DNA of 64,000 nucleotides from Methanomassiliicoccaceae archaeon DOK (GTDB lineage: Archaea > Thermoplasmatota > Thermoplasmata > Methanomassiliicoccales > Methanomethylophilaceae), in assembly GCA_009911715.1 (NCBI GenBank), contig CP047880.1, forward strand, positions 310,001 through 374,000. The letters are read 5' to 3'. Below the pieces are notes generated by a model that had not been told where the DNA came from, searched no databases, and saw nothing but the letters and a program-made list of their open reading frames with translations. A program made the translations under genes and the position numbers. Below, piece after piece: positions 1-64,000 of this stretch; the stretch's first letter is position 1; each line of letters starts with the position of its first letter.

Positions 1-191
1 GGATCGAGATCCGCAAGTCCGAGGTCCTCGCCGTCGGAGAGGGAGAGCCCGAGTCCATCATGCCAGCCGCCGATGTGCAGCCCGCTGAGGACGAGGAGTC
101 CGAGGAGGCCTCTACTGAGGAGCCTGCCGAGGAGCCCGCCGCCGAGGCAGAGGAGCCCGAGGCCCCCGCTGAGGAGAAGGCCGAGGAGTGA
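1..191 (+). CDS. C-terminal fragment of an unidentified protein with an acidic tail
   Basis: The window opens inside this gene. The frame beginning at base 3 gives 62 residues and a TGA stop at 189-191. About 20 residues of ordinary sequence (IEIRKSEVLAVGEGEPESIM) run into a roughly 40-residue tail made almost wholly of Glu, Ala and Pro. Such tails occur on some archaeal ribosomal proteins and chaperones, but the visible part is too short to name the family, so no function is assigned. The codon pattern is the GC-rich pattern of the rest of the window. Confidence 0.75.
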   Translation, partial: IEIRKSEVLAVGEGEPESIMPAADVQPAEDEESEEASTEEPAEEPAAEAEEPEAPAEEKAEE

Positions 192-314
192 TCCCAGGGG
201 GCCCTTCAGGGCCCTCCTGAAAACATCTTTCCATCATTCTACACATCATCCTGGTCGGACGTTTCTCGCCTGACAGAAACCAATATAAACTACAAGCCAA
301 TCCACCCGTCTAAG

Positions 315-423
315 GCCGGGGTGGCTCAGCCTGGTGGAGCGTCGGACTCATAGGGTTCTGGTCATATAGACCTCTTCCAGGGAAATCCGAAGGTCATGGG
401 TTCGAACCCCATTCCCGGCACCA
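315..423 (+). tRNA. Elongator tRNA-Met (CAT) with a 32-base intron
   Basis: The acceptor stem is 315-321 paired with TCCCGGC before discriminator A420; CCA is encoded at 421-423. The T arm is ATGGG-TTCGAAC-CCCAT. The anticodon stem TCGGA/TCCGA closes a loop CTCATAA once an intron at 353-384 is removed, between positions 37 and 38, the usual archaeal site for a bulge-helix-bulge intron. Anticodon CAT is at 349-351. The GCCGGGG acceptor differs from archaeal initiator tRNA (AGCGGGG type), so this is read as elongator Met; tRNA-Ile2(CAT) is the alternative. No gene follows closely downstream. Confidence 0.93.
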
Positions 424-1346
424 TCTTCCATTTCTTCGCATGTCTGGCTTTCGTTGTAGGGCTGTTCTATACCCTCCGGGTTCGGAACGAGGGCACTGTA
501 ATCGAAGGTCTTGCGGGTATTCAAAGAGGAACTGGATGCAGGCGTCAGACAACCTTAAATAAAAAGCAGACAACTGAATTGATGAGGATAACGGCCCCGA
601 GGAATCGGGACCGGACGTCTTAGGGGCATCAATCCATCACAACCCACTTTATGACCAATCGATCACGACGGTCAATCCGCCGATTGTGATCACAAGCCGG
701 AACCCGCCGCACGGGTACCGGAAAAAGGAAAACATACTTTCCCTCCTGCCGGAGCCTCGATGGGCATATTCGGTTCCACGGTTCACCAGGCCTGTCAATC
801 CACGGGAACCCAGGACTGACCTCACCGGCAGGGGGTCAACATGGTTGATATACTTAATTGCGATTGTGCAACGAGCCTGCCACGTCCATCCTGCAGACAT
901 GTCCCTTTTCACGACGATTGAATCCAGGCCATGCCCCGACCTCGAGGAGGGCATACATCCGGCACCTGTCCGCACCATCTTCTGATTGATGGTTCAACCC
1001 CAGCGTCTGATTCCACTTGGTCTCTGGCGTGGAGCACTGCGGGGCGGACATGGCGAGCACAACTCGGTGTATTCAGAGTTGAGCGCAGAGATGGAGTTTG
1101 ATGACGAGTACAAGCAAATGGGATTGTTTGGATCTCGGCTCAGTGCATGCTGTGTCGCGATAACTTTTTTCCTTTCTTTGCTCAGAGAATTATGTGCTCC
1201 AGGTGAGGATCTCTTGGCCATTTTTCGTGACCTGGCCGTTTAATGATAGTGTTTGTCAGGTTCATTGTTCTTTGATATGATTGAAATTGTCTGGAATCGG
1301 CATGTCGGGATGCAGTCCCGGGGACGGCGGACGATTTCCAATCTGA
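424..1346. other. Long intergenic stretch without a recognisable protein gene
   Basis: About 920 bases with lower GC than the surrounding genes. The open frames here (for example 649-978 on the minus strand and 986-1243 on the plus strand) lack third-position GC bias and resemble nothing known to me. The only structured element noticed is the TATA-plus-hairpin candidate at 554-633. A T-rich run at 1160-1176 could be a termination site. No tRNA, repeat array or insertion sequence was seen. Confidence 0.6.
576..640 (+). ncRNA. Candidate small structured RNA behind a TATA-like box
   Basis: A TATA-like element CTTAAATAAAAA lies at 554-565. About 15-20 bases downstream, ATTGATG (578-584) can pair with CATCAAT (627-633), and GCCCC (594-598) with GGGGC (623-627), the two right arms sharing base 627. 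Inside, CCCGA-GGAA-TCGGG (596-609) forms a competing hairpin. No open frame in this interval looks coding. Known RNA classes (RNase P RNA, SRP RNA, box C/D or H/ACA) were not recognised. The call rests on base pairing plus a promoter-like box only. Confidence 0.3.
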
Positions 1347-1355
1347 TTTTAAATA
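1347..1355 (+). promoter_or_regulatory. TATA box of the ArsA/Get3 operon
   Basis: TTTTAAATA lies 22-30 bases upstream of the ATG at 1378, the spacing expected for an archaeal TATA box driving a leaderless transcript. No Shine-Dalgarno sequence precedes the ATG, which agrees with leaderless translation. This is the first of several genes in the window with the same arrangement. Confidence 0.6.
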
Positions 1356-1377
1356 GGGCTTCGTCAGTCATCGAATC

Positions 1378-2550
1378 ATGAGGCTCATCATCTACACAGG
1401 CAAGGGCGGGGTCGGGAAGACCTCCACCTCCGCGGCCACGGCATACAGGCTCTCCGAACTCGGATACAGGACCCTTCTGATGAGCACCGATTCCGCCCAC
1501 TCCCTGGGGGACTCCCTCGACATGGACCTGGGCACGGACATCAAGAACGTAAGGCCCAACCTGGATGCGCTCGAGATAGACATCATCCACGAGATGAGGA
1601 CGAAATGGAAGGACATCCAGAACTACGTCGCCGCGTTCATGCTCTCCCAGGGAATGGGCGAGATATCGGCAGAGGAGATGGCCATCATGCCCGGCATGGA
1701 GATGATCTCGGCGCTATTCTACGTCAACCAGTTCGAGGACGAGGGCAAGTACGACGTCATCGTCATGGACACCGCGCCGACCGGCGAGACTCTCAGGCTG
1801 CTCAGCTTCCCCGACGTGACCAACTGGTACCTGGACAAGGGGTTCGGTATGATCAAGAAGCTGCTCCACATCGCGAGGGCCACCGTCGGGAAGATCATGG
1901 ACATGCCCCTGCCGTCCGACGAGGTCCTGGAGAGCGTCGGTGACATCAAGGACAACATGGACCGTGTGAAGATCCTGCTCGAGGACCCCAATAGGACGAC
2001 TGTGAGGCTCGTTCTCAACCCGGAGAAGATGGTCATCAGGGAGACCATGCGCGCGTACACGTACCTGTGCCTCTACAACAAGAACGTCGAGACCCTCATC
2101 GTCAACAGGGTCCTGCCCGAGGAGGCCGGAGAGGGCGGGTTCTTCAAGGAGAAGCTCGAGGAGCAGAAGGAGAACATGGAACTCATACACCACGCCTTCG
2201 ATCCGATGGAGATCAAGTACTGCGAGATGATGAGGACCGAGCTCCGCGGACTCGACAAGCTGAAGCTCATGGCCGACATGATCTACGGCGAGGAGGACCC
2301 TTACAAGATCTACTCCGACAGGAGCCCGATGACGTTCGTCACCGAGGGCGGCGTGGACAAGATAGTCATGAAGATGCCCTTCGTGGACAGCAGCAACGTG
2401 GAGCTCTTCCGCATCGACCAGAGCACCGTGATGGTGCATGTCGGCAGCCAGAAGCGCAACATCCAGCTGCCGGATGCGATGGTCCACGAACAGGTCGTCG
2501 GGGCAGATTTCAAGGATGATGAGCTCGTTATCAAGTTCAAGAGGGACTGA
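1378..2550 (+). CDS. ArsA/Get3 (TRC40) family ATPase
   Basis: Predicted cytosolic P-loop ATPase of 390 residues. The deviant Walker A motif GKGGVGKTS is at residues 8-16, with the signature lysine K9 and the phosphate-binding lysine K14. Switch I reads DSAHSLGD (38-45) and switch II DTAPTGET (about 130-137). The last 70 residues have the beta-rich HSP20-like domain found on some archaeal ArsA proteins. Family members either deliver tail-anchored membrane proteins (Get3) or drive arsenite export with ArsB. No arsB or arsR is nearby, so a Get3-like targeting role is favoured by inference. It heads a tight run of genes with the next ORF only 2 bases away. The start is fixed by the TATA box 24 bases upstream. 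Confidence 0.9.
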   Translation: MRLIIYTGKGGVGKTSTSAATAYRLSELGYRTLLMSTDSAHSLGDSLDMDLGTDIKNVRPNLDALEIDIIHEMRTKWKDIQNYVAAFMLSQGMGEISAEEMAIMPGMEMISALFYVNQFEDEGKYDVIVMDTAPTGETLRLLSFPDVTNWYLDKGFGMIKKLLHIARATVGKIMDMPLPSDEVLESVGDIKDNMDRVKILLEDPNRTTVRLVLNPEKMVIRETMRAYTYLCLYNKNVETLIVNRVLPEEAGEGGFFKEKLEEQKENMELIHHAFDPMEIKYCEMMRTELRGLDKLKLMADMIYGEEDPYKIYSDRSPMTFVTEGGVDKIVMKMPFVDSSNVELFRIDQSTVMVHVGSQKRNIQLPDAMVHEQVVGADFKDDELVIKFKRD

Positions 2551-2552
2551 CC

Positions 2553-3011
2553 ATGGCAGGCACCGAAGAGGAATTCCAGGATTTCGTCGCTAAGAACAGG
2601 GATCTCATAGAGAAGATCATGGTCCTCCAGAAGGAGGGCGTCATAGAGGTGGCATCCGCAGGAAGGGATGCCGCGCACGAGGCCGCGCACGTCGTCGACG
2701 ATGCCAGGGCGAAGGCGGAGGATTTCGCCAAAGCCACGTACTCCATGTTCATGGACCCCGAGGTCCAGAAGCACTTCATGGCCATGGGGATGGAGCTCTT
2801 CATGGGCCTGTCCGCGATGATGCAGAAGGCCCCCGTCCCGGATTTCGTCAGGGAGGCGGCCGGGAGCACCGAGAGGAACTGGAAGGACAGCGCCTGCAAG
2901 GCCAACGACCAGTGCGGAAGGTCGAAGGTCCAGAAGGTCGAGATCAACAGGGACGAGCCCTCCGAAGGCCCCTCGGAGATCAAGGTCACGGACTACACGA
3001 AGTCGGAGTGA
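2553..3011 (+). CDS. Uncharacterised helical protein downstream of ArsA/Get3
   Basis: This 152-residue protein is not recognised. It begins 2 bases after the ArsA/Get3 stop, so the two are almost surely co-transcribed. Residues 1-100 look alpha-helical and amphipathic, with a Met-rich patch around 65-90. The last 40 residues are charged and probably flexible, with two cysteines in the stretch CKANDQC. There is no signal peptide and no clear membrane span. Its position suggests it could be a partner or client adaptor of the ATPase, but that is inference from spacing alone. Confidence 0.75.
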   Translation: MAGTEEEFQDFVAKNRDLIEKIMVLQKEGVIEVASAGRDAAHEAAHVVDDARAKAEDFAKATYSMFMDPEVQKHFMAMGMELFMGLSAMMQKAPVPDFVREAAGSTERNWKDSACKANDQCGRSKVQKVEINRDEPSEGPSEIKVTDYTKSE

Positions 3012-3015
3012 TCCG

Positions 3016-3594
3016 ATGTCCTTCGGATCGGAGGCGGTGGGGCTCGCCAGGGCGGCCATAGACTCCGAGGTCCTCGGGACACGGTTCGACAACGTGGCGT
3101 CCGATGCCCGTTTCCGGGAGGAGTCCGGCGCGTTCGTCACCCTCAGCACCCATCCTGGCCACGACCTGCGCGGATGCATAGGCTACCCGATGCCTTTCTT
3201 CCAGCTCGGGCGGGCAATAGAGGAGGCCGCCAGGGCGGCATGCCACGACCCGCGCTTCCCCGACCTGGGGGAGGACGAGGTCGACCGCGTGACCGTGGAG
3301 GTGACAGTGCTGACGGTCCCCGAGAGGATCCGGGCGGGGAGCCCTGCGGAGCTGCTGTCGGAGGTCGTGGTCGGACGCGACGGGCTGATCATAGAATACC
3401 GCGGGAACCGGGGACTCCTGCTCCCGCAGGTCCCCGTGGAGTGGGGCTGGGACGCGGAGGAGTACCTGGCGCACCTGTCCATGAAGGCAGGCCTGCCTCC
3501 GGACGCATGGACCTACCCCGGTGTCACCATAAGTTCGTTCCGCGGAGAGATATACAAGGAGACATCCCCTCGCGGAGATGTCGTGGAGGGATGA
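3016..3594 (+). CDS. AMMECR1-domain protein
   Basis: A 192-residue protein of the AMMECR1 family, conserved from archaea to humans. The invariant LRGCIG motif is at residues 51-56, followed by YP. Its biochemical activity is not established; the conserved Cys and Arg of the motif suggest an enzyme or binding site. The protein is full length for a single-domain archaeal member. It follows the upstream ORF after 4 bases and its 3' end lies 1 base before the chosen start of the dihydroorotase gene, so it sits in the same transcription unit. Confidence 0.9.
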   Translation: MSFGSEAVGLARAAIDSEVLGTRFDNVASDARFREESGAFVTLSTHPGHDLRGCIGYPMPFFQLGRAIEEAARAACHDPRFPDLGEDEVDRVTVEVTVLTVPERIRAGSPAELLSEVVVGRDGLIIEYRGNRGLLLPQVPVEWGWDAEEYLAHLSMKAGLPPDAWTYPGVTISSFRGEIYKETSPRGDVVEG

Positions 3595-3595
3595 C

Positions 3596-4861
3596 ATGGA
3601 CATAGAGCGCGTCATAGAGGGAAGAGCCTTCATCGACGGTGAGCTGAGATACGCCGAGATCGGGATCTGCGACGGGAAGATCGTGACCGTCGGGAGACTA
3701 GTGTCGGGAGGCGACGAGAGGGTGGACGTCGGATCAAGCAGGATAATCCTGCCGGGTTTCATGGATCCGCACGTGCACTTCCGCGACCCCGGTATGACGA
3801 ACAAGGAGACTTTCGACACGGGGACGATGGCCGCCGTCCACGGCGGAGTGACGTGCGTCCTTGACATGCCCAACACCAAGCCCCCGGTCACCGATGTCCA
3901 GACGCTTCTGGACAAGAAGGCGTCCGTCAGGGGCAGGGCGAACGTGGACTACGGTCTGTTCGCGGCAGTCACCGCCAACGTCAACGCCGGCATGATCGCC
4001 CCCCTGGTCCCAGCGTTCAAGCTCTTCATGGGATCCACGACCGGGAACATACTGCTGGACGACGACGAGGAGATGATCCCTGCGGTCAGGGACGTCCTCG
4101 CAACGGGCAAGAGGATGAGCGTCCACGCGGAGGACGACCATCTCATATCGCGGGAGGCGGAGGGCTGCACCCGGGACCATCTCAGGAACCGTCCTGCCGA
4201 GGCCGAGTGGACTGCCATACGCAGGCTGGCCTCCAACTTCGGGGGATCCAGGATCAACATATGCCATCTGACGACGCCGGAAGGTCTCGACATGGCGAAG
4301 GCGGCCGGATTCACGACTGAAGTCACAATGCACCACATGATGTTCGAGGTCGACCGCTTCCCGGGCGCCGAATACAAGGTCAACCCTCCGCTGAGGGACA
4401 TAGACTGCCGCGACAGGTTGTTCAGAAGGTTCCTGTCCGGGGACATAGACATGTTCGGATCGGACCACGCTCCGCACACCGCTGAGGAGAAGGCCCAGGA
4501 GTTCGACGCGGCCCCAGGGGGGATTCCCGGGGTGGAGACCACGATGCCGATGGTGATGGACATGGTCCGCAGGGATGTAATCCCCATGGCACAGGCCGTG
4601 CGCATGGGCGCGGAGAACCCCGGAAGGCTGTTCTCGGTCCCCAAGGGGAGGATCGCTGTGGGCTACGACGCGGACCTCCTGGTCTTCGACATGAGGAACT
4701 CGTCCGTCATCGACGTCAGGAGCCTTCACAGCAGATGCGGGCACTCCCCGTACGGGGGGTTCGGCGCCGTGTTCCCCGAAACGGTTATGGTCAGGGGCGA
4801 GGTGCAGGTGGAGGACGGGGAGTTCTGCGGAGAGCCCCTCGGGAGGGATGTCTGTGGCTGA
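3596..4861 (+). CDS. pyrC: Dihydroorotase
   Basis: Catalyses reversible cyclisation of carbamoyl-aspartate to dihydroorotate in pyrimidine synthesis; cytosolic. The 421-residue protein has the metal-binding DPHVHFRDPG motif at 57-66, a KLF segment in AFKLFMG likely to supply the bridging lysine, later histidines in SVHAED and ICHLTT, and the GSDHAPHT motif that carries the catalytic Asp, the class I amidohydrolase order. An upstream in-frame ATG at 3578 exists, but GGAGGG at 3585-3590 sits ideally before the ATG at 3596, so 3596 is chosen. The 3' end overlaps the next gene by 14 bases. Confidence 0.93.
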   Translation: MDIERVIEGRAFIDGELRYAEIGICDGKIVTVGRLVSGGDERVDVGSSRIILPGFMDPHVHFRDPGMTNKETFDTGTMAAVHGGVTCVLDMPNTKPPVTDVQTLLDKKASVRGRANVDYGLFAAVTANVNAGMIAPLVPAFKLFMGSTTGNILLDDDEEMIPAVRDVLATGKRMSVHAEDDHLISREAEGCTRDHLRNRPAEAEWTAIRRLASNFGGSRINICHLTTPEGLDMAKAAGFTTEVTMHHMMFEVDRFPGAEYKVNPPLRDIDCRDRLFRRFLSGDIDMFGSDHAPHTAEEKAQEFDAAPGGIPGVETTMPMVMDMVRRDVIPMAQAVRMGAENPGRLFSVPKGRIAVGYDADLLVFDMRNSSVIDVRSLHSRCGHSPYGGFGAVFPETVMVRGEVQVEDGEFCGEPLGRDVCG

Positions 4862-5969
4862 TTACGAAGTGGATTACTCCGAGGTTACCGGAAGGAAAGT
4901 CGATTGTCCCAGCGAGTGCGGCATGTGCTGCCTGTGCCAGCCGGAGGTGCTCCCCGAGGAGCGTGCGTTCTTCCGCACAAACTACCCGGACGCCCTGGTC
5001 AAGGCGAAGGGCCCCGAGCCGTACTTCGCGCTCGCGCTTAAGAAGGGCTGCGGGTCGTGCGTCTTCCTGGACGGGAGGAGGTGCAGAGTATACGACCACA
5101 GGACCGCATACTGCAGGCAGTTCCCGTTCCATCTCTACGCCAGCGACCGTATCAAGGTCGAGCTGGACCTGTCGTGCAGGGGCGCTTGGACGGGCACGGG
5201 AGTCGACGCCCTGTCGGAGGCGAAGGACCTCGTCGCCAGGGCGGACAGGAGGATCGTGTCCGCGCTGGAGGAGTCGACCGCGGTGTACCGCGAGTTCTAC
5301 GCCAACTGCAGGGAGGCAGGCGTCATGGCCGTCCCGTCGGGCCTCAGGATGTCCGTATCGGAGAATCTCTCCATGTTCACGGACCTGGCGTACCTGAGCC
5401 GTATCATGGACATGGCGCAGATAGAGCCGCTCATGTCCCTCGCCGGGATACAGCCGGAGCGCAACCTGGACATACCGTCCCTCGAGGAGGCGGGGAGGGA
5501 CTCCGCCCTGGAGTCCATGTCTTCCAGCGATCCCCTGAGTGTCCCGGTTTACTGCGACAGCCAGTGGAACTGGAACATGTTCATGGCATCCGAGGAGAAG
5601 GTCGTCTGGAATGTCATGGACGACGAGGGGGACCTCCACATGAAAGGGGAGGCCGACCCGATGGACATCAGGCTGAGGATACCGGATGCGGCCGGAAGGC
5701 ACGTCCTCTCGGAGTACATCCAGACCCTGAACGGCAGGGACAGTTTCATGGGGAGCGTCTTCGCGCTCATGGACGAGAACGGGTACGAGGACGACATGTC
5801 CAATGCGTACTACGGGTGCCTCTCCGTCACGGTGATGGACCTGCTCTGGAGGATGTCCATGCTGGACCACTTCATGGGCATCGGATGCGGTGCGGACGCC
5901 GTGAGGGAGGCCATAATATTCTATGACATGGACCGTCTGGACGCACCAACGATTGGGGCCTTCGTGTGA
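4848..5969 (+). CDS. YkgJ-type cysteine-cluster protein
   Basis: A 373-residue protein. The N-terminal third has the zinc/iron-chelating cysteine cluster: C20, C24, C27, C28 and C30, then a second group in KGCGSC, RRCRVY and TAYCRQFP around residues 65-95, the usual order for YkgJ/UPF0153 proteins. The remaining 250 residues are helical and unrecognised. The family is thought to bind a metal or Fe-S cluster; the substrate is unknown. Its ATG lies inside the end of pyrC, so translation is probably coupled. It ends the gene run that starts with ArsA/Get3. Confidence 0.8.
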   Translation: MSVADYEVDYSEVTGRKVDCPSECGMCCLCQPEVLPEERAFFRTNYPDALVKAKGPEPYFALALKKGCGSCVFLDGRRCRVYDHRTAYCRQFPFHLYASDRIKVELDLSCRGAWTGTGVDALSEAKDLVARADRRIVSALEESTAVYREFYANCREAGVMAVPSGLRMSVSENLSMFTDLAYLSRIMDMAQIEPLMSLAGIQPERNLDIPSLEEAGRDSALESMSSSDPLSVPVYCDSQWNWNMFMASEEKVVWNVMDDEGDLHMKGEADPMDIRLRIPDAAGRHVLSEYIQTLNGRDSFMGSVFALMDENGYEDDMSNAYYGCLSVTVMDLLWRMSMLDHFMGIGCGADAVREAIIFYDMDRLDAPTIGAFV

Positions 5970-6049
5970 TGCACTTCACGCGGGCGAGTATATATCTGAA
6001 CTCGTAAGCTTCTTATAGTGAATCCCGTATCGTGTCAGAGGTAGCCACA

Positions 6050-6265
6050 ATGATGAAGCCTCTCAGCGTCCTTAACCAGGCGGTCGGCAAGAACGTCATG
6101 GTTGAGCTCAAAGGCAGGAAGGAGTACCGCGGGGTCCTCGATGGATACGACCCCCACATGAACGTGGTGCTCAGGAACGCCGAGGAGTACGCCGACGGAC
6201 AGCTGAGGAGAAGGCTGAACGTTGTGATTGTCCGCGGGGACAATGTAATTTACATTTCACCATAA
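6050..6265 (+). CDS. Sm-like archaeal protein (SmAP/Lsm)
   Basis: A 71-residue RNA-binding protein expected to form a heptameric ring. The Sm1 part (VLNQAVGKNVMVELKG...YRGVLDGYD) and Sm2 part (VIVRGDNVIYIS, near the C-terminus) are both complete. A GTG at 6032 would add six residues, but GAGGT at 6038-6042 is correctly spaced before the ATG at 6050 and the family normally begins M-x-x-PL-x-VL. The gene is followed after 15 bases by eL37, a pairing widespread in archaea. A TATA-like CTTCTTATAG is at 6009-6018. Confidence 0.93.
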   Translation: MMKPLSVLNQAVGKNVMVELKGRKEYRGVLDGYDPHMNVVLRNAEEYADGQLRRRLNVVIVRGDNVIYISP

Positions 6266-6280
6266 GAGGAGTGATTGATC

Positions 6281-6451
6281 ATGGGAAAGGGAACACCGGC
6301 ACAGGGAAGGCACAACAAGTTCAAGACGCACATCCCCTGCCGCAGGTGCGGCAAGCGCTCGTACCACGTCAGGAAAGGCGTATGCGCCTCCTGCGGATAC
6401 GGCAAGACCGCGACCATCAGGTCCTACAACTGGGCTAAGATCCGCGACTAA
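6281..6451 (+). CDS. rpl37e: Large-subunit ribosomal protein eL37 (L37e)
   Basis: A 56-residue basic zinc-ribbon protein of the 50S subunit. Residues CRRCG (20-24) and CASCG (35-39) form the C4 zinc site; the ends [11 protein letters not shown] and [12 protein letters not shown] are typical of the family. A Shine-Dalgarno-like AGAGGAGTGA lies at 6265-6274. It is co-transcribed with the Sm-like gene upstream, and purF follows after 9 bases. Confidence 0.95.
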
Positions 6452-6460
6452 GGCGATCAT

Positions 6461-7870
6461 ATGACAGGGCCGGAACACAGCTGCGGCGTGGTCGGAATCA
6501 GCGCCGATTTCGATGTCGCGTCTGCTCTGCACACTGCCCTTATGATCATCCAGCACCGCGGCCAGGAGAGCGCCGGGATCTCGGTTTTCAACGGCAGCAC
6601 CATCGAGACAGTCAAAGGCAACGGCCTTGTGACCATCGCACTGCCGAAGGAGGAGATCCAGACCCTCCTGGGCCACGTCGGCGTAGGGCATGTCAGGTAC
6701 TCGACGACCGGTTCGAAGAGCGTGCAGAATGCACAGCCTCTGACGGTCATGACCAACTTCGGTACCGTCGCGGTTGCCCACAACGGCGACATAACCAATT
6801 TCGCCGAGCTCAAGGACAAGTACATGAAGGAGGGCTGGACCTTCCTCACCGACTCGGACAGCGAGCTCGTAACCAAGCTTCTCGGGAAGTACATGACCAT
6901 GTACAACGACCCCGTCAAGGCCATCAGGGCCGCGATGGGCGAGCTCGACGGAGCCTTCTCACTGACAATCCTCATCAACGACCGTCTCTTCGCCATCCGC
7001 GACATGTACGGCTTCAGGCCGCTCTGCCTCGGGAAGATAGACGGCGGATACATAGCGGTCTCCGAGAGCGCTGCCATCGACGCCCTCAGGGGAGAGCTCA
7101 TCAGGGACATCGAGCCCGGGGAGATCTGCGAGATCACGAAGGACACCTTCAAGATCTACCCCCCGCCGGCCGAGCATCCCAAGGCATACTGCATGTTCGA
7201 GTGGGTTTACTTCGCCAGACCCGACTCCATAATAGACGGACAGGAGGTCTACGCCGTCCGCAGGAAGATCGGGGAGATCCTCGCCAGGGAGTGCCCGGCG
7301 GACGTCGATCTGGTGATGCCGGTCCCGGACTCCGGACGCGCACACGCCATCGGGTACTCATGCGCCACAGGCATCCCCTACGAGGAAGGGTTCATGAAGA
7401 ACCGCTTCGCCGACAGGACCTTCATCATGCCTGACCAGAAGCAGAGGGAGTCGGCCGTCTCCATGAAGATGAACCCGATCAAGAGCACCGTTAACGGCAA
7501 GCGCATCATGATCGTCGACGACAGCATCGTCAGGGGCACCACCCTGAAGAAGCTCATCGCAATGCTCCGCAAGGCAGGAGCGAAAGAGGTCCATGTGCGT
7601 GTGGGCAGCCCGCCCATCATAGCCCCGTGCTACTACGGTGTCGACATGAAGTCCAGGGACCAGTTCATCGCCAACCGCCACAGCGTCGAGGAGATCAGGG
7701 AGATCATCGGTGCGGACAGCCTCGGGTACATCAGCATCGAGGGCCTGATCGAGGCGATAGGGTTCAAGGAGAGGGACCTCTGTCTCGCATGCGTCAACGG
7801 CAGGTATCCGACCAACATCCCCGGCGAGGTCCACAGGTTCCAGACCAACCTGAAGCAGGACTTCAACTGA
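6461..7870 (+). CDS. purF: Amidophosphoribosyltransferase
   Basis: First committed step of purine synthesis: PRPP plus glutamine to phosphoribosylamine. The 469-residue protein has an N-terminal Ntn-type glutaminase domain whose catalytic cysteine is C8, so a 7-residue propeptide must be removed. The C-terminal phosphoribosyltransferase domain has the PRPP motif IMIVDDSIVRGTT near residues 348-360. The CLACVNGRYPTNIP segment near the C-terminus and a cysteine in YCMFEWVYFARPDS match the Fe-S-binding cysteines of the Bacillus-type enzyme, so an oxygen-sensitive 4Fe-4S form is inferred, fitting an anaerobe. It shares a transcription unit with SmAP and eL37. Confidence 0.95.
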   Translation: MTGPEHSCGVVGISADFDVASALHTALMIIQHRGQESAGISVFNGSTIETVKGNGLVTIALPKEEIQTLLGHVGVGHVRYSTTGSKSVQNAQPLTVMTNFGTVAVAHNGDITNFAELKDKYMKEGWTFLTDSDSELVTKLLGKYMTMYNDPVKAIRAAMGELDGAFSLTILINDRLFAIRDMYGFRPLCLGKIDGGYIAVSESAAIDALRGELIRDIEPGEICEITKDTFKIYPPPAEHPKAYCMFEWVYFARPDSIIDGQEVYAVRRKIGEILARECPADVDLVMPVPDSGRAHAIGYSCATGIPYEEGFMKNRFADRTFIMPDQKQRESAVSMKMNPIKSTVNGKRIMIVDDSIVRGTTLKKLIAMLRKAGAKEVHVRVGSPPIIAPCYYGVDMKSRDQFIANRHSVEEIREIIGADSLGYISIEGLIEAIGFKERDLCLACVNGRYPTNIPGEVHRFQTNLKQDFN

Positions 7871-7961
7871 TCCGTCCACCAGCAGTTCTTCTCGGAAGGG
7901 GTTGTCGCGCGTTCTCCGGGTGTTACGAAATCAATTTAAGTATTACCTGCCATCCGCATCC

Positions 7962-8690
7962 ATGGACGCCATCAAGAGGCACTGGGACATCCGCTCCTCC
8001 GACTACAACGACTTCGTCGTGAAGGGCTTCTCGATCGACAGGGAGCGCAGGTCCTGGCAGGAGCACTTCACGTCCATACTCGGCACGGAGCCGCTGGACA
8101 TTCTGGATGTGGGCTGCGGCCCGGGCATAGTGTCCATGCAGCTCGCCGACCTGGGGCACAGGATGACGTCCGTGGATCTGTCGGACAGGATGCTCGATTA
8201 CGCCAGGGAGAACGCCCGCGCCAACGGCCTCGACATAGACTTCCGTCAGGCGGATGCGATGGCGCTCCCGTTCGGGGACGGATCCTTCGAGGCGGTGGTC
8301 AGCGACTACATGCTCTGGACGGTCCCAGACCCCGAGAAGGTCATCTCCGAGTGGTACAGGGTCCTGAAGCCCGGATGCACCCTGGCCTACACCGACGGGG
8401 ACTGGTTCACCGATCCCAGGATGACGTCCCTGAGATGCAGGATCTCGGACATGTTCGTCAGACTCGAGAAGGGAAGGCCCAAGGACGACGTCGAGCGGGA
8501 GGAGTCAGAGCTCGACCTCTGGTCATCCCGTGCTTGCCGTCCCGCGGATGACATCCCCATGCTCGAGGAGGCGGGTTTCACCGACATACGTGTCATAGAC
8601 AACGTCCAGAGGAAGGTCCTGCACGGTTCCAGGTATCTGGCCCACGGCCTGACGAACAACCATTTCACGGTCACCGCTGTGAAGCCGTGA
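7962..8690 (+). CDS. Class I SAM-dependent methyltransferase (first of two)
   Basis: A 242-residue Rossmann-fold methyltransferase. The SAM-binding motif ILDVGCGPG is at 47-55, with the acidic strand-2 end TSVDLSDRML following. The substrate is unknown; the sequence resembles UbiE/type-11 methyltransferases. An upstream frame extension to 7902 is rejected because a TATA-like TTTAAGTA at 7935-7942 sits about 24 bases before the ATG at 7962, implying a leaderless start. The next gene is a paralogue, and both precede an ABC importer, suggesting they modify its cargo or a metal ligand; that link is inference. Confidence 0.85.
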   Translation: MDAIKRHWDIRSSDYNDFVVKGFSIDRERRSWQEHFTSILGTEPLDILDVGCGPGIVSMQLADLGHRMTSVDLSDRMLDYARENARANGLDIDFRQADAMALPFGDGSFEAVVSDYMLWTVPDPEKVISEWYRVLKPGCTLAYTDGDWFTDPRMTSLRCRISDMFVRLEKGRPKDDVEREESELDLWSSRACRPADDIPMLEEAGFTDIRVIDNVQRKVLHGSRYLAHGLTNNHFTVTAVKP

Positions 8691-8755
8691 GCATGTGTCC
8701 GCGAAGGGTGACCACCAAGTATTATTTATCTTAGATTCGTGTTACGCAGACCATC

Positions 8756-9499
8756 ATGGAATCGAATCTGGACAAGATAGAGGGCTACTGGACCCTCAGG
8801 GCCGACGGCTACTCCGAGACGATACTGGAGCAGATCGAGGACGGTCGCTACAGGCACTGGCTCGGGATCATCGAGAAGCATCTTCCAGAGGGACGGAACC
8901 TCAGGATACTGGATGTCGGGTGCGGCCCGGGATTCTTCCCCATCATCCTGGGAAGGGAGGGCCATAGCGTGACCGCCGTCGACTACACGGAGGCGATGCT
9001 CGATCAGGCCAGGGAGAACTGCGCCAGGTTCGGTGTGGATGCGGAGTTCAGGCGCATGGACGCGCAGCATCTGGAGTTCGACGACGACACCTTCGACGTC
9101 GTGATATCCAGGAACCTCGTCTGGGACCTGGAGTCCCCCAGGGCCGCGTACAAGGAGTGGCTCAGGGTCGTCAGGCCCAGAGGCAAGCTGATGGTCTTCG
9201 ACGGCAACCACTACCTGTACATCTACGACGAGGAGTACGCCGAGGTCCGCGAGGGCGATACCAAGGTCGCTACGGAGCATGACCACATGAACGGGGTGGA
9301 CGCATCCATAATGGAGAGGATTGCGGAGAATCTGCCTCTGAGCAGAGAGAGGCGCCCCCAGTGGGATGTCGACAACCTCATAGAGATGGGAGCCAAGAAC
9401 ATCGTCGTCGACACCGACGGCAGGGACTCGTACAGGATCCAGACCGGCGGGGAGACTCTCTATCTTCCGAGCTCATTTTTCATCTGCGTCACAAAGTGA
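8756..9499 (+). CDS. Class I SAM-dependent methyltransferase (second of two)
   Basis: A 247-residue paralogue of the preceding gene, with SAM motif ILDVGCGPG at 51-59 and acidic VTAVDYTEAM after it. The two share the overall layout, pointing to an old tandem duplication. It has its own promoter-like TATTATTTAT at 8720-8729. The FecCD-type permease begins 8 bases after its stop, so it is probably transcribed with the importer. In-sequence context is the only clue to substrate; candidates are a metallophore, a corrinoid or a thiol. Confidence 0.85.
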   Translation: MESNLDKIEGYWTLRADGYSETILEQIEDGRYRHWLGIIEKHLPEGRNLRILDVGCGPGFFPIILGREGHSVTAVDYTEAMLDQARENCARFGVDAEFRRMDAQHLEFDDDTFDVVISRNLVWDLESPRAAYKEWLRVVRPRGKLMVFDGNHYLYIYDEEYAEVREGDTKVATEHDHMNGVDASIMERIAENLPLSRERRPQWDVDNLIEMGAKNIVVDTDGRDSYRIQTGGETLYLPSSFFICVTK

Positions 9500-9507
9500 G
9501 GGTTCGG

Positions 9508-10569
9508 ATGGACGGAGCAGACAACCCCGACTCCGAGTTCAGGAGGAGTTACCACAGGACGCTTGTTCGCAGGGTGCTCTTCATCACGGGATGCGCCGTC
9601 CTCTGTCTCGTCGTCCTCGCATACTCCATCACCCTCGGCACATACCCGATCACGATGTCCGAGGTATACGAGGTCATCTGGAACTTCATCATCAACATGC
9701 CCAACGACGTCAACGACCAGTGGGTGGTCATCGACCTCAGGATGCCAAGAATCCTGGGTGCCATCGTGTGCGGATTCGCATTGGCTGTCTGCGGTACTGC
9801 GATGCAGAGCATACTGAAGAACCCCCTGGCGGACCCGTACACGATGGGCATCTCCTCCGGAGCCGGATTCGGTGCCGCCATCGCGCTCATCCTGGGCGTC
9901 GAGCTGATCGCAGGCGGGGGCGTCGTGGTGAACGCGTTCGTCTTCGCGCTGATCCCGATGGTTGTGATCCTGCTGATGAGCAGGGTGCGGAGGGCCACGC
10001 CGACGATGATGATCCTATGCGGAACGTCGCTGATGTACATGTTCAACGCGCTCACCCAGCTCTTCATGATCGTCGCGGACCCTGACGACCTCTCGAACGT
10101 GTACAACTGGATGGTCGGTACGCTGGAGGATATCACGTACGAAAACCTGCCGCTGATAATCATCGTGGCGGCGGCGGGATCGATCATCGTCCAGCTCATG
10201 GCCAGCAGGCTGAACGTCATGAGCACGGGTGACGAGAGCGCCAGGACACTCGGCGTCGATGTGGACAAGGAGAGGCTCCTGATGCTGATCCTCGTCACCG
10301 TGATCGCGGCGACTGTCGTCAGCTTCACCGGGGTGATAGGGTTCGTGGGCCTTGTCGCACCCCATGTGGCCAGGATCATCGTCGGGTCGGACAACAAGTA
10401 TCTGATCCCGGCGGCGGGCGTCTTCGGCGCTCTCCTCATGCTCCTGGCGGACATGGCGTCCAGGATGCTCACGGATTCCGTCCTGCCCGTCGGTGTGATC
10501 ACCGCATGCATCGGAGGTCCGGTGTTCATCCTCCTGATCCTCCGCAGCAGCAAGGAGGCCTGGAGATGA
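9508..10569 (+). CDS. FecCD/BtuC-type ABC importer permease
   Basis: A 353-residue integral membrane protein with about nine to ten hydrophobic spans. The FecCD family hallmarks are present: SVTLGTYPI-like start of the periplasmic side (SITLGTYPITMSEV), R-MPRILGAIVCGFALAVCGTAMQ, NPLADPYTMGISSGAGFGA, and GVIGFVGLVAPHVARIIVG that contacts the ATPase. The family imports iron-siderophores, haem or cobalamin. The ATG at 9508 is chosen because the longer frame runs antisense-like through the upstream methyltransferase. It overlaps the ATPase gene by ATGA. Confidence 0.93.
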   Translation: MDGADNPDSEFRRSYHRTLVRRVLFITGCAVLCLVVLAYSITLGTYPITMSEVYEVIWNFIINMPNDVNDQWVVIDLRMPRILGAIVCGFALAVCGTAMQSILKNPLADPYTMGISSGAGFGAAIALILGVELIAGGGVVVNAFVFALIPMVVILLMSRVRRATPTMMILCGTSLMYMFNALTQLFMIVADPDDLSNVYNWMVGTLEDITYENLPLIIIVAAAGSIIVQLMASRLNVMSTGDESARTLGVDVDKERLLMLILVTVIAATVVSFTGVIGFVGLVAPHVARIIVGSDNKYLIPAAGVFGALLMLLADMASRMLTDSVLPVGVITACIGGPVFILLILRSSKEAWR

Positions 10570-11342
10570 CGGAGCTCGTCGTCAGCGGGCTGACCTTCGG
10601 ATATGGGTCCGAGCCGCTCCTCAGGGACGTGTCGTTCACATTGGACCGTCCCGAGCTGGTCTGCGTGATCGGCCCCAACGGTGTCGGCAAGACGACGCTG
10701 GTGAAATGCATCAACAAGCTCCTGAGACTGGACTCGGGAAGCGTGACCCTGGACGGGGAGGATGTCCTGGAGATGCGCCTCATGGACCTGGCCAGGAAGA
10801 TGGCTTTCGTCCCGAACCGCATGGACTCGGTGTTCAGGGTGTCAGTCGCCGAGATGGTCCTGATGGGGAGGTTCCCCTTCGCGCAGTGGGCCAACTCCGA
10901 CAGGGATCTGCAGGTGGCGGACAGGGCCATGGCCGTCCTCAACCTGCAGTCACTCTCGCACAGGGACGTGTCCGAGCTGAGCTCCGGGCAGCTTCAGAAG
11001 GTCCTGATAGCCAGGGGACTTGCACAGGAGCCGCGCGTCCTGATCCTGGACGAGCCCACGTCTAACCTTGATGTGAAGCACCAGATGGAGGTCATGGGCT
11101 TCCTCAGGCGCTACGCTGCCGAGAACGGGATCATCGTGCTGATGGTCTGCCACGATCTCAACCTCACCGCCGCCTATGCGGACAGGGTCATCATGGTGGC
11201 CGAAGGGGGCGTGTTCGCCGACGGCGCCGCCTGGGACGTCATGACGGAGTCGAACATCCGCGAGGTCTACGGGGTCGACTCGAAGGTCATCGAGGTCGAC
11301 GGAAGGCCGCACATCATACTGATCACAGGAGATGGCCCATGA
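10566..11342 (+). CDS. FecE/BtuD-type ABC importer ATPase
   Basis: A 258-residue cytosolic nucleotide-binding subunit. Walker A GPNGVGKTT is at 36-44, the signature ELSSGQLQKVLIARGL lies in the middle, Walker B is VLILDEPTSNLD, and the switch histidine is in VCHDLN. It pairs with the permease upstream (stop and start overlap by 4 bases) and with the binding protein downstream, whose ATG also overlaps by 4 bases. The chain of overlaps indicates translational coupling and a fixed stoichiometry. Confidence 0.94.
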   Translation: MTELVVSGLTFGYGSEPLLRDVSFTLDRPELVCVIGPNGVGKTTLVKCINKLLRLDSGSVTLDGEDVLEMRLMDLARKMAFVPNRMDSVFRVSVAEMVLMGRFPFAQWANSDRDLQVADRAMAVLNLQSLSHRDVSELSSGQLQKVLIARGLAQEPRVLILDEPTSNLDVKHQMEVMGFLRRYAAENGIIVLMVCHDLNLTAAYADRVIMVAEGGVFADGAAWDVMTESNIREVYGVDSKVIEVDGRPHIILITGDGP

Positions 11343-12730
11343 ACGTCAGACGAGCCGTCATAGTCGCAGTCGCCGTCATAGTGGTCCTCGCGGCCGCCCT
11401 GGTGTATGTGAGGGCGGAGAACGAGAAGTACCATGTCGACTCCGAGCCGTCCGAGGTCGGTCTGACCGTGGGCACGCAGCTGTCGGAGGACGGTTTCCCG
11501 TCCGAATCGTCCAGGCTGTGGGTTTACGGCAACGCCGACGAGGACGACGACATAGACGAGGACGACATGAGGTACCTGCTGGGCGTCCTGTCGGGGGAGA
11601 ACCCTGAGACGGTGCTGTCGGACGCGAACTGCGATGGCACGGTGGACGAGGACGACCTGGTCTACATCCAGAGGATAATAGAGTCTGGCCGGATGGAGGT
11701 TTTCTACGTGGACAACTACTATCGCGTGGCATCCGTCTCCTGGCCGGTGGAATCGATAGCCATCGGCTACTGCAGCGGCGCCTACGTGGCGGATCTGACC
11801 GGACTCATCGACAAGGTGGTCCTCGTCGATGACACGGTAAAGAACTACTGGAACGAGATCAGCCCGAGGTTCTCGCAGGTCGGCTCGTTCGGTGCCACCG
11901 AGACCCCGAACTACGAGACCATGGTGGCCGCAGGCGTGGACGTGTACGTGGTGGGGTACTGCGACGCCAACGCCGATGAGATATCCCCGTCACGTCTGAA
12001 TCCCGTGGGGATAGACGTGATGTTCGTCTCCACCGCGGACAACAGCGGCGTGGACATCCCCAACGAGAACATCGACCGCTCGATCCTGATGTTCGCTTTC
12101 CTCCTCCAGGGGGACATGGGGAAGACCCACGAGTACCTGGACTGGCACGACGGTCTGCTGGAGCTCATGGTGGAGGCGACCTCCGCGATACCCGAGGACG
12201 AGAGGGAGGCCATGATCATGACCCGCACCTCCGCGCTGTACTCGGAGGGGACGTACAGCATCACGGGCAAGGACAACACCAACAACATACACGCCGAGTG
12301 GGTGGGTGTGGACGCGGTGGGGCAGCACAGCGGATGGCTGACCAAGAACTACCAGGACCTGAACCTGGAGACCCTGGCGACGGTTATACTGGAGAGCCAG
12401 AACAACGGCAGGATCTTCTTCGTGGACAATGCCCACGACGGCATGAGGCACCAGTACGACCTCGGCGACTGCCTGAAGGCCGATGCGGAGCTGCTGTCCC
12501 GCACCGGGGTGGAGATCCACTATCTCGGGATGGCGAGGGAGATGGGCAACAGCCCGCTGTACATAGTGGAGATGGCGTTCTACGTCTGCACGATGTATCC
12601 AGATATCGCCGAGTCCATCGGGCTCGACTACACCGGCCTGTTCTACGAGTACTTCGAGAAGTTCGCCAGCTCAGACTACTGGATGAACCTCGAAATCGAG
12701 GACTTCTTCCTGGATCACGGCGTGGCCTGA
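11339..12730 (+). CDS. ABC importer substrate-binding protein with N-terminal dockerin-like module
   Basis: A 463-residue surface protein. Residues 6-27 form a signal anchor. Residues 61-118 contain two calcium-loop repeats, GNADEDDDIDEDD and DANCDGTVDEDDL, each followed by a short helix, the layout of a type I dockerin. From about 119 the sequence follows the TroA/BtuF-like binding fold (SIAIGYCSGAYVADL, YETMVAAGVDVYVVG). A dockerin-like module on an importer binding protein is unusual; it may bind calcium, a cohesin-like partner or simply act as a spacer. The gene overlaps the ATPase by 4 bases and is expected to capture the cargo of the FecCD system. Its 3' end overlaps a convergent gene by 16 bases. 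Confidence 0.9.
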   Translation: MNVRRAVIVAVAVIVVLAAALVYVRAENEKYHVDSEPSEVGLTVGTQLSEDGFPSESSRLWVYGNADEDDDIDEDDMRYLLGVLSGENPETVLSDANCDGTVDEDDLVYIQRIIESGRMEVFYVDNYYRVASVSWPVESIAIGYCSGAYVADLTGLIDKVVLVDDTVKNYWNEISPRFSQVGSFGATETPNYETMVAAGVDVYVVGYCDANADEISPSRLNPVGIDVMFVSTADNSGVDIPNENIDRSILMFAFLLQGDMGKTHEYLDWHDGLLELMVEATSAIPEDEREAMIMTRTSALYSEGTYSITGKDNTNNIHAEWVGVDAVGQHSGWLTKNYQDLNLETLATVILESQNNGRIFFVDNAHDGMRHQYDLGDCLKADAELLSRTGVEIHYLGMAREMGNSPLYIVEMAFYVCTMYPDIAESIGLDYTGLFYEYFEKFASSDYWMNLEIEDFFLDHGVA

Positions 12731-13191
12731 ACCATCGTCGCCCTGGCGGAGAACCCGTCTGCGAGTATGTCCACGGCCAGTACGTCGCCGTTCCGATCGA
12801 TGTGGTACACGTACTCTCCGGTCGAATCCCTCCACAGGGTCACGGGGCTGCCGAGGGTCACGTCGGTGCCGGCGTTCGAGAACAGCCCGTCGACGGGCAT
12901 CCCGTCGATGTCAAGGAACAGGAACGAGCTGAGATCGAACTCGGTGCCGTCGGAGAGAGTCATGGAGTAGGAGAACTCCAGGACAGGTCTGGACGACGAC
13001 TCGCCAGTGTCACGGCAGGTGGCGGTGCCCCCGACCTGAGACCCGTCGGAGGCGTTGCCGGAAATATCGTAGTCGGGGTAGGCCTCCCCATCGTCCAGGA
13101 GGTTGCCTATACCGAACGTTGTCAACGTGCCGACGGCACAGATGATCACGATGACTGCTGCCAGAGTTACAACGGTCCTGTTCGGTCCCAT
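12715..13191 (-). CDS. Small secreted or membrane-anchored protein of unknown function
   Basis: A 158-residue protein with one N-terminal hydrophobic segment (about residues 7-29) acting as signal anchor, followed by an outward Asp/Gly/Ser-rich domain predicted to be beta-structured. No family is recognised. It converges on the importer operon with a 16-base overlap at the 3' ends. Low lysine and many acidic residues suit an extracellular domain. It may be unrelated to the importer. Confidence 0.7.
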   Translation of the reverse strand: MGPNRTVVTLAAVIVIICAVGTLTTFGIGNLLDDGEAYPDYDISGNASDGSQVGGTATCRDTGESSSRPVLEFSYSMTLSDGTEFDLSSFLFLDIDGMPVDGLFSNAGTDVTLGSPVTLWRDSTGEYVYHIDRNGDVLAVDILADGFSARATMVQATP

Positions 13192-13343
13192 GTCAAGGTC
13201 ATCGGCGATGCACGATATAACGAAGATGGGGTGAGATCATGATATGTGACGCAGTCTTGGTTCCAGATGCATCTTCTGAGGCTTCGATGGTATCGGATTC
13301 AATAGAAAAGTTTATCTATGAGCAATATATCAGCGATTTTGCT

Positions 13344-13419
13344 GGGCAGGTAGATCAGTTGGAAGATCGTTACCTTGGCATGGTAGAGGCCGCGAGTTCG
13401 AATCTCGCCCTGTCCACCA
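13344..13419 (+). tRNA. tRNA-Ala (GGC)
   Basis: The acceptor GGGCAGG pairs with CCTGTCC and keeps the G3:U70 wobble that marks alanine tRNAs. D stem GATC/GATC, anticodon stem TTACC/GGTAG, loop TTGGCAT with anticodon GGC at 13377-13379, T arm GCGAG-TTCGAAT-CTCGC. The discriminator is A13416 and CCA is encoded at 13417-13419. No intron. A TATA-like AAGTTTATCTA lies about 30 bases upstream at 13308-13318. Confidence 0.93.
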
Positions 13420-13710
13420 CTTCTTTCATCATCTGACATCGTTGTTATCGTTCGAGTTATGTGTTCTCGATGGAACGCCGAGACGATCACCAAAGGCATT
13501 GTATCGTTTCTGACGTTCTTCACGATGTTGTCCGATTCTACTTACTGTACTCGTGGCGAGTCAGTTATCTCGCTATTTCCAAGGTCCGGGAATCAGATAT
13601 GGTAAAAGGATTTCCAGTCTTCTGTCGAACATCCGCCGGTTCAAAATCGAAGATTGGAAAGGTGTATCATGGGCGAGCTCGAAGTGGGACACTCGTCCAT
13701 GGGATATGGA

Positions 13711-15423
13711 TCAACGGCGGCCGGGGCCCTTGCGGTTCCCGGATCCGCGCCCGCCCTTGCCGCCGCGTCTGTCCCTGGACTCGTAGCCGTCGTCGATGAA
13801 GATGGAGTCGAACGTCTTCAGGTCGCCCATCTCCTCGAACCTCGAACGGACGTACTCCTTCGCCTGCTCGTCGACGCACACCTTGGCCAGCCATTTCACG
13901 GCTGGCAGGGATCTGTCTCCGTACATGGAGAAGTACATCCTCGCTGATTCGAGGTCCTCGCCGACGTCGTGCAGCGCGTAGACCATCTGCTTGTTGTTGT
14001 GCTCCCCTGACTTCGCCATGGATATGAGCTCGCTCCTGCAACCGTCGATCCCGTCGATGCATCCCCTCTTGATCCACTCGACCTGCCTGGATCCGCCCAT
14101 CAGCCTTCCGACCTCGATGACCCTGTCAGGATCGCCGGCGCAGTACCTGTCGAGGAACGACGTGTCCTCCCCGTCGTAGCACCTGACAAGTCCGGCGGCG
14201 TCGTTGCGTCTGAGGTACGCCGAAGCGAGACCCTTCCTCACGTCCTTCCTGTTCTGGACGGGCATGAGCTCCCCGACGGCATCCTCGGAACCTGCGACGG
14301 CGGCGTTGATCATGGACGGGATCCACTCCTCGCCGTCCGCCCTGAGCTTCAGGGCCGTCAGGTACCTGCCGTAGGGGGTTTCGGAGATCCCGAGCTCGTG
14401 GATGACGGACATGACGGTCTCCTCGAATCTCGGCATGCCATCCCTGATGTACGACTCCCTGTCCTCTGCGTCCAGGTACCCTCTGAGGAATCCAGCCTCC
14501 GGGAACTTGGAGGACAGCTCCTCGAGCCTCCTGATGGATGATCTGTCGTCCTTCATGGCCCTGATGAACTCGACGCGCACGGACTGCCTCTGCCTCCTCC
14601 TCTCCTCCATCTCCTTGAGCAGCTTCTCGGCCTTGACCGAGTCCTTCTTCCTGACGAGGAGCTTCAGTCCGTCCTCGACCATCCTCTCGTCGTCCGAGGC
14701 GGCGAAGGCATCGATGCAGGGGTCGTCGCCCCCGATCTCCTCGAGCCTGATCCTCTCGTAGATGGCGAGTGGGTTCCCGTTCTCAGCGGCGGAGTCCAGG
14801 AGGCTCCTGTCGTATCCCGGGTCGAGGGTGTAGCACATGTAGTCGAACGCGATCATCGCGTTCTCAGGGCAGGCCTTCGCGACCCTGCCCCTGATGGTGC
14901 GGAACTGTTCGGGTCCCGCCTCGCGGAGCATGCGGGTCATGTTGTTCTCGCAACCCTTGCTCAGCATGGCGGCACCGTGCAGGTAGAGGATCATGGCAAG
15001 GTCGGTCCTGCCGTTAACCTCGCAGTCGACGCCCTTGAAAAGGATCCTCTGGGGGGTCGACGGTATGGTGAGGCTGGGTTCGGGTGCATCCCTCGGCTTG
15101 TGCTCGGGGATTCCCTCCGGTTTCCTCCTGTCGTCGCGAGGCCTTCTGTCCGACGGCCTTCCGTCGCGGCCAGTCCTGTTGGAGGGCCTCTGGCCGGGGC
15201 GGTTTCCCGCGCCACTCCTGCCGTTTCCGGGACCGCGCCCCTTCCCGTCGCGCGGGCGTCCGCCCCCGCCTCTGCGGTCGTCTCTACGGAAATCCTTCCT
15301 GCCGTTGCCGGGTCCGTGACGGTCGCGGTTTTCGCGATAGTCTCTTCTGTCTCCGCTGCGTGGCCTGCGGTCCTTTCCGCCGCTCCTGCCATCGTCCTTT
15401 CCGTCAACGTTTTCCGGCACCAT
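13711..15423 (-). CDS. RGG-rich protein with a helical-repeat core
   Basis: A 570-residue protein of unusual build. Residues 1-115 are disordered and made of Arg, Gly, Asp, Asn and Pro with many RGG/RR/GR pairs (for example GDRRDYRENRDRHGPGNGRK). Residues about 118-540 are alpha-helical and read like degenerate Sel1/TPR-type repeats (NPLAIYERIRLEEIGGDDPC, SARMYFSMYGDRSLPAVKWL). The final 28 residues return to a basic GR/GK tail. Arg-Gly tracts bind RNA and drive condensation in eukaryotic RGG proteins, so RNA binding is inferred, not shown. The gene stands alone between tRNA-Ala and marC. Confidence 0.85.
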   Translation of the reverse strand: MVPENVDGKDDGRSGGKDRRPRSGDRRDYRENRDRHGPGNGRKDFRRDDRRGGGGRPRDGKGRGPGNGRSGAGNRPGQRPSNRTGRDGRPSDRRPRDDRRKPEGIPEHKPRDAPEPSLTIPSTPQRILFKGVDCEVNGRTDLAMILYLHGAAMLSKGCENNMTRMLREAGPEQFRTIRGRVAKACPENAMIAFDYMCYTLDPGYDRSLLDSAAENGNPLAIYERIRLEEIGGDDPCIDAFAASDDERMVEDGLKLLVRKKDSVKAEKLLKEMEERRRQRQSVRVEFIRAMKDDRSSIRRLEELSSKFPEAGFLRGYLDAEDRESYIRDGMPRFEETVMSVIHELGISETPYGRYLTALKLRADGEEWIPSMINAAVAGSEDAVGELMPVQNRKDVRKGLASAYLRRNDAAGLVRCYDGEDTSFLDRYCAGDPDRVIEVGRLMGGSRQVEWIKRGCIDGIDGCRSELISMAKSGEHNNKQMVYALHDVGEDLESARMYFSMYGDRSLPAVKWLAKVCVDEQAKEYVRSRFEEMGDLKTFDSIFIDDGYESRDRRGGKGGRGSGNRKGPGRR

Positions 15424-15491
15424 AGGAAGTCCGCACTTCGAGAAACGGGACCCCTTATTATGTTATGCGTCCGAGGACGTCCACGGAAGGG

Positions 15492-16115
15492 TCACAAGGC
15501 GGTCAGCATTGCCGTGGAGACGTCGCCCCAGTACATGGCGACCCATTCGTTGGCCCCCTGGAACATGTACTCCACACCGAGGGCCGCCAGGAGGAGTCCG
15601 ACGATCTTGGATGTGATGTTGAGCGCGTTGACCCCGACGAGCTTGACGATGGACGGGGCTATGCGCAGCAGGGCCCATGTGGCGGCCAGCGCGATCACAC
15701 CCGCGATGACCACGAGCGGGAATCCGTATTCCTGCGTGAACAGAATCGCGGCAGTTATCACACCGGGTCCCGTCATGATGGGCGTCGCGACGATGATCCA
15801 AGGGGCGTCCTTCTCGTTCGAGACCTTGTTGAGCTTGAGTCCGAAGACCAGTTCGGCACCCATCAGGATGAGGATGAGACCTCCCGCCACCCTGAAACTC
15901 TCCATCGTCACCCCGAACATGGACATGAGCGGAGACCCTATGAACACGAAGACGAACAACAGGATCCCGGCGACGACGACCGCGCGGTTGGCATACCCTC
16001 TCATCGTGTCCTTGTCAACGCCGTTGGTGATCGACAGGAACGTGGGGATGCTCGAAAACGGGTTCATCACCAGGAAAATCGATAACGATACCGAGGCCAG
16101 CGCCATTATGTCCAT
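15492..16115 (-). CDS. MarC-family integral membrane protein
   Basis: A 207-residue membrane protein with six hydrophobic spans, beginning in the family style (SIFLVMNPFSSIPTFLSIT) and carrying the conserved VATPIMTGPGVITAAILF segment. The family was once linked to multiple antibiotic resistance in E. coli but that role was withdrawn; the substrate is unknown. It lies 68 bases upstream of the RGG-protein start on the same strand. Length is typical. Confidence 0.9.
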   Translation of the reverse strand: MDIMALASVSLSIFLVMNPFSSIPTFLSITNGVDKDTMRGYANRAVVVAGILLFVFVFIGSPLMSMFGVTMESFRVAGGLILILMGAELVFGLKLNKVSNEKDAPWIIVATPIMTGPGVITAAILFTQEYGFPLVVIAGVIALAATWALLRIAPSIVKLVGVNALNITSKIVGLLLAALGVEYMFQGANEWVAMYWGDVSTAMLTAL

Positions 16116-16179
16116 AGAACCACGTCGTGTAATCTCACTGCCTCGAAATAACGTTATCCGATGACGGTCCGTCCGGATC

Positions 16180-16980
16180 TCAGCCCTTCCGGCGGTCCCT
16201 GTGGCAAAGGAAGTACCTGCGCATCCTGCCGCCGTACATGCTGAAGATGATGCCGTCCGCCTCCATGTGGCTTATTATCTTGTAGGAGTACGTTCTGGAC
16301 ACCTTCAGGAGTTCTTCGATCTCCTCCGATGTGACGCCTCCGTGAGCGGACATGTACGCGGTCACCTTGTCGACCTTGGCAGGGTAGTACCCGCGGACCT
16401 CTTTGACGGCCGGCAGGACAACCATGAACGAGCTCCGTCCGCTGAGCATCTTCGGTTCGTAGCCTGATCTGGAGTAGCTCTTCCTTATCGACGCCATCCC
16501 GTTCCTGCTGTATCCCTTGATCCTGTAGAGCTCGAGGGCGGCCACGAGGAGAGGATTGCGTATGCCGTCCCCTCTCCTGTGGGCGGCGCCGGGGGAGATG
16601 ACGACCACATCGTTCTCAGTGACTGTGATGGCGATGTCTTCTGGAACGGAGTAGTCGCGATGGACGATCGCGTTCAGGACGGCCTCCCTGATTGCGGGGC
16701 GGGGAAACCTGTCCACAGGGCTCTTCGCACCGTCGACGACCGATTTGACGTTGTAGGAGTTCACTATCTCCTTTGCGTCGTTCAGAATCGTCAGGACGGA
16801 TCCGGAGACCCTCGTCGATGACCCGTCCGGCCCGGTCACGGTGATGCCGTAGGGGCACTGGTCCGAGAGCAGGAGGGCCAGCACCGTGTGGGTGCCGTCG
16901 TCCCTGTGGATTCCGGATATCTCATCCAATCTATGGAATGGGATCATGTCGCGGAGTATGTTGAAAGTAAGTCCTCCCAT
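16180..16980 (-). CDS. AlbA_2/RecG-like regulator lacking its N-terminal domain
   Basis: A 266-residue product matching only the C-terminal part of AlbA_2-type regulators: GGLTFNIL, LALLLSDQCP, the GHKL-like ATPase segment RPAIREAVLNAIVHRDYS, and a C-terminal winged helix (about 215-260). The N-terminal AlbA_2 DNA-binding domain, normally about 150 residues, is absent. The reading frame continues upstream of the ATG at 16980 as YERSSAE, resembling the family's YE...LTF region, back to an in-frame TAG at 17002-17004 and an ATG at 17013 that lies about 24 bases from a TATA-like TTTTAATCC. Either it is a 5'-truncated remnant or the TAG is read as pyrrolysine. Confidence 0.65.
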   Translation of the reverse strand: MGGLTFNILRDMIPFHRLDEISGIHRDDGTHTVLALLLSDQCPYGITVTGPDGSSTRVSGSVLTILNDAKEIVNSYNVKSVVDGAKSPVDRFPRPAIREAVLNAIVHRDYSVPEDIAITVTENDVVVISPGAAHRRGDGIRNPLLVAALELYRIKGYSRNGMASIRKSYSRSGYEPKMLSGRSSFMVVLPAVKEVRGYYPAKVDKVTAYMSAHGGVTSEEIEELLKVSRTYSYKIISHMEADGIIFSMYGGRMRRYFLCHRDRRKG

Positions 16981-17151
16981 CTCGGCGGAGGACCTTTCGT
17001 ACTAGTCGCACATGATACTCTATAGGATATCGGATTAAAAGCGGATTGTTTTTCTAAGTGTAGTAATGTGATTTAAAACATAAAATCTATATGTATTTCA
17101 GATACGTGATATTTCATAAAACTGTATACAGTATCAGGGCGGATACCGACC

Positions 17152-17162
17152 GGATAAATATC
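17152..17162 (+). promoter_or_regulatory. TATA box upstream of the FMN-binding protein gene
   Basis: GGATAAATATC precedes the ATG at 17194 by about 32 bases, so a very short leader is expected. The 110 bases before it are AT-rich and contain no gene; the promoter of the divergent AlbA_2-like gene lies at 17034-17043. Confidence 0.5.
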
Positions 17163-17193
17163 CGCTCAACGATTTCTTGTTGGGTGCAAAAAA

Positions 17194-17592
17194 ATGGTAG
17201 ACATACCTGCAGAAGTAATGGACATCATGAACGCCCAGGGCACCGTAAAAGCCCTGGTCACAGCCAACAAGGCCGGACAGCCTCACGCTATCGTCTGCGG
17301 CACCATCGCCTGCCCCGCTCCGGGCAAGATGGTCGTCGGAGAGGTCCTCATGAAGAGGTCCGCCGAGTACATGGCCGAGAACGGCAAAGCCGCCTTCATG
17401 ATTGCGGCCGGACCCAAGGCGTACGAGATCCAGGTTGAGAACCCCGTCCGCTACGACAACGGGGACGCGCTCGCTCAGATGAATGAGATGCTCGCCGGAG
17501 TCAACCTCCATGCCAAGGCCCTGTGGATGTTCGATGTCGTCGCCGTCTACGACGAGGGCGCCGGACCCAACGCCGGAAAGAAGATCGCATGA
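17194..17592 (+). CDS. Pyridoxamine-phosphate-oxidase-like FMN-binding protein
   Basis: A 132-residue single-domain split-barrel flavoprotein of the PNPOx-like superfamily. The pattern VKALVTANKAGQPHAIVCGT (strand-turn-strand around residues 18-37) followed by GKMVVGEVLMKRSAEYMAENGKAAFM is typical of small FMN-binding members in methanogens. The substrate cannot be told from sequence; pyridoxine metabolism is unlikely for such a short form. A strong hairpin follows the stop. Confidence 0.8.
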   Translation: MVDIPAEVMDIMNAQGTVKALVTANKAGQPHAIVCGTIACPAPGKMVVGEVLMKRSAEYMAENGKAAFMIAAGPKAYEIQVENPVRYDNGDALAQMNEMLAGVNLHAKALWMFDVVAVYDEGAGPNAGKKIA

Positions 17593-17599
17593 TCCTGAT

Positions 17600-17619
17600 G
17601 CCCCGCCTTACGGCGGGGC
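17600..17619 (+). terminator. GC-rich hairpin after the FMN-binding protein gene
   Basis: GCCCCGCC-TTAC-GGCGGGGC forms an 8-base-pair stem with a tetraloop just after the stop at 17592. Archaeal termination does not need a hairpin, but several genes in this window have one at the same place, so a role in ending or protecting the 3' end is plausible. Confidence 0.5.
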
Positions 17620-17667
17620 CTAAACCCCTCTTCCAGTCTTTTATAGGTATAACCGCATCCACCGGTC

Positions 17668-18264
17668 ATGGAAACTACGGAGATCGCATCCTGGATCGAG
17701 ATGCATCTGCCGGAGACCATGCTCTTCGTGGGCGGCATCCTGGCCATCCTCATCGTCATCTGCTACGTCAGGGACAAGGACTCCCTGAAGTACAAGTTCA
17801 CGATGTTCCTCGGGCTGATCTTCGGCGTCATCATGCTCTACGAGGCCATGACGATGTACGGGGAATGGCGGATGGTGACGTCCGTCATCGTGGCAATAGC
17901 CGGTTTCGCTCTGGTGATAAGACCGTTCCGTGAGGTCCACTTCGCGGTGATATTCGCTCTGATGGTGATGGTCCTGGTGTACATAGCCTTCGGAGGATTC
18001 GAAGGCTACATGCTGTTCGACTCCATCGATATGACCTTCCTGTCCGACGGGTGGCCCAGGATCATAGCGGCATTCCTGTGCGGCGCCGTGGTTTACATGG
18101 TTCTGAACTTCGCCGAGGCCATAGTGAAGCTCTTCGGAAAGGTCCTCAACTGGTGGCCTCTGCTGCTCGTCCTGGGAATAATCTGCGTCGTCGAGGCCGG
18201 GTTCATGTACATGGGTTACGGTTCCATCATGGACTACATCGACACCAGTGCCATCACTGCCTGA
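17668..18264 (+). CDS. Uncharacterised six-span membrane protein
   Basis: A 198-residue hydrophobic protein with about six predicted membrane segments: around residues 17-34, 43-62, 69-84, 91-108, 131-153 and 163-183. No family motif is recognised. Short charged loops (YVRDKDSLKYK and IRPFREVH) fix the topology roughly. Transcription is independent, since a hairpin precedes it and a tRNA promoter follows. Confidence 0.75.
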   Translation: METTEIASWIEMHLPETMLFVGGILAILIVICYVRDKDSLKYKFTMFLGLIFGVIMLYEAMTMYGEWRMVTSVIVAIAGFALVIRPFREVHFAVIFALMVMVLVYIAFGGFEGYMLFDSIDMTFLSDGWPRIIAAFLCGAVVYMVLNFAEAIVKLFGKVLNWWPLLLVLGIICVVEAGFMYMGYGSIMDYIDTSAITA

Positions 18265-18316
18265 ACGCCTGGATACGAGAAGCTTTAAATGGTATGAGTA
18301 AATGAGGGGTGAGAGT

Positions 18317-18394
18317 GGGCTCGTGGCTTAGCCAGGATATAGCGCTGGCCTTCTAAGCCAGACGCCCCGGGTTCGAATCCCGGCGGGCCCGCCA
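18317..18394 (+). tRNA. tRNA-Arg (TCT)
   Basis: The acceptor GGGCTCG pairs with CGGGCCC (one T:G). Anticodon stem CTGGC/GCCAG with loop CTTCTAA gives anticodon TCT at 18352-18354. T arm CCGGG-TTCGAAT-CCCGG. Discriminator G18391 and CCA at 18392-18394. No intron. A TATA box GCTTTAAATGG at 18282-18292 lies about 30 bases upstream. A ribosomal protein gene (eL41) begins 40 bases downstream and may be on the same transcript. Confidence 0.94.
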
Positions 18395-18434
18395 AGGATG
18401 CACGCCTCACGGCGCATTCAAGGAAGGAACCATC

Positions 18435-18542
18435 ATGAAGAGAAGCTCGCGCGCCTGGAAGAAACGCGGCAACCAGCGTTGGAAATGGCGCAAGAAGAAA
18501 ATGAGAAGAAGAAAGAGAGCAGCAAAGATGCGCAAGAAGTGA
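18435..18542 (+). CDS. rpl41e: Ribosomal protein eL41 (L41e)
   Basis: A 35-residue protein of extreme basic character; the last 22 residues (RWKWRKKKMRRRKRAAKM...) match the arginine-lysine helix of eL41, the smallest ribosomal protein, which bridges the two subunits. The family is usually about 25 residues, so this copy has about ten extra N-terminal residues (MKRSSRAWKKRG). GGAAGGA at 18422-18428 can serve as ribosome-binding site. No separate TATA box was seen between it and tRNA-Arg, so it may be released from a tRNA-mRNA transcript. Genes of this size are often missed by gene finders. Confidence 0.75.
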   Translation: MKRSSRAWKKRGNQRWKWRKKKMRRRKRAAKMRKK

Positions 18543-18566
18543 TCGCTACTCGCTATCACACTCACC

Positions 18567-18740
18567 GGGGGTATAGGCTAACCTGGCAGACTGGCGGGCT
18601 CCAGTTATTGAGAGTGATTGAAAATGGGTTTGCTGACAGTAGTTGATGACTAACTGGAGCGATGACTCATTGATTCCGCGGGGGGTAGCTCCCCCCGTAG
18701 TGGAAACCCGCTGACGGGGGTTCAAATCCCTCTGCCCCCA
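18567..18740 (+). tRNA. tRNA-Trp (CCA) with a 101-base intron
   Basis: Acceptor GGGGGTA pairs with TGCCCCC; discriminator A18740, with CCA not encoded. The anticodon stem GCGGG/CCCGC closes loop CTCCAGA after removal of 18605-18705; anticodon CCA is at 18601-18603. T arm GGGGG-TTCAAAT-CCCTC. The D stem has a mismatch. The intron sits at the canonical 37/38 position and contains box C/D-like elements whose guides match this tRNA itself (see the separate entry). It starts 24 bases after the eL41 stop. Confidence 0.92.
18605..18705 (+). ncRNA. tRNA-Trp intron resembling a box C/D guide RNA
   Basis: Within the intron: C-like GTGATTGA (18614-18621, one extra T), D' CTGA (18633-18636), C' TTGATGA (18643-18649), and D-like ATGA (18662-18665). 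The D' guide GGGTTT (18626-18631) pairs with AAACCC at 18704-18709 and its fifth base from D' faces C39 (18707). The second guide (18651-18660) makes ten pairs with 18598-18607 and its fifth base from the D-like box faces C34 (18601). In Haloferax volcanii the tRNA-Trp intron is known to guide methylation at positions 34 and 39; the same geometry here is read directly from sequence. A strong hairpin (18680-18697) fills the 3' part. Confidence 0.7.
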
Positions 18741-18913
18741 CCTTGCGCTTCTTTCTGAGCTCTTGCTCTGGGCACTTCGGTGCCACAATCCCTTTTTCCT
18801 GTTATTCTCCACATTCTGATTCCAATCTCGTGATTCGCCTAACTGTTTTAAATGCAGACTTGATTCAACATCGGGGTTCCGACATCGGCTGTCACGGCCT
18901 CGGAGTGTGTCAG

Positions 18914-20191
18914 ATGGGCAGTGCAAAGGTCGTCAATCGGTTGGTCTTCATCCTGTCCGTGATCCTCACAGGGGCCATCGCCGGTTTCTTCGTATGGCTC
19001 GTGCTCTTCGTCATGGATGTCGGGCTCACCCTTGTCTGGGACGGGCTCTCGTCATGGTTCGGACGTTTCTACCCCGTTCTGATGTGTGTCGTCGGAGGGA
19101 TCGTCATCGGGCTGTTCGCCAGGCGCTTCGGCAATTATCCCGAGGATCTCAGGACCGTCATGGCCAAGGTCAAGCGTGACGGCGGGTATGACTACGACAA
19201 GCTCGGCAGGATGTCCGTGGCCGCGGTCCTTCCTCTCGTGTTCGGAGGGTCGGTAGGTCCGGAGGCCGGTCTCACAGGCGTCATAGCAGGTCTGTGCACA
19301 TGGGCCGGACAGAGGATGAGGCGCTTCGGCTCGGATTTCAGGGAACTCACCGAGGCGGGGGTCACGGCGACCCTGTCCGCACTTTTCACCGCCCCTCTGT
19401 ACGGCTTCGCCTCGGGTATGGGCGGTAGAACAGCAGGGGATTCGGGAGAAGGGTCGACACCGAGGTGGGTCAAGGTTGTGGTGTACGCATGCGCGATCGC
19501 CGGGGCCCTGGCCGCGATGCTGCTTCTGACACACTATGTTGGCGGAGGTCTGCCGCTCCCCCATTACGAATGGGACGTTGTCGGGACGGACGAACTGGTA
19601 TGGCTCGTGCCGCTGATCCTGATAGGTGCTCTGGCCGGATGGCTGTTCTGTGTGTCCGACGCACTGCTGTCCCGCGTGTCCGGTAAGTTCAGTGACAGGC
19701 CGCTGCTCAAACCAGTCGTCGCAGGGGCGGTTCTCGGGGTCTGCGGCGTCGTCCTCCCCTTCACGATGTTCTCGGGGGAGTCGCAGGCGGTGGAGCTCGA
19801 TTCGCTCTGGACAGGCATGGGTGCCGCGTTGCTGCTCGTCATGGGATTCGTCAAGATCCTGGTGACTGCGATGTGCGTCAACATGGGGTGGCGCGGAGGA
19901 CACTTCTTTCCAACGATTTTCGCAGGGATATCCATAGGGTACGGGATGGCGCTTCTGTCGGGGGCTGATCCCGTGTTCTGCCTGTGCACCGTCACGGCAG
20001 CACTGGTCGGAGGGGTCATGCGCAAGCCTCTAATGGCCGTGCTCCTGCTCTTCCTGTGCTTCCCCTTGCTGGCGGCGATACCGATGGCTCTGGCGGCGTT
20101 CGTCGGTTCACGCATCCCCCTGCCGTCATGGGTGTCGGAGGCTGAGGGGGAGATAGGGAAGCCGGAGTCCGTCGATGCCAGGCGATTGTAA
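18914..20191 (+). CDS. ClC-family chloride channel or chloride/proton antiporter
   Basis: A 425-residue polytopic membrane protein. The ClC selectivity-filter segments are recognisable: GGSVGPEAGLTG (111-122; the Glu is the candidate gating glutamate) and GWRGGHFFPTIFAG in the second half. Many hydrophobic helices surround them in the inverted-repeat order. There are no C-terminal CBS domains. The ATG at 18914 is used; the longer frame runs into tRNA-Trp. TTTTAAATG at 18845-18853 is a likely TATA box, giving a leader of about 35 bases. Confidence 0.88.
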   Translation: MGSAKVVNRLVFILSVILTGAIAGFFVWLVLFVMDVGLTLVWDGLSSWFGRFYPVLMCVVGGIVIGLFARRFGNYPEDLRTVMAKVKRDGGYDYDKLGRMSVAAVLPLVFGGSVGPEAGLTGVIAGLCTWAGQRMRRFGSDFRELTEAGVTATLSALFTAPLYGFASGMGGRTAGDSGEGSTPRWVKVVVYACAIAGALAAMLLLTHYVGGGLPLPHYEWDVVGTDELVWLVPLILIGALAGWLFCVSDALLSRVSGKFSDRPLLKPVVAGAVLGVCGVVLPFTMFSGESQAVELDSLWTGMGAALLLVMGFVKILVTAMCVNMGWRGGHFFPTIFAGISIGYGMALLSGADPVFCLCTVTAALVGGVMRKPLMAVLLLFLCFPLLAAIPMALAAFVGSRIPLPSWVSEAEGEIGKPESVDARRL

Positions 20192-20229
20192 AAGTGGAGG
20201 GGGATGCCCGGATGGGCACCGGCCCCGTT

Positions 20230-21594
20230 TCAGTTCTTGAAGCTGTGTATGGGTGCGGGTATCCTTCCGCCACGGTTGACGAAGTCCGCGCAGCCGTATC
20301 TGTTGACGGGCATGATGGCCGCGTCTCCGAGGAGACCGCCGAACTGCGCCCTGTCGCCGACTCCCTTCCCGATGACCGGGATGACCCTGACGGCGGTGGT
20401 CTTCTGGTTGACCATGCCGATGGCCATCTCGTCGGCGATGATGCCCGAGATCGATGTGGCAGGCACGTCGCCGGGTATGGCGATCATGTCCAGTCCGACC
20501 GAGCAGACGCAGGTCATCGCCTCAAGCTTCTCCAGCGTGAGGGCGCCGATCTCCGCGGCCTCGGCCATCGCGCTGTCCTCGGTGACGGGGATGAACGCGC
20601 CGCTGAGTCCTCCGACGTATGAGGACGCCATGACGCCTCCCTTCTTGACCTGGTCGTTAAGGATGGCCAGGGCGGCGGTCGTTCCGGGGGCGCCCGCGTA
20701 CTCCATTCCCATCTCGTGGATGATGTCCGCGATGCTGTCTCCAACCGCGGGGGTGGGTGCGAGGGACAGGTCGACGATGCCGAACGGGACGCCCAGCCTC
20801 CTCGAGGCCTCCTTTGCGAACAGCTGTCCGACCCTGGTGACCTTGAACGCCGTCTTCTTGATAGTCTCGCACAGGACCTCGAAGCTCTCCCCGCGGACCT
20901 TGGACAGGGCGGTCTTCACCACGCCGGGTCCGCTGACACCGACGTTGATCACGCAGTCCGCCTCGGTCACGCCGTGGAAGGCGCCTGCCATGAACGGGTT
21001 GTCGTCGGGCGGGTTGCAGAAGACCACGAGCTTGGCGCATCCGATGGAGTCCGCGTCCTTGGTGGCCTCGGCGGTCCTGACGACGATGTCGCCCATGAGC
21101 CTGACAGCGTCCATGTTAATCCCGGTCCTGGTGGATCCGAGGCTGATGGAGGAGCAGACCCTCTCGGTGCAGGCGAGCGCCTGGGGTATGGACTCGATGA
21201 GGTTCCTGTCGGCCGTGGTCATGCCCTTCTGGACCAGGGCGGAGTAGCCTCCGATGAAGTTCACGCCGATCTTCTTGGCAGCCTCGTCCAGGGTCTTCGC
21301 GATCTTGACGAAGTCGCCGGGGATCTTGCACGCCGCTCCTCCGACGAGGGCGATCGGAGTCACGGAGACCCTCTTGTTGATGACCGGCACGCCGTACTCG
21401 AGACCGATCTCGTCCCCGACGCTGACCAGGTTCTCGGCCAGGGTGGTGATCTTGTCGTAGATCTTCTGGCACAGCCTGTCGAGGTCGGGGTCGATGCAGT
21501 CCAGGAGGCTGATGCCCATGGTGATGGTCCTGACGTCAAGGTTCTCGTGGGAGACCATCTCGTAGGTCTCGAACACCTCTTTTAGCTCTACCAT
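20230..21594 (-). CDS. DUF711/PFL-family protein (UPF0210)
   Basis: A 454-residue protein, full length for the UPF0210 family, starting [20 protein letters not shown]. Conserved stretches include [28 protein letters not shown]-like [14 protein letters not shown], and the C-terminal [17 protein letters not shown]. The family has a pyruvate formate-lyase-like fold, but no activity is established. It is the last gene of the minus-strand threonine/isoleucine operon and follows an ACT protein, the usual partner of this family. The start at 21594 is 5 bases after the ACT stop. Confidence 0.92.
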
Positions 21595-21599
21595 GTGGA

Positions 21600-21872
21600 T
21601 CAGATCCTGTGCATCATATCGAAGATCTCTTCGTGCTGGGCCTTGATGATGCAGCCCACCTTCTTGCCGACGGCGTCGAGTCCCTCTGCGAGGGAGTCGA
21701 AGCTTCCGGAGTAGCCGGTGGTGTCGACCACGAGGATCATGTTGATGTACTCCTGGACTGTGGTCTGCTTGATGTCGAGGATGTTGATGTTGTTGTCCGC
21801 GAAGAAGTTGCATACGGCGGCGATGATGCCGACGTGGTCCTTGCCTACGAGTGTGACTACGGTTCTGTTCAT
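21600..21872 (-). CDS. ACT-domain protein (UPF0237)
   Basis: A 90-residue single ACT domain: [36 protein letters not shown] is the classic ligand-binding strand-helix pattern. Such proteins sense amino acids or related ligands. It overlaps the citramalate synthase stop by 4 bases and is followed by the DUF711 gene, so the pair is co-translated. A regulatory role for the DUF711 partner is inferred from their constant association. Confidence 0.92.
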
Positions 21873-23443
21873 TGGTTCACCTTGGTTTTCTGATCCTGTT
21901 TCATGAGCGCGTACTCCAGCGAATCTATCAGTGCTATAAGACTTGCCTCTATGACGTTCTCGGAGACGCCGACCGTCGTCCAGCTGGACTCCCCGTCCGT
22001 GGTCCTCATAAGGACGCGGACGCTCGCGGCGGTGGCCGATTTCTCGTCCAGTACGCGTACCTTGTAATCCGTCAGACGGACGCCGTTGAGCGACGGGTAG
22101 AACCTGGCCAGCGCCTTCCTGAGCGCGTTGTCCAGGGCGTTGACGGGTCCGTTCCCGTCAGCGGCCGTCTGCTCCATGTTGCCGTCGGCGTCCATGACCT
22201 TTATGCTGGCCTCGGAGTCCATCTCCAGGCCTTCGCGCTCGTCCATGAATATGCGGAAGCCGTACACCTCGAACCTCTTCTCGAGGTCCCCCCTCAGCCT
22301 CTTGACGAGCAGCTCGAAGCTGGCGTCCGCTCCCTCGAACTGGTAGCCTTTGGACTCCATGTCCTTGATCATCTGGGTGATGTGGGAGCTGTCGTCGCTG
22401 ATCTCCAGGCCCAGCTCCCTCAGCTTCTCGGTTATGCTGGACCTGCCGGCCATGTCGGAGACCAGCACCCTGCGGGAGTTCCCGACCTCCTCCGGCCGGA
22501 TGTGCTCATAGGTGCGGGGGTCCTTCATGAGTGCGGAGACGTGCATGCCTCCCTTGTGGGCGAACGCCCTGTCGCCGACGAACGGCATCCCCGGTGCCGG
22601 CGCCATGTTGGCGATCTCCCCCACGGATTTCGACAGCGGGGTGAGACCGCGCAGGTCCACGGCACCCACGTCCACGCCCTCCTTGAGCGCCAGGTTCGGG
22701 ATGACTGTGCAGAGGTTCGCATTCCCGCATCTCTCGCCGATGCCGTTGACCGTTCCCTGGACCATGGTGCATCCCGCCTCGACCGCGGCGAGCGTGCATG
22801 CAGTGGCAAGGTCCGAATCGTTGTGACAGTGTATGCCCAGAGGCGTGTGGGTGCTCAGGAGGACGTCCTCCACCGCGGCGGCGATGTCCGTCGGCAGCGT
22901 CCCCCCGTTGGTGTCGCAGAGCACCAACCATTCCGCTCCCCCGCGTTCGGCCGCCATGAGGGCGGCCAGGGCGTAGTCCCTGTTCGCGAAGTACCCGTCG
23001 AAGAAGTGCTCCGCATCGAACATGACCCTCTTCCCGGATTCCCTGAGGAACCTGACGCTGTCCTCTATCATGGCGAGGTTGTCGTCAAGCCCGATCCTGA
23101 GGGCGTCTGTGACATGGAAGTCCCATGACTTCCCGAAGATGCAGCACCATCCGGCGGAGCAGGCGGCCAGGGCCCTGAGGTTGGGGTCCTCCTCAGGGGA
23201 CACACCGTGCCTGCGTGTGCTCCCGAAGGCCGTGAGGGAGGCGTTGGCGAGTTCCATCCGACCCGCCCTCTCGAAGAACTCGTCGTCCCGGGGGTTGGAG
23301 CCGGGCCATCCGCCCTCCACGAAGTCGACGCCGAGCTCATCCAGTCTGGAGAGCACGTCCAGCTTGTCCTCGCACGAGAACGATATGCCCTCCGTCTGCG
23401 CTCCGTCCCTGAGGGTGGTGTCGTATATCCAGACCCTGGTCAT
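21869..23443 (-). CDS. cimA: (R)-citramalate synthase
   Basis: Condenses pyruvate and acetyl-CoA to citramalate, giving 2-ketobutyrate for isoleucine without threonine deaminase. The 524-residue protein has the LeuA-type TIM barrel with [14 protein letters not shown] (6-19), metal-binding [23 protein letters not shown], and a C-terminal regulatory domain (about 400-510). Length and motifs fit the citramalate-type branch rather than isopropylmalate synthase. It lies immediately after homoserine dehydrogenase and overlaps the ACT gene. The product is committed to branched-chain amino acids. Confidence 0.9.
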
Positions 23444-23444
23444 C

Positions 23445-24452
23445 TCACTCGGACCTCTCGTCCATTATAGAGATGAGGTCGCTGAGGATCGCCGACGCCG
23501 TCTCGATCCGTCCGGCTCCGCGGCCGCTGACCGTGATGGGTCCCGCCAGGTCTGATATGATCTGGGCCGTGTTCAGGGTTCCCGATATGCTAAGGGGATG
23601 TCCCTTGGGCACCAGCCTCGGGCCGACCTCCAGCTTGTTCTCGGAAACCTCCCCGATGAGTCTGATGACCATGTTGCGCGATGCCGCGAGGGCTATCGCC
23701 TCGTCCGTGATCCCCGTGATGCCTGTTATCCTGACGTCGTCGAAGGTCACGTTCCTGCCGAACACGGAGTTGGCAAGGATGACGACCTTGCACGCGCTGT
23801 CGTAGCCTTCGATGTCGTTGGTGGGGTCGGTCTCCGCGTAGCCCATCTGCTGGGCCTCCTTGAGGGCCTGGTCGAAGGGCTGCCCCTTGTCCATCTTGCT
23901 CAGTATGAAATTGCATGTTCCGTTGAAGATGCCCCTGATCGACTCGATCTTCTCCCCTCTGAGGTTCTCGCGGCAGAGGTTGATGATGGGCATGGCGCCG
24001 CCGACCGATCCCTCGAAGCGGAATTTGCACTTGTTCTTCTTGGCGAGGGTTATGAGGTCGTGGAACTTCAGGGCCAGCGGACCCTTGTTGACTGTGATGA
24101 CGTCCTTGCCGTTCTCGAGGGCGTGGGTTATGTTGCGGAGTCCCGCCCCTCCGGTCTTGACGTCCGTGGGGCTGACCTCCACCAGGATGTCGTAGGCCGC
24201 CTGCTCCAGGACGGATATCGGGTCGGAGTACTCGTCCTCTCCAACCCTGCCGGTCACCTTCTTCCTGTCAACCAGGGCGATCGGGTCCAGGCCGTCGCGG
24301 TCGAGGACGTAGGTCCTGGAGTCCATGGCGCCGGTGATCAGAACGGGGCAGCCGTACCTCTCCTCGAGGAACTCCCTGCGCTTCGCCACGACCTCGGCGA
24401 ATCCCTGGCCGACGGTCCCGAAGCCGCATATGAATATCCTCATATCAGACAC
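23445..24452 (-). CDS. hom: Homoserine dehydrogenase
   Basis: Reduces aspartate semialdehyde to homoserine for threonine and methionine synthesis. The 335-residue protein has the nucleotide-binding [12 protein letters not shown] (10-21), [28 protein letters not shown], and the signature [25 protein letters not shown]. There is no C-terminal ACT domain; the separate ACT gene just upstream (8-base overlap) probably supplies feedback sensing. It precedes cimA by 1 base. Confidence 0.95.
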
Positions 24453-24939
24453 CCCTCACGTAGATCGTGTTCGTCTTCCTGCACTCGTCGTCCAGGAACC
24501 TGTCCAGCTTCTCCAGGTCCTCCTCGCTCCTCGTCTTGACGGAGATGAGTCCCGTGCGCTTGGACGAGCTGTTGGTCTTTGACGAGTATCTCACATCGAC
24601 GGCGTCCATCGTGACGAGCGAGTTCGCCTTGTTCATGAGCTCCTCGATGTACATGGCGTCGATGTCCCCGATCAGGAGGTAGTCCATGGTGTAGGTCTGG
24701 TACACGGAACCGAGTTTGGAGATGATGATGTCCTTGGACTTCCAGATCTTCTTCAGAGCTTCCAGCTGGTTCTGTCCCTCCACCTCGAAGGTGATGTTGA
24801 CGCAGATCCTGTGGTTGACTATGCGCTCGCGGTCGTGCATGACGCCCATGATGTTCCCGTCGATCAGGGATATGGGCTCGATGGAACCGACGAGCTGGCC
24901 CGGCAGGTCCTTGACGAATAACTCAGCGTTCACGATCAT
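24445..24939 (-). CDS. ACT-domain regulatory protein
   Basis: A 164-residue protein that begins [38 protein letters not shown], an ACT-like regulatory fold, with a second half ([20 protein letters not shown]) of similar strand-helix pattern. It is the first gene of the hom-cimA operon and overlaps hom by 8 bases. The ATG at 24939 is preceded by AAGGTG on the minus strand, and the longer frame would read through the tRNA-Ser region, so it is rejected. An AT-rich promoter (24975-24991) lies upstream. Likely ligand: threonine or isoleucine, by context. Confidence 0.85.
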
Positions 24940-25063
24940 AGGGGGCACCTTGATTGGATGTTGGGCTGATGCGATTTTAACTATAATAATAGAATGCGCG
25001 CGTGAGACGGAACGCGGAACGACGGGGATGTGCTGAAGACACGATGGAACGAAAAAGTAGAAG

Positions 25064-25150
25064 TGGCGCCGAGAGGGAGATTTGAACTCCCGAGGGAAAG
25101 TTCCCACGAGCTTTCCAGGCTCGCGCCTTACCGGGCTGGGCCATCTCGGC
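25064..25150 (-). tRNA. tRNA-Ser (GGA)
   Basis: Read on the minus strand: acceptor GCCGAGA pairs with TCTCGGC, discriminator G, and CCA is encoded (25064-25066). The anticodon stem CGAGC/GCTCG has loop CTGGAAA with anticodon GGA. A long variable arm with its own stem follows, as in class II tRNAs. T arm GGGAG-TTCAAAT-CTCCC. No intron. Confidence 0.93.
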
Positions 25151-25171
25151 TTGATGGAGTGGGGGATTGGG

Positions 25172-25987
25172 TCATCTAATTAAAACCTTTGGATGACCTC
25201 GCTCGTCATCGTACCCCTGTACGCCCCAGTCTATGTCCGCGCGGTAGTCGGACAGATGGCGCCTGACATTGCGGGCCTCCTCCAGCCTGTCCGTGTCAAC
25301 CGTGAAGACCGCCGAGCCCTCGACGTCGCCGCACTGTGCCAGCACGTCCCCGAATGGATCCAGTCCCCTGGAGCACCCGTGCATCATGAGGCCGTCCATC
25401 GAGCCGACGTTGTTGATGTATGCTAGATAGGTGACGTCCTCCAGCGCCCTCGCCGGGAGCACCCTGTCCAGGAATGGTTTGGACTGCACCGCGGACGCGG
25501 CCGAGCAGATGTTCACGGAGGCCCCGTTCAGGGAGCATCCGTGCAGTATCTCCGGGAAGAAGATGTCGTAGCAGATCGACATGCCGAACAGCACGCCGTG
25601 ATACGAACCCATCGCCGGGGCGTAACCGGGGGCGAACCCCGTCTCGGCGTACACGCCGAAGCTGGCGAGATGGGCCTTGTCGTACCAGGAGTCACCGTCA
25701 GGGGACAGGAACGCCATCGAGTTGTATACCAGGTCGGACTCGAACCTCGGCGCTCCGACGACCGCGGCCTTGTCCAGCATCCTGCAAAGGTCCGAGATCT
25801 CGCCGATGCACCTTTCCGTGGTCTCCTCCAGGCCGTCGCACGGGAACCCGTACCCGGTCAGGAACATCTCCGGCAGCATCACGACGTCCCCAGGCCCGTC
25901 CCTCAGGGCCTTCTCGATCCTTTCCGCGTTGGCCTCCGGGTCGCCCCGGACGGGTGTGTACTGGCACAGTGCGATGTCGATGCGCAT
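25172..25987 (-). CDS. Carbon-nitrogen hydrolase (nitrilase superfamily amidase)
   Basis: A 271-residue cytosolic amidase with the complete Glu-Lys-Cys triad: E40 in LPEMFLTGY, K104 in YDKAHL, C139 in SICYDIFFPE. The substrate is unknown; omega-amidases and N-carbamyl amidases share this layout. An in-frame extension to 26038 exists, but ATG 25987 is the normal family start (MRIDIALCQ) and a TATA-like GGTTTAACA lies about 25 bases upstream. It diverges from nadE. Confidence 0.88.
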   Translation of the reverse strand: MRIDIALCQYTPVRGDPEANAERIEKALRDGPGDVVMLPEMFLTGYGFPCDGLEETTERCIGEISDLCRMLDKAAVVGAPRFESDLVYNSMAFLSPDGDSWYDKAHLASFGVYAETGFAPGYAPAMGSYHGVLFGMSICYDIFFPEILHGCSLNGASVNICSAASAVQSKPFLDRVLPARALEDVTYLAYINNVGSMDGLMMHGCSRGLDPFGDVLAQCGDVEGSAVFTVDTDRLEEARNVRRHLSDYRADIDWGVQGYDDERGHPKVLIR

Positions 25988-26070
25988 GAGGGGATAATCG
26001 TCGGCGACCGTGTTAAACCTGATGTCCGTCCTTCTCAATCCTTAAATCCAGACTTTTTGATTACGGTCCG

Positions 26071-26856
26071 ATGACCGGAGTCAAGATTCCAAACATCACG
26101 AAGGAGGACGTCGAGGGCCTCGTCGGATTCATCAGGGACACGATAGGGGACATCGGATGCAAAGGCGTCGTCATAGGGATCAGCGGAGGTCTGGACTCGG
26201 CGACGGTCACTAAGCTCTGCGTCGACGCCATAGGCGCGGACAAGGTCCTGAACGTCTTCATGCCGTCGAGGGTTACGCCCGCCGAGGACTACAAGACAAC
26301 GGCCGATCTGTGCTCCATGTGGGGGACCGAGTACAAGGTCGTGGACATACAGCCCGCCGTGGATGCGCTGGCAGCCGTCCTTCTGACGGGGAAGGAGACA
26401 CCGCTCGAGAGGGGCAACATCTCCGCGAGGTGCAGGATGATCGTACTGTACAACCTCGCCAAGAAGAGGGACGCGATCGTCATGGGGACGTCCAACCAGA
26501 GCGAGATCATGATGGGATACTTCACAAAGTTCGGCGACGGCGCGTGCGACGTCACGCCTCTGGCCAACTACTACAAGACGGAGGTCAGGCAGATCGCCGC
26601 CATGATAGGGGTCCCCGAGCCGATCATCGCCAAGCCTCCGTCAGCGGGACTCTGGGAGGGGCAGACCGACGAGTCCGAGATGGGCATCACCTACAACGAC
26701 CTGGACGGAATCCTCTACGAACTGGAGGAGGACAGGTCCGATGCGCAGATTGCGGCGGACACCGGGCTCTCCAGGGAGAAGGTCTCCGAGATAAGGAAAC
26801 AGGTCGAATCCATGGAGCACAAGAGGCTTCCACCCATCCGTCAGGGTGAATTCTGA
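26071..26856 (+). CDS. nadE: NH3-dependent NAD synthetase
   Basis: Amidates deamido-NAD to NAD using ATP and ammonia. The 261-residue protein has the PP-loop SGGLDS (38-43), the MGTSNQSE and GYFTKFGDGACDVTPL segments of the family, and KPPSAGLWEGQTDE near the C-terminus. No glutaminase domain is fused, so free ammonia or a separate amidase supplies nitrogen. The divergent nitrilase-fold gene next door could in principle be functionally linked, but it lacks glutaminase hallmarks. Confidence 0.95.
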   Translation: MTGVKIPNITKEDVEGLVGFIRDTIGDIGCKGVVIGISGGLDSATVTKLCVDAIGADKVLNVFMPSRVTPAEDYKTTADLCSMWGTEYKVVDIQPAVDALAAVLLTGKETPLERGNISARCRMIVLYNLAKKRDAIVMGTSNQSEIMMGYFTKFGDGACDVTPLANYYKTEVRQIAAMIGVPEPIIAKPPSAGLWEGQTDESEMGITYNDLDGILYELEEDRSDAQIAADTGLSREKVSEIRKQVESMEHKRLPPIRQGEF

Positions 26857-26928
26857 TCGAAACAGTGCATGGGCAGGTTCCGAGTCACCGAAAGATTTAT
26901 TAATAACCTGTTCATGCACAGTCTTGTT

Positions 26929-27001
26929 GCTCCTGTAGTGTAGCGGCCAATCATGAAGCCCTCTCGAGGCTTCGACACGGGTTCAAATCCCGTCGGGAGC
27001 A
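26929..27001 (+). tRNA. tRNA-Glu (CTC)
   Basis: Acceptor GCTCCTG pairs with CGGGAGC (one T:G). Anticodon stem AAGCC/GGCTT, loop CTCTCGA, anticodon CTC at 26963-26965. T arm ACGGG-TTCAAAT-CCCGT. Discriminator A27001; CCA is not encoded. No intron. A TATA box ATTTATTAATA at 26895-26905 lies about 25 bases upstream. Confidence 0.93.
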
Positions 27002-27321
27002 CTCATCTCTTTTCTCTACTTTCATCATGTCCGATTCTATCCATTCGTTCGGATTGCCACATGTTGTGGTTCCTTCGTCACGGGTGCCTGTATAGGTCGG
27101 AATTTGGCGCCAATCCCTCAATCCTGTCGACTTGTATGGTCCGAGGAGACAGCTGTGCCGCGGTTCTGATCCGTGAGGGCGGCCATGCACGCATGTGTCT
27201 TTTTCGGCTGCAGATCGCTGTCTTCGACCCTCGATACGTTCTGAAGCCAAAGCATAAGAAGGGGGGGGGGACAATATTCAGTTCCGAAACCCTTTTTGAG
27301 TGTAGAGGAGGGAAATTCGAC
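27002..27321. other. Intergenic stretch with a run of ten G residues
   Basis: No gene is recognised between tRNA-Glu and the small membrane protein. The base composition is less GC-rich than the flanking genes. The only unusual element is a perfect run of ten G at 27261-27270, about 50 bases upstream of the next start codon, flanked by AT-rich sequence. Open frames here are short and lack codon bias. Confidence 0.5.
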
Positions 27322-27540
27322 TTGGATAGCAAGAGACTGGATTGGATTCGTTTCGGGATAGAGGGATTTCTGTTGTCGATCATCGGTTCTGCGGCATGTG
27401 CCTGCGCCTACGAGATGTACGCTCCGATGGCGGATGCCTACAACATGCTCTCACCGATCCTCATGGGTATCGGCGTAATCCTGCTCATCGTCGGAATCGT
27501 CGGTGCAGCTGTCACAAAGAGCGACAACGGGAGCCAGTAA
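27322..27540 (+). CDS. Small two-span membrane protein
   Basis: A 72-residue protein using a TTG start: GAGGAGGGA at 27305-27313 lies at the right distance from TTG 27322, and no ATG lies near it. Two hydrophobic segments (about residues 13-31 and 42-63) are joined by a short acidic loop. Family unknown. The tract of ten G lies in its upstream region. Because of the non-ATG start, confidence in the exact N-terminus is moderate. Confidence 0.6.
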   Translation: MDSKRLDWIRFGIEGFLLSIIGSAACACAYEMYAPMADAYNMLSPILMGIGVILLIVGIVGAAVTKSDNGSQ

Positions 27541-27656
27541 ACACTTTCGTCGGTCCGGGTCGCGGGGATCCAACAGGTCTCTCAAAATGCGGTCCGGACC
27601 AGGTTTCATGGATTTTGAAGGGAAGGTGCCCCGAAGGGCGTTTCAGGGGTTTGTTC

Positions 27657-28214
27657 TCAGAACGGGAGGATCTCCTTCCCGTGCTGCTCCGCCAGCACCT
27701 CCGCGAACGCGGTGTACATGGCGGACAGTCCGCAGACCACCCCGACGGCGCCCCCTGCCATGACAAGGGTGTCGATGCCGCCGTAGTTGCCTGCAGACAG
27801 CAGGAAGAACGTGATCGTCAGCGTGGCGAACACGAACATCGTGGACTTCCTGCCCTTCAGTGTTCCCACGAACAGGAACAGTGTCAGGATGCCCCACAGG
27901 AGGAGCCAGGTCCCGAGGGTGGAGCTCTCGCCCGACATCCCCTCCAGGCCCATGTGCGTCGCGACGAACGTGAGCCAGAACATCCCGTACAGGGTGAACG
28001 CCACGGTCCCGAACGTGTTGCCGTTCTTGTACTCCATGATGCCCGCCAGCACCTGTGCCAGGCCTCCCACGAAGACACCCATCGCAAGGGTGACCCCGTC
28101 CAGGGGGAGGACGTCGGCGTTGTGCAGTGAGAGCAGCACGGTCGTCATGCCGAACCCGAGCAGCCCCAGGGGCGCCGGGTTTGCCTTCTTGGTCGGCTGT
28201 GCTTCGTCGGCCAT
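27657..28214 (-). CDS. GPR1/FUN34/YaaH (SatP) family acetate permease
   Basis: A 185-residue protein with six hydrophobic spans. The family signature NPAPLGLLGFGMTT is at residues 12-25. SatP-type proteins carry acetate and succinate with protons, and archaeal members are linked to acetate uptake. Methanomassiliicoccales need acetate as carbon source, which fits. It stands alone, with the P-type ATPase gene upstream on the same strand about 80 bases away. Confidence 0.9.
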   Translation of the reverse strand: MADEAQPTKKANPAPLGLLGFGMTTVLLSLHNADVLPLDGVTLAMGVFVGGLAQVLAGIMEYKNGNTFGTVAFTLYGMFWLTFVATHMGLEGMSGESSTLGTWLLLWGILTLFLFVGTLKGRKSTMFVFATLTITFFLLSAGNYGGIDTLVMAGGAVGVVCGLSAMYTAFAEVLAEQHGKEILPF

Positions 28215-28297
28215 AGGTCCAGCAACACGGGCATGATATAAAAAAAGTTGTCATTCGACGAATACAATCAACGGCATTCGTCGAATGTTTTGGGGTT

Positions 28298-30199
28298 TCA
28301 CGCAGGGGACGCGGGTGCACTGGACGCACCCGTCTTCCCGTCGGCGGGCCTCCAGCAATCGTATCTCAGCAGGAGCGCCGCCATTATGATGACGATGACG
28401 GATCCGATGTTGTGCACGAGGGCCCCGGCGATCGGACCCATCAGCCCGAACACGGCCATGACCATGGCGACGGAGTTCAGGACGATGGAGAATGTTATCC
28501 CCGCCTTGATGGTCAACAGAGTCCTGCGGCTGAGCCTGACCACTCCGCCGATCTTGGAGATGTCGTCGTCGACGAAAACGATGTCCGCGCTCTCGGTGGC
28601 CATCTCGTTCCCGATGCCGCCCATGGCTATGCCGACGTCCGCCCTCTTCAGGGACGGCGCGTCATTGATCCCGTCCCCGACCATGCACGTCCTTCCGGAC
28701 CCCTCGAGGCTCACGACGGTCCTCAGCTTGTCCTCCGGGAGGCACTCCCAGACGACGTCGTCCATCCCAAGGGTGTCTGCCATCTTCCTGGCTACCTGGT
28801 GCGTGTCGCCGGTTAGCATGATGGTCTTCAGGCCCAGCGACCTCATGTCCGCCACGGTCTCGACCGAGTCGTCCTTCAGGGTGTCGGACAGCACGGCGAA
28901 CCCGACGGTCCTGCCGTCCACACCGGCAAGGACGACGGTGTAGCCGTCCTCTCTGACCTTGGCGGCGGTCGCGATGGTTTCATCCAGGTTGTCGGGACAC
29001 ATCTCCCTCATCAGACCCTCGTTTCCGGCGGTGACAGTCCTGCCGAACGCCACCCCGGACACTCCGCGCCCAGGTATGTACTCGAAGTTGGTGACCTCTC
29101 CGGGCTCACCCTGATGGGCGGCGGTTATCGCCCTCCCCAGCGGATGCTCGGAGCGGGACTCCACCGCGGACACGAGGCCCTCGAGGATTTCCGCGTCCGT
29201 GTCGGGATCGGTGCTGGTGAACCCGTGGCACACGATGTTGCCCGTGGTCAGCGTGCCGGTCTTGTCCATGAGTAGGGTGTCTACAGACGCCATCCTCTCC
29301 ACGGCGCCTCCGTCCTTCACCAGTATCCCCCTCTTAGACATGTTGCCTGCGGCGGCCATTATAGCGGTGGGCGTGGCGAGGATGAGGGCGCAGGGGCAGA
29401 ACACCACCAGGACCGTGACGGACCTGTAAATGTCCTGGAACGCGACGTAGGACAGGATGGCGACAGTGAATGCTATTATGACGATGTACACCGCCCAGCG
29501 GTCCGCGGTGCGCACGACCTTCGACTTTCCGGCATCGGCGTTCTCGATTATCCTCGCCATCCTGGCGATGGTCGTGTCATCTCCGACGCGGTCGACCTCG
29601 ATGTCCACAGATCCGTACATGTTGACGGTCCCGGAAGACACACGGTCCCCGACGCCCACGTCGCGGGGCACCGATTCGCCAGTCAGTATGGAGTTGTTCA
29701 CCGATGTGGCCCCTGATGTCACGATCCCATCGACGGGGACGACCTCGCCGGGCACGATGCGGACTGTGTCGCCCAGCATGACCTCCTCCACTGGCACGGT
29801 CGTCTCGACTCCGTTCCTGACCACTCTTGCCGTGGCGGGCTTCATGCCCACCAGCCTCATTATGCTGGCGTTCGCATGGTTGACGGTGGCCTCCTCCAGG
29901 AAGCCGCCGATCTGCATGATTATGGCGATCTCCGCCGCCGCGTCGTACTCCCCTATGATGACGGAGGCAACTATCGCCACGGACACGAGCACGTCGGCGG
30001 TTATGTCGTGCTCCTTAACGACCCCGACGATGGCGCCCCAGATTATGGGGATCCCGCAGATCGCGATCGGCACGAAAACGAGCGGCCAGGCCCAATCCGC
30101 GGTGAAAGATGCCGCCAGCGCGACGATTCCTATGACTATGCAGGAGAACTCGATCTTCTGATCCATTATCGCGTCCTTGACCAAGGACACTCCAATCAC
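28298..30199 (-). CDS. Heavy-metal-transporting P1B-type ATPase
   Basis: A metal exporter of up to 633 residues. Motifs in order: TGES (173-176), transmembrane CPC (268-270), phosphorylation site DKTGT (312-316), SEHP (350-353), TGDT, and GDGINDAP (about 515). The final transmembrane part reads GALVHNIGSVIV. No N-terminal metal-binding domain is present. CPC suits Cu+, Ag+, Zn2+ or Cd2+; the CsoR neighbour points to copper, by inference. The start is uncertain: GTG 30199 or 30190, or ATG 30166 (MDQKIEF). Two palindromic CsoR-like boxes flank the TATA box just upstream. Confidence 0.93.
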   Translation of the reverse strand: MIGVSLVKDAIMDQKIEFSCIVIGIVALAASFTADWAWPLVFVPIAICGIPIIWGAIVGVVKEHDITADVLVSVAIVASVIIGEYDAAAEIAIIMQIGGFLEEATVNHANASIMRLVGMKPATARVVRNGVETTVPVEEVMLGDTVRIVPGEVVPVDGIVTSGATSVNNSILTGESVPRDVGVGDRVSSGTVNMYGSVDIEVDRVGDDTTIARMARIIENADAGKSKVVRTADRWAVYIVIIAFTVAILSYVAFQDIYRSVTVLVVFCPCALILATPTAIMAAAGNMSKRGILVKDGGAVERMASVDTLLMDKTGTLTTGNIVCHGFTSTDPDTDAEILEGLVSAVESRSEHPLGRAITAAHQGEPGEVTNFEYIPGRGVSGVAFGRTVTAGNEGLMREMCPDNLDETIATAAKVREDGYTVVLAGVDGRTVGFAVLSDTLKDDSVETVADMRSLGLKTIMLTGDTHQVARKMADTLGMDDVVWECLPEDKLRTVVSLEGSGRTCMVGDGINDAPSLKRADVGIAMGGIGNEMATESADIVFVDDDISKIGGVVRLSRRTLLTIKAGITFSIVLNSVAMVMAVFGLMGPIAGALVHNIGSVIVIIMAALLLRYDCWRPADGKTGASSAPASPA

Positions 30200-30206
30200 C
30201 TTCTAG

Positions 30207-30248
30207 ATACCCCTACAGGGTATCCGTATATATACCCTACGGGGGTAT
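30207..30248. promoter_or_regulatory. Two CsoR-type operators around the ATPase TATA box
   Basis: Two 17-base sites, 30207-30223 and 30232-30248, each have arms ATACCC and GGGTAT around a five-base centre (CTACA and TACGG). Their centres are 25 bases apart. Between and overlapping them is TATATATA (30227-30234), which serves as TATA box for the ATPase gene on the minus strand. Pseudopalindromes with G/C tracts are typical of CsoR/RcnR operators. Binding would block the promoter, with metal releasing the repressor. Confidence 0.75.
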
Positions 30249-30261
30249 GATTGCAGGTGGA

Positions 30262-30534
30262 TCAGATCTTGGAGAACTGCTCGATTACCTTGGTGAACTC
30301 GGCGATGGTCTTCTCCGCGTCGCCATGCTCGATGCCGTCGCGGACGCAGTGCTGGATGTGTCCCTCCATGATGATCTGGCCGACCTTGTGGACGGCGCTC
30401 TTGACGGCGTTTATCTGGACTATGATGTCCTCGCAGGGAACGTCCTCGTCGATCATGCGGTCGATGGCGGCGATCTGTCCCGAGATCTTCTTGAGCCTCC
30501 TGTGGAGGTTCTCGGAGTCCATGCATTGTCTCAT
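30262..30534 (-). CDS. CsoR/RcnR-family metal-sensing repressor
   Basis: A 90-residue all-helical DUF156 repressor. The metal ligands C34, H59 and C63 match the Cys-His-Cys set of copper-sensing CsoR (C36-H61-C65 in M. tuberculosis), so Cu(I) sensing is inferred. It lies 62 bases upstream of the P-type ATPase on the same strand, and the gap holds two matching operators. Members form tetramers that leave DNA when metal binds. Confidence 0.93.
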   Translation of the reverse strand: MRQCMDSENLHRRLKKISGQIAAIDRMIDEDVPCEDIIVQINAVKSAVHKVGQIIMEGHIQHCVRDGIEHGDAEKTIAEFTKVIEQFSKI

Positions 30535-30586
30535 GGGACGTGCGTAGGTCTAACCGAGATTAAAAATGACTGGAAGTTGGAAGGGT

Positions 30587-30613
30587 CGGAGGGCGGGTGG
30601 TGCCCGCCCTCCG
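30587..30613 (-). terminator. Eleven-base-pair hairpin after terC
   Basis: CGGAGGGCGGG and CCCGCCCTCCG form a perfect 11-base-pair stem with a five-base loop, directly downstream of the TerC stop codon on the minus strand and upstream of the CsoR gene. It probably ends or stabilises the terC transcript and insulates the csoR promoter. Confidence 0.6.
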
Positions 30614-30621
30614 GTTGGGTG

Positions 30622-31563
30622 TCAGGTTACTGGTGGTTGCACCTGGGCCTTCTTCGCATCGGACTTGTTCTTGAGAACGGATGCCGCGATGGTGATGAGG
30701 AGCACCAGGACGATTACGACCAGGGACAGCACGACGGGTATCTCGATGAACGAGTGGGCCAGGAGCTTGACCGACACGAACAGCAGGATAACGCCGAGTC
30801 CGTACTTCAGGTACCTGATGGACTGCATTCCTCCGTGGATGACGAAGAACAGAGACCTCAGGCCCATCACCGCGAATATGTTCGAGGTGTAGATGACGAG
30901 GGTGTCGGTGGAAATCGCGAGGACGGCCGGGATGGAGTCCAGGGCGAACACGATGTCGGTCATCTCTATGACGATGACGCACAGGAGGAGGACGGTGACG
31001 ACGCGCTTGCCGTTCACCTTGGCGAACAGCTTCCCGCGGGTCTCCTCCGTGTCGACGTAGTCGAAACGGTTCCTCATGAACTTGGCGATCCCGTTCTCCT
31101 TGTTGTCGTCGTCCTTCCCGAACGTGGTCTTCAGCGCCACGATCAGCAGGATGACTCCGAACACGTACAGGAGCCAGTCGAACCTCTCGAGAAGCTCGAC
31201 CCCGACGAAGATGAAGATCGCACGGAACACGATGGCTCCGACGATACCGTAGAACAGCGCATGGTGCTGGTCCTCGTCTTTTATTCCGAAATATGCGAAG
31301 ATGATGATGAACACGAACAGGTTGTCCATGCTCATCGCCTCCTCGATGGCGTAGGCGGTGTAGTACTCCATCGTCTTGGTCGTGTCACCGGTCACAACGA
31401 ACAGCAGCACTCCGAACGCCAGCGCCACACCGATCCAGACGGCGGTCTGCAGAAGGGCGCTTTTCATCGGGATGTGGTGCGGCTTGCGGTTGATCCACAG
31501 GTCGGCGGCCAGGAGCACTATCACTATGACGGCGAAAACATACCATAGTGACGATTCATCCAT
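30622..31563 (-). CDS. TerC-family membrane protein
   Basis: A 313-residue protein with about eight to nine membrane spans. The family motifs EEAMSMDNLFVFIIIF and DIVFALDSIPAVLAISTD are both present with their conserved acidic residues. TerC/Alx proteins export manganese or help metallate exported proteins. Its setting among metal genes favours metal export. Its promoter (ATAAAAAGC, 31583-31591) lies just downstream of a perfect 13-base inverted repeat. Confidence 0.92.
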   Translation of the reverse strand: MDESSLWYVFAVIVIVLLAADLWINRKPHHIPMKSALLQTAVWIGVALAFGVLLFVVTGDTTKTMEYYTAYAIEEAMSMDNLFVFIIIFAYFGIKDEDQHHALFYGIVGAIVFRAIFIFVGVELLERFDWLLYVFGVILLIVALKTTFGKDDDNKENGIAKFMRNRFDYVDTEETRGKLFAKVNGKRVVTVLLLCVIVIEMTDIVFALDSIPAVLAISTDTLVIYTSNIFAVMGLRSLFFVIHGGMQSIRYLKYGLGVILLFVSVKLLAHSFIEIPVVLSLVVIVLVLLITIAASVLKNKSDAKKAQVQPPVT

Positions 31564-31617
31564 GAGTGTCCATAGGGGAAGGAATAAAAAGCTTTGTGTT
31601 GGAAATCGCGATTAGAT

Positions 31618-31651
31618 GCTCTATATAGGGTGTTTGGCCCCTATATAGAGC
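31618..31651. promoter_or_regulatory. Perfect 13-base inverted repeat between zip and terC
   Basis: GCTCTATATAGGG (31618-31630) and CCCTATATAGAGC (31639-31651) are exact complements around an eight-base loop TGTTTGGC. The repeat lies about 12 bases past the ZIP stop codon and about 27 bases upstream of the terC TATA box. AT-rich arms are unlike the GC hairpins that follow other genes here, so it may be an operator for a metal regulator rather than only a terminator. Both roles are possible. Confidence 0.55.
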
Positions 31652-31663
31652 TGAATTAGTTTG

Positions 31664-32449
31664 TCAGTGGCTGTGGGGGAACAGGATCGTGAACAGCAGG
31701 ATGAGCACGATTCCCGCGATGACGAGGGTGTACGAGCCCACGTCCTGCTTCTTCCTGTGATAGGCCTCGGGCAGTATGTCGCACATCGCGACGTACATGA
31801 ACGTACCCGCGGCGAAGGCCAGCGGTATCCCGGTGAGTCCATCGAGGTCCGATATCCCGCTGAGTGCAAGGAAGAACACGATCCCGGCGACGGGCGTTAT
31901 CAGGGCGAAGCTGAGGAGCCTCACGACGGCCTGCTTCCTGGTGTAGTCCGTGAGGATCATCGTCGTGGACAGGGAGAACAGGACCACGAACTTGTGTATG
32001 CACATCCCCACGGTGGCGATCAGCCCGACCTCCTCGCCGGCCAGGAACGTGGCGGCGAGCGCGAGTCCGTCGCAGGCGGCATGGATTGACAGGCCGACGA
32101 ACGAGGACATCGAGGTGATCCTGTGGCTGTGGTTGTCCTGGCAGCATTCGCATGAGCATCCGCCCATGTGGCGGTGCTTCAGCAGCATCTCCACCGTCAT
32201 TATGAGGACGAATCCCGCGACGATGGCGTACATGATCTGGTGTATGTCGTATCCGCCGTCCTCGCACTCATGTATCGCCTCCGGGAGAAGGAGGAAGAAC
32301 AGGAGTCCGAGGAATATCCCGGCGCTCAGCGCCATCAGCAGATGGGCCTGCTTGTCGCTGAGTTTCTTCACTCTCGGCAGCATCGCTCCCGCCATGGATA
32401 CGACGAGGAGCAGGACCGAGTACAGAGCGAAGGTGGCAACCGCTTCCAT
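31664..32449 (-). CDS. ZIP-family divalent metal transporter
   Basis: A 261-residue protein with eight predicted spans. ZIP signatures are present: LLPEAIHE, GLSIHAACDGLALAA and CIHKF, whose His, Glu and Asp residues form the binuclear metal site, and a variable loop rich in His and Cys (HRHMGGCSCECCQDNHSH, about 93-110) between spans 3 and 4. Such proteins import Zn, Fe or Mn. It diverges from the NikR-like gene across a 93-base region containing an inverted repeat, so control by that regulator is inferred. Confidence 0.92.
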   Translation of the reverse strand: MEAVATFALYSVLLLVVSMAGAMLPRVKKLSDKQAHLLMALSAGIFLGLLFFLLLPEAIHECEDGGYDIHQIMYAIVAGFVLIMTVEMLLKHRHMGGCSCECCQDNHSHRITSMSSFVGLSIHAACDGLALAATFLAGEEVGLIATVGMCIHKFVVLFSLSTTMILTDYTRKQAVVRLLSFALITPVAGIVFFLALSGISDLDGLTGIPLAFAAGTFMYVAMCDILPEAYHRKKQDVGSYTLVIAGIVLILLFTILFPHSH

Positions 32450-32471
32450 GAGCCCCGTCTTCTACGAGATG

Positions 32472-32533
32472 TTATTAAAACATTGGTGATGGGTTATTAA
32501 CTTCCACCTCCATGCAGGCGTCGAAGTTAATAA
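32472..32533. promoter_or_regulatory. Divergent zip/nikR control region with an 11-base dyad
   Basis: TTATTAACTTC (32494-32504) and GAAGTTAATAA (32523-32533) form a perfect inverted repeat with an 18-base spacer, the broad geometry of NikR-type operators. The left arm overlaps a TATA-like TTATTAA for the nikR gene and the right arm ends just before its ribosome-binding site. ATTAAAAC (32474-32481) is the TATA box of zip on the other strand. Autoregulation plus zip control is inferred. Confidence 0.65.
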
Positions 32534-32542
32534 GGTGATCCC

Positions 32543-32926
32543 ATGGGAATAGTCAGCATCTCTCTCAACGAGGACAACCTCGCCGCACTGGACAGGATTC
32601 AGAAGACGTACGGGCTGTCCGGGAGGTCGGAGGCCGTCCGCACATCGATAAACGCCGCCCTGGCTGACATCAGGGAACTGGAGGGGATGGACGGGACGGT
32701 GGAGGGTGTTCTGATAATCGTCCGCGGCAACCATGCGGACCCATGGATGAGCATGATCCAGGCCAGGTACGAATCCCACATAAAGACGCAGATGCACTCG
32801 CACCTTCAGAACCACAAGTGCCTTGAGGTGATGGTCGTCTCATGCGACGCGGACGTGCTGTCCAGCATGATGAAGGAGATCCAGGCGGAGGGTAAGGCGG
32901 ACTACGTCAAGTTCGTCCGCGGATGA
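32543..32926 (+). CDS. nikR: NikR-like ribbon-helix-helix metalloregulator
   Basis: A 127-residue protein. Residues 1-45 form the CopG-type ribbon-helix-helix (VSISLNEDNLAALDRI, SGRSEAVRTSI) and 52-127 the ACT-like metal domain. Ligands H85, H87 and C93 (MHSHLQNHKCLEV) match H87, H89 and C95 of E. coli NikR. The fourth ligand (H76 there) would fall on A74; the nearest histidine is H79, so metal choice may differ from nickel. AAGGTGA precedes the ATG. Confidence 0.85.
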   Translation: MGIVSISLNEDNLAALDRIQKTYGLSGRSEAVRTSINAALADIRELEGMDGTVEGVLIIVRGNHADPWMSMIQARYESHIKTQMHSHLQNHKCLEVMVVSCDADVLSSMMKEIQAEGKADYVKFVRG

Positions 32927-33017
32927 CCGGGATTACGTCAATCTGTTATTATAACGCGCGCCCGTGTGCATCCCTTATATAATTAGAACATCTTATCTAC
33001 ACTCGGATGGGATGTGC

Positions 33018-34709
33018 ATGAGTGATAGCTCACGCGATTACGATAGCAACGGCTCTCACAAGAGCTTCAAGGACATCTTGCAGTCGAAGCAGGGTTTCGA
33101 CGCAGACAGTCTCAAGAGAGGAATTAAGAACACACTTCAGAGCATGTTCTCCCCGAAGTCGGATTCCAGCGTGTACTCCAAGGGGGTCCGCGAGCTGGAC
33201 AACTACGGGTATGAGAAGTACAACATCGAGGACGACGGGGAGATCTTTATCTCCAAGGTCCCCGAGAAGGCTCTCTTCAACGACGGGGAGCCGATCATGG
33301 TGAGGGCGACCGGAGGCAACTTCGTCGGTTCCGCCGACAACACCTCCGCCCGCATCGACGTGGGCGAGGCCCAGGCGAAGGCGGAGGACGTTAGGAGTCT
33401 CTTCAGCAACGTCCCCAGGGGGACGACCGTCGAGACCGAGTACCACGCGACCGTGGGCGAGGTCACCGACGAGGGCACCGTCAAGCCCAGGCCCATCGAC
33501 AGGACCTTCCTCGACAGGATGAGGGCTTCCGCAGTCAACGAGAGGGCGGCACCCCACGTCGAGTTCGAGGCGGAGGACGTACCCGAGGAGGTCGCCGCGG
33601 AGTCGCCCAGGTTCCTGCAGATCGACGACGAGGCGGATGCGCCCGCAGTGGAGGTGCCCGACGTCGTCGCTCCCGTCGAAGAGCCCGTCATCGAGGCCAC
33701 GGAGGAGGAGCCCGAGCTGTTCCAGGCGATGGACGAGGAGACGATCGCCGCACCCGCAGAGGAGCCCGAGGCTCCCGTGCAGCAGTACTCCTTCCTCGAC
33801 AGGGTGGCGAGCTCCCAGAGGAAGCCTGCCGAGTTCTTCGTCGACGATGTCGATGAGCCCGTGACCGAGGAGGTCCAGGCGGAAGACGAGGACGACGACG
33901 AGTACAGCTGGATAAAGTTCGACGACGAGGTCGAGGACGTCCAGATCGACGACGAGGTCGATATCCCCATGATTGCCGCAGATGTCGCCGAGGTCGTCGC
34001 AGAGGCCCCCGTCGAGCAGTTCGAGGATGAGGTCCAGGCAGTCGCGGTCGAGGAGACCCCTGCAGAGGAGCCCGTCATCGCGTTCGCCGAGGTCCCCTCC
34101 TTCGAGGTCCCCGAGGAGCCCATCGCAGAGGAGACAGTCGCCGAGGCTTCCGTTGAGGAGGCCAAGGCCGAGGAGGAGATCGAGAACCCCATGGTCGCAG
34201 CCGACATCTTCGAGGAGACAGTCGCCGAGGCTTCCGTGGAGGAGACTCCCGCAGAGGAGCCCGTCATCGATGCGCCCGTCATCGGCGAGGTGGCCGTGGA
34301 GGTCCCCGAGGAGCCCATCGCAGAGGAGGCGCCCATCGAGGCCGTCGCCGAGGCCCCCGTCGAGCCGGTCGCGGTCATGACGCTCCCCGGCATAACAGAT
34401 GTGGAGCCAATCGTCGGTCTGGAGATGGAGGGTTCCGAGCCCTCCTCCGAGTCCGCGGTCTCGGAAGGCATCACAGCCGTCGCCGAGGTCGAGACGGCTG
34501 TCACCGGAGCCGACGTAGAGCCCGCACCCGCCGCCACGCCCAGGTTCAACGGCCTGGAGGAGGACGGCGAGGGACTTCCCAAGCTCAGCGACCCTGTGAT
34601 CAAGCGTCCGAGGTCCGTCAGATTCCGCTTCAGCAACGGCGTTCTCCAGAACGTCGAGTCCAACGACAAGGTCGAGCCCAAGGAGGAGCTCCGCGGCCCT
34701 TTAGCCTGA
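33018..34709 (+). CDS. Acidic PEVA-rich protein, zero-frame product of a frameshift pair
   Basis: A 563-residue protein of unknown function. Residues 1-190 are mixed and may fold (FKDILQSKQGFDADSLKRGI, DGEIFISKVPEKALFNDGEP). Residues about 190-520 are low-complexity repeats of Glu, Val, Ala, Pro and Asp (variants of AEEPVIxxPxxEVPEEPIAEE). A short motif RSVRFRFSNG precedes the C-terminus. The ATG at 33018 is chosen; TTATATAATTA at 32976-32986 is the TATA box. The frame ends at TGA 34707, two codons after the heptamer C_CCT_TTA, while strong coding bias continues in the -1 frame to 35581. No signal peptide was seen. Confidence 0.8.
   Translation: MSDSSRDYDSNGSHKSFKDILQSKQGFDADSLKRGIKNTLQSMFSPKSDSSVYSKGVRELDNYGYEKYNIEDDGEIFISKVPEKALFNDGEPIMVRATGGNFVGSADNTSARIDVGEAQAKAEDVRSLFSNVPRGTTVETEYHATVGEVTDEGTVKPRPIDRTFLDRMRASAVNERAAPHVEFEAEDVPEEVAAESPRFLQIDDEADAPAVEVPDVVAPVEEPVIEATEEEPELFQAMDEETIAAPAEEPEAPVQQYSFLDRVASSQRKPAEFFVDDVDEPVTEEVQAEDEDDDEYSWIKFDDEVEDVQIDDEVDIPMIAADVAEVVAEAPVEQFEDEVQAVAVEETPAEEPVIAFAEVPSFEVPEEPIAEETVAEASVEEAKAEEEIENPMVAADIFEETVAEASVEETPAEEPVIDAPVIGEVAVEVPEEPIAEEAPIEAVAEAPVEPVAVMTLPGITDVEPIVGLEMEGSEPSSESAVSEGITAVAEVETAVTGADVEPAPAATPRFNGLEEDGEGLPKLSDPVIKRPRSVRFRFSNGVLQNVESNDKVEPKEELRGPLA
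34697..34703 (+). other. Candidate -1 ribosomal frameshift heptamer (C_CCT_TTA)
   Basis: CCCTTTA fits X_XXY_YYZ exactly in phase with the upstream gene: codons CCT (34698-34700) and TTA (34701-34703) can re-pair on CCC and TTT. The zero-frame stop TGA follows after one codon. In the -1 frame the next codon is AGC at 34703, and reading continues 292 codons to 35581, giving a product of about 854 residues. A small hairpin CTGA-CGGG-TCAG (34706-34717) lies just downstream, closer than usual for a stimulator. A single-base indel in the assembly or genome would look the same. Confidence 0.5.
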
Positions 34710-35581
34710 CGGGTCAGCGCACCCTCCCCGACACCGAGCCCATCGCGGTCTCAGACAAGGTCCGCGACGTGATGCTGTTCACGGTACCCGGGCTCAAAGA
34801 CGAGGAGGACGACCCCATAGTCGCTCCGGACGTCCCCATGAGGGACGACGGAGCCGCGGGGCGCTTCGTGAAAGCGTTCATCCATGACGAGATACCGTGG
34901 ATGGATGTCAGCAACGAGGTGCGCGACCTGATGTTCCTGGCAGTTCCGAGTATCGATGTCCCGGCAGATGACCTGATCTTCGCCGACGAGGAGGTTCCCG
35001 TCGACGACATGGAGGCGTACTGGTTCGTCACTCCAGAGGCTGTCGACGAGACCGTGTCCGTCGAGGAGTCCGAGGTGCCCGTTCCCGAGACGCAGCCCAT
35101 GGTGGCTGCACCTGCCGAGTCGCCGGCGATGGCGATCTCCGCACCCGCGGCCACGCTGTCGATCCACGCACCCGCAGCGGTCCACATGCTTGCCATGCCC
35201 GCGCCCGTGTACGCTCTGGCAGAGGCGCAGGTGGAGGTGCCCGAGGTCCCTGTGGCGGAGGAACCGCTCGCAGAGGAGATCCCCGTCATCGATTCGACCG
35301 AGATCGCATGGGACGTTGCGGAGCCCGTCGTCGCCGACGAGACGGCGATCGAGCCCGAGGAAGTCCCGACACCCGCCGTCCAGGCGGAACCGGCGTTCGT
35401 GGAGCCCGTGGAGGCCCCGGTCGTCGAAGAGATCACTGTGACTGTGCCGCAGCCTGAGGAGACCGTGACGGTTTCCGAGGCCCCTGCGGTCGAGATCACC
35501 GAGAGCACGCCTTCGGTCATGTTCTCCTTCGGAACCCAGGAGTTCCACGGGAGAGGCTGGAAGGTCTGCTTCTCGTTCTAA
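34703..35581 (+). CDS. -1-frame continuation of the acidic PEVA-rich protein
   Basis: The frame reads SLTGQRTLPDTEPIAVSDKV from 34703 and continues without stop to TAA at 35579-35581. Two copies of a repeat, VSDKVRDVMLFTVP (from 34748) and VSNEVRDLMFLAVP (from about 34904), show that coding starts before the only nearby in-frame initiators (GTG 34769, ATG 34772), which lack a good ribosome-binding site. A Pro/Glu/Val/Ala-rich stretch follows, and the C-terminus PSVMFSFGTQEFHGRGW echoes the RSVRFRF motif of the upstream part. So it is read as the second half of one gene. Confidence 0.7.
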   Translation, partial: SLTGQRTLPDTEPIAVSDKVRDVMLFTVPGLKDEEDDPIVAPDVPMRDDGAAGRFVKAFIHDEIPWMDVSNEVRDLMFLAVPSIDVPADDLIFADEEVPVDDMEAYWFVTPEAVDETVSVEESEVPVPETQPMVAAPAESPAMAISAPAATLSIHAPAAVHMLAMPAPVYALAEAQVEVPEVPVAEEPLAEEIPVIDSTEIAWDVAEPVVADETAIEPEEVPTPAVQAEPAFVEPVEAPVVEEITVTVPQPEETVTVSEAPAVEITESTPSVMFSFGTQEFHGRGWKVCFSF

Positions 35582-35700
35582 ACAGAAGAAGAAATGCACA
35601 TCCGAGAAACCGGGTCCTGGCCCATTCCCCCGTTGCACCGCACCGGGGTCATACATCAATTATCAAAAACAATGTTATAAGAGAGTCCCGATTCGCCGTC

Positions 35701-37032
35701 ATGGAACTCCTGCTACAGCTGCTCATCACGCTGGTGGTCCTGTTCGTCCTGGCCCGTCTCGGTTCGGCCATCGTCTCCAGGTTCGGACTGCCGGGTCTCA
35801 TCGGGGAGATCGTGATGGGTATCGTGATCGCCAACATCGCATTCGGCGATGGATGGTCGCTGATGGAAGATTTGCTGGCCATAAAGATGCCCGATCCGGT
35901 GGCTGGAACAGAGGGCAGCACGGTATACCAGGTCGTCTACGCGTTCGCGGAGCTGGGTGTCATATTCCTCCTGTTCACGGTCGGTCTCGAGACCAAGGTC
36001 AAGGATCTGATGAACTCCGGAAGGCCTGCGCTCCTGTGCGCAATCCTCGGAGTGATCATCCCGTTCGTCCTGGGATTCGCGCTCATCATGGCGTGGCCCA
36101 ACACGGCGATCGGAGGCGGGGACATGAACCACGCCCTGTTCCTCGCCGCCGCGATGGTGGCGACGTCCGTGGGTATCACCGCCAGGATCATCAAGGACCT
36201 CAAGCTCATGGACACCAAGGAGGCGCGCATCATCATAGCGGCCGCCGTCATCGACGATGTTCTCGGCATGATCGTCCTGGCGATCGTCCAGGGCATGGTG
36301 GAGTCCGGGGAGCTCTCCATCATGAACGTCGCATCGATCACGATCCAGGCCGTCGTGTTCGTGCTCGTGGTCATCGCCGCCTGCAAGTGGGTTGTCCCGA
36401 GGATCTACGACTACTTCGATGACCGTCGCAGGAAGGCCGAGGCCGCCGGCAGGGTGCCCATGTCCGTCAACAAGCTTGCCCTGGCGATCATAGTCTGTCT
36501 CGCCATGGCCGCATTCGCGGAGTACATCGGGCTCGCCGCCATCATAGGGGCGTTCCTCGCCGGAATGCTGTTCGCAGACCATGCCTGGGAGTGGGATCTC
36601 GAGCACAAGATCGACTCGATCTCGACGTTCATGCTGTCCTTCTTCTTCCTCAACGTCGGTATGCAGGTCGACATAGCCTCCCTCACCAGCGGAAGCGTGC
36701 TCATCCTGGCCTTCGTCACCATAGTGCTGGCTCTCATCGGCAAGTACGTCGGATGCGGGCTCGGTGCCAAGATGGGAGACAGGTCCGTTGACAAGGAGTC
36801 CTTCAACATCATCGGTGTCGGAATGATGCCCCGTGGCGAGGTGGGAATAATCATCGCCAGCATAGGTCTGGGCATCGTGGTCGAAGGGGAGCGCGCCATG
36901 ACATCGGAGCTCTACACCGTCGTCGTCCTGATGTCGGTGATTACGACCATCATCGCGCCGCCGATCCTCGCGAAGCTCTTCAGGAAGAAGTATCCGGAGG
37001 AGTACAGGATCCTGCCCGAGGACCAGATCTGA
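35701..37032 (+). CDS. CPA2-family cation/proton antiporter
   Basis: A 443-residue membrane protein with 12-13 spans. The double aspartate of Na+/H+ antiporters is D185-D186 in AVIDDVLGMIVL. GLPGLIGEIVMGI near the N-terminus and FFFLNVGMQVD, MMPRGEVGIIIASIGL near the C-terminus are typical of the NapA/KefB group. No TrkA-N domain is attached. TTATAAG at 35675-35681 is a TATA box about 25 bases before the ATG, so the mRNA is probably leaderless. Confidence 0.9.
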   Translation: MELLLQLLITLVVLFVLARLGSAIVSRFGLPGLIGEIVMGIVIANIAFGDGWSLMEDLLAIKMPDPVAGTEGSTVYQVVYAFAELGVIFLLFTVGLETKVKDLMNSGRPALLCAILGVIIPFVLGFALIMAWPNTAIGGGDMNHALFLAAAMVATSVGITARIIKDLKLMDTKEARIIIAAAVIDDVLGMIVLAIVQGMVESGELSIMNVASITIQAVVFVLVVIAACKWVVPRIYDYFDDRRRKAEAAGRVPMSVNKLALAIIVCLAMAAFAEYIGLAAIIGAFLAGMLFADHAWEWDLEHKIDSISTFMLSFFFLNVGMQVDIASLTSGSVLILAFVTIVLALIGKYVGCGLGAKMGDRSVDKESFNIIGVGMMPRGEVGIIIASIGLGIVVEGERAMTSELYTVVVLMSVITTIIAPPILAKLFRKKYPEEYRILPEDQI

Positions 37033-37057
37033 TCCCGGGACAAACCTCTCAAATCCC

Positions 37058-37077
37058 AGCCGGGCTCATGCCCGGCT
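37058..37077 (+). terminator. Hairpin after the antiporter gene
   Basis: AGCCGGGC-TCAT-GCCCGGCT is a perfect 8-base-pair stem with a tetraloop, 25 bases after the antiporter stop. It separates this gene from the convergent Sec61 beta gene. Confidence 0.5.
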
Positions 37078-37188
37078 ATTAATTCATCGCATGTTCTGGA
37101 AAACGATCATAGGTTTTCCGGTGTTGAAAGTGGAAACAGATCTCTAGCGCTTACGCTGGAGCATGATTCTCAGAAAAATGGTCGCATC

Positions 37189-37353
37189 TCAGAGAGGTAC
37201 GAACACCCTGAGGAGCATGACGACGACGATGAGACCGATGGCGATGCCCACGACGGCGCGGGGGCTGATCCTGACTCCCTTCTCGCTCTCCGTGTCGAAG
37301 TACCTCATCAGGCCTGCGGAGGACTGGAATCCGGTGTCGTTCTTCTTTGCCAT
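37189..37353 (-). CDS. Preprotein translocase subunit Sec61 beta (SecG)
   Basis: A 54-residue tail-anchored protein of the SecYEG/Sec61 channel. The sequence MAKKNDTGFQSSAGLMRYFD is diagnostic of archaeal Sec61 beta, followed by ESEKGVRISPRAVV and one membrane span (about residues 34-52). The stop TGA is at 37189-37191. On the minus strand GTTTTTATACGG (37373-37384) is a TATA box about 25 bases upstream. Its small size makes it easy to overlook, since longer open frames overlap it on both strands. Confidence 0.9.
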   Translation of the reverse strand: MAKKNDTGFQSSAGLMRYFDTESEKGVRISPRAVVGIAIGLIVVVMLLRVFVPL

Positions 37354-37492
37354 GGGAGTTCGTTATCTTGGACCCGTATAAAAACATTGTTTAGATTCGC
37401 CACAGCGCTTCTGTACCTGCGCGCACACGCTAAAAAACGCGCGCGCGACCGAAACGCTCTTTAATATTGTGCCAGTTGGCGCACCGATTGAT

Positions 37493-39037
37493 ATGCATTG
37501 GGCAGATGTAATCGCCGAGGAGGTCGCCAAGACCAGCGACCATCCTCTGATCGCAACAGGGATTAGCCCGACTGGGATCATCCATGTCGGAAGTCTTAGG
37601 GAAGCAATCACCGGGGAGTCGGTCCGCAGCGCCGTCGAGGCCATGGGCAAAGACGTCCGTCTGATCTACCTCATCGATTCCTTCGACCCTCTGCGCAAAC
37701 GTTACGACTTCCTGCCCGAGGAGTACGAGAAGTACGTGGGGATGCCCATCTCGAGGATCCCCTGTCCGTGCGGCAAGCACAAGAACTACGCCCATCACTT
37801 CGTCCAGCCCTTCCTCGACGCCGTCGACTCCCTCGGAGTCAAGTGCGAGATCATCTGGACCCACGAGCTCTACGAGAGCGGGGCGTTCGCACCGTACATC
37901 GACATGACGTTCAAGAAGAGGGAGCAGATCATCCAGATCCTCCACGAGGTCACCGGCAAGGAGGCGAACCCCGAGTACGCCCCGTACAACCCCATCTGCG
38001 AGAAGTGCGGCCGCTTCACCAAGCCGATCTTCCACAGGTACGAGTACCCCTACATCTGGTACGAGTGCACATGCGGGCACTGCGGCAGGGCCGACATCCG
38101 CAAGGCCGAGGGAAAGCTGACCTGGCGTCTCGAGTGGCCCGCCAAGTGGATGATCTTCGGGACATCCGCCGAGCCCTTCGGCAAGGACCACGCGGCCGCA
38201 GGGGGATCGTACGACACTGGAAAGAGGATCGTCTCCGAGATCTACGGAGGCAAGGCCCCCTACCCCATACCGTACGAGTTCGTGCAGCTCAAGGGCGTCG
38301 GACAGATGCACAAGTCCCTGGGATGCTCCGTCACCGGTCTGGACGCGATCAACATGACCCCTCCGGAGGTACTCAACTACCTGTTCCTCAGGGTCAACCC
38401 GTCCAAGGCCATCGACTACGACTCCGGTATGGGCACGCTCGACATGGCCGACGAGTACGACAGGATGGAGCGCCTCTACTTCGGCGGCGAGTGGTCCGAG
38501 TCCGAGGACAACTCGGTCAGGGCATACGTCATCGCCCAGCACAACCATGTGCCCAAGGGGCTCCCCCTGCAGATTCCCTACCGCCACCTCGTCAACGTGG
38601 CCCAGATGGCCCCCGACTTCGAGGGTGTCATGGAGGTCCTGTCCCGCACTGAGGACATGTCCAAAGCCTCGCCCGAGGACATCGAGAGGCTCAAGCGCAG
38701 GGTCTCATGCGTCCGCTACTGGCTGAACGGATTCGCCCCCGACATGGTGAAGTTCTCGATCCTGCCGTCGGTCCCCTCCGACGCAGACCTCTCCATGAAC
38801 GAGAAGGTCTACTTCCAGGCGCTCGTCAAGAGGATGAACGACTGCGTGTGGAACTCGGAGAACATCACCGAGATCGTGTCCGACATCGCCAAGGCCTCCC
38901 CCATCGGGACCAAGGGCGCATACAAGGCACTGTACAAGATCTTCATCGGAAAGACCGCAGGCCCCAGGCTGGGTCCGTTCCTGGCGTCCATGGATCAGAA
39001 GTTCGTGGTCAACAGGCTCATCCAGGCCTCGCTTTGA
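37493..39037 (+). CDS. lysK: Lysyl-tRNA synthetase, class I
   Basis: Charges tRNA-Lys; archaeal class I enzyme unrelated to bacterial class II LysRS. The 514-residue protein has the HIGH-like HVGS (31-34) within SPTGIIHVGSLRE and the KMSKS-like MHKSLG in the second half, plus cysteine motifs CEKCG and CTCGHCG for zinc. TTTAATATTG at 37460-37469 is a TATA box about 24 bases before ATG 37493; an upstream GTG at 37469 is rejected. A hairpin follows the stop. Methanogens with pyrrolysine often rely on this class. Confidence 0.95.
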   Translation: MHWADVIAEEVAKTSDHPLIATGISPTGIIHVGSLREAITGESVRSAVEAMGKDVRLIYLIDSFDPLRKRYDFLPEEYEKYVGMPISRIPCPCGKHKNYAHHFVQPFLDAVDSLGVKCEIIWTHELYESGAFAPYIDMTFKKREQIIQILHEVTGKEANPEYAPYNPICEKCGRFTKPIFHRYEYPYIWYECTCGHCGRADIRKAEGKLTWRLEWPAKWMIFGTSAEPFGKDHAAAGGSYDTGKRIVSEIYGGKAPYPIPYEFVQLKGVGQMHKSLGCSVTGLDAINMTPPEVLNYLFLRVNPSKAIDYDSGMGTLDMADEYDRMERLYFGGEWSESEDNSVRAYVIAQHNHVPKGLPLQIPYRHLVNVAQMAPDFEGVMEVLSRTEDMSKASPEDIERLKRRVSCVRYWLNGFAPDMVKFSILPSVPSDADLSMNEKVYFQALVKRMNDCVWNSENITEIVSDIAKASPIGTKGAYKALYKIFIGKTAGPRLGPFLASMDQKFVVNRLIQASL

Positions 39038-39040
39038 AAC

Positions 39041-39058
39041 GGGCCCCGACAGGGGCCC
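39041..39058 (+). terminator. Hairpin after lysK
   Basis: GGGCCCC-GACA-GGGGCCC forms a 7-base-pair GC stem three bases after the lysK stop codon, followed by TTCCC. It immediately precedes the promoter of the next gene. Confidence 0.5.
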
Positions 39059-39091
39059 TTCCCTTATATCATGAACCCGATTCCCAGCCTC

Positions 39092-39385
39092 ATGGATTCG
39101 AAGCACCTCGTCATCGCCTCTGCAGCGGGATTCGTCCTGATGCTCATAGGCTTCATAGGGTACGTCGCGGCTCCGAGCATAGCGTTCCAGTCCGTATTCA
39201 TCGTGGGCGTCGTCATCCTGGCCGCAGGGTACGCCCTGATATACATCCTGGGCAGGAAGGCCGTGATGGAGTACCAGGCCGAGGAGAGCGATGAGGACGA
39301 GAACGGGTTCTTCTACATCCTCGACGAGGACTACTCCGCCCCCGTGGGGGATGCGACGATCGAGGATCTCTCCAAGAGGGAGTGA
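39092..39385 (+). CDS. Small two-span membrane protein with acidic tail
   Basis: A 97-residue protein when started at ATG 39092. TTATATC at 39062-39068 lies about 25 bases before it, so this ATG suits a leaderless message better than the in-frame ATG at 39071. Two membrane spans (about residues 7-25 and 32-53) are followed by a cytosolic-type tail rich in Glu and Asp (EESDEDENGFFYILDEDY). No family is recognised. The HD-domain gene follows after 4 bases. Confidence 0.7.
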   Translation: MDSKHLVIASAAGFVLMLIGFIGYVAAPSIAFQSVFIVGVVILAAGYALIYILGRKAVMEYQAEESDEDENGFFYILDEDYSAPVGDATIEDLSKRE

Positions 39386-39389
39386 TCCC

Positions 39390-40532
39390 ATGCCGGCCCT
39401 CAACGCGGACATCCTCTATCTGTTCTTCAATTCGGCAAACATGAACCGCTGGAACGACCACATGCGTCCGGTCGACCTGACGGAACTGGACAAGCAGGCC
39501 CACAAGGCCGCCATAGCCTGGGTCCTGGCGAAGTTCGAGGAGTCCTCCGGGAAGACCATCGACTGGAGGAGGATCATCGAGCACACGATGTTCTCGTTCA
39601 TCCAGAGGGCGGTCCTCACAGACCTGAAGCCCCAGGTCTTCCACAAGATCGCCTCGGAGAGGCGCGGTCCGGTAAACGACTACGTGCTCTCCGAATTCGA
39701 CCGTCTGGTGCCGGATTCCGATCCCGGGTTCAGAGCACGCTTCGAGGAGTACCTCGGGGACCCGAAGTCCACTCCCGAGGATGCCGTCATACGCGCCGCA
39801 CACTATCTGGCGACCAGATGGGAATTCAATCTCATCTACGACTCCAACCGTTCCCTCTACGGGATAGAGGGCACGCGCAGGGAGATCAACGAGCAGATCG
39901 AGCAGCACACGGACCTCATCGGGGTGAGGGAGATCATGGCGACCGAGGAGACCTTCGACTTCATCGACCTCATAGGGCAGCTCAGGTTCCAGCAGCGCTG
40001 GGCGAGGACCCCCCGCATACCCAAGACCACGGTCCTGGGGCACTCGCTCATGGTCGCGGACATGATGTACCTCCACGACCTGGATTCGGGGGCGGCCGAC
40101 CGCGAGGTCTACAACGACTTCTACAGCGGCCTGTTCCACGACCTCCCAGAGGTCCTTACGAAGGACGTCATCTCGCCCATCAAGGAGAACGTCAGCGGTC
40201 TCGCGGCGATACTGGAGGAATACGAGCACGACCTGGTGGAGTCGACAATCATGCCTCTCCTCAAGGAGGAGTGGAGGGACGAGTTCCGCCACATGGTGTA
40301 CGAGCCGTTCACCGACGTGGACATCCCCGGCTTCGGCAGGAGGAACGGGACGGATCTCAAGGCGTGCGACCTCATGGCGGCGTACATGGAGGCCAACATC
40401 TCTCGCCGCTACGGCATATCCTCCAACACGCTCCTAGAGGGCGAGAGGGGCATCCGTGACAAGCTGATCGACAAAGGTCGCGGGATAGGTGCCCAGAGGC
40501 TCGTCGAGGACCTCGATCGCATGAGGATCTGA
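39390..40532 (+). CDS. HD-domain phosphohydrolase
   Basis: A 380-residue cytosolic protein. The metal-binding HD pair lies in YSGLFHDLPEVLTKDVI (middle of the protein), preceded by a histidine in TTVLGHSLMVADM, the H...HD...D order of the HD superfamily, similar to YfbR-like nucleotidases. The substrate is unknown. The start ATG 39390 follows the preceding gene by 4 bases (GAGTG upstream), so the longer frame is rejected. Its 3' end is overlapped by 161 bases by the convergent hydantoinase-family ORF. Confidence 0.85.
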   Translation: MPALNADILYLFFNSANMNRWNDHMRPVDLTELDKQAHKAAIAWVLAKFEESSGKTIDWRRIIEHTMFSFIQRAVLTDLKPQVFHKIASERRGPVNDYVLSEFDRLVPDSDPGFRARFEEYLGDPKSTPEDAVIRAAHYLATRWEFNLIYDSNRSLYGIEGTRREINEQIEQHTDLIGVREIMATEETFDFIDLIGQLRFQQRWARTPRIPKTTVLGHSLMVADMMYLHDLDSGAADREVYNDFYSGLFHDLPEVLTKDVISPIKENVSGLAAILEEYEHDLVESTIMPLLKEEWRDEFRHMVYEPFTDVDIPGFGRRNGTDLKACDLMAAYMEANISRRYGISSNTLLEGERGIRDKLIDKGRGIGAQRLVEDLDRMRI

Positions 40533-42528
40533 ATCGGCGCCTGTACCTCGGATCGCCGGTCGCCCTGATGGTCAGTCTGACCTCGGTGGCATCGGTTCTG
40601 AACTGCTCCTCGCCGACTGACACCTTCTTGCTGTCGCAGAACTCCTCTATGGCGACATCGTCTGCTCCGGCCCTACTCGCCATCTCACGGACGTACTCGA
40701 TACCCTCGCGGCGCGTCTCTTCAAGACCCTCCTCGAAGGAGGTGTAGTACTTCCTCCCCAGTCTGGAGAACACTATGCACGCGTTAGTGGCCAGCTCCTT
40801 GCCCAGAACCGATTGTATCAGGATCTGGATGGACTCCACGACCTTCCCGCTGATGGCGCCTACGGCGTTGCCTATGTCGTAGTCCCGTGGAAGGACGAGC
40901 TCCGTCCCAAGTGCGGCCGCGACGCGGGGGAGCATGTCGTAGGAGGGTCCTCCAAGACCCACTATCGGCTTGTTCAGTCTGAAGCGCACATCGAAGTCCC
41001 TCCCCCGGGCCTCGTTCACTCCGTCCCTAACCAGGTCGTCGCCGTAGCCTTCCAGGGCACGGTCCGATCCTTCCGTCATGAGCTTCCTGATGATGGTGGT
41101 CCCGATGCGCTCCTGTATCATCGCGTCGATCCTGTCCACGAACTCGTCCGGGGTTATGCCCATGTTGGCCGCATGGTACATGATCGCCAGCTTCGACGCC
41201 TCTGCATCGTACCTGGTGAAGGTTCCGCGGTAATGCATCAGGTCGGTGGGGGTGAGCCCTATCCTCTGGATCATCCTGCGATTCTCCATCGTCTCGATGT
41301 GGAACGACACCGCGGGCTCTCCGAACTCCCATCTGGCATCCGCCATGCTGTGAGGCGTGCCGTCCACGAACTCGAGGAACCTGCGGTCGAGGTCGGTCAG
41401 ATCCCCGTCCTCGCCATCTCCAAGCCTGATGAAGTACTCCGTGTCCATGACGAGATTGCGCTGGTAGTTGGCGTAGTCCACGTCACGGGGGCCTCTGGCC
41501 ACCAGCAGCCGCAGCCACTCGGTTATCACCGGGTATCTGGCGGCGGCGACGCACAGCGGCGTGACCTTTACAGTCGACAGAGAAGGTATCCTGCCGTTGA
41601 CGACGATGCGGCTGTCCCCACCCAGTCCGGCGGTGGCTATGTCCGCCGCGGCGACCCTGGTCCGGAAACCGCCGATCAGAGCGCCCTCCTCCTCGAGGTG
41701 GACCCTGCCGTCACGGATGACCCCGACGTCCGTGGTGGTGCCGCCGATGTCCACCACGACGGCGTCGTCGAGTCCGGACAGCCTGCGGGCGCCGTTGATG
41801 CTCGACGCCGGACCGGAGAGTATCGTCTCCACGGGCCTCTCGCGTGCCATCTCCTCGCTCATTATGGAGCCGTCACCCTTGACGACCAGGAGCGGCGCGT
41901 CGATGCCGGACTCCTCCATTACAGCGTCCACCGAGTCGAGCAGCCTTCCAATGATGGGTATGAGCCTCGCGTTCATCACGCAGGTGGTGGTGCGTTCGTT
42001 GAATCCAAGGGACGAGGACAGCTCGTGCCCGCACACCGCCGGGACCCCCAGGATGTCGGAGGCCATGGCCTTGACGGCGTTCTCATGGTCGGGGTTCCTG
42101 ATGCTCATGAATCCTGTGATCGCCACGGAGTCGACCTTTCCTCTGACCGACTCCAGGAACGTTCTGACGGCCTCCAGGTCGAGGGGCTCGTCCTCCCGTC
42201 CCGAGGCCCTGTAGCTTCCGGAAACGTATGCGGTGAAATCAGCCTTCACGGGAACCGTGAGTTCGTGCCCCATGACCACCAGTGCGACCCTGCAGCCCCT
42301 GCCCTCGACCACGGAGTTCGTCGCCAGGGTGGTGGACAGGCTGACGACGTCTGTCTTTCTGAGGAGGTCACGGTCGAAACCCTCGATCGCGCCCCTGATT
42401 CCGCGGGACAGGTCGTCGTGCGTGGTCATCGATTTGGACCTCGCCAGTATCCTGCCGCCGTCTATGTCCAGCAGCACTGCGTCTGTGAACGTTCCCCCTG
42501 TGTCCAGTCCCAGCCCGATCCTCGTCAT
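40372..42528 (-). CDS. Hydantoinase/oxoprolinase (HyuA) family protein
   Basis: A 718-residue ORF in the ASKHA fold. It begins MTRIGLGLDTGGTFTDAVLL, with VVVDIGGTTTDVGVI in the middle and IVGLGGPSYDMLPRVAAALG as the second phosphate motif. HyuA-type enzymes cleave cyclic amides (hydantoins, oxoproline) with ATP. No HyuB partner is nearby. Family-like sequence ends near RATGDPRYR, and the last 54 residues (RFRSSCDRGPRRASGH onward) are the antisense of the HD gene, so the original stop codon seems lost. Function is uncertain. Confidence 0.82.
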   Translation of the reverse strand: MTRIGLGLDTGGTFTDAVLLDIDGGRILARSKSMTTHDDLSRGIRGAIEGFDRDLLRKTDVVSLSTTLATNSVVEGRGCRVALVVMGHELTVPVKADFTAYVSGSYRASGREDEPLDLEAVRTFLESVRGKVDSVAITGFMSIRNPDHENAVKAMASDILGVPAVCGHELSSSLGFNERTTTCVMNARLIPIIGRLLDSVDAVMEESGIDAPLLVVKGDGSIMSEEMARERPVETILSGPASSINGARRLSGLDDAVVVDIGGTTTDVGVIRDGRVHLEEEGALIGGFRTRVAAADIATAGLGGDSRIVVNGRIPSLSTVKVTPLCVAAARYPVITEWLRLLVARGPRDVDYANYQRNLVMDTEYFIRLGDGEDGDLTDLDRRFLEFVDGTPHSMADARWEFGEPAVSFHIETMENRRMIQRIGLTPTDLMHYRGTFTRYDAEASKLAIMYHAANMGITPDEFVDRIDAMIQERIGTTIIRKLMTEGSDRALEGYGDDLVRDGVNEARGRDFDVRFRLNKPIVGLGGPSYDMLPRVAAALGTELVLPRDYDIGNAVGAISGKVVESIQILIQSVLGKELATNACIVFSRLGRKYYTSFEEGLEETRREGIEYVREMASRAGADDVAIEEFCDSKKVSVGEEQFRTDATEVRLTIRATGDPRYRRRFRSSCDRGPRRASGHLSRDLCRSACHGCPSRPLGACWRICRSGERCWPPCTPP

Positions 42529-42629
42529 GCGGAATCCTCCTAAGAAGCGATGGAATGAAATCGGGCCATCCGACGATAAACATGCCGAATGGCGGGGTAA
42601 GTGGTTGGGAAGAGGTTTCGGACGAAGTC

Positions 42630-43904
42630 TCAGTTGTGCCTGTCGATGACTTCCTGTCCGCGCATGTAGGGCCTGAGGACCTCGGGGATAGTGACGGTGC
42701 CGTCCTTGTTCTGGTAGTTCTCGAGGATGGCAACCATCGTCCTGGGCAGGGCGAGTCCGGAACCGTTGAGGGTGTGGACGAACTCGCTCTTCAGGTGGGG
42801 CTCGGGCCTGTACTTGATCCTGGCCCTCCTGGCCTGGAAGTCGGTGAAGTTGCTGCACGAGGATGCCTCGAGCCAGGCGTCCTTTCCGGGGGCGTAGAGC
42901 TCCAGGTCATAGCACTTGGAGCAGGAGAAGCTCATGTCTCCCGTGCACAGGAGCAGGACCCTGTAGGGGAGTCCGAGGCCGTTGATGAGGTCCTCGGCGT
43001 TCTGCCTCAGCTCCTCCAGCCTGGCGTAGGAGTTCTCGGGGAGGACGAAGTTGACCATCTCGACCTTGTTGAACTCGTGGACCCTGATGATTCCCCTGGT
43101 GTCGGCGTGCTTCCCGACCTCCCTCCTGAACGAGGGGAGGTACGCGGTCCAGTAGATCGGGAGCTGGCTCTTGTCCAGGATCTCGTCCTGGAGGAGGTTG
43201 GTTACGGGCACCTCGGCAGTGGGGTTGAGGAACATGTCGTCCCTCTCGAGGTAGTACATGTCGTCCTTCAGGTTGGGGTACTGCCCGGTTCCGATGACCG
43301 CGGCCTTGTTCACGACCACGGGCGGGAACAGCTCGGTGTAGCCCTGGTCCTGGTGCGTGTCCAGGAAGTAGTTGATGAGGGCCCTCTCGAGCCTGGCCCC
43401 GTCGCCCTTCAGGCAGTAGAATCCGCTGCCGGCGACCTTGACGGCCCTGTCGAAGTCGATGATGTCCAGGTCCTCGGCGATCTCCCAGTGCTCCTTGGGC
43501 TTGAAGTCGAACTTCCTCTTCTCGCCCTTCTCGTACACCACGACGTTGTCGTGCTCGTCCTTCCCTATGGGGACGGACTCGTGGGGGATGTTCGGGATGT
43601 TGAGGACGCAGTCCTGGCGGATGTCCTCGAGCTCGGCCATCCTGTCGTCGTTGGCCTTGATCTTGTCGGAGACCTCCCTCATCTCCTTGATGCGCGCGTC
43701 CTTCTCCTCGCCCTTGGGCATCTTGGAGATCTGCAGGGAGACCTCGTTCCTGGTCTGCCTGAGGCGGTTGTTCTCATCGGTGAGCGCCCTCCACTCGGAG
43801 TCGGCGTTGAGGAACCTGTCGAGGATCGCGTCGTCCTTGTTCCTGTTCTTAAGCATGGTCCTGATCATGTCAGGGTTTGATCTGATGACGTTGACGTCAA
43901 GCAT
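42630..43904 (-). CDS. serS: Seryl-tRNA synthetase
   Basis: Charges tRNA-Ser (and tRNA-Sec where present). The 424-residue protein is the common (bacterial-type) SerRS, not the rare methanogen type: N-terminal coiled-coil tRNA-binding arm (residues about 25-100), then class II motif 2 (FRREVGKHADTRGIIRVHEFNKVEM) and motif 3 (GSGLALPRTMVAILENYQ). ATG 43904 (MLDVNVIRSNPD) is chosen, with GAGGTG upstream on the minus strand. It overlaps the YhbY gene by 8 bases. Confidence 0.95.
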   Translation of the reverse strand: MLDVNVIRSNPDMIRTMLKNRNKDDAILDRFLNADSEWRALTDENNRLRQTRNEVSLQISKMPKGEEKDARIKEMREVSDKIKANDDRMAELEDIRQDCVLNIPNIPHESVPIGKDEHDNVVVYEKGEKRKFDFKPKEHWEIAEDLDIIDFDRAVKVAGSGFYCLKGDGARLERALINYFLDTHQDQGYTELFPPVVVNKAAVIGTGQYPNLKDDMYYLERDDMFLNPTAEVPVTNLLQDEILDKSQLPIYWTAYLPSFRREVGKHADTRGIIRVHEFNKVEMVNFVLPENSYARLEELRQNAEDLINGLGLPYRVLLLCTGDMSFSCSKCYDLELYAPGKDAWLEASSCSNFTDFQARRARIKYRPEPHLKSEFVHTLNGSGLALPRTMVAILENYQNKDGTVTIPEVLRPYMRGQEVIDRHN

Positions 43905-44208
43905 CGGAAACACCTCGGAACTTCTTCTGGCTGAGGGACGTCCACGTGCGTTTGTCCGTGAGGACGATGACGCTCCCGCGCACGTCCACAGCGATCGCTC
44001 CGGTGGCCTCCTCGATCGACTCGGCCGCTCCCTTCGCATCGTCGTCCGAGTTGGAGAGCACCTTCACCTTGATCAGGCGGTTCTTCTTCAGCTGGTTGAC
44101 GATCTCGTCGAAGACGCCCTGGTCGAGGCCGTCCTTGCCGACATGGACCGTGGGGCTGATGTCGTTGGCCCTTCTCATGAGCTCCTTCCTAGCGTCCTTC
44201 TCAGTCAT
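43897..44208 (-). CDS. YhbY-like CRM-domain RNA-binding protein
   Basis: A 103-residue single CRM domain: VHVGKDGLDQGVFDEIVNQLKKNRLIKVKVL is the diagnostic stretch, related to YhbY that associates with the pre-50S subunit. A ribosome-assembly role is inferred from the family. It sits between rnp4 and serS with 8-base overlaps on both sides, forming a translation-related operon. Confidence 0.9.
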   Translation of the reverse strand: MTEKDARKELMRRANDISPTVHVGKDGLDQGVFDEIVNQLKKNRLIKVKVLSNSDDDAKGAAESIEEATGAIAVDVRGSVIVLTDKRTWTSLSQKKFRGVSDA

Positions 44209-44524
44209 GTGATTGCTCCTTCAGGTACGGTCTGCGGCGGATCTCTCCGCACATGCCGCATGTAACGCACACCATGTGGTTGCCCAGGCGGACGGTGCAG
44301 TTCCTCCCCGGCATGAGGGGGATCCCGCATCCGTCGCAAATAGGGACGTCCTGGGGCAGGGGGACCTGCGTCTTGGCGCCGATGCGCCTAGCGATCTCCA
44401 CATACCTCCTGGCACGCTCCGGCCTGTCCTCGCGGACAGCCTCTGCGGCGAGACCGAGTAGCCTGTCCATGCGCTCCCTGCCGATGTCGTTGAGTACCTT
44501 CTGCGGGACGCGCCTTCTGCTCAT
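44201..44524 (-). CDS. rnp4: Ribonuclease P protein component 4 (Rpp21 homologue)
   Basis: A 107-residue subunit of the tRNA 5'-processing enzyme. The N-terminal helix pair (IGRERMDRLLGLAAEAV...ARRYVEIARRIGAK) and the zinc ribbon C63-C66-C86-C89 (CDGC, CVTC) are those of archaeal Rnp4. First gene of the rnp4-yhbY-serS unit; CTTATTATA on the minus strand (44567-44575) is a likely TATA box. The RNase P RNA gene was not seen in this window. Confidence 0.93.
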   Translation of the reverse strand: MSRRRVPQKVLNDIGRERMDRLLGLAAEAVREDRPERARRYVEIARRIGAKTQVPLPQDVPICDGCGIPLMPGRNCTVRLGNHMVCVTCGMCGEIRRRPYLKEQSHD

Positions 44525-44585
44525 ACGGTGTGCTCCGGACGTTCCGATTACAGCGGTCCTATAATAAGGTCACGCACACGCGTTA

Positions 44586-45563
44586 TTACTCGGACGGTGT
44601 CGGATCCGGTCCGCCGTCCAGGGGGCACATCCTGTCGAGGAGCCCGCGGACCTTGGGATTGTCCGGCGCCGTCCCGTCGCGGTGCGAGTGCCAGAGGTCC
44701 ACGAACTTCCTGTGGAATCCGATGACGCATCCGTCCCAGGTATCCGCGGAGGACTCCAGCCCGAGGTCGTCGCACCTCAGGTGCCAGGCGGAAGCGCGTG
44801 CGTAGTAGCTCGGCACCCCCTCGAGCGGGTAGACGAGGCCGATGTCCCTCCCGGCGGAAATGCCCCTCAGGAACACCGCCCCCGGGAACGTGTAGCAGTT
44901 CTCGACGGCCCTGAGCTCCACGATGCGGTCCATCTCGTCCCTGATCACGGTGCCCATGGCGATGACGGGCCCTGCCGCGGCGAAGTCCTCCTGCTCGTAT
45001 CTCGAGATTCCGCTGGTGTAGCTTACGGGAACCAGCGAGGCCCCGTTGGAAATCGCCCAGCGTCCCTTCCTCTCCGGGTCCTTGACGATGACGCCCATGA
45101 GGCCGCCGCCGTGGGCGCGGGTGACGGCTCCCGCCATGCCTGTGACCCAAACCGTGTCGATGTCCGAGAACGGGTGGAGGTCCTCCCCGTAGCCGTGGAG
45201 GAGTGTGCATCCCTCCAGGTCGTGGAAGATGTCGAGGACGATCCCGGCGATCCTCTTCCTGCCGGGGACGTCCGGGTAGCTGTCGTCCATCCAGGTGCCG
45301 CGGGTGGTCCCGCCGAGGTAGTCCAGGGTCTCGTCCAGGAACCGCCTGGCATCATGTGCCAGCGCCCCCTGCGATCCGATGCCCAGGTGTGCGTACAGGC
45401 TCTCGGGGACGTCGCCCTGCAGCCTGAGCTCAGCCCTCACGATGCCGCGACAGATCTCGGAGAAGAGGCGGTCGATGTCCGACAGGACGGCCTCGGTCAC
45501 GCGATCGTCGGCGGACACCTCCGGATCAGTCGACGACACGACCCTGACGATGTAGCTCCCCAT
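44586..45563 (-). CDS. Uncharacterised protein, tandem paralogue 1
   Basis: A 325-residue cytosolic protein not assigned to a known family. It is clearly related to the gene just upstream on the same strand. Shared landmarks in order: LRLQ near the N-terminus, DLEGCTLLHGYGEDL (versus HLEGYDMRYGRGDDL), GRWAISNG, AAGPVIAMGTV, VENCYTFPGAVFLR, GRDIGLVYPLEGVPSYYA and a C-terminal WDGCVIGFHRKFVDLW. The conserved Trp-Asp-x-Cys-Val-Ile-x-Phe-His near the end is distinctive. No membrane span or signal peptide. Function unknown. Confidence 0.75.
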   Translation of the reverse strand: MGSYIVRVVSSTDPEVSADDRVTEAVLSDIDRLFSEICRGIVRAELRLQGDVPESLYAHLGIGSQGALAHDARRFLDETLDYLGGTTRGTWMDDSYPDVPGRKRIAGIVLDIFHDLEGCTLLHGYGEDLHPFSDIDTVWVTGMAGAVTRAHGGGLMGVIVKDPERKGRWAISNGASLVPVSYTSGISRYEQEDFAAAGPVIAMGTVIRDEMDRIVELRAVENCYTFPGAVFLRGISAGRDIGLVYPLEGVPSYYARASAWHLRCDDLGLESSADTWDGCVIGFHRKFVDLWHSHRDGTAPDNPKVRGLLDRMCPLDGGPDPTPSE

Positions 45564-45602
45564 GCTACGGGAATCGCACCGTGACCTTAAAACGGAACGG
45601 GT

Positions 45603-46622
45603 TCAGACGGTCACGGGCACCATGGACAGGAGCAGGTCGCGTATCTCCTTCTCCTCGCCCTCGAACTCGTCGTCGGTCTCCGCGTAGGTCTCGAAGAGGA
45701 ACTCGAAGTACTCGTGGAACGCGATGACGCACTCGTCCCAGCTGGGCTTGGCCTCGGATATGCCGAGGGCCTCGCAGTCGAGTGTCCAGAGCCCCTTCTT
45801 CGCGTTGTATCCCGGGCTGGCCTCCACGGGGTTGAGAAGCACGATGTCCCTGTCGGCGGTTATTATCCTGTGGAACTTGACGGTCGGGAAGGAGTAGCAT
45901 CCGACGACGGCCCTCATCTCCTTGACGTCCCCCTCGTCACCGGTGACCACAGTGCCAGACGCTATGAGCGGGCCCGCCTCAGCGAACAGCGGGATGTCAG
46001 TGGATGATATGTTGCTCGCGAACGTTATCGGGACGCAGTCCTTCCCGTTCGAGATGAGCCAGCGGTTCTTCCTGACAGGGTCCTGGGAGATGGTCCCGAT
46101 GACGGCTCCCTGGAACGAGACGGATGTGTCCTCCGCCAGGGCCCTGACCGCGTCCTTGCGGGTGAGTCTGAACTTCTTCAGGTCGTCTCCCCTGCCGTAG
46201 CGCATGTCGTAGCCTTCCAGATGGTCGGACAGAGCCATGATGTCCCTCGCGAGTCTCCTGCGTGCCAGCGCCTCGCGGTGGTTCCCGGGCTCCGACCATG
46301 TGTCGGGCATGTTGGCTATGTCCAGCTCCCTCATGAGCTGGTTCAGTGCGTCCAGCATGAGCGTGTCCTCCCTCTCGGAGGACGCTCCGACGTCCGTCCC
46401 CGACGCTGAGCCCATCGCGAGGTCGAACCTCCTGGTAAGCTCCTCGGGGATGGAGTTCTGCAGTCTCAGCTCCTGCCTGATCATCATCGAGCCGATGTCT
46501 GATATCAGGTTCTGCACGTCGACCATGGTCTGTCCCGCCACTGACACGGGCACATGGGCGTTCTCGTCATCTGTCGGGACCACTTTGAAGTTGAAAGGCT
46601 GCATCTGGATCTGGACGGTCAT
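45603..46622 (-). CDS. Uncharacterised protein, tandem paralogue 2
   Basis: A 339-residue paralogue of the previous entry, 39 bases upstream. Matching landmarks: LRLQN, HLEGYDMRYGRGDDLKK, NRWLISNG, EAGPLIASGTV, VVGCYSFPTVKFHR, DRDIVLLNPVEASPGYNA and WDECVIAFHEYFEFLF. The more regular sequence suggests it is the less diverged copy. The two probably arose by duplication and may form a hetero-oligomer; no catalytic motif was recognised. uL16 diverges from it with a 161-base gap. Confidence 0.75.
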   Translation of the reverse strand: MTVQIQMQPFNFKVVPTDDENAHVPVSVAGQTMVDVQNLISDIGSMMIRQELRLQNSIPEELTRRFDLAMGSASGTDVGASSEREDTLMLDALNQLMRELDIANMPDTWSEPGNHREALARRRLARDIMALSDHLEGYDMRYGRGDDLKKFRLTRKDAVRALAEDTSVSFQGAVIGTISQDPVRKNRWLISNGKDCVPITFASNISSTDIPLFAEAGPLIASGTVVTGDEGDVKEMRAVVGCYSFPTVKFHRIITADRDIVLLNPVEASPGYNAKKGLWTLDCEALGISEAKPSWDECVIAFHEYFEFLFETYAETDDEFEGEEKEIRDLLLSMVPVTV

Positions 46623-46783
46623 GGGCCCGAAGCCTACTTATTCTTTAGGGAGTTGCGGGACGCGTGCGTGCGTACCTAATGCGCCCGAAAACGACGAAAC
46701 GCTTATATGCGGGACGTATATCGGCAGTCAGTTGACACGGAGCCGTAGCGCTCCGATTGCATTCACAATCCAAGGTGGTTTAA

Positions 46784-47302
46784 ATGGTAAGAAAGCCCGC
46801 TTCGATGTACAGGCAGATCAAAGGTCAGGCGTACACACGCCGCGAATACATGGGTGGAGTCCCCGCCAGCAGGGTTTCCCAGTACGAGATGGGAAACCTC
46901 CGCGAGGACTTCCCCGTCGTCCTCACCCTCAGGGTGAAGAACCGTGTCCAGATCAGGCACACCTCCATCGAGGCCGGCCGTATCGCCGCCAACAAGGTCC
47001 TGAACGGACAGATCGGTGTCGCCAACTACCACATGACCGTGAGGGCCTACCCCCACGTCGTCCTGAGGGAGAACAAGCTGGCCACCGGCGCAGGAGCGGA
47101 CCGTGTTTCGAGCGGAATGCGCCAGGGATTCGGAAAGACCGTCGGAACCGCTGCCAGGCTCGAGCGCAACCAGGCAATCCTGACAGTCCGCGTCCCCGCC
47201 GAGAAGGCGGTCATCGCCAAGGACGCCCTTTGGAGGGCATCCATGAAGTTCCCCTCCCCCTGCTACATCGATGTCGAGAAGGGACAGGAACTCATCCTGT
47301 AA
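46784..47302 (+). CDS. rpl10e: Large-subunit ribosomal protein uL16 (L10e)
   Basis: A 172-residue component of the 50S tRNA-binding region. The archaeal/eukaryal L10e start MVRKPASMYRQIKGQAYTRR and the middle segment GMRQGFGKTVGTAA (the P-site loop area) are typical. CGCTTATATGC at 46700-46710 is a strong TATA box; the leader would be about 50 bases, with AAGGTGG before the ATG. dph2 starts on the base right after the stop codon. Confidence 0.96.
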   Translation: MVRKPASMYRQIKGQAYTRREYMGGVPASRVSQYEMGNLREDFPVVLTLRVKNRVQIRHTSIEAGRIAANKVLNGQIGVANYHMTVRAYPHVVLRENKLATGAGADRVSSGMRQGFGKTVGTAARLERNQAILTVRVPAEKAVIAKDALWRASMKFPSPCYIDVEKGQELIL

Positions 47303-48286
47303 ATGTTCGATTTCGAACTGGAAACCATATCACGCTGGATTAGCGACGGGGGCTTCGCCTCCGTCGCACTCCAGATGCCTGAGGGCCTGAAGATCCGGGC
47401 CCCCGAGATTTCTGAATTCATCGAGAGGGAGACCGGTGCCATCCCGGTCATCGTGGGACGTCCGTGCTACGGCGCCTGCGACCTCTTCGACTACCGCGGC
47501 TGGGCGGAGGCTCTCATACACTTCGGTCACTCCCCCATACCGTCCCAGGGCGAGGATCCGAACGTCCTCTACATAGAGTCCCGTTCCGACGCCGATGTCG
47601 ACGGGTCGGTGCTGGAGTCCCTGGTCGACCTTCCGCAGAGGGTCGGTCTGCTGGCGACCGTGCAGTACCTGGGGCTGATCCCCAAGGTGAAGGGTATCCT
47701 GGAGTCATCAGGGAGGGCCGTGTCCGTCGGTGTCGGCGACGGGAGGATATGCCATCCGGGGCAGGTCCTCGGCTGCAACTGCAGCGCCGCCGAGGCGGTG
47801 GACGCCGATGTGGACGCGTTCCTGTTCATAGGGGAGGGCGACTTCCACCCGCTGGCCGCCGCGTTCGGGATGGAGAAGCCCGTGCTGGTCCTCAACCCCG
47901 TCACAGGGGAGGTCAGGGACATGGCGCCGGTCAGGGACAGGATCCTCCGCAGGCGCTTCGCCGCGATACAGGGTGCGAGGGATGCGCAGAGCTTCCTGGT
48001 CATCGTGTGCAGCAAGATAGGTCAGAACCGCTCGGAACTGGCGGACAGGATGGTGGCGATGCTCAGGGATCACGGCAGGACGGCCCACAAGGTCGTTATC
48101 GAGGAGATCAACCCCAATGCGCTCATGTCGTACCAGGTGGACGCGTTCGTCAACACGGCATGCCCGCGCATAGCCATGGACGATGCCGCCAGGTACCCGA
48201 AGCCGATGCTGACCCCGCCTGAGCTCGAGATCGCCCTGGGCGAGAGGGAGTGGGGACAGTATCTGTTCGACCAGATCCGCCCCTGA
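47303..48286 (+). CDS. dph2: Diphthamide synthase, 3-amino-3-carboxypropyl transfer enzyme
   Basis: Non-canonical radical-SAM enzyme that transfers the aminocarboxypropyl group of SAM to a histidine of elongation factor 2. The 327-residue protein has the three cluster cysteines as C59 (GACDLF), C158 or C160 (LGCNC) and C287 (NTACPRIAM), close to C59, C163 and C287 of the Pyrococcus enzyme. It is translated directly after uL16 with no gap, joining two translation genes. Anaerobic handling of the 4Fe-4S cluster is expected. Confidence 0.94.
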   Translation: MFDFELETISRWISDGGFASVALQMPEGLKIRAPEISEFIERETGAIPVIVGRPCYGACDLFDYRGWAEALIHFGHSPIPSQGEDPNVLYIESRSDADVDGSVLESLVDLPQRVGLLATVQYLGLIPKVKGILESSGRAVSVGVGDGRICHPGQVLGCNCSAAEAVDADVDAFLFIGEGDFHPLAAAFGMEKPVLVLNPVTGEVRDMAPVRDRILRRRFAAIQGARDAQSFLVIVCSKIGQNRSELADRMVAMLRDHGRTAHKVVIEEINPNALMSYQVDAFVNTACPRIAMDDAARYPKPMLTPPELEIALGEREWGQYLFDQIRP

Positions 48287-48350
48287 ATGTTCGGAAACGA
48301 ATCACGTTGGTTCTCTAACATTTTATATGCGCGCGCGTGTAGGCCGAGGC

Positions 48351-48971
48351 ATGGAGTTCAAAGACGCCGTCTCGGCCAGACGTTCCGAGTACATGCTGGA
48401 TGCAGCCGACGTGGATGTCGACGCGGTCGTATCCGTCCTCAGATCCATCGCGGGCAAGGTCCCATCCTCCTTCAACGCCCAGTCGGCGAGGATGTTCGTG
48501 CTGTCCGGCGAGGACCACGAGAGGTTCTGGGGGATCGTCGAGGACATCCTCGCTGAGAGGTCGAAGGACGCCGAGAGGTTCAAGGCTACGCGTGCGAAGC
48601 TGGCGACCTTCCGCGCCGCCGCAGGCACGATACTGTTCTACGAGATCGATGCCAAGACCGAGGCGCTCATGGAGGAGCACCCGAGCTATAGGGACCTCTT
48701 CCCCCAGTGGGCGGAGCATGGGAACGCGATGCTGCAGTTCGCCTCATGGGTTGCCATCCGCGACATGGGTCTCGGGGCCAACATACAGCACTACAACCCG
48801 ATTATCGATTCCAGGGTGGCGGACGAGTTCGGGATCCCATCAGGATACAGGCTGATCGCGCAGATGGTCTTCGGCAGGGTGGTCACCCCGGCGGGACCGA
48901 AGGACAAGCTCTCCGGTGACGACATCGTCATTGTAGCCCACGCCAATAATAATAATGAAAAGGATATGTGA
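48351..48971 (+). CDS. Nitroreductase-family FMN protein (Frm2/Hbn1-like)
   Basis: A 206-residue flavoprotein. PSSFNAQSARMFVLSGEDHERFW near residues 39-61 and LQFASWVAIRDMGLGANIQHYNP in the second half are characteristic of the nitroreductase subgroup related to yeast Frm2. The natural substrate is unknown. TTTTATATG at 48321-48329 is a TATA box about 25 bases from ATG 48351, giving a leaderless start; the extension upstream is rejected. The C-terminus NNNNEKDM comes from an AAT repeat. mtxX follows after 6 bases. Confidence 0.88.
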   Translation: MEFKDAVSARRSEYMLDAADVDVDAVVSVLRSIAGKVPSSFNAQSARMFVLSGEDHERFWGIVEDILAERSKDAERFKATRAKLATFRAAAGTILFYEIDAKTEALMEEHPSYRDLFPQWAEHGNAMLQFASWVAIRDMGLGANIQHYNPIIDSRVADEFGIPSGYRLIAQMVFGRVVTPAGPKDKLSGDDIVIVAHANNNNEKDM

Positions 48972-48977
48972 GGCCAG

Positions 48978-49721
48978 ATGTTCACTTCCAAAACCCTTCT
49001 GAGCGGTGACCTGCCCGACGTCAGGGTGGGCATCGGTCGCGGATCCGATGTGGGGAACGTAGAGAGGAGCGTTCTCGCGATGGAGGGCCGCGACATCCGC
49101 ATATACGATGACCCCAACGAACTGGTCTCCGACCTGGTGTCGGGGAGGATCGACGCAGCCGTCCGCGGCGACATGTCCTCGTCCATGCTCCTGCCGATTC
49201 TGAAGAAAGGACTCGGAGTCAAGGGACTCGAGAGGGTTGCCTTCATGGAGCCCCAGGGAGGGAAGCTCATCATCCTGTCCCCCGTCGGCATAGACGAGGG
49301 ATGGACCGAGGACCAGAGGTACGACCTCGCCGTGAGGTCCGCCCGGCTCGCCCGCAAGGTCGGCATGGGCGACAGGATCGCCGTGATGTCGGGAGGGAGG
49401 TGCGAGGACGTCGGCAGATGCAAGGCGGTCGACAGGTCCATCGAGAGCGCCAGGGCGATCGTCAAGCGCCTGGTCGCTGACGGTTACGACGCATACCACT
49501 CGCAGATCCTCATAGAGGATGCGGTCAGGGAGGCGGACATCATAATCGCGCCCGAGGGGATCACGGGCAACATAATATTCAGGACGATGCACCTGGTGGG
49601 AGGGGCCAAGGCCCTCGGCGCACCGGTCGTCAACTCGGACAGGGTGTTCATCGACACATCCCGTGCCAAAACGGATTACAGGGACTCGCTCGCCCTGGCA
49701 ATGAGACTTTCGGAGGAATGA
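48978..49721 (+). CDS. mtxX: Methanogenesis marker protein 4 (MtxX)
   Basis: A 247-residue protein related to phosphate acyltransferases, found in methanogens and annotated as a putative methyltransferase MtxX; its reaction is not established. The sequence SVLAMEGRDIRIYDDPNELV, SGRIDAAVRGDMSSS and RTMHLVGGAKALGAPVVN fit the family. It supports the organism being a methanogen. It overlaps the queD start region and is probably transcribed with queD, queC and queE. Confidence 0.85.
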   Translation: MFTSKTLLSGDLPDVRVGIGRGSDVGNVERSVLAMEGRDIRIYDDPNELVSDLVSGRIDAAVRGDMSSSMLLPILKKGLGVKGLERVAFMEPQGGKLIILSPVGIDEGWTEDQRYDLAVRSARLARKVGMGDRIAVMSGGRCEDVGRCKAVDRSIESARAIVKRLVADGYDAYHSQILIEDAVREADIIIAPEGITGNIIFRTMHLVGGAKALGAPVVNSDRVFIDTSRAKTDYRDSLALAMRLSEE

Positions 49722-49723
49722 GA

Positions 49724-50197
49724 ATGTTTCTTGAGATAGACGGAGGATATTCCGGCATCAGGTTCTCTGCATGCCATTTCATACCCAGGCACGAGAAGTG
49801 CTCCAGGCTCCACGGGCACTCCTACATCGTGAGACTCAGGCTCGAGGGGGACATCGGCGAGGAGGGCATGATCATGGACTTCGTGGTCCTAAAGAAGAAG
49901 CTCAAGGAGATCATCGAGGAGCTGGACCACAAGACCCTCCTGCCCACGCTCTCCAAGGATGTGAGGCTCGATGTGACCGAGGAGTCCGTGGAGGCGGTGT
50001 CCTGCGGCAAGAGGTACGTCTTCCCCAGGATGGACGTGACGCTCCTGGACGTCCCCAACACCACCGCAGAGGAGATGGCGAAGATGATGACCCTCAGGAT
50101 GGTCTCCGAGATCGAGTTCCCCGAGAACGTCAGGTCCGTCTCGGTCGGTCTCGACGAGGAGCGCGGTCAGACCGCCTGGTACACGGAGATGCTCTGA
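49724..50197 (+). CDS. queD: 6-carboxytetrahydropterin synthase (QueD family)
   Basis: Makes 6-carboxy-5,6,7,8-tetrahydropterin from dihydroneopterin triphosphate for preQ0. The 157-residue protein has zinc histidines in SACHFIP and SRLHGHSY and a conserved cysteine in RHEKCSRLHGH. ATG 49724 is preferred over ATG 49718 because GGAGG (49712-49716) is better spaced. Its stop overlaps the queC start by one base. Confidence 0.9.
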   Translation: MFLEIDGGYSGIRFSACHFIPRHEKCSRLHGHSYIVRLRLEGDIGEEGMIMDFVVLKKKLKEIIEELDHKTLLPTLSKDVRLDVTEESVEAVSCGKRYVFPRMDVTLLDVPNTTAEEMAKMMTLRMVSEIEFPENVRSVSVGLDEERGQTAWYTEML

Positions 50198-50883
50198 TGC
50201 CGAAGGCGGTCGTTCTTCTCTCCGGTGGACTGGACTCCACCACATGCCTGGCGCAGGCCCTCGCGGACGGATGCGAGGTCACCGCGATAAGCTTCAGGTA
50301 CGGCCAGAGGCACACCAAGGAGCTGACATCGGCCCAGAACGTCTGCGACCACTACAACGTCGACCATGTCGTCATCGATCTGGACCTCAGCTCGTTCAGG
50401 TCCGCGCTCACCAGGAAGGACATCGATGTCCCGATGGACCGCGAGGGCGAGCTGGATGCGAAGATCCCCGTCACATACGTCCCGGCCAGGAACATCGTGT
50501 TCCTGAGCATCGCCGCAGGCCTCTGCGAGTCCGTGGATGCGGACAGGATATACATCGGCGCCAACTCCGTGGACTTCTCCGGATACCCCGACTGCACACC
50601 CGCGTTCTACGAGGCGTTCCAGGCCATGCTCGCAGTGGGGACCAAGGCCGGGGTGGAGGGGCACCCGATCCAGATCGTCACGCCCATCCTCCACGACTCT
50701 AAGGCCGACATCGTCAGACGCGGAAAGAGGCTCGGCGCCCCGCTGCACCTCACATGGTCCTGCTACAACGGCGGCGAGAAGGCCTGCGGGCACTGCGACT
50801 CCTGCCGTCTGAGGCTACAGGGCTTCAGGGAGGCAGGGTTCAGGGACGAGATCGAGTACGAGCACGGCGAGAACCTCCTATGA
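50197..50883 (+). CDS. queC: 7-cyano-7-deazaguanine synthase
   Basis: ATP-dependent conversion of 7-carboxy-7-deazaguanine to preQ0, the precursor of archaeosine in tRNA. The 228-residue protein has the PP-loop SGGLDS (9-14) and the C-terminal zinc site CYNGGEKACGHCDSC. It overlaps queD by one base and queE by four, a tightly coupled pathway operon. The final archaeosine transglycosylase gene is not in this window. Confidence 0.95.
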   Translation: MPKAVVLLSGGLDSTTCLAQALADGCEVTAISFRYGQRHTKELTSAQNVCDHYNVDHVVIDLDLSSFRSALTRKDIDVPMDREGELDAKIPVTYVPARNIVFLSIAAGLCESVDADRIYIGANSVDFSGYPDCTPAFYEAFQAMLAVGTKAGVEGHPIQIVTPILHDSKADIVRRGKRLGAPLHLTWSCYNGGEKACGHCDSCRLRLQGFREAGFRDEIEYEHGENLL

Positions 50884-51506
50884 GGATCTGCGAGATATTC
50901 AACTCGATCCAGGGGGAGGGCCTGACCATGGGCGCCCCCACCGTCTTCGTCAGGGCGGTCGGATGCAACCTCAGATGCAGCTGGTGCGACACAGGCTACT
51001 CCTTCGAGGGCGGCACCGAGATGACGGTCGACGAGATCCTCGACGAGGTGGGCGATGCGTTCCGCGTGTGCTTCACAGGAGGCGAGCCCATGCTCCAGCC
51101 CGACGCGGTCGAGCTCATCGGGCGTCTGGCGTCTAGAGGCATCCAGGTCGTGCTGGAGACCAACGGGTCGGTCGACCTGTCCACGGTCCCCGAGGATTCT
51201 CTCGTGCAGATAAGCATGGACTGGAAATGCCCATCGTCCGGGATGACCGGCAGGATGCTCGAGACGAACCTGGGCATCCTGTCCGGGAAGGACCAGCTGA
51301 AGCTCATCATAAAGGACCAGGGGGACCTGGACTTCGCCGTGGACTTCGTGAGGTCCCATGACATCGCCTGTCCCGTGATCTTCGGGCCCGTGGGTGGCAC
51401 CGACAGGCTGGAGTGGCTGGTTCAGAGGGTCCTCGACGAGCATCTCGACGTCAGGGTCCTGCCGCAGCTCCACAAGATCATATGGGGTGACAGGAAGGGC
51501 GTCTGA
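50880..51506 (+). CDS. queE: 7-carboxy-7-deazaguanine synthase (radical SAM)
   Basis: Rearranges carboxytetrahydropterin to 7-carboxy-7-deazaguanine. The 208-residue protein has the radical-SAM CxxxCxxC as C29, C33 and C36 (GCNLRCSWCDTGYS), with the SIQGEG substrate motif at 9-14 and FTGGEP. ATGA overlap with queC. A bidirectional hairpin follows before the convergent NifX-like gene. Confidence 0.95.
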   Translation: MRICEIFNSIQGEGLTMGAPTVFVRAVGCNLRCSWCDTGYSFEGGTEMTVDEILDEVGDAFRVCFTGGEPMLQPDAVELIGRLASRGIQVVLETNGSVDLSTVPEDSLVQISMDWKCPSSGMTGRMLETNLGILSGKDQLKLIIKDQGDLDFAVDFVRSHDIACPVIFGPVGGTDRLEWLVQRVLDEHLDVRVLPQLHKIIWGDRKGV

Positions 51507-51558
51507 CCCGGAAGGTCGGATGCCATCTCCCTGTATCGGGATGTTAAAAAAGAGGGTG

Positions 51559-51574
51559 GCGGGGTTGACCCCGC
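51559..51574. terminator. Hairpin between queE and the NifX-like gene
   Basis: GCGGGG-TTGA-CCCCGC, a 6-base-pair stem, sits between two convergent genes (queE stop 51506 and NifX-like stop 51577), preceded by an A-rich run that would read as a T-run on the other strand. It may serve both directions. Confidence 0.45.
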
Positions 51575-51576
51575 GT

Positions 51577-51936
51577 TCACTGTTTGTCGGCCTGGGCCTC
51601 GAAGCTCTTCCTTCTCTGCACGCGTCTGACGTAGTCCGTCACGCACTGCTCTATCGTGCCCTCCTCGTCGTAGGACACGTCCACGCCCCCGTCCTGCAGA
51701 ATCTTGATGCCGTGCATCCCGATCCCGCCAGTTATGACGGCGTCCACGTCGCCGAGTCCGACGATCGCCTTGGCGACGGCGAATCCAGCGCCCTCCGGAG
51801 AGTCGGCGTACTCGTTGACGATGACGTGGTAGTCCAACGTGTCGGAGTCCACGAGGAGGAAGTACGGGGCGTGGCCGAAGTCGTCGGCCACATAGGAGTC
51901 CAGGGACTCCCCCTCCGAGATGACGATTATCTTCAT
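51577..51936 (-). CDS. NifX/NifB-like iron-molybdenum cofactor-domain protein
   Basis: A 119-residue protein with the dinitrogenase cofactor-binding fold: KIIVISEGESLDSYVADDFGHAPYFLLVD and GDVDAVITGGIGMHGIKIL. Stand-alone members are common in methanogens without nitrogenase and probably handle iron-sulfur clusters. It follows the Mrp ATPase with a 1-base gap, a frequent pairing, so a shared Fe-S delivery role is inferred. Confidence 0.9.
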   Translation of the reverse strand: MKIIVISEGESLDSYVADDFGHAPYFLLVDSDTLDYHVIVNEYADSPEGAGFAVAKAIVGLGDVDAVITGGIGMHGIKILQDGGVDVSYDEEGTIEQCVTDYVRRVQRRKSFEAQADKQ

Positions 51937-51937
51937 C

Positions 51938-52762
51938 TCAGTTCACTGTCTTGACGACCTTGTCCACGATGGACTCGAAGGCCTTCGCGGACGCAGACTC
52001 GGGGTATTTCAGGACGACGGGCATGCCGCTGTCTCCAGCGTCCACGACTCCGGGCTCGATCGGGACCTTTCCGAGGAACTGCACGTTGAGCTCCCTGGCG
52101 GCGGCCTCTCCCCCTCCGCTCTTGAAGATGTTGGTGATCTCTCCGCAGTGGGGGCAGACGAAGCCGCTCATGTTCTCGATGATTCCGATTATCGGGATGT
52201 GGGTCTCGGCGCCGAACCTCAGGGACTTCCTGCTGTCCAGCAGGGCGACGTCCTGGGGGGTGGTGACGATGATCATGCCGTCGGCCTTGGGCATGAGCTG
52301 GACGATGGACAGGGCCTCATCCCCGGTTCCGGGAGGCATGTCGACAACGAGGTAGTCGAGATATCCCCAGTTAACATCCTCGATGAACTGCTTGATGGCG
52401 CCCATCTTGACGGGTCCGCGCCACATGACAGGCGAGTCCTTGTCGGGGAGCAGGAAAGCCATGGACATGAGCTTCATGGACGGGGGGACCGTGACGGGGA
52501 TGAGCTTCTCGTCGAGGACGTGCAGCTTCTCGTCCTCAACGCCGAACATCTTGGGGATGTTGGGTCCGGTGATGTCGACATCCATGATTCCCGTCTGGTA
52601 GCCCTGCATGGAGAGCATGGCCGCCAGGTTGGAGGACACGGTGCTCTTCCCTACTCCTCCCTTTCCGCTCATCACGATGATGATGTGCTTGATCTGGCTC
52701 AGGGTGTCCTGGAGTTTCGTCTCCTCCTGGATTGATTCCTCTGTAAGAAGTGGTCCTGCCAT
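51938..52762 (-). CDS. Mrp/NBP35 (ApbC) iron-sulfur carrier ATPase
   Basis: A 274-residue P-loop protein that assembles and delivers Fe-S clusters. Deviant Walker A SGKGGVGKS is at 32-40, with DVDITGPNIPKM following and VVDMPPGTGDE in the middle. The CxxC in FVCPHCG near residues 200-206 is the cluster ligand. It starts a two-gene unit with the NifX-like protein. Confidence 0.94.
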   Translation of the reverse strand: MAGPLLTEESIQEETKLQDTLSQIKHIIIVMSGKGGVGKSTVSSNLAAMLSMQGYQTGIMDVDITGPNIPKMFGVEDEKLHVLDEKLIPVTVPPSMKLMSMAFLLPDKDSPVMWRGPVKMGAIKQFIEDVNWGYLDYLVVDMPPGTGDEALSIVQLMPKADGMIIVTTPQDVALLDSRKSLRFGAETHIPIIGIIENMSGFVCPHCGEITNIFKSGGGEAAARELNVQFLGKVPIEPGVVDAGDSGMPVVLKYPESASAKAFESIVDKVVKTVN

Positions 52763-52882
52763 GTTAATCCTTCACGCCGTGTATGCCATGCCGTTCTTAA
52801 ACTGTTTGCGGGGAACCCCCTGGGGTATCACGACTGATACCGTTCTGGGCGTTCCGGTATATATCGGCGGAACGGCATTCCC

Positions 52883-54022
52883 ATGGCGTATATGGAATTC
52901 GAACTGATGCACAGAGACGTCCATGTGGCGGATGTGGACATAAGCGAGGTCGACGGGGACATGTTCAGGCTCAGGGAGGTGCATTCCCTGGACCACATGC
53001 CCGTGGGCACGCTCAGGGACGGAAAGGGCGACGTTCTTAACCTCGGGCGCTGGTGGGCGCGCCGCACCATCCCGGAATCCCGTTCCGGACTCAGGAGGCT
53101 TTTGGAGAAAGTCGGGCTTCCAGATGCCAGGTCACTGCTTCTCGGATCGCACGGGCTCAGTCTCTCCGACCAGTACTGGGTAAGGCCGTCTGGCTCCGAC
53201 ATTCTGTGGGAAGAGGTCAATTTCTTCGACAACGAGTTCAGCGAGAGTGTCGGGATGACGCTTCTGGGGAAGGAGGCCGCAGAGGGGTTCGTGGATCTGA
53301 TGTCGCCCGATAACACTTCGGAGGGCAACCTTGTCAAGATGTGGCGCATAGTCGACGGCGTCCGCTGTCTCTTCAAGGGAGGTTCGGTGCCTTTCCGCCA
53401 GGAACCGTACAACGAGGTCGTGGCGACCATGATCATGGACAGGCTGGGCATAGACAACGCCGGGTACAGTCTGGGGTGGATCGACGGGGATCCGTACAGC
53501 GTCTGTCCGGATTTCGTGGACCGCGATACGGAGCTTGTCACCATGGCGTATGTGATGTATGCTTCGAGGTGGTGCGGTACCGCATACCGTACCTGCGTGA
53601 GCGCATGTTCGGAGATGGGCATAGACGTTGTTCCGTTCCTGGACAGGATGATCGTGACAGACTTCCTTCTCGCCAATGAGGACAGGCATCTCTACAATCT
53701 CGGGCTTATCCGTGACGCGGGTACCCTTGAATTCATCGGACCCGCACCGATATACGACTGTGGATCCAGTCTTGGTTACAATCAGGACGTTCCTGACATG
53801 GTCGGAACGGCTGGAACGGTATGCAAGCCGTTCGTGGAATCGTTCGAGAAGGAGCTGGACCTGGTTACGGATTTCGGGTGGGTGGACGCAGACGGCATGG
53901 ATGGGGCCCTACAAGACGTCCGTGCGTTCCTGTCGGAATGCAAAGGCATCGATCTGGAACGGGCGGATGCGATGTCAGGCATAATTGAGGCGAGGATCGA
54001 GACTCTGAGGCCCAGGCTATGA
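52883..54022 (+). CDS. HipA-like protein kinase
   Basis: A 379-residue stand-alone kinase-fold protein. The HipA-like segments are LFKGGS (163-168, ATP-binding Lys165), IVTDFLLANEDRHLYNLG (257-274, catalytic loop with D267 and N272), and PIYDCGSSL (289-297, metal-binding Asp). SHGLSLSDQYWVRP near 89-102 is seen in the HipA-like proteins of gut Firmicutes. No HipB antitoxin gene is adjacent. TATATATC at 52857-52864 lies about 22 bases before the ATG. It overlaps the glycosylase gene by 4 bases. Confidence 0.8.
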   Translation: MAYMEFELMHRDVHVADVDISEVDGDMFRLREVHSLDHMPVGTLRDGKGDVLNLGRWWARRTIPESRSGLRRLLEKVGLPDARSLLLGSHGLSLSDQYWVRPSGSDILWEEVNFFDNEFSESVGMTLLGKEAAEGFVDLMSPDNTSEGNLVKMWRIVDGVRCLFKGGSVPFRQEPYNEVVATMIMDRLGIDNAGYSLGWIDGDPYSVCPDFVDRDTELVTMAYVMYASRWCGTAYRTCVSACSEMGIDVVPFLDRMIVTDFLLANEDRHLYNLGLIRDAGTLEFIGPAPIYDCGSSLGYNQDVPDMVGTAGTVCKPFVESFEKELDLVTDFGWVDADGMDGALQDVRAFLSECKGIDLERADAMSGIIEARIETLRPRL

Positions 54023-54543
54023 CGGACGTCGTGTTGGGCAGGGGATACTACTCCCGCAGCGCAGTTGATCTGGCGCCGGACATGCTGGGGAAGATTCTGT
54101 GCCGCAGGTTCGAAGACGGGACCGTGGGAAGGTTCAGGATAGTCGAGACCGAGGCGTATTTCGGCGAAGAGGACACGGCGTGCCATGCCCACCGCTGCAG
54201 CACCGGGAGGGCCAGGGTGATGTACTCGGCAGGAGGCCTGGCCTATGTGCACAGGTGCCACATGTACAATCTCCTCACGATAGTGACGGGCCCGGAGGGA
54301 CACCCAGAAGGGGTCCTGATCAGGGGCGTGGAGGGGCACGACGGTCCCGGAAGAACCGGCAGGGCACTCGGCCTGGAGCTCCCCATGTACGGGTCCCCGA
54401 TGTCCCCGGACTCGTTCCTGTGGCTGGAGGACGACGGTTTCCGCACCGGTTTCTCGTCTCATCCCCGCATAGGCATCCCGTACGCCTCGGAGGAGGACCG
54501 CGCCCGTCTGTGGCGCTTCAGAGCATCCGAACAATCAGAATAA
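54019..54543 (+). CDS. DNA-3-methyladenine glycosylase (AAG/MPG family)
   Basis: Removes alkylated purines in base-excision repair. The 174-residue protein contains the catalytic IVETEAYFGEEDTACHA (E in ETEAY) and the cap segments MYSAGGLAYVHRCHMYNLLTIVTG, LIRGVEG. It is shorter than most (about 190-200), mainly at the C-terminus. The ATGA overlap with the HipA-like kinase implies co-translation, an odd partner for a repair enzyme. Confidence 0.9.
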   Translation: MTDVVLGRGYYSRSAVDLAPDMLGKILCRRFEDGTVGRFRIVETEAYFGEEDTACHAHRCSTGRARVMYSAGGLAYVHRCHMYNLLTIVTGPEGHPEGVLIRGVEGHDGPGRTGRALGLELPMYGSPMSPDSFLWLEDDGFRTGFSSHPRIGIPYASEEDRARLWRFRASEQSE

Positions 54544-54570
54544 ATCCGATGCCATCGATTCGGGTCTCAG

Positions 54571-55425
54571 ATGCCAGAAGCTACAGTCGGAGAGTACATG
54601 GTCCGCAACGTCCACACGGTCAGTCCGGACATGACGGTCGAGCAGGTCAGACAGGAGATAATCAATTCCAACTTCCACGGGTTCCCGATAGTCGAGAAGG
54701 GCTATCTGCTGGGCTTCGTCACCGCCAAGGAGCTTCTGCGCCACATCGACAAGCCCGATGCGAAGATCCGCACGGTCATGAAGAGGGGGACGCTCTGTGC
54801 GATCCCGTCCATGTCCGTCGACGACGCCACCCGCATCCTTTTCAGATACGGTCTCAGGAACCTGCCGGTGGTGGACGAGGACAAGAAGCTGGTCGGGATC
54901 ATCTCGAACATCGACATCGTCAGGTCCCAGATCGAGAAGTCCCGTCCCGGCAAGGTCATGTCCGTCAAGAACTTCCTAGAGCAGCAGAACGGCGTGAGGA
55001 TGAAGGTCGTCAACAAGGACATCCCGATCGACCAGATCATCCCCACCCAGAAGGAGGTCTACATGGACGAGCTCGTCGGACGCCAGTACGAGCTCAAGAG
55101 GGGGCTCAACGAGCCCCTCATAGTTGTGGAGAGGAGGAGCGGCTACCTGCTGGTGGACGGTCACCACAGGATCATGGCTGCCAAGAAGCTGGGGCTGAGG
55201 GAGTTCAAGGCGATCGTCCTCATCCCCAACGACCTCGACACCAAGTTCGGCCTGGAGAAGACGGCCGAGCGCTGGGGACTCCACACCCTGGACGACGTCG
55301 CCATCATAGAGGGCTCCAAGCATCCGTTCATGGAGGCCACCACGATGCTGCTCCCCAGCGAGGAGGCCAACGGCCTCAATCAGAGGCTCATGGACAGTGT
55401 GAACGGAGAGGACGTGGGCAACTGA
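54571..55425 (+). CDS. CBS-domain pair fused to a ParB/SerK-like domain
   Basis: A 284-residue protein. Two CBS motifs (residues about 6-60 and 68-125) form a Bateman nucleotide sensor. The C-terminal half contains LIVVERRSGYLLVDGHHRIMAAKKLGLREFKAIVL, the ParB/Srx-type fold; its VDGHHR resembles the same stretch in the ADP-dependent serine kinase SerK of Thermococcus. Serine kinase, nuclease or DNA-binding activity cannot be told apart here. It starts 27 bases after the glycosylase stop. Confidence 0.85.
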   Translation: MPEATVGEYMVRNVHTVSPDMTVEQVRQEIINSNFHGFPIVEKGYLLGFVTAKELLRHIDKPDAKIRTVMKRGTLCAIPSMSVDDATRILFRYGLRNLPVVDEDKKLVGIISNIDIVRSQIEKSRPGKVMSVKNFLEQQNGVRMKVVNKDIPIDQIIPTQKEVYMDELVGRQYELKRGLNEPLIVVERRSGYLLVDGHHRIMAAKKLGLREFKAIVLIPNDLDTKFGLEKTAERWGLHTLDDVAIIEGSKHPFMEATTMLLPSEEANGLNQRLMDSVNGEDVGN

Positions 55426-55476
55426 TCCTCCTGTGAAGCCGTCCCGCCCACTCTGTCGAGGGCAAGGCACCTGAGT

Positions 55477-55809
55477 TCAGACGAAGACCATCTGGACCAG
55501 GATCATGTAGAGCACGGTCCCCGCACCCACGCTCAGCAGGACGTTCCTCCTCCAGGCGTGAAGCCCGATGACTGCGAGGCACGCTATGAGCTCCGGCAGT
55601 CCGTACGGGTAGGCGAACACCTGCGTGCTCCTGAGGCAGTACACCACGAGCATCCCGATGACCGCCGGCGGAAGCACGGCACCTATGTACTTGACGGTGG
55701 GCGGTATCTCCCTGTCCTTCGGGAACACGATGAACGATGCCGCGCGTGTGGCGAACGTCGCGATGGCTACCGCGGCGATCATGATCAGCGAGGAGACCAT
55801 GTCAAGCAT
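55477..55809 (-). CDS. AzlD-type branched-chain amino acid export subunit
   Basis: A 110-residue membrane protein with three to four spans, including ATFATRAASFIVFPKDREIPPTVKYIGAVLPPAVIGMLVVYCL, typical of AzlD. ATG 55809 overlaps the azlC stop by 8 bases and follows GGGAGGAGG. It works with AzlC to export branched-chain amino acids. Confidence 0.88.
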   Translation of the reverse strand: MLDMVSSLIMIAAVAIATFATRAASFIVFPKDREIPPTVKYIGAVLPPAVIGMLVVYCLRSTQVFAYPYGLPELIACLAVIGLHAWRRNVLLSVGAGTVLYMILVQMVFV

Positions 55810-56509
55810 CCGCCTCAACCTCCTCCCTGTTCAGCTTCTTCTTTCCCAGGAGTATCACCGCTACCATCAGGACCATGGTGGGCAGGACGAAGTTCTCTGC
55901 CCCGAACAGGGCCAGGCAGAGCACCGCGGACACCATCCCTATGAGCTCAGCCGGACGGTTGGTGCGCCTGTACCACAGCTCCATGAACATGACGATGAAC
56001 AGGGCGGTCATGGCGAACTCTATGCCTGTCGAATCGAACGAGATCACCGTGAACGCGACCGACCCTATGATTGTGCCCAGGATCCAGTAGAGCTGGTTGA
56101 GCAGGGTGATCGACAGGAGGAACTTCTCCTCGTCGACATCGTCCGGCACGTCCGTGGTGCATATCAGGGAGTACGTCTCGTCGGTCATCCCGAATATGAG
56201 GTACCAGCGCTTCTTCCCGAAGCGGTTGTACCTGTCCACCAGCGAGAGGCCGTAGAAGACGTGTCTGATGTTGACCATCACCGTCAGGAACACGGCCTGG
56301 ATGATCGAGACCCCGGGGACGAAGAAGTTGGTCGCGAGGTACTGTCCGGAGCCGGCGTAGACCACCACGCTCATGAGGATCGCCCACAGCACGTTGTACC
56401 CCTGGTCGGCGAACATCACGCCGAAGGCGGCGCCTATGAACAGATACCCAGCGAACACCGGAATGGTGTAGGGGAACGCCCTGGCGACAGCCTTTCTGTA
56501 CTCTCCCAT
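55802..56509 (-). CDS. AzlC-type branched-chain amino acid exporter
   Basis: A 235-residue membrane protein with about six to eight spans. AFPYTIPVFAGYLFIGAAFGVMF and VVYAGSGQYLATNFF, VNIRHVFYGLSL are the AzlC signatures. Together with AzlD it forms the LIV-E-type exporter. The pair diverges from SstT, giving an amino-acid transport pair around a common promoter region. Confidence 0.92.
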   Translation of the reverse strand: MGEYRKAVARAFPYTIPVFAGYLFIGAAFGVMFADQGYNVLWAILMSVVVYAGSGQYLATNFFVPGVSIIQAVFLTVMVNIRHVFYGLSLVDRYNRFGKKRWYLIFGMTDETYSLICTTDVPDDVDEEKFLLSITLLNQLYWILGTIIGSVAFTVISFDSTGIEFAMTALFIVMFMELWYRRTNRPAELIGMVSAVLCLALFGAENFVLPTMVLMVAVILLGKKKLNREEVEADA

Positions 56510-56656
56510 CGGACCCCGACCGATGCGGATGCGATGGGCTCCTCATATATTGCTTCGTCGCATTCCATGCAAGGTGCCAGCATCCCAGTGGGCGACGATA
56601 GGTAATGTACAGAGACATACATACTTTATATTAATACAAGCCTTGTCGCCGATTAC

Positions 56657-57895
56657 ATGAAGCTTAGGGAGCTCTGGGACAAATGGACGTCCATCAATCT
56701 CATCATCCGTATCGTAGCGGGGCTTCTGATTGGTATCGTCCTTGCCTTGGTGATTCCCGGTCTTGATGGAATCTCGCTTCTAGGTACGCTCTTCGTGAAC
56801 GGACTGAAGTGCATCGCACCGTTTCTGGTGTTCTTCCTGATCATCGGATCCATCGCAGGGTCCGGAAGTGGTCTGGGATCCCGTTTCAAGACGGTCTTTA
56901 TCCTCTACATCGGAAGCACGGTCGTCGCCGCGGTTCTCTCCGTGGTGATGTTCTACGCGTTCCCGGTCGGAGTCACAATGCCCGACGACATCGAGGCCGT
57001 CGACTCCAACAGCGACATCGGTGTGTTCTTGGTCAACCTCCTCACGGGGATGATCGGCAACCCGCTGAACGCTCTGATCGAGGGTAACTACCTGTGCATC
57101 CTGTTCTGGTCCGCATTCATCGGCGTCGTCCTCAAGGCGACGGACCTGAAGGTCGTCAAAGATGTGGCCCAGGGCATCGCGGATCTCATCACGAAGCTCG
57201 TCAGGATCATTATTGAGTTCGCTCCAATCGGAGTGCTCGGAATCGTGTACGGAATTGTGTCCGACTACGGGATGGAGGTGTTCGTCGACTACGGCGCGCT
57301 CATCATCCTCCTCGTGGTCTGCATGGCCATCGTGATGTTCATCACGAACCCCGTCATCGGCGGGCTGCTCATGCGCAAGAACCCCTACCCTCTCCTGTAC
57401 AAGTGTCTCCGTGAGAGCGGAATCATGGCGTTCCTCACCAGGAGCTCCGCGGCGAACATCCCTGTCAACATGAACCTCTGCGAGAAACTGGGTCTGGACA
57501 AGGAGTTCTATTCCGTTTCGATCCCGCTCGGTGCCACGATCAACATGAACGGAGCGGCTGTGACCATCACGATCATGTCCCTGTGCGCGGCGTACACGCT
57601 GGGCGTGGACATTCCGATTGGAGCGGCCATCCTGCTGTGCATCATCTCCACCGTCGCGGCATGCGGTGCGTCCGGTGTCAGCGGAGGTTCCCTCCTGCTG
57701 ATCCCCATGGCCTGTTCGCTTCTCGGCCTCCCGGCCGAGGCAGCCGACATGATGATCGGAATCGGATTCGTGATCGGAGTCATCCAGGATTCTGTCGAGA
57801 CCGCACTCAACTCCTCCGCCGACGTCTTCTACACATCTGTGTCCGAGGTCGTCGAGTGCAGGAGGAAGGGTGAAGTCCCGCATTTCAACTTCTGA
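56657..57895 (+). CDS. sstT: Serine/threonine:sodium symporter (SstT)
   Basis: A 412-residue symporter of the glutamate-transporter fold. The re-entrant loop motifs FLTRSSAANIPVNMNLCEKLGLD and PLGATINMNGAAVTITIM, and CGASGVSGGSLLLIP, are those of SstT. It imports serine and threonine with sodium. TTTATATTAAT at 56625-56635 is the TATA box, about 25 bases upstream of the ATG. Confidence 0.95.
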   Translation: MKLRELWDKWTSINLIIRIVAGLLIGIVLALVIPGLDGISLLGTLFVNGLKCIAPFLVFFLIIGSIAGSGSGLGSRFKTVFILYIGSTVVAAVLSVVMFYAFPVGVTMPDDIEAVDSNSDIGVFLVNLLTGMIGNPLNALIEGNYLCILFWSAFIGVVLKATDLKVVKDVAQGIADLITKLVRIIIEFAPIGVLGIVYGIVSDYGMEVFVDYGALIILLVVCMAIVMFITNPVIGGLLMRKNPYPLLYKCLRESGIMAFLTRSSAANIPVNMNLCEKLGLDKEFYSVSIPLGATINMNGAAVTITIMSLCAAYTLGVDIPIGAAILLCIISTVAACGASGVSGGSLLLIPMACSLLGLPAEAADMMIGIGFVIGVIQDSVETALNSSADVFYTSVSEVVECRRKGEVPHFNF

Positions 57896-58004
57896 AAACA
57901 GGTCAGGGCGGTGGAATCCCGTCCGACCTCCTTTTTTCCATATTCGTTGTAATGCACGTAGCGAGTCGCTCGTTTTCGTAAAGGAAAAATTGTAATGCGT
58001 TTGT

Positions 58005-58022
58005 GGGCCCCCGGAGGGGCCC
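58005..58022 (-). terminator. Hairpin after ppsA
   Basis: GGGCCCC-CGGA-GGGGCCC, a 7-base-pair stem located 15 bases past the ppsA stop on the minus strand, followed on that strand by an AT-rich stretch (57976-57996). Confidence 0.5.
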
Positions 58023-58036
58023 TTGTTGACCGTGAC

Positions 58037-60364
58037 TCACTCGAGGAGCCTCATCCTGAGGTTCCTGAGATCCCTGAGGATGACCCTCTGCTCTGCGGAG
58101 GCGATGATCCTCTTGGTCTTGGCGAACGTGTCGGGGTTCAGGGAGATGCAGTCGATTCCCTGCTCCACGAGGAACTCCGTGAACTCGGGATAGACAGAGG
58201 GTCCCTGTCCGCAGATGCTCACGTGCTTGCCGTGCTCGTGGGCGACCTTGATGAGCTGCGCGATGGCTCTCTTGACCCCCTCGTTCCTCTCGTCGAAGTA
58301 TCCCATGTGTCCGAGGATGTCCGAGTCCCTGTCGCTTCCCATGACCAGCTGGGTCAGGTCGTTGGACCCGATGGAGAACCAGTCGCAGTACTCGCAGAAC
58401 TTGTCGGCCATGAAGATGTTGACCGGGATCTCCGCCATGAAGTAGAGCTTGAAGTCCTTGCCGCGCCTGAGCCCGACGGATTTCATCATCTCCGTGATGT
58501 CCTCCACCTCCTCGATGGTCCTGACGAACGGGAGCATCATGTTGAGGTTCTTGAGGCCCATCTCGTCCCTGACCTTCTTGATGGCCTTCAGCTCGCACAT
58601 GAACGCCTCGCGGTAGCTGTCGGAGACGTATCTGGAGCACCCTCTCCATCCGATCATGGGGTTGTCCTCGTTGGGCTCGTAGTCCGCACCGCCCTTCATG
58701 TCGCGGTACTCGTTGGTCTTGAAGTCGGAGGTCCTGAGGGTGATGGGCCTGGGGTAGAACGCCCTGCAGACCTTGGCGATTCCCTCGGCGAGCTTGTCGA
58801 TGAGCTCCTCGGCCCTGCCCTCCTCGATGACGGCGCAGGGGTGCTCCCCGATGTAGTTGGTGAAGAGGAACTCGCTGCGCATCAGTCCGACGCCGTCGCA
58901 CTGGAGCTTGGCGATCTCCTCGGCCTTTGCGGGCATGGACATGTTGACCATGACCTTGGTCCCGGTGATGGGGACGTACTCCGCGGCCGCGACGGGTGTC
59001 GCCGCCTGGGAGCTGCCGTCGTCGGGGGAGGCCTTCTTCAGGATGCCCTTGTAGACGGTTCCGGTGGTTCCGTCGACTGTGACGTCCATGCCGTCCTTCA
59101 GGATCTCGGTGGCGTTGCCGGTACCGACGACGCAGGGGGTGCCGAGCTCCCTGGAGATGATCGCGGCGTGGCAGGTCATCCCTCCCTCGTCCGTGACGAT
59201 GGCGGCGGCCCTGCTCATGGCGGGGACCATGTCGGGCATGGTCATCTGTGTGACCAGGACGTCCCCCTCCTTGACGGCGTCGAGGCTCATCGACGTGTCG
59301 TAGATGACGACCTTTCCGGTGGCGAGTCCGGGGCTGGCTCCGAGTCCGGCGGCGACGATGTCCTCGCTGTTGGCGGCCGTTCCGACGGATTCGTTGGTGG
59401 CGGAGTTCCCGGTGGCTGTGATGGGCCTGGCCTGGACGATGTACGCCTTGTCGTTCTCGACGCACCACTCCATGTCCATGGGCTTCTCGTAGTGGATCTC
59501 GATCTGCCTTCCGATCTCGGCGATCTCCTGGATGCGGTCATCGGGGATCTTCTGGGATTTCACCCTGTCCTTCGGGATGTCCTCCTTGACGACTCCTCCC
59601 TTCTCCCCGCGGACGTACTTCCAGGTCTGTGTGGAGATCCTCCTCTTCAGGATCTCCATCTTCTGCTTGTCGACCACGTACGTGTCGGGTGTGACCTCTC
59701 CGCCGACGATGGCCTCTCCGAGTCCGTATCCGGCCTCGATGACGATCTGCTTGGCCCCGCTGTTGGGGTCGACTGTGAACATGATTCCGGAGAACTCGGA
59801 GTTGACCATCCTCTGCACGACGACGGCCAGTTTGACGTCCTCGTGGGCGAAGCCCTGCTTCTCGCGGTAGGCGATCGCCCTGGCGGTGAACAGGGAGGAC
59901 CAGCATTTCCTGATCTTGTCGAACAGGTCCTCCTCGTCGCGGACGTTGAGGTAGGTCTCCTGCTGTCCGGCGAAACTCGCGTCGGGCAGGTCCTCGGCCG
60001 TGGCGCTCGACCTGACAGCCACGAATCCGACCTTCCCCTTGGGGATCAGGATCCTGTACTTGGACACGATGTCCTTCTTCAGGTCCTGGGGTATGTCGCA
60101 CTCCTCGAACAGCGCCCTGATCTTGTCGGATGCGGCTGCGAGGCTGTCGTCGGAGTTCCTGTCGATCCCGGCGAGCTCCTTGGCGACCTTGTCCATCAGG
60201 TTGCTGCTCTGGACGAAGTAGTCGTAGGCGGCGGTGGTGAGGACGAATGCCTCGGGGACCGGGAATCCGGCGTTGGTGAGTTCGCCGAGGTTCGCGCCTT
60301 TGCCTCCGACGATGGGTATGTCTTCCACGTGCAGTTCGTTAACATCCACGATCTTCTTATCCAT
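58037..60364 (-). CDS. ppsA: Phosphoenolpyruvate synthase
   Basis: Converts pyruvate plus ATP to PEP, AMP and phosphate; the entry to gluconeogenesis. The 775-residue protein has the N-terminal ATP-binding domain (VGGKGANLGELTNAGFPVPEAF near residue 20; SSATAEDLPDASFAGQQETYLNV), the swivelling His domain (GGMTCHAAIISRELG), and the C-terminal PEP barrel (GLMRSEFLFTN; SIGSNDLTQL; SICGQGPS with the catalytic Cys). Divergent from porGDAB over 281 bases, so control may be shared. Length is normal. Confidence 0.96.
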   Translation of the reverse strand: MDKKIVDVNELHVEDIPIVGGKGANLGELTNAGFPVPEAFVLTTAAYDYFVQSSNLMDKVAKELAGIDRNSDDSLAAASDKIRALFEECDIPQDLKKDIVSKYRILIPKGKVGFVAVRSSATAEDLPDASFAGQQETYLNVRDEEDLFDKIRKCWSSLFTARAIAYREKQGFAHEDVKLAVVVQRMVNSEFSGIMFTVDPNSGAKQIVIEAGYGLGEAIVGGEVTPDTYVVDKQKMEILKRRISTQTWKYVRGEKGGVVKEDIPKDRVKSQKIPDDRIQEIAEIGRQIEIHYEKPMDMEWCVENDKAYIVQARPITATGNSATNESVGTAANSEDIVAAGLGASPGLATGKVVIYDTSMSLDAVKEGDVLVTQMTMPDMVPAMSRAAAIVTDEGGMTCHAAIISRELGTPCVVGTGNATEILKDGMDVTVDGTTGTVYKGILKKASPDDGSSQAATPVAAAEYVPITGTKVMVNMSMPAKAEEIAKLQCDGVGLMRSEFLFTNYIGEHPCAVIEEGRAEELIDKLAEGIAKVCRAFYPRPITLRTSDFKTNEYRDMKGGADYEPNEDNPMIGWRGCSRYVSDSYREAFMCELKAIKKVRDEMGLKNLNMMLPFVRTIEEVEDITEMMKSVGLRRGKDFKLYFMAEIPVNIFMADKFCEYCDWFSIGSNDLTQLVMGSDRDSDILGHMGYFDERNEGVKRAIAQLIKVAHEHGKHVSICGQGPSVYPEFTEFLVEQGIDCISLNPDTFAKTKRIIASAEQRVILRDLRNLRMRLLE

Positions 60365-60645
60365 GGCAATCCCTGTGAACTTGAATCGGTTTGGATAGGC
60401 CGGTAGACCTTGCTGGGCTTCTGTATAATTTCACCCCTTTTATTCTTTGGTTAGAAAAAAGAAGAGGGGAGGCGGCGCAACCGGGAGACATCCCTGCGAT
60501 TTCCGTCCCCGATTCTACGAAATACGAAATTCTGCTACGAATTCCAGACATAAAAGTATGGAATCCTTTCAAAAAATGGGGATTTGGCTTCGGATGCTAC
60601 AAAGAGTTTAAATGATTGTCACTATACGGAACCTCAGTGGTACCA

Positions 60646-61203
60646 ATGCACATGGAGATTTGCTGGCATGGTAGGGGCGGACAGGGTGTCGTCACAGCGA
60701 ACGAGATCCTCGCCGAGACCGCCATCGCCGCGGGAATGTACGTCAAGGCCTTCCCCGAGTTCGGACCCGAGAGGATGGGTGCGCCCATCAGGGGTTTCAC
60801 CAGGATCGCCGACACACCCATCAGGGTCCACAGCCAGGTCTACGAGCCCGACGTCGTCATCATCATGGACGGCACGCTGGTCGGCAAAGTGGACGTCACC
60901 AGGGGCATCAAGAAGGACTCCGTCATCCTCGCCAACTACACGGGGACCCCCAAGGAGCTCCAGGACGCCCTCATGACGGACGTCCAGTGTCACACCCTCG
61001 ATGCGAACAGGATCGCCATCGACGAGATCGGCAAGCCCATGGTCAACACCGTCATGCTCGGCGCCCTCATCAAGTGCGTCGACATCGTTCCCTACGACCA
61101 GCTCGAGGACCAGATCACGAACAAGTTCACCGGAAAGCTTTCCGACAAGGTCATCGTGAAGAACCTCTCCGCTCTCAAGAGGGGTTACAAGGAGGTGCAG
61201 TGA
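60646..61203 (+). CDS. porG: Pyruvate:ferredoxin oxidoreductase, gamma subunit
   Basis: First gene of a four-subunit archaeal Por. The 185-residue protein starts MHMEICWHGRGGQGVVTANE, the gamma-type signature, and continues GPERMGAPIRGFTRI. ATG 60646 is chosen; TATA box GAGTTTAAATG at 60604-60614 would give a transcript start near 60637. It is followed by porD after one base. The enzyme makes or splits pyruvate with acetyl-CoA and CO2 using ferredoxin. Confidence 0.95.
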   Translation: MHMEICWHGRGGQGVVTANEILAETAIAAGMYVKAFPEFGPERMGAPIRGFTRIADTPIRVHSQVYEPDVVIIMDGTLVGKVDVTRGIKKDSVILANYTGTPKELQDALMTDVQCHTLDANRIAIDEIGKPMVNTVMLGALIKCVDIVPYDQLEDQITNKFTGKLSDKVIVKNLSALKRGYKEVQ

Positions 61204-61204
61204 A

Positions 61205-61480
61205 ATGGCATTGGCTAACATCAAGGACCTGGTCGTCGGAGGACGCATCGTCAAGGCCGGATCCTCCGAGAACTTCCCCACCGGGGACTGGAGGAGCTAC
61301 GTCCCGGTCGTCGACCAGGACAAGTGCATCGACTGCTACACATGCTGGATCTACTGTCCCGACAACAGCATCGTCTTCAGGGACGACAAGATGTCCGGCA
61401 TCAAGATGAGCCACTGCAAGGGCTGCGGGATCTGCGCGAAGGTCTGCCCCAAGAAGGCCATCACAATGAAGGAGGAGTGA
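61205..61480 (+). CDS. porD: Pyruvate:ferredoxin oxidoreductase, delta (ferredoxin) subunit
   Basis: A 91-residue ferredoxin-like subunit with two 4Fe-4S clusters: CIDCYTCWIYCP and CKGCGICAKVCP. The N-terminal stretch KAGSSENFPTGDWRSYVPVVD is typical of PorD. It lies between porG and porA and passes electrons to external ferredoxin. Confidence 0.95.
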   Translation: MALANIKDLVVGGRIVKAGSSENFPTGDWRSYVPVVDQDKCIDCYTCWIYCPDNSIVFRDDKMSGIKMSHCKGCGICAKVCPKKAITMKEE

Positions 61481-61482
61481 GG

Positions 61483-62646
61483 ATGACACACGACATCGCA
61501 ATCAACGGAGACAACGCCGTCGCACTGGCGTGGAGGCAGATCGACCCCGACGTGTGCGCCGCGTACCCCATCACGCCCCAGACAATCATCGTCGAGAAGT
61601 TCGCCGAGTACGTCGCCAACGGGGAGGTCACCACGGAGTTCGTGTGCGTCGAGTCCGAGCACTCCGCACTCACGCTGTGCACCGCGTCCGCATCAGCCGG
61701 AGCCAGGACGTTCACCGCGACCGCCTCTCAGGGACTGGCCTACATGTGGGAGATGATGCCCATCACCGCGGCCATGAGGGTCCCGATCATCATGGCTGTC
61801 GCCAACAGGGCCGTGTCCGGTCCGATCAACATCAACAACGACCATGGAGACGCCATGTCCGCCCGCGACTGCGGATGGATCCAGCTGTTCTCCGAGAACG
61901 TCCAACAGGCCTACGACAACTCGATCATCGCGCCCAGGATCGCCGAGCACCACGATGTGCAGCTCCCCTGCATGGTCAACCTGGACGGATTCATCCTGTC
62001 CCACGCCATCGAGAGGATGACCATGGTCGAGACCATGGACGTCAGGGAGTTCGTCGGGGACTACGAGCCCCTGTACCCCCTGCTCGACTACAAGCATCCG
62101 GTCTCCCACGGAAACATGGATGGACCCGACTTCTACTACCCCCACAAGTACCAGTCCGTGCTCGCCATGGACAAGGCCCTGGAGGTCGCGGAGGAGGTCT
62201 TCAAGGAGTTCGCCGACATGACCGGAAGGGAGTATCACCTGGTGGACGAGTACATGTGCGACGACGCCGAGTTCGTCGCGGTCATCCTCGGATCCTCCTT
62301 CGGAACCATGAAGGAGACCGTCGACCAGCTCCGCGCCGAGGGAATCAAGGCCGGATGCGTCATGCCCCACGTGTACAGGCCGTGGCCGGAGGCCGCTCTC
62401 GCCAAGGTCCTGAAGGGCAAGAAGGCCGTGGCCGTCTTCGACAAGCACCTGAGCATCGGTGCGTACGGGCCCATGTTCCCCGAGGTGGTCACAGCCGCCG
62501 CAGACCTGGACACCATGCCGAAGATGTACAACGTCATCTACGGACTCGGAGGAGCCGACGCCACCGTCGCAGGATTCAAGAAGATGATGGAGGAGATCAA
62601 CGAGGGCAAGGCCGCAAAGGTCACCTATCTGGGGGTGAAGGCATGA
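61483..62646 (+). CDS. porA: Pyruvate:ferredoxin oxidoreductase, alpha subunit
   Basis: A 387-residue subunit with the pyrimidine-binding part: GDNAVALAWRQIDPDVCAAYPITPQT near the N-terminus, VCVESEHSA, and NRAVSGPININNDHGDAMSARDCGWI. ATG 61483 is preceded by GGAGGAGTGAGG, and the longer frame through porD is a shadow. It overlaps porB by 4 bases. Confidence 0.95.
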   Translation: MTHDIAINGDNAVALAWRQIDPDVCAAYPITPQTIIVEKFAEYVANGEVTTEFVCVESEHSALTLCTASASAGARTFTATASQGLAYMWEMMPITAAMRVPIIMAVANRAVSGPININNDHGDAMSARDCGWIQLFSENVQQAYDNSIIAPRIAEHHDVQLPCMVNLDGFILSHAIERMTMVETMDVREFVGDYEPLYPLLDYKHPVSHGNMDGPDFYYPHKYQSVLAMDKALEVAEEVFKEFADMTGREYHLVDEYMCDDAEFVAVILGSSFGTMKETVDQLRAEGIKAGCVMPHVYRPWPEAALAKVLKGKKAVAVFDKHLSIGAYGPMFPEVVTAAADLDTMPKMYNVIYGLGGADATVAGFKKMMEEINEGKAAKVTYLGVKA

Positions 62647-63596
62647 CATCACTGTCTCTTAAGGAACTCAACAAGCTGCCCGTCAGGCTCGCCAGCGGGC
62701 ACAGGCTCTGCGCCGGATGCGGCGAGTCGATCATCGTGAAGCAGATCCTGATGGGAACCGCCGACCCCGTCGCGGTCTCCCTGTCCACGGGATGCCTCGA
62801 GGTCTCGACCACCGTGTTCCCGTACACATCCTGGAACACACCCTACATCCACACCGCTTTCGGCAACGGAGCGGCAACATGCGCCGGTCTGGAGACCGCC
62901 TACGTCGCCCTGAAGAAGAAGGGCAAGATCAAGGGCGACATGAAGTTCGTGAACTTCGCCGGAGACGGTGCCACCTATGACATCGGACTCCAGGCCCTGT
63001 CCGGAGCCATGGAGAGGGGACACAGGATGATGTACGTCTGTCTCAACAACGAGGCGTACATGAACACCGGAATCCAGAGGTCGTCCGCGACCACCCTCGG
63101 AGCAAGCACCACCACCTCCTGGGCGGGATCCGTCCAGTCCGGTAAGAAGGAGTTCTCCAAGGACCTGACCGAGATCATGGTCGCCCACAACATCCCCTAC
63201 GTCGCCCAGGTCTCCCCCCACAACTGGAGGGACACCGTGACCAAGGCCTCCAAGGGATTCGCCGTGGACGGCCCCAGCTTCATCAACTCGATCTCCCCCT
63301 GCCCCAGGGGATGGAGGTTCCCGTCCGACGAGACCATCAACATGGCCCGTCTGGCCGTCGAGACCTGCGTCTGGCCTCTGTTCGAGGTCGTGGACGGCAA
63401 GTACTCCCTCACAGCCGAGAGCGCCAGGATCGCCGACGGAAAGGTCGAGAAGAAGCCCGTCATGGACTGGCTCACGGCCCAGGGAAGGTTCAAGCACCTT
63501 CTCCAGGACAGGTGGGAGCCCATCGCCGAGGCCTACCAGGACGAGGTCGACAGGCGCTGGAGAAAGCTCATCAAGCTGACAGAGCTCGACTACTGA
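62643..63596 (+). CDS. porB: Pyruvate:ferredoxin oxidoreductase, beta subunit
   Basis: A 317-residue subunit that binds thiamine diphosphate and a 4Fe-4S cluster. HRLCAGCGESI gives two cluster cysteines, GCLEVSTTV a third; the ThDP motif GDGATYDIGLQALSGAMERGHRMMYVCLNNEAYMNTG is complete. The ATGA overlap with porA and a terminator after the stop close the operon. Confidence 0.96.
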   Translation: MTSLSLKELNKLPVRLASGHRLCAGCGESIIVKQILMGTADPVAVSLSTGCLEVSTTVFPYTSWNTPYIHTAFGNGAATCAGLETAYVALKKKGKIKGDMKFVNFAGDGATYDIGLQALSGAMERGHRMMYVCLNNEAYMNTGIQRSSATTLGASTTTSWAGSVQSGKKEFSKDLTEIMVAHNIPYVAQVSPHNWRDTVTKASKGFAVDGPSFINSISPCPRGWRFPSDETINMARLAVETCVWPLFEVVDGKYSLTAESARIADGKVEKKPVMDWLTAQGRFKHLLQDRWEPIAEAYQDEVDRRWRKLIKLTELDY

Positions 63597-63613
63597 CCTG
63601 GAAAACACATTTC

Positions 63614-63637
63614 AGCCCCTTCGGGGGCTTTCTTTTT
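63614..63637 (+). terminator. Hairpin with T-run after the por operon
   Basis: AGCCCC-TTCG-GGGGCT forms a 6-base-pair stem with a UUCG loop, followed by TTCTTTTTT. This resembles an intrinsic terminator, and the T-run also suits archaeal termination. It lies 18 bases after the porB stop. Confidence 0.7.
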
Positions 63638-63811
63638 TCATATTGAACTCGGCGCGATCATCCCGCAAGTCCGACGGAACACCGTTCCATTGGATTCCAT
63701 GCAGTATCCGACAGCACACGGATCAGGCATGGTAGAATGACGTCTTCGCATCAGCCGAATTATCAGCGTGTGAAAGAACGGCCTCTCGGCCAGTAGATAG
63801 TAGAGGAAAAG

Positions 63812-63937
63812 TGGTTGACAGCGTGTCTGAGTTCCCGTAGGCTTGCGCACTACAGTACAGACAGATACGCGGGCGGACTTTACTGCCGGGTTCGGAATGG
63901 GACCGGGTGTGACCCCGCCGCTTTGGCCGTCATACCA
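63812..63937 (-). rRNA. 5S ribosomal RNA (unlinked)
   Basis: On the minus strand the sequence reads GCGGCGGGGTCACACCCGG then CCCATTCCGAACCCGGCAGT, the conserved loop A-B-C core of 5S rRNA. The 5' part TGGTATGACGGC pairs with the 3' part GCTGTCAACCA to close helix I. Ends are estimated from that pairing. TATTATATACT on the minus strand (63960-63970) is a TATA box about 25 bases upstream. No tRNA, 16S or 23S sequence is next to it within the window; separate rRNA genes are known in Thermoplasmata. Confidence 0.92.
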
Positions 63938-64000
63938 AAACATAGGATAACCGAATAGTATATAATACTTTCGATTACCACGATCTCAGATGAGCATGTA

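Follow-up and report, generated by a model that had tools for sequence, protein, structure and literature searches.

A conserved slippery heptamer at the frame junction of an acidic protein gene: a candidate for programmed −1 ribosomal frameshifting in methanogenic archaea

Introduction

In the window, the 64,000-nucleotide stretch of DNA analysed here, a gene for an acidic protein is divided between two overlapping reading frames, and the question arises whether ribosomes join the two halves by slipping back one base. The initial annotation suggested that they do, remarking that −1 frameshifting is very rarely described in archaea, and the literature agrees: fucA1 is the sole cellular archaeal gene in which it has been shown experimentally (PMC8211752, PMC8037382), and a 2021 review states that its use by other archaeal genes is unknown (PMC8211752). 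For archaeal halovirus genes and a magnesium chelatase it has been predicted only (PMC8211752, PMC8037382, PMC3711429), and our literature search found no paper joining frameshift, slippery and Methanomassiliicoccales. We consider it highly probable that programmed −1 ribosomal frameshifting yields proteins of 563 and 854 residues from this gene, a view built on comparative sequence data without ribosome profiling or peptide evidence.

Results

The frame junction

The zero frame, read from 33018, closes with ...GGC CCT TTA GCC TGA and contains the heptamer CCCTTTA in the phase C CCT TTA (Table 1). Across the junction the −1 frame reads CCC TTT AGC CTG ... and remains open through 35581, ending on a TAA at 35579-35581, 292 codons when counted from 34703. 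The in-phase X_XXY_YYZ heptamer with a stop one codon later, the length of the −1 frame and the two product sizes are thus as first annotated; the zero-frame product has 563 residues, while simultaneous slippage would give 562 + 292 = 854. The predicted trans-frame joint is ...LRGP[LF]SLTGQR, i.e., ...EELRGPLSLTGQR or ...RGPFSLTGQR, and the short form would end in ...RGPLA. The feature as initially drawn began at 34685, 12 nt upstream of the heptamer.

A duplicated motif lies in the −1 frame (VSDKVRDVMLFTVP, at 34748, and VSNEVRDLMFLAVP), and it had been argued that this repeat precedes any usable start codon. The argument holds for ATG, GTG and TTG, of which the earliest past the junction is at 34769, within the conserved motif, but it passed over a CTG that overlaps the zero-frame stop (CTGA, 34706-34709). 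On the frameshift reading, the extension would be made only as part of the 854-residue product, a trans-frame protein that is itself inferred.

Table 1 Features of the split gene in the window
Feature	Position	Strand	Remarks
Zero-frame ORF, 563-aa short product, acidic, low complexity	33018..34709	+	conserved N-terminal YSKGVRELDNYGYEKYNI region; RFRFxNGVLQNV motif right before the shift
GGAGG, Shine-Dalgarno-like, candidate stimulator	34682..34686	+	ends 10 nt before the heptamer; explained in part by conserved Glu codons
Slippery heptamer C_CCU_UUA	34697..34703	+	zero-frame codons CCT TTA; −1 frame CCC TTT
Zero-frame UGA stop	34707..34709	+	second codon past the heptamer; position common to 10/10 split species
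−1 frame extension, 292 codons	34703..35581	+	two VRDVM repeats; V/A/P/E-rich stretch; conserved tail FSFG...GWKVCFSF

The heptamer is a rare word in this genome. We counted codons over 400 kb, with the split gene excluded and genes defined by a simple longest-ORF rule, and found no in-frame C_CCU_UUA among 104,711 other codons; TTA amounts to 0.14% of codons. Because of this absence elsewhere, and because nine other species carry the split with C_CCU_UUA or C_CCU_UUG, the presence of the heptamer at the junction is more than chance.

Conservation of the split

Comparison with orthologues had been proposed in the initial annotation as a check on the heptamer and the split, and both proved to be conserved in ten species when genomes of the genus were searched and the DNA was read in three frames. 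The split falls at one shared codon, with C_CCU_UU[A/G] followed by one codon and UGA and the downstream protein in the −1 frame. The window's genome (G000), G023, G014, G015 and G027 read C_CCU_UUA GCN/GTC UGA, four others (G021, G008, G020 and G004) C_CCU_UUG GAG UGA, and the divergent G011 C_CCU_UUA CAC UGA. The −1 frame of the split species runs to a tail resembling FSFG...W+VCFSF, which is looser in G011; in G023 the contig ends before the tail is reached, and in G011 the two gene halves lie on separate contigs. The assemblies stem from several independent projects, the public records of eight carrying separate metagenome project names and taxon labels that range over Methanomethylophilaceae, Methanomassiliicoccaceae UBA71, Methanomassiliicoccales and Thermoplasmata. 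The ten species nevertheless represent fewer independent events, as nine apparently belong to one clade (eight of them on the tree described below) and G008 and G020 are near-identical in the split-gene region.

Among the five closest split species, pairwise dN/dS is below 1 in both frames, with dN of 0.21-0.47 and dS of 0.65-1.11 in the upstream zero frame, and dN of 0.25-0.50 and dS of 0.68-1.56 in the downstream −1 frame. Judged by these substitution rates, the −1 frame is coding and under purifying selection.

Sister species with a single frame

In G005, G019 and G028, three sister species, a single frame encodes the protein (...GGC/AAC CCT TTT GA[G/T/C]...), and the heptamer is kept as C_CCU_UUU. 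Their Pro-Phe at the joint falls opposite CCC TTT in the alignment with the split species, and the single-frame relatives thereby pin the joint at the heptamer's Pro-Phe. TTT makes up about 10% of Phe codons and CCT 20-26% of Pro codons in these genomes, and CCTTTT accounts for 2/24, 2/21 and 1/19 of the codon pairs that encode Pro-Phe in them; the chance of meeting it at the joint in all three is approximately 4e-4 if the lineages are assumed to be independent at synonymous sites.

Since the heptamer is followed by GA in these species, a −1 slip reads CCC UUU UGA and stops immediately. Each of the three has a hairpin, with a 7-8 bp stem and a loop of 5 nt, that begins 4-5 nt past the heptamer (MFE −12.3 to −14.7 kcal/mol; z −2.1 to −3.1). 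Every pair is formed in each, and in G028 both partners of two pairs have changed, although this covariation comes from three sequences only and was equalled in 45 of 500 shuffles. Here the heptamer, hairpin and immediate −1 stop would serve only the production of the short form, and their retention suggests that the short form itself is selected; that both forms are needed is an inference.

Candidate stimulators in the split species

In nine of the ten split species, GGAGG ends 10 nt upstream of the heptamer. Bacterial −1 frameshift sites carry a Shine-Dalgarno-like element at similar upstream spacing, and we infer a stimulatory role for GGAGG here, while noting that the element is largely predicted by conserved Lys/Arg-Glu-Glu/Gly residues. 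A mini-inverted repeat of the GGAG-NNN-CTCC type just ahead of the slippery site (34682-34692) recurs with changes in several species, at L034, L035 and L044, and may be either an mRNA element or a by-product of Glu-Glu/Gly-Leu codons.

No strong or covarying structure was detected downstream of the heptamer in the split species, the window included, where a stimulatory structure would be expected 5-9 nt away, and fold z-scores were mostly near 0. A downstream stem-loop was considered for these species and rejected, single folds being mostly no better than shuffles, and a long-range structure returned by RNAalifold was dropped as evidence, as it contained one covarying pair with one double change. 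Synonymous conservation near the junction is locally high, although not significant in a whole-gene scan. C_CC.U_UU.A, C_CC.U_UU.G and C_CC.U_UU.U all appear in a list of heptamers that frameshift at >0.10% in E. coli without stimulators, and H_HH.U_UU.Y motifs, C_CC.U_UU.U among them, are some of the most efficient in that host (PMC4066793).

Evolution of the frame arrangement

In a tree of the downstream antiporter gene, the main group of split species, represented by eight, forms one clade (98/95), with the fused G005 and G019 next to it, then the split G011; G028 (fused) and G022 (fused, no heptamer) lie across the midpoint root. This tree lacks G023, which has no antiporter on its contig, its deeper forks have only 87-89% support and the midpoint root serves for drawing. 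With fused G005 and G019 beside the split clade, and split G011 and fused G028 outside it, the tree and alignments together demonstrate that the frame assignment switched, probably twice, while the heptamer persisted.

More distant homologues and paralogues, about thirty loci in the genus and family, have single open frames without an in-frame CCCTTT at the joint; among them this word occurs in frame just once, near the start of the L186 frame. From this distribution, the long protein probably came first, and the slippery site was acquired later, in one clade. Uninterrupted orthologues without the heptamer had been named at the outset as a finding that would refute frameshifting; such genes exist as these distant homologues and paralogues, but the nearest three fused orthologues keep the heptamer. 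In other species of the genus, L194, L195, L196, L198, L199 and L200 are long paralogues of the acidic family with a single frame, and the majority have tandem repeats such as PAWDVTEEASVSFADYISMIPEE ahead of a conserved FSFG...F tail.

The protein and its gene neighbourhood

Neither half of the protein matched a Pfam or NCBIfam profile at E 0.1, and AlphaFold2 gave no confident fold for the N-terminal region (mean pLDDT 54, pTM 0.16), a prediction in keeping with a disordered N-terminal part. Shorter homologues that comprise only the N-terminal part are present in G013, G024, G018, G030, G003, G012 and G009, and their existence makes a functional short form plausible. Loci L040, L041, L042, L043 and L046 are N-terminal-only homologues of about 147-160 aa, and the genomes in which they lie contain long paralogues in a single frame as well, as though the two forms were encoded by separate genes there.

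Where the contig permits a check, TerC-, ZIP- and NikR-like genes are conserved upstream and a KefB-type antiporter gene downstream, except that NikR was not found nearby in G028 and G022. The window is rich in metal-homeostasis genes at 28298-32926 (a heavy-metal P-type ATPase, a CsoR/RcnR-like regulator of 90 aa at 30262-30534 on the minus strand, a TerC-like gene, a ZIP-like transporter and a NikR-like regulator), all named from reading translations and not from profiles. The constant position before the antiporter gene is the only functional hint, and an antiporter-linked role is speculation.

Discussion

We propose the following mechanism. Ribosomes would arrive at C_CCU_UUA with tRNA-Pro in the P site and tRNA-Leu in the A site, and one fraction would read two more codons to the UGA and release the short form. 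The remaining ribosomes would slip back by one base, re-pair on CCC UUU and go on in the −1 frame, to produce a long form with the conserved C-terminal module. The slippage itself is inferred from what the comparison establishes, namely the conservation of heptamer, split and stop together with selection on both frames and the switch of frame between sister clades that retain the heptamer.

The most serious competitor to frameshifting is gene fission with translational coupling, whereby ribosomes would terminate at the UGA and reinitiate at an overlapping NTG, so that two separate proteins are made. Stop-start overlaps are common between prokaryotic genes, and NTGA stands at the stop in all ten split species, with N being C or G; with such a CTG or GTG at every zero-frame stop, reinitiation cannot formally be ruled out. 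However, the overlapping start is never ATG, being CTG in five species (G000, G023, G015, G027 and G011) and GTG in five, and the GGAGG is 19 nt from the NTG, a placement that suits the stimulation of frameshifting but is too distant for initiation. The combination of a good overlapping start with a Shine-Dalgarno sequence at initiation distance, by which coupling would be recognised, is therefore not met in the ten species, and the hydrophobic codon at the NTG is accounted for by the Leu, Val or Ile found there in the fused relatives (PFDV, PFEL, PFDI). Fission also leaves unexplained both the invariant CCCTTT[A/G], with its rare Leu codons TTA and TTG, and the CCCTTTT and hairpin of the fused relatives, and we regard it as improbable. 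An error of sequencing or assembly, or an indel that arose recently in this genome alone and left a pseudogene, has in its favour that a single-base change would join the frames, and an indel within CCCTTT was the alternative raised initially. Ten species share the split and the heptamer in independent assemblies, which therefore excludes an error or private change in the window, and purifying selection acts on both halves; hardly any weight can be given to this account.

Slippage during transcription rather than translation could also restore the frame, but it normally needs long A or T runs, and at the window site no homopolymer exceeds three C or three T. It has a precedent in dnaX of Thermus thermophilus (PMC5009743), yet it is very improbable here. 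Ribosomal frameshifting might, on the other hand, be merely corrective, a sub-case of our preferred explanation in which loss of one base from an ancestral CCCTTTT was tolerated at a site that was already slippery, so that only the long form is useful and the short form is a by-product. That distant homologues are long and single-framed, and that the fused sisters already have C_CCU_UUU, would fit such a history, whereas the heptamer, hairpin and −1 stop of those sisters suggest selection for the short form, and the split has persisted over nine related species with no reversion. A purely corrective role thus remains possible, although we are inclined to doubt it.

The programmed frameshifting proposed for this site resembles several known systems in part. 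As in fucA1, the α-L-fucosidase gene of Saccharolobus solfataricus, an archaeal chromosomal gene occupies zero and −1 frames that meet at an X_XXY_YYZ heptamer (PMC8211752, PMC8037382), and full-length relatives retain a version of the site that differs by one base. The fucA1 site is A_AAA_AAT, its split is known only in S. solfataricus strains, and the enzyme has a known function and experimental proof, whereas the window gene has C_CCU_UUN, is split in ten species, belongs to an unknown family and has no experiment behind it. The magnesium chelatase of Methanococcus and Methanocaldococcus, for which programmed −1 frameshifting is predicted, is likewise encoded in two frames in methanogens and has fused homologues in other organisms, although its slippery run is poly-A and its family is of known function (PMC3711429).

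A further comparison is with bacterial dnaX, whose gamma and tau products are also short and long proteins with a shared N-terminus, made with the help of an upstream Shine-Dalgarno-like element (PMC5009743). The downstream stem-loop of dnaX has a counterpart in our fused species, while the split species are without a clear one. In some species the zero-frame stop of dnaX directly follows the site, a reversal of roles that matches the frame switch seen here and that Atkins et al. (2016) link to efficiencies near 50% (PMC5009743). By analogy, an efficiency near 50% may be inferred for the archaeal site, for which there is no measurement; dnaX is an unrelated, bacterial gene with A_AAA_AAG in place of C_CCU_UUN. 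The frameshift heptamer of Giardia lamblia virus is CCCUUUA, a word that does occur in a paper on this virus. If it has this role there, the heptamer is the same as in the window, albeit in a virus of a eukaryote and an unrelated protein.

The gene is therefore a strongly supported new candidate for programmed −1 ribosomal frameshifting in archaea, with an unusual natural series of frame arrangements. A broader proposal, on which we find the case evenly balanced, is that the slippery site is ancestral to a clade of Methanomethylophilaceae, where it would fix the proportion of short and long forms made of a disordered acidic protein that is otherwise unknown, and is efficient enough for lineages to swap which form needs the shift. 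In that case, judged by the literature consulted, no earlier conserved example of dnaX-type recoding would be known from a cellular archaeal gene. In these methanogens, genes of this kind will be divided or cut short by annotation pipelines. With the slippery word present in thirteen species under two opposite frame arrangements, the family offers a natural comparative system for ribosome slippage in archaea, which bears on the stimulators to which archaeal ribosomes respond and on how a frameshift site originates in an ordinary single-frame gene.
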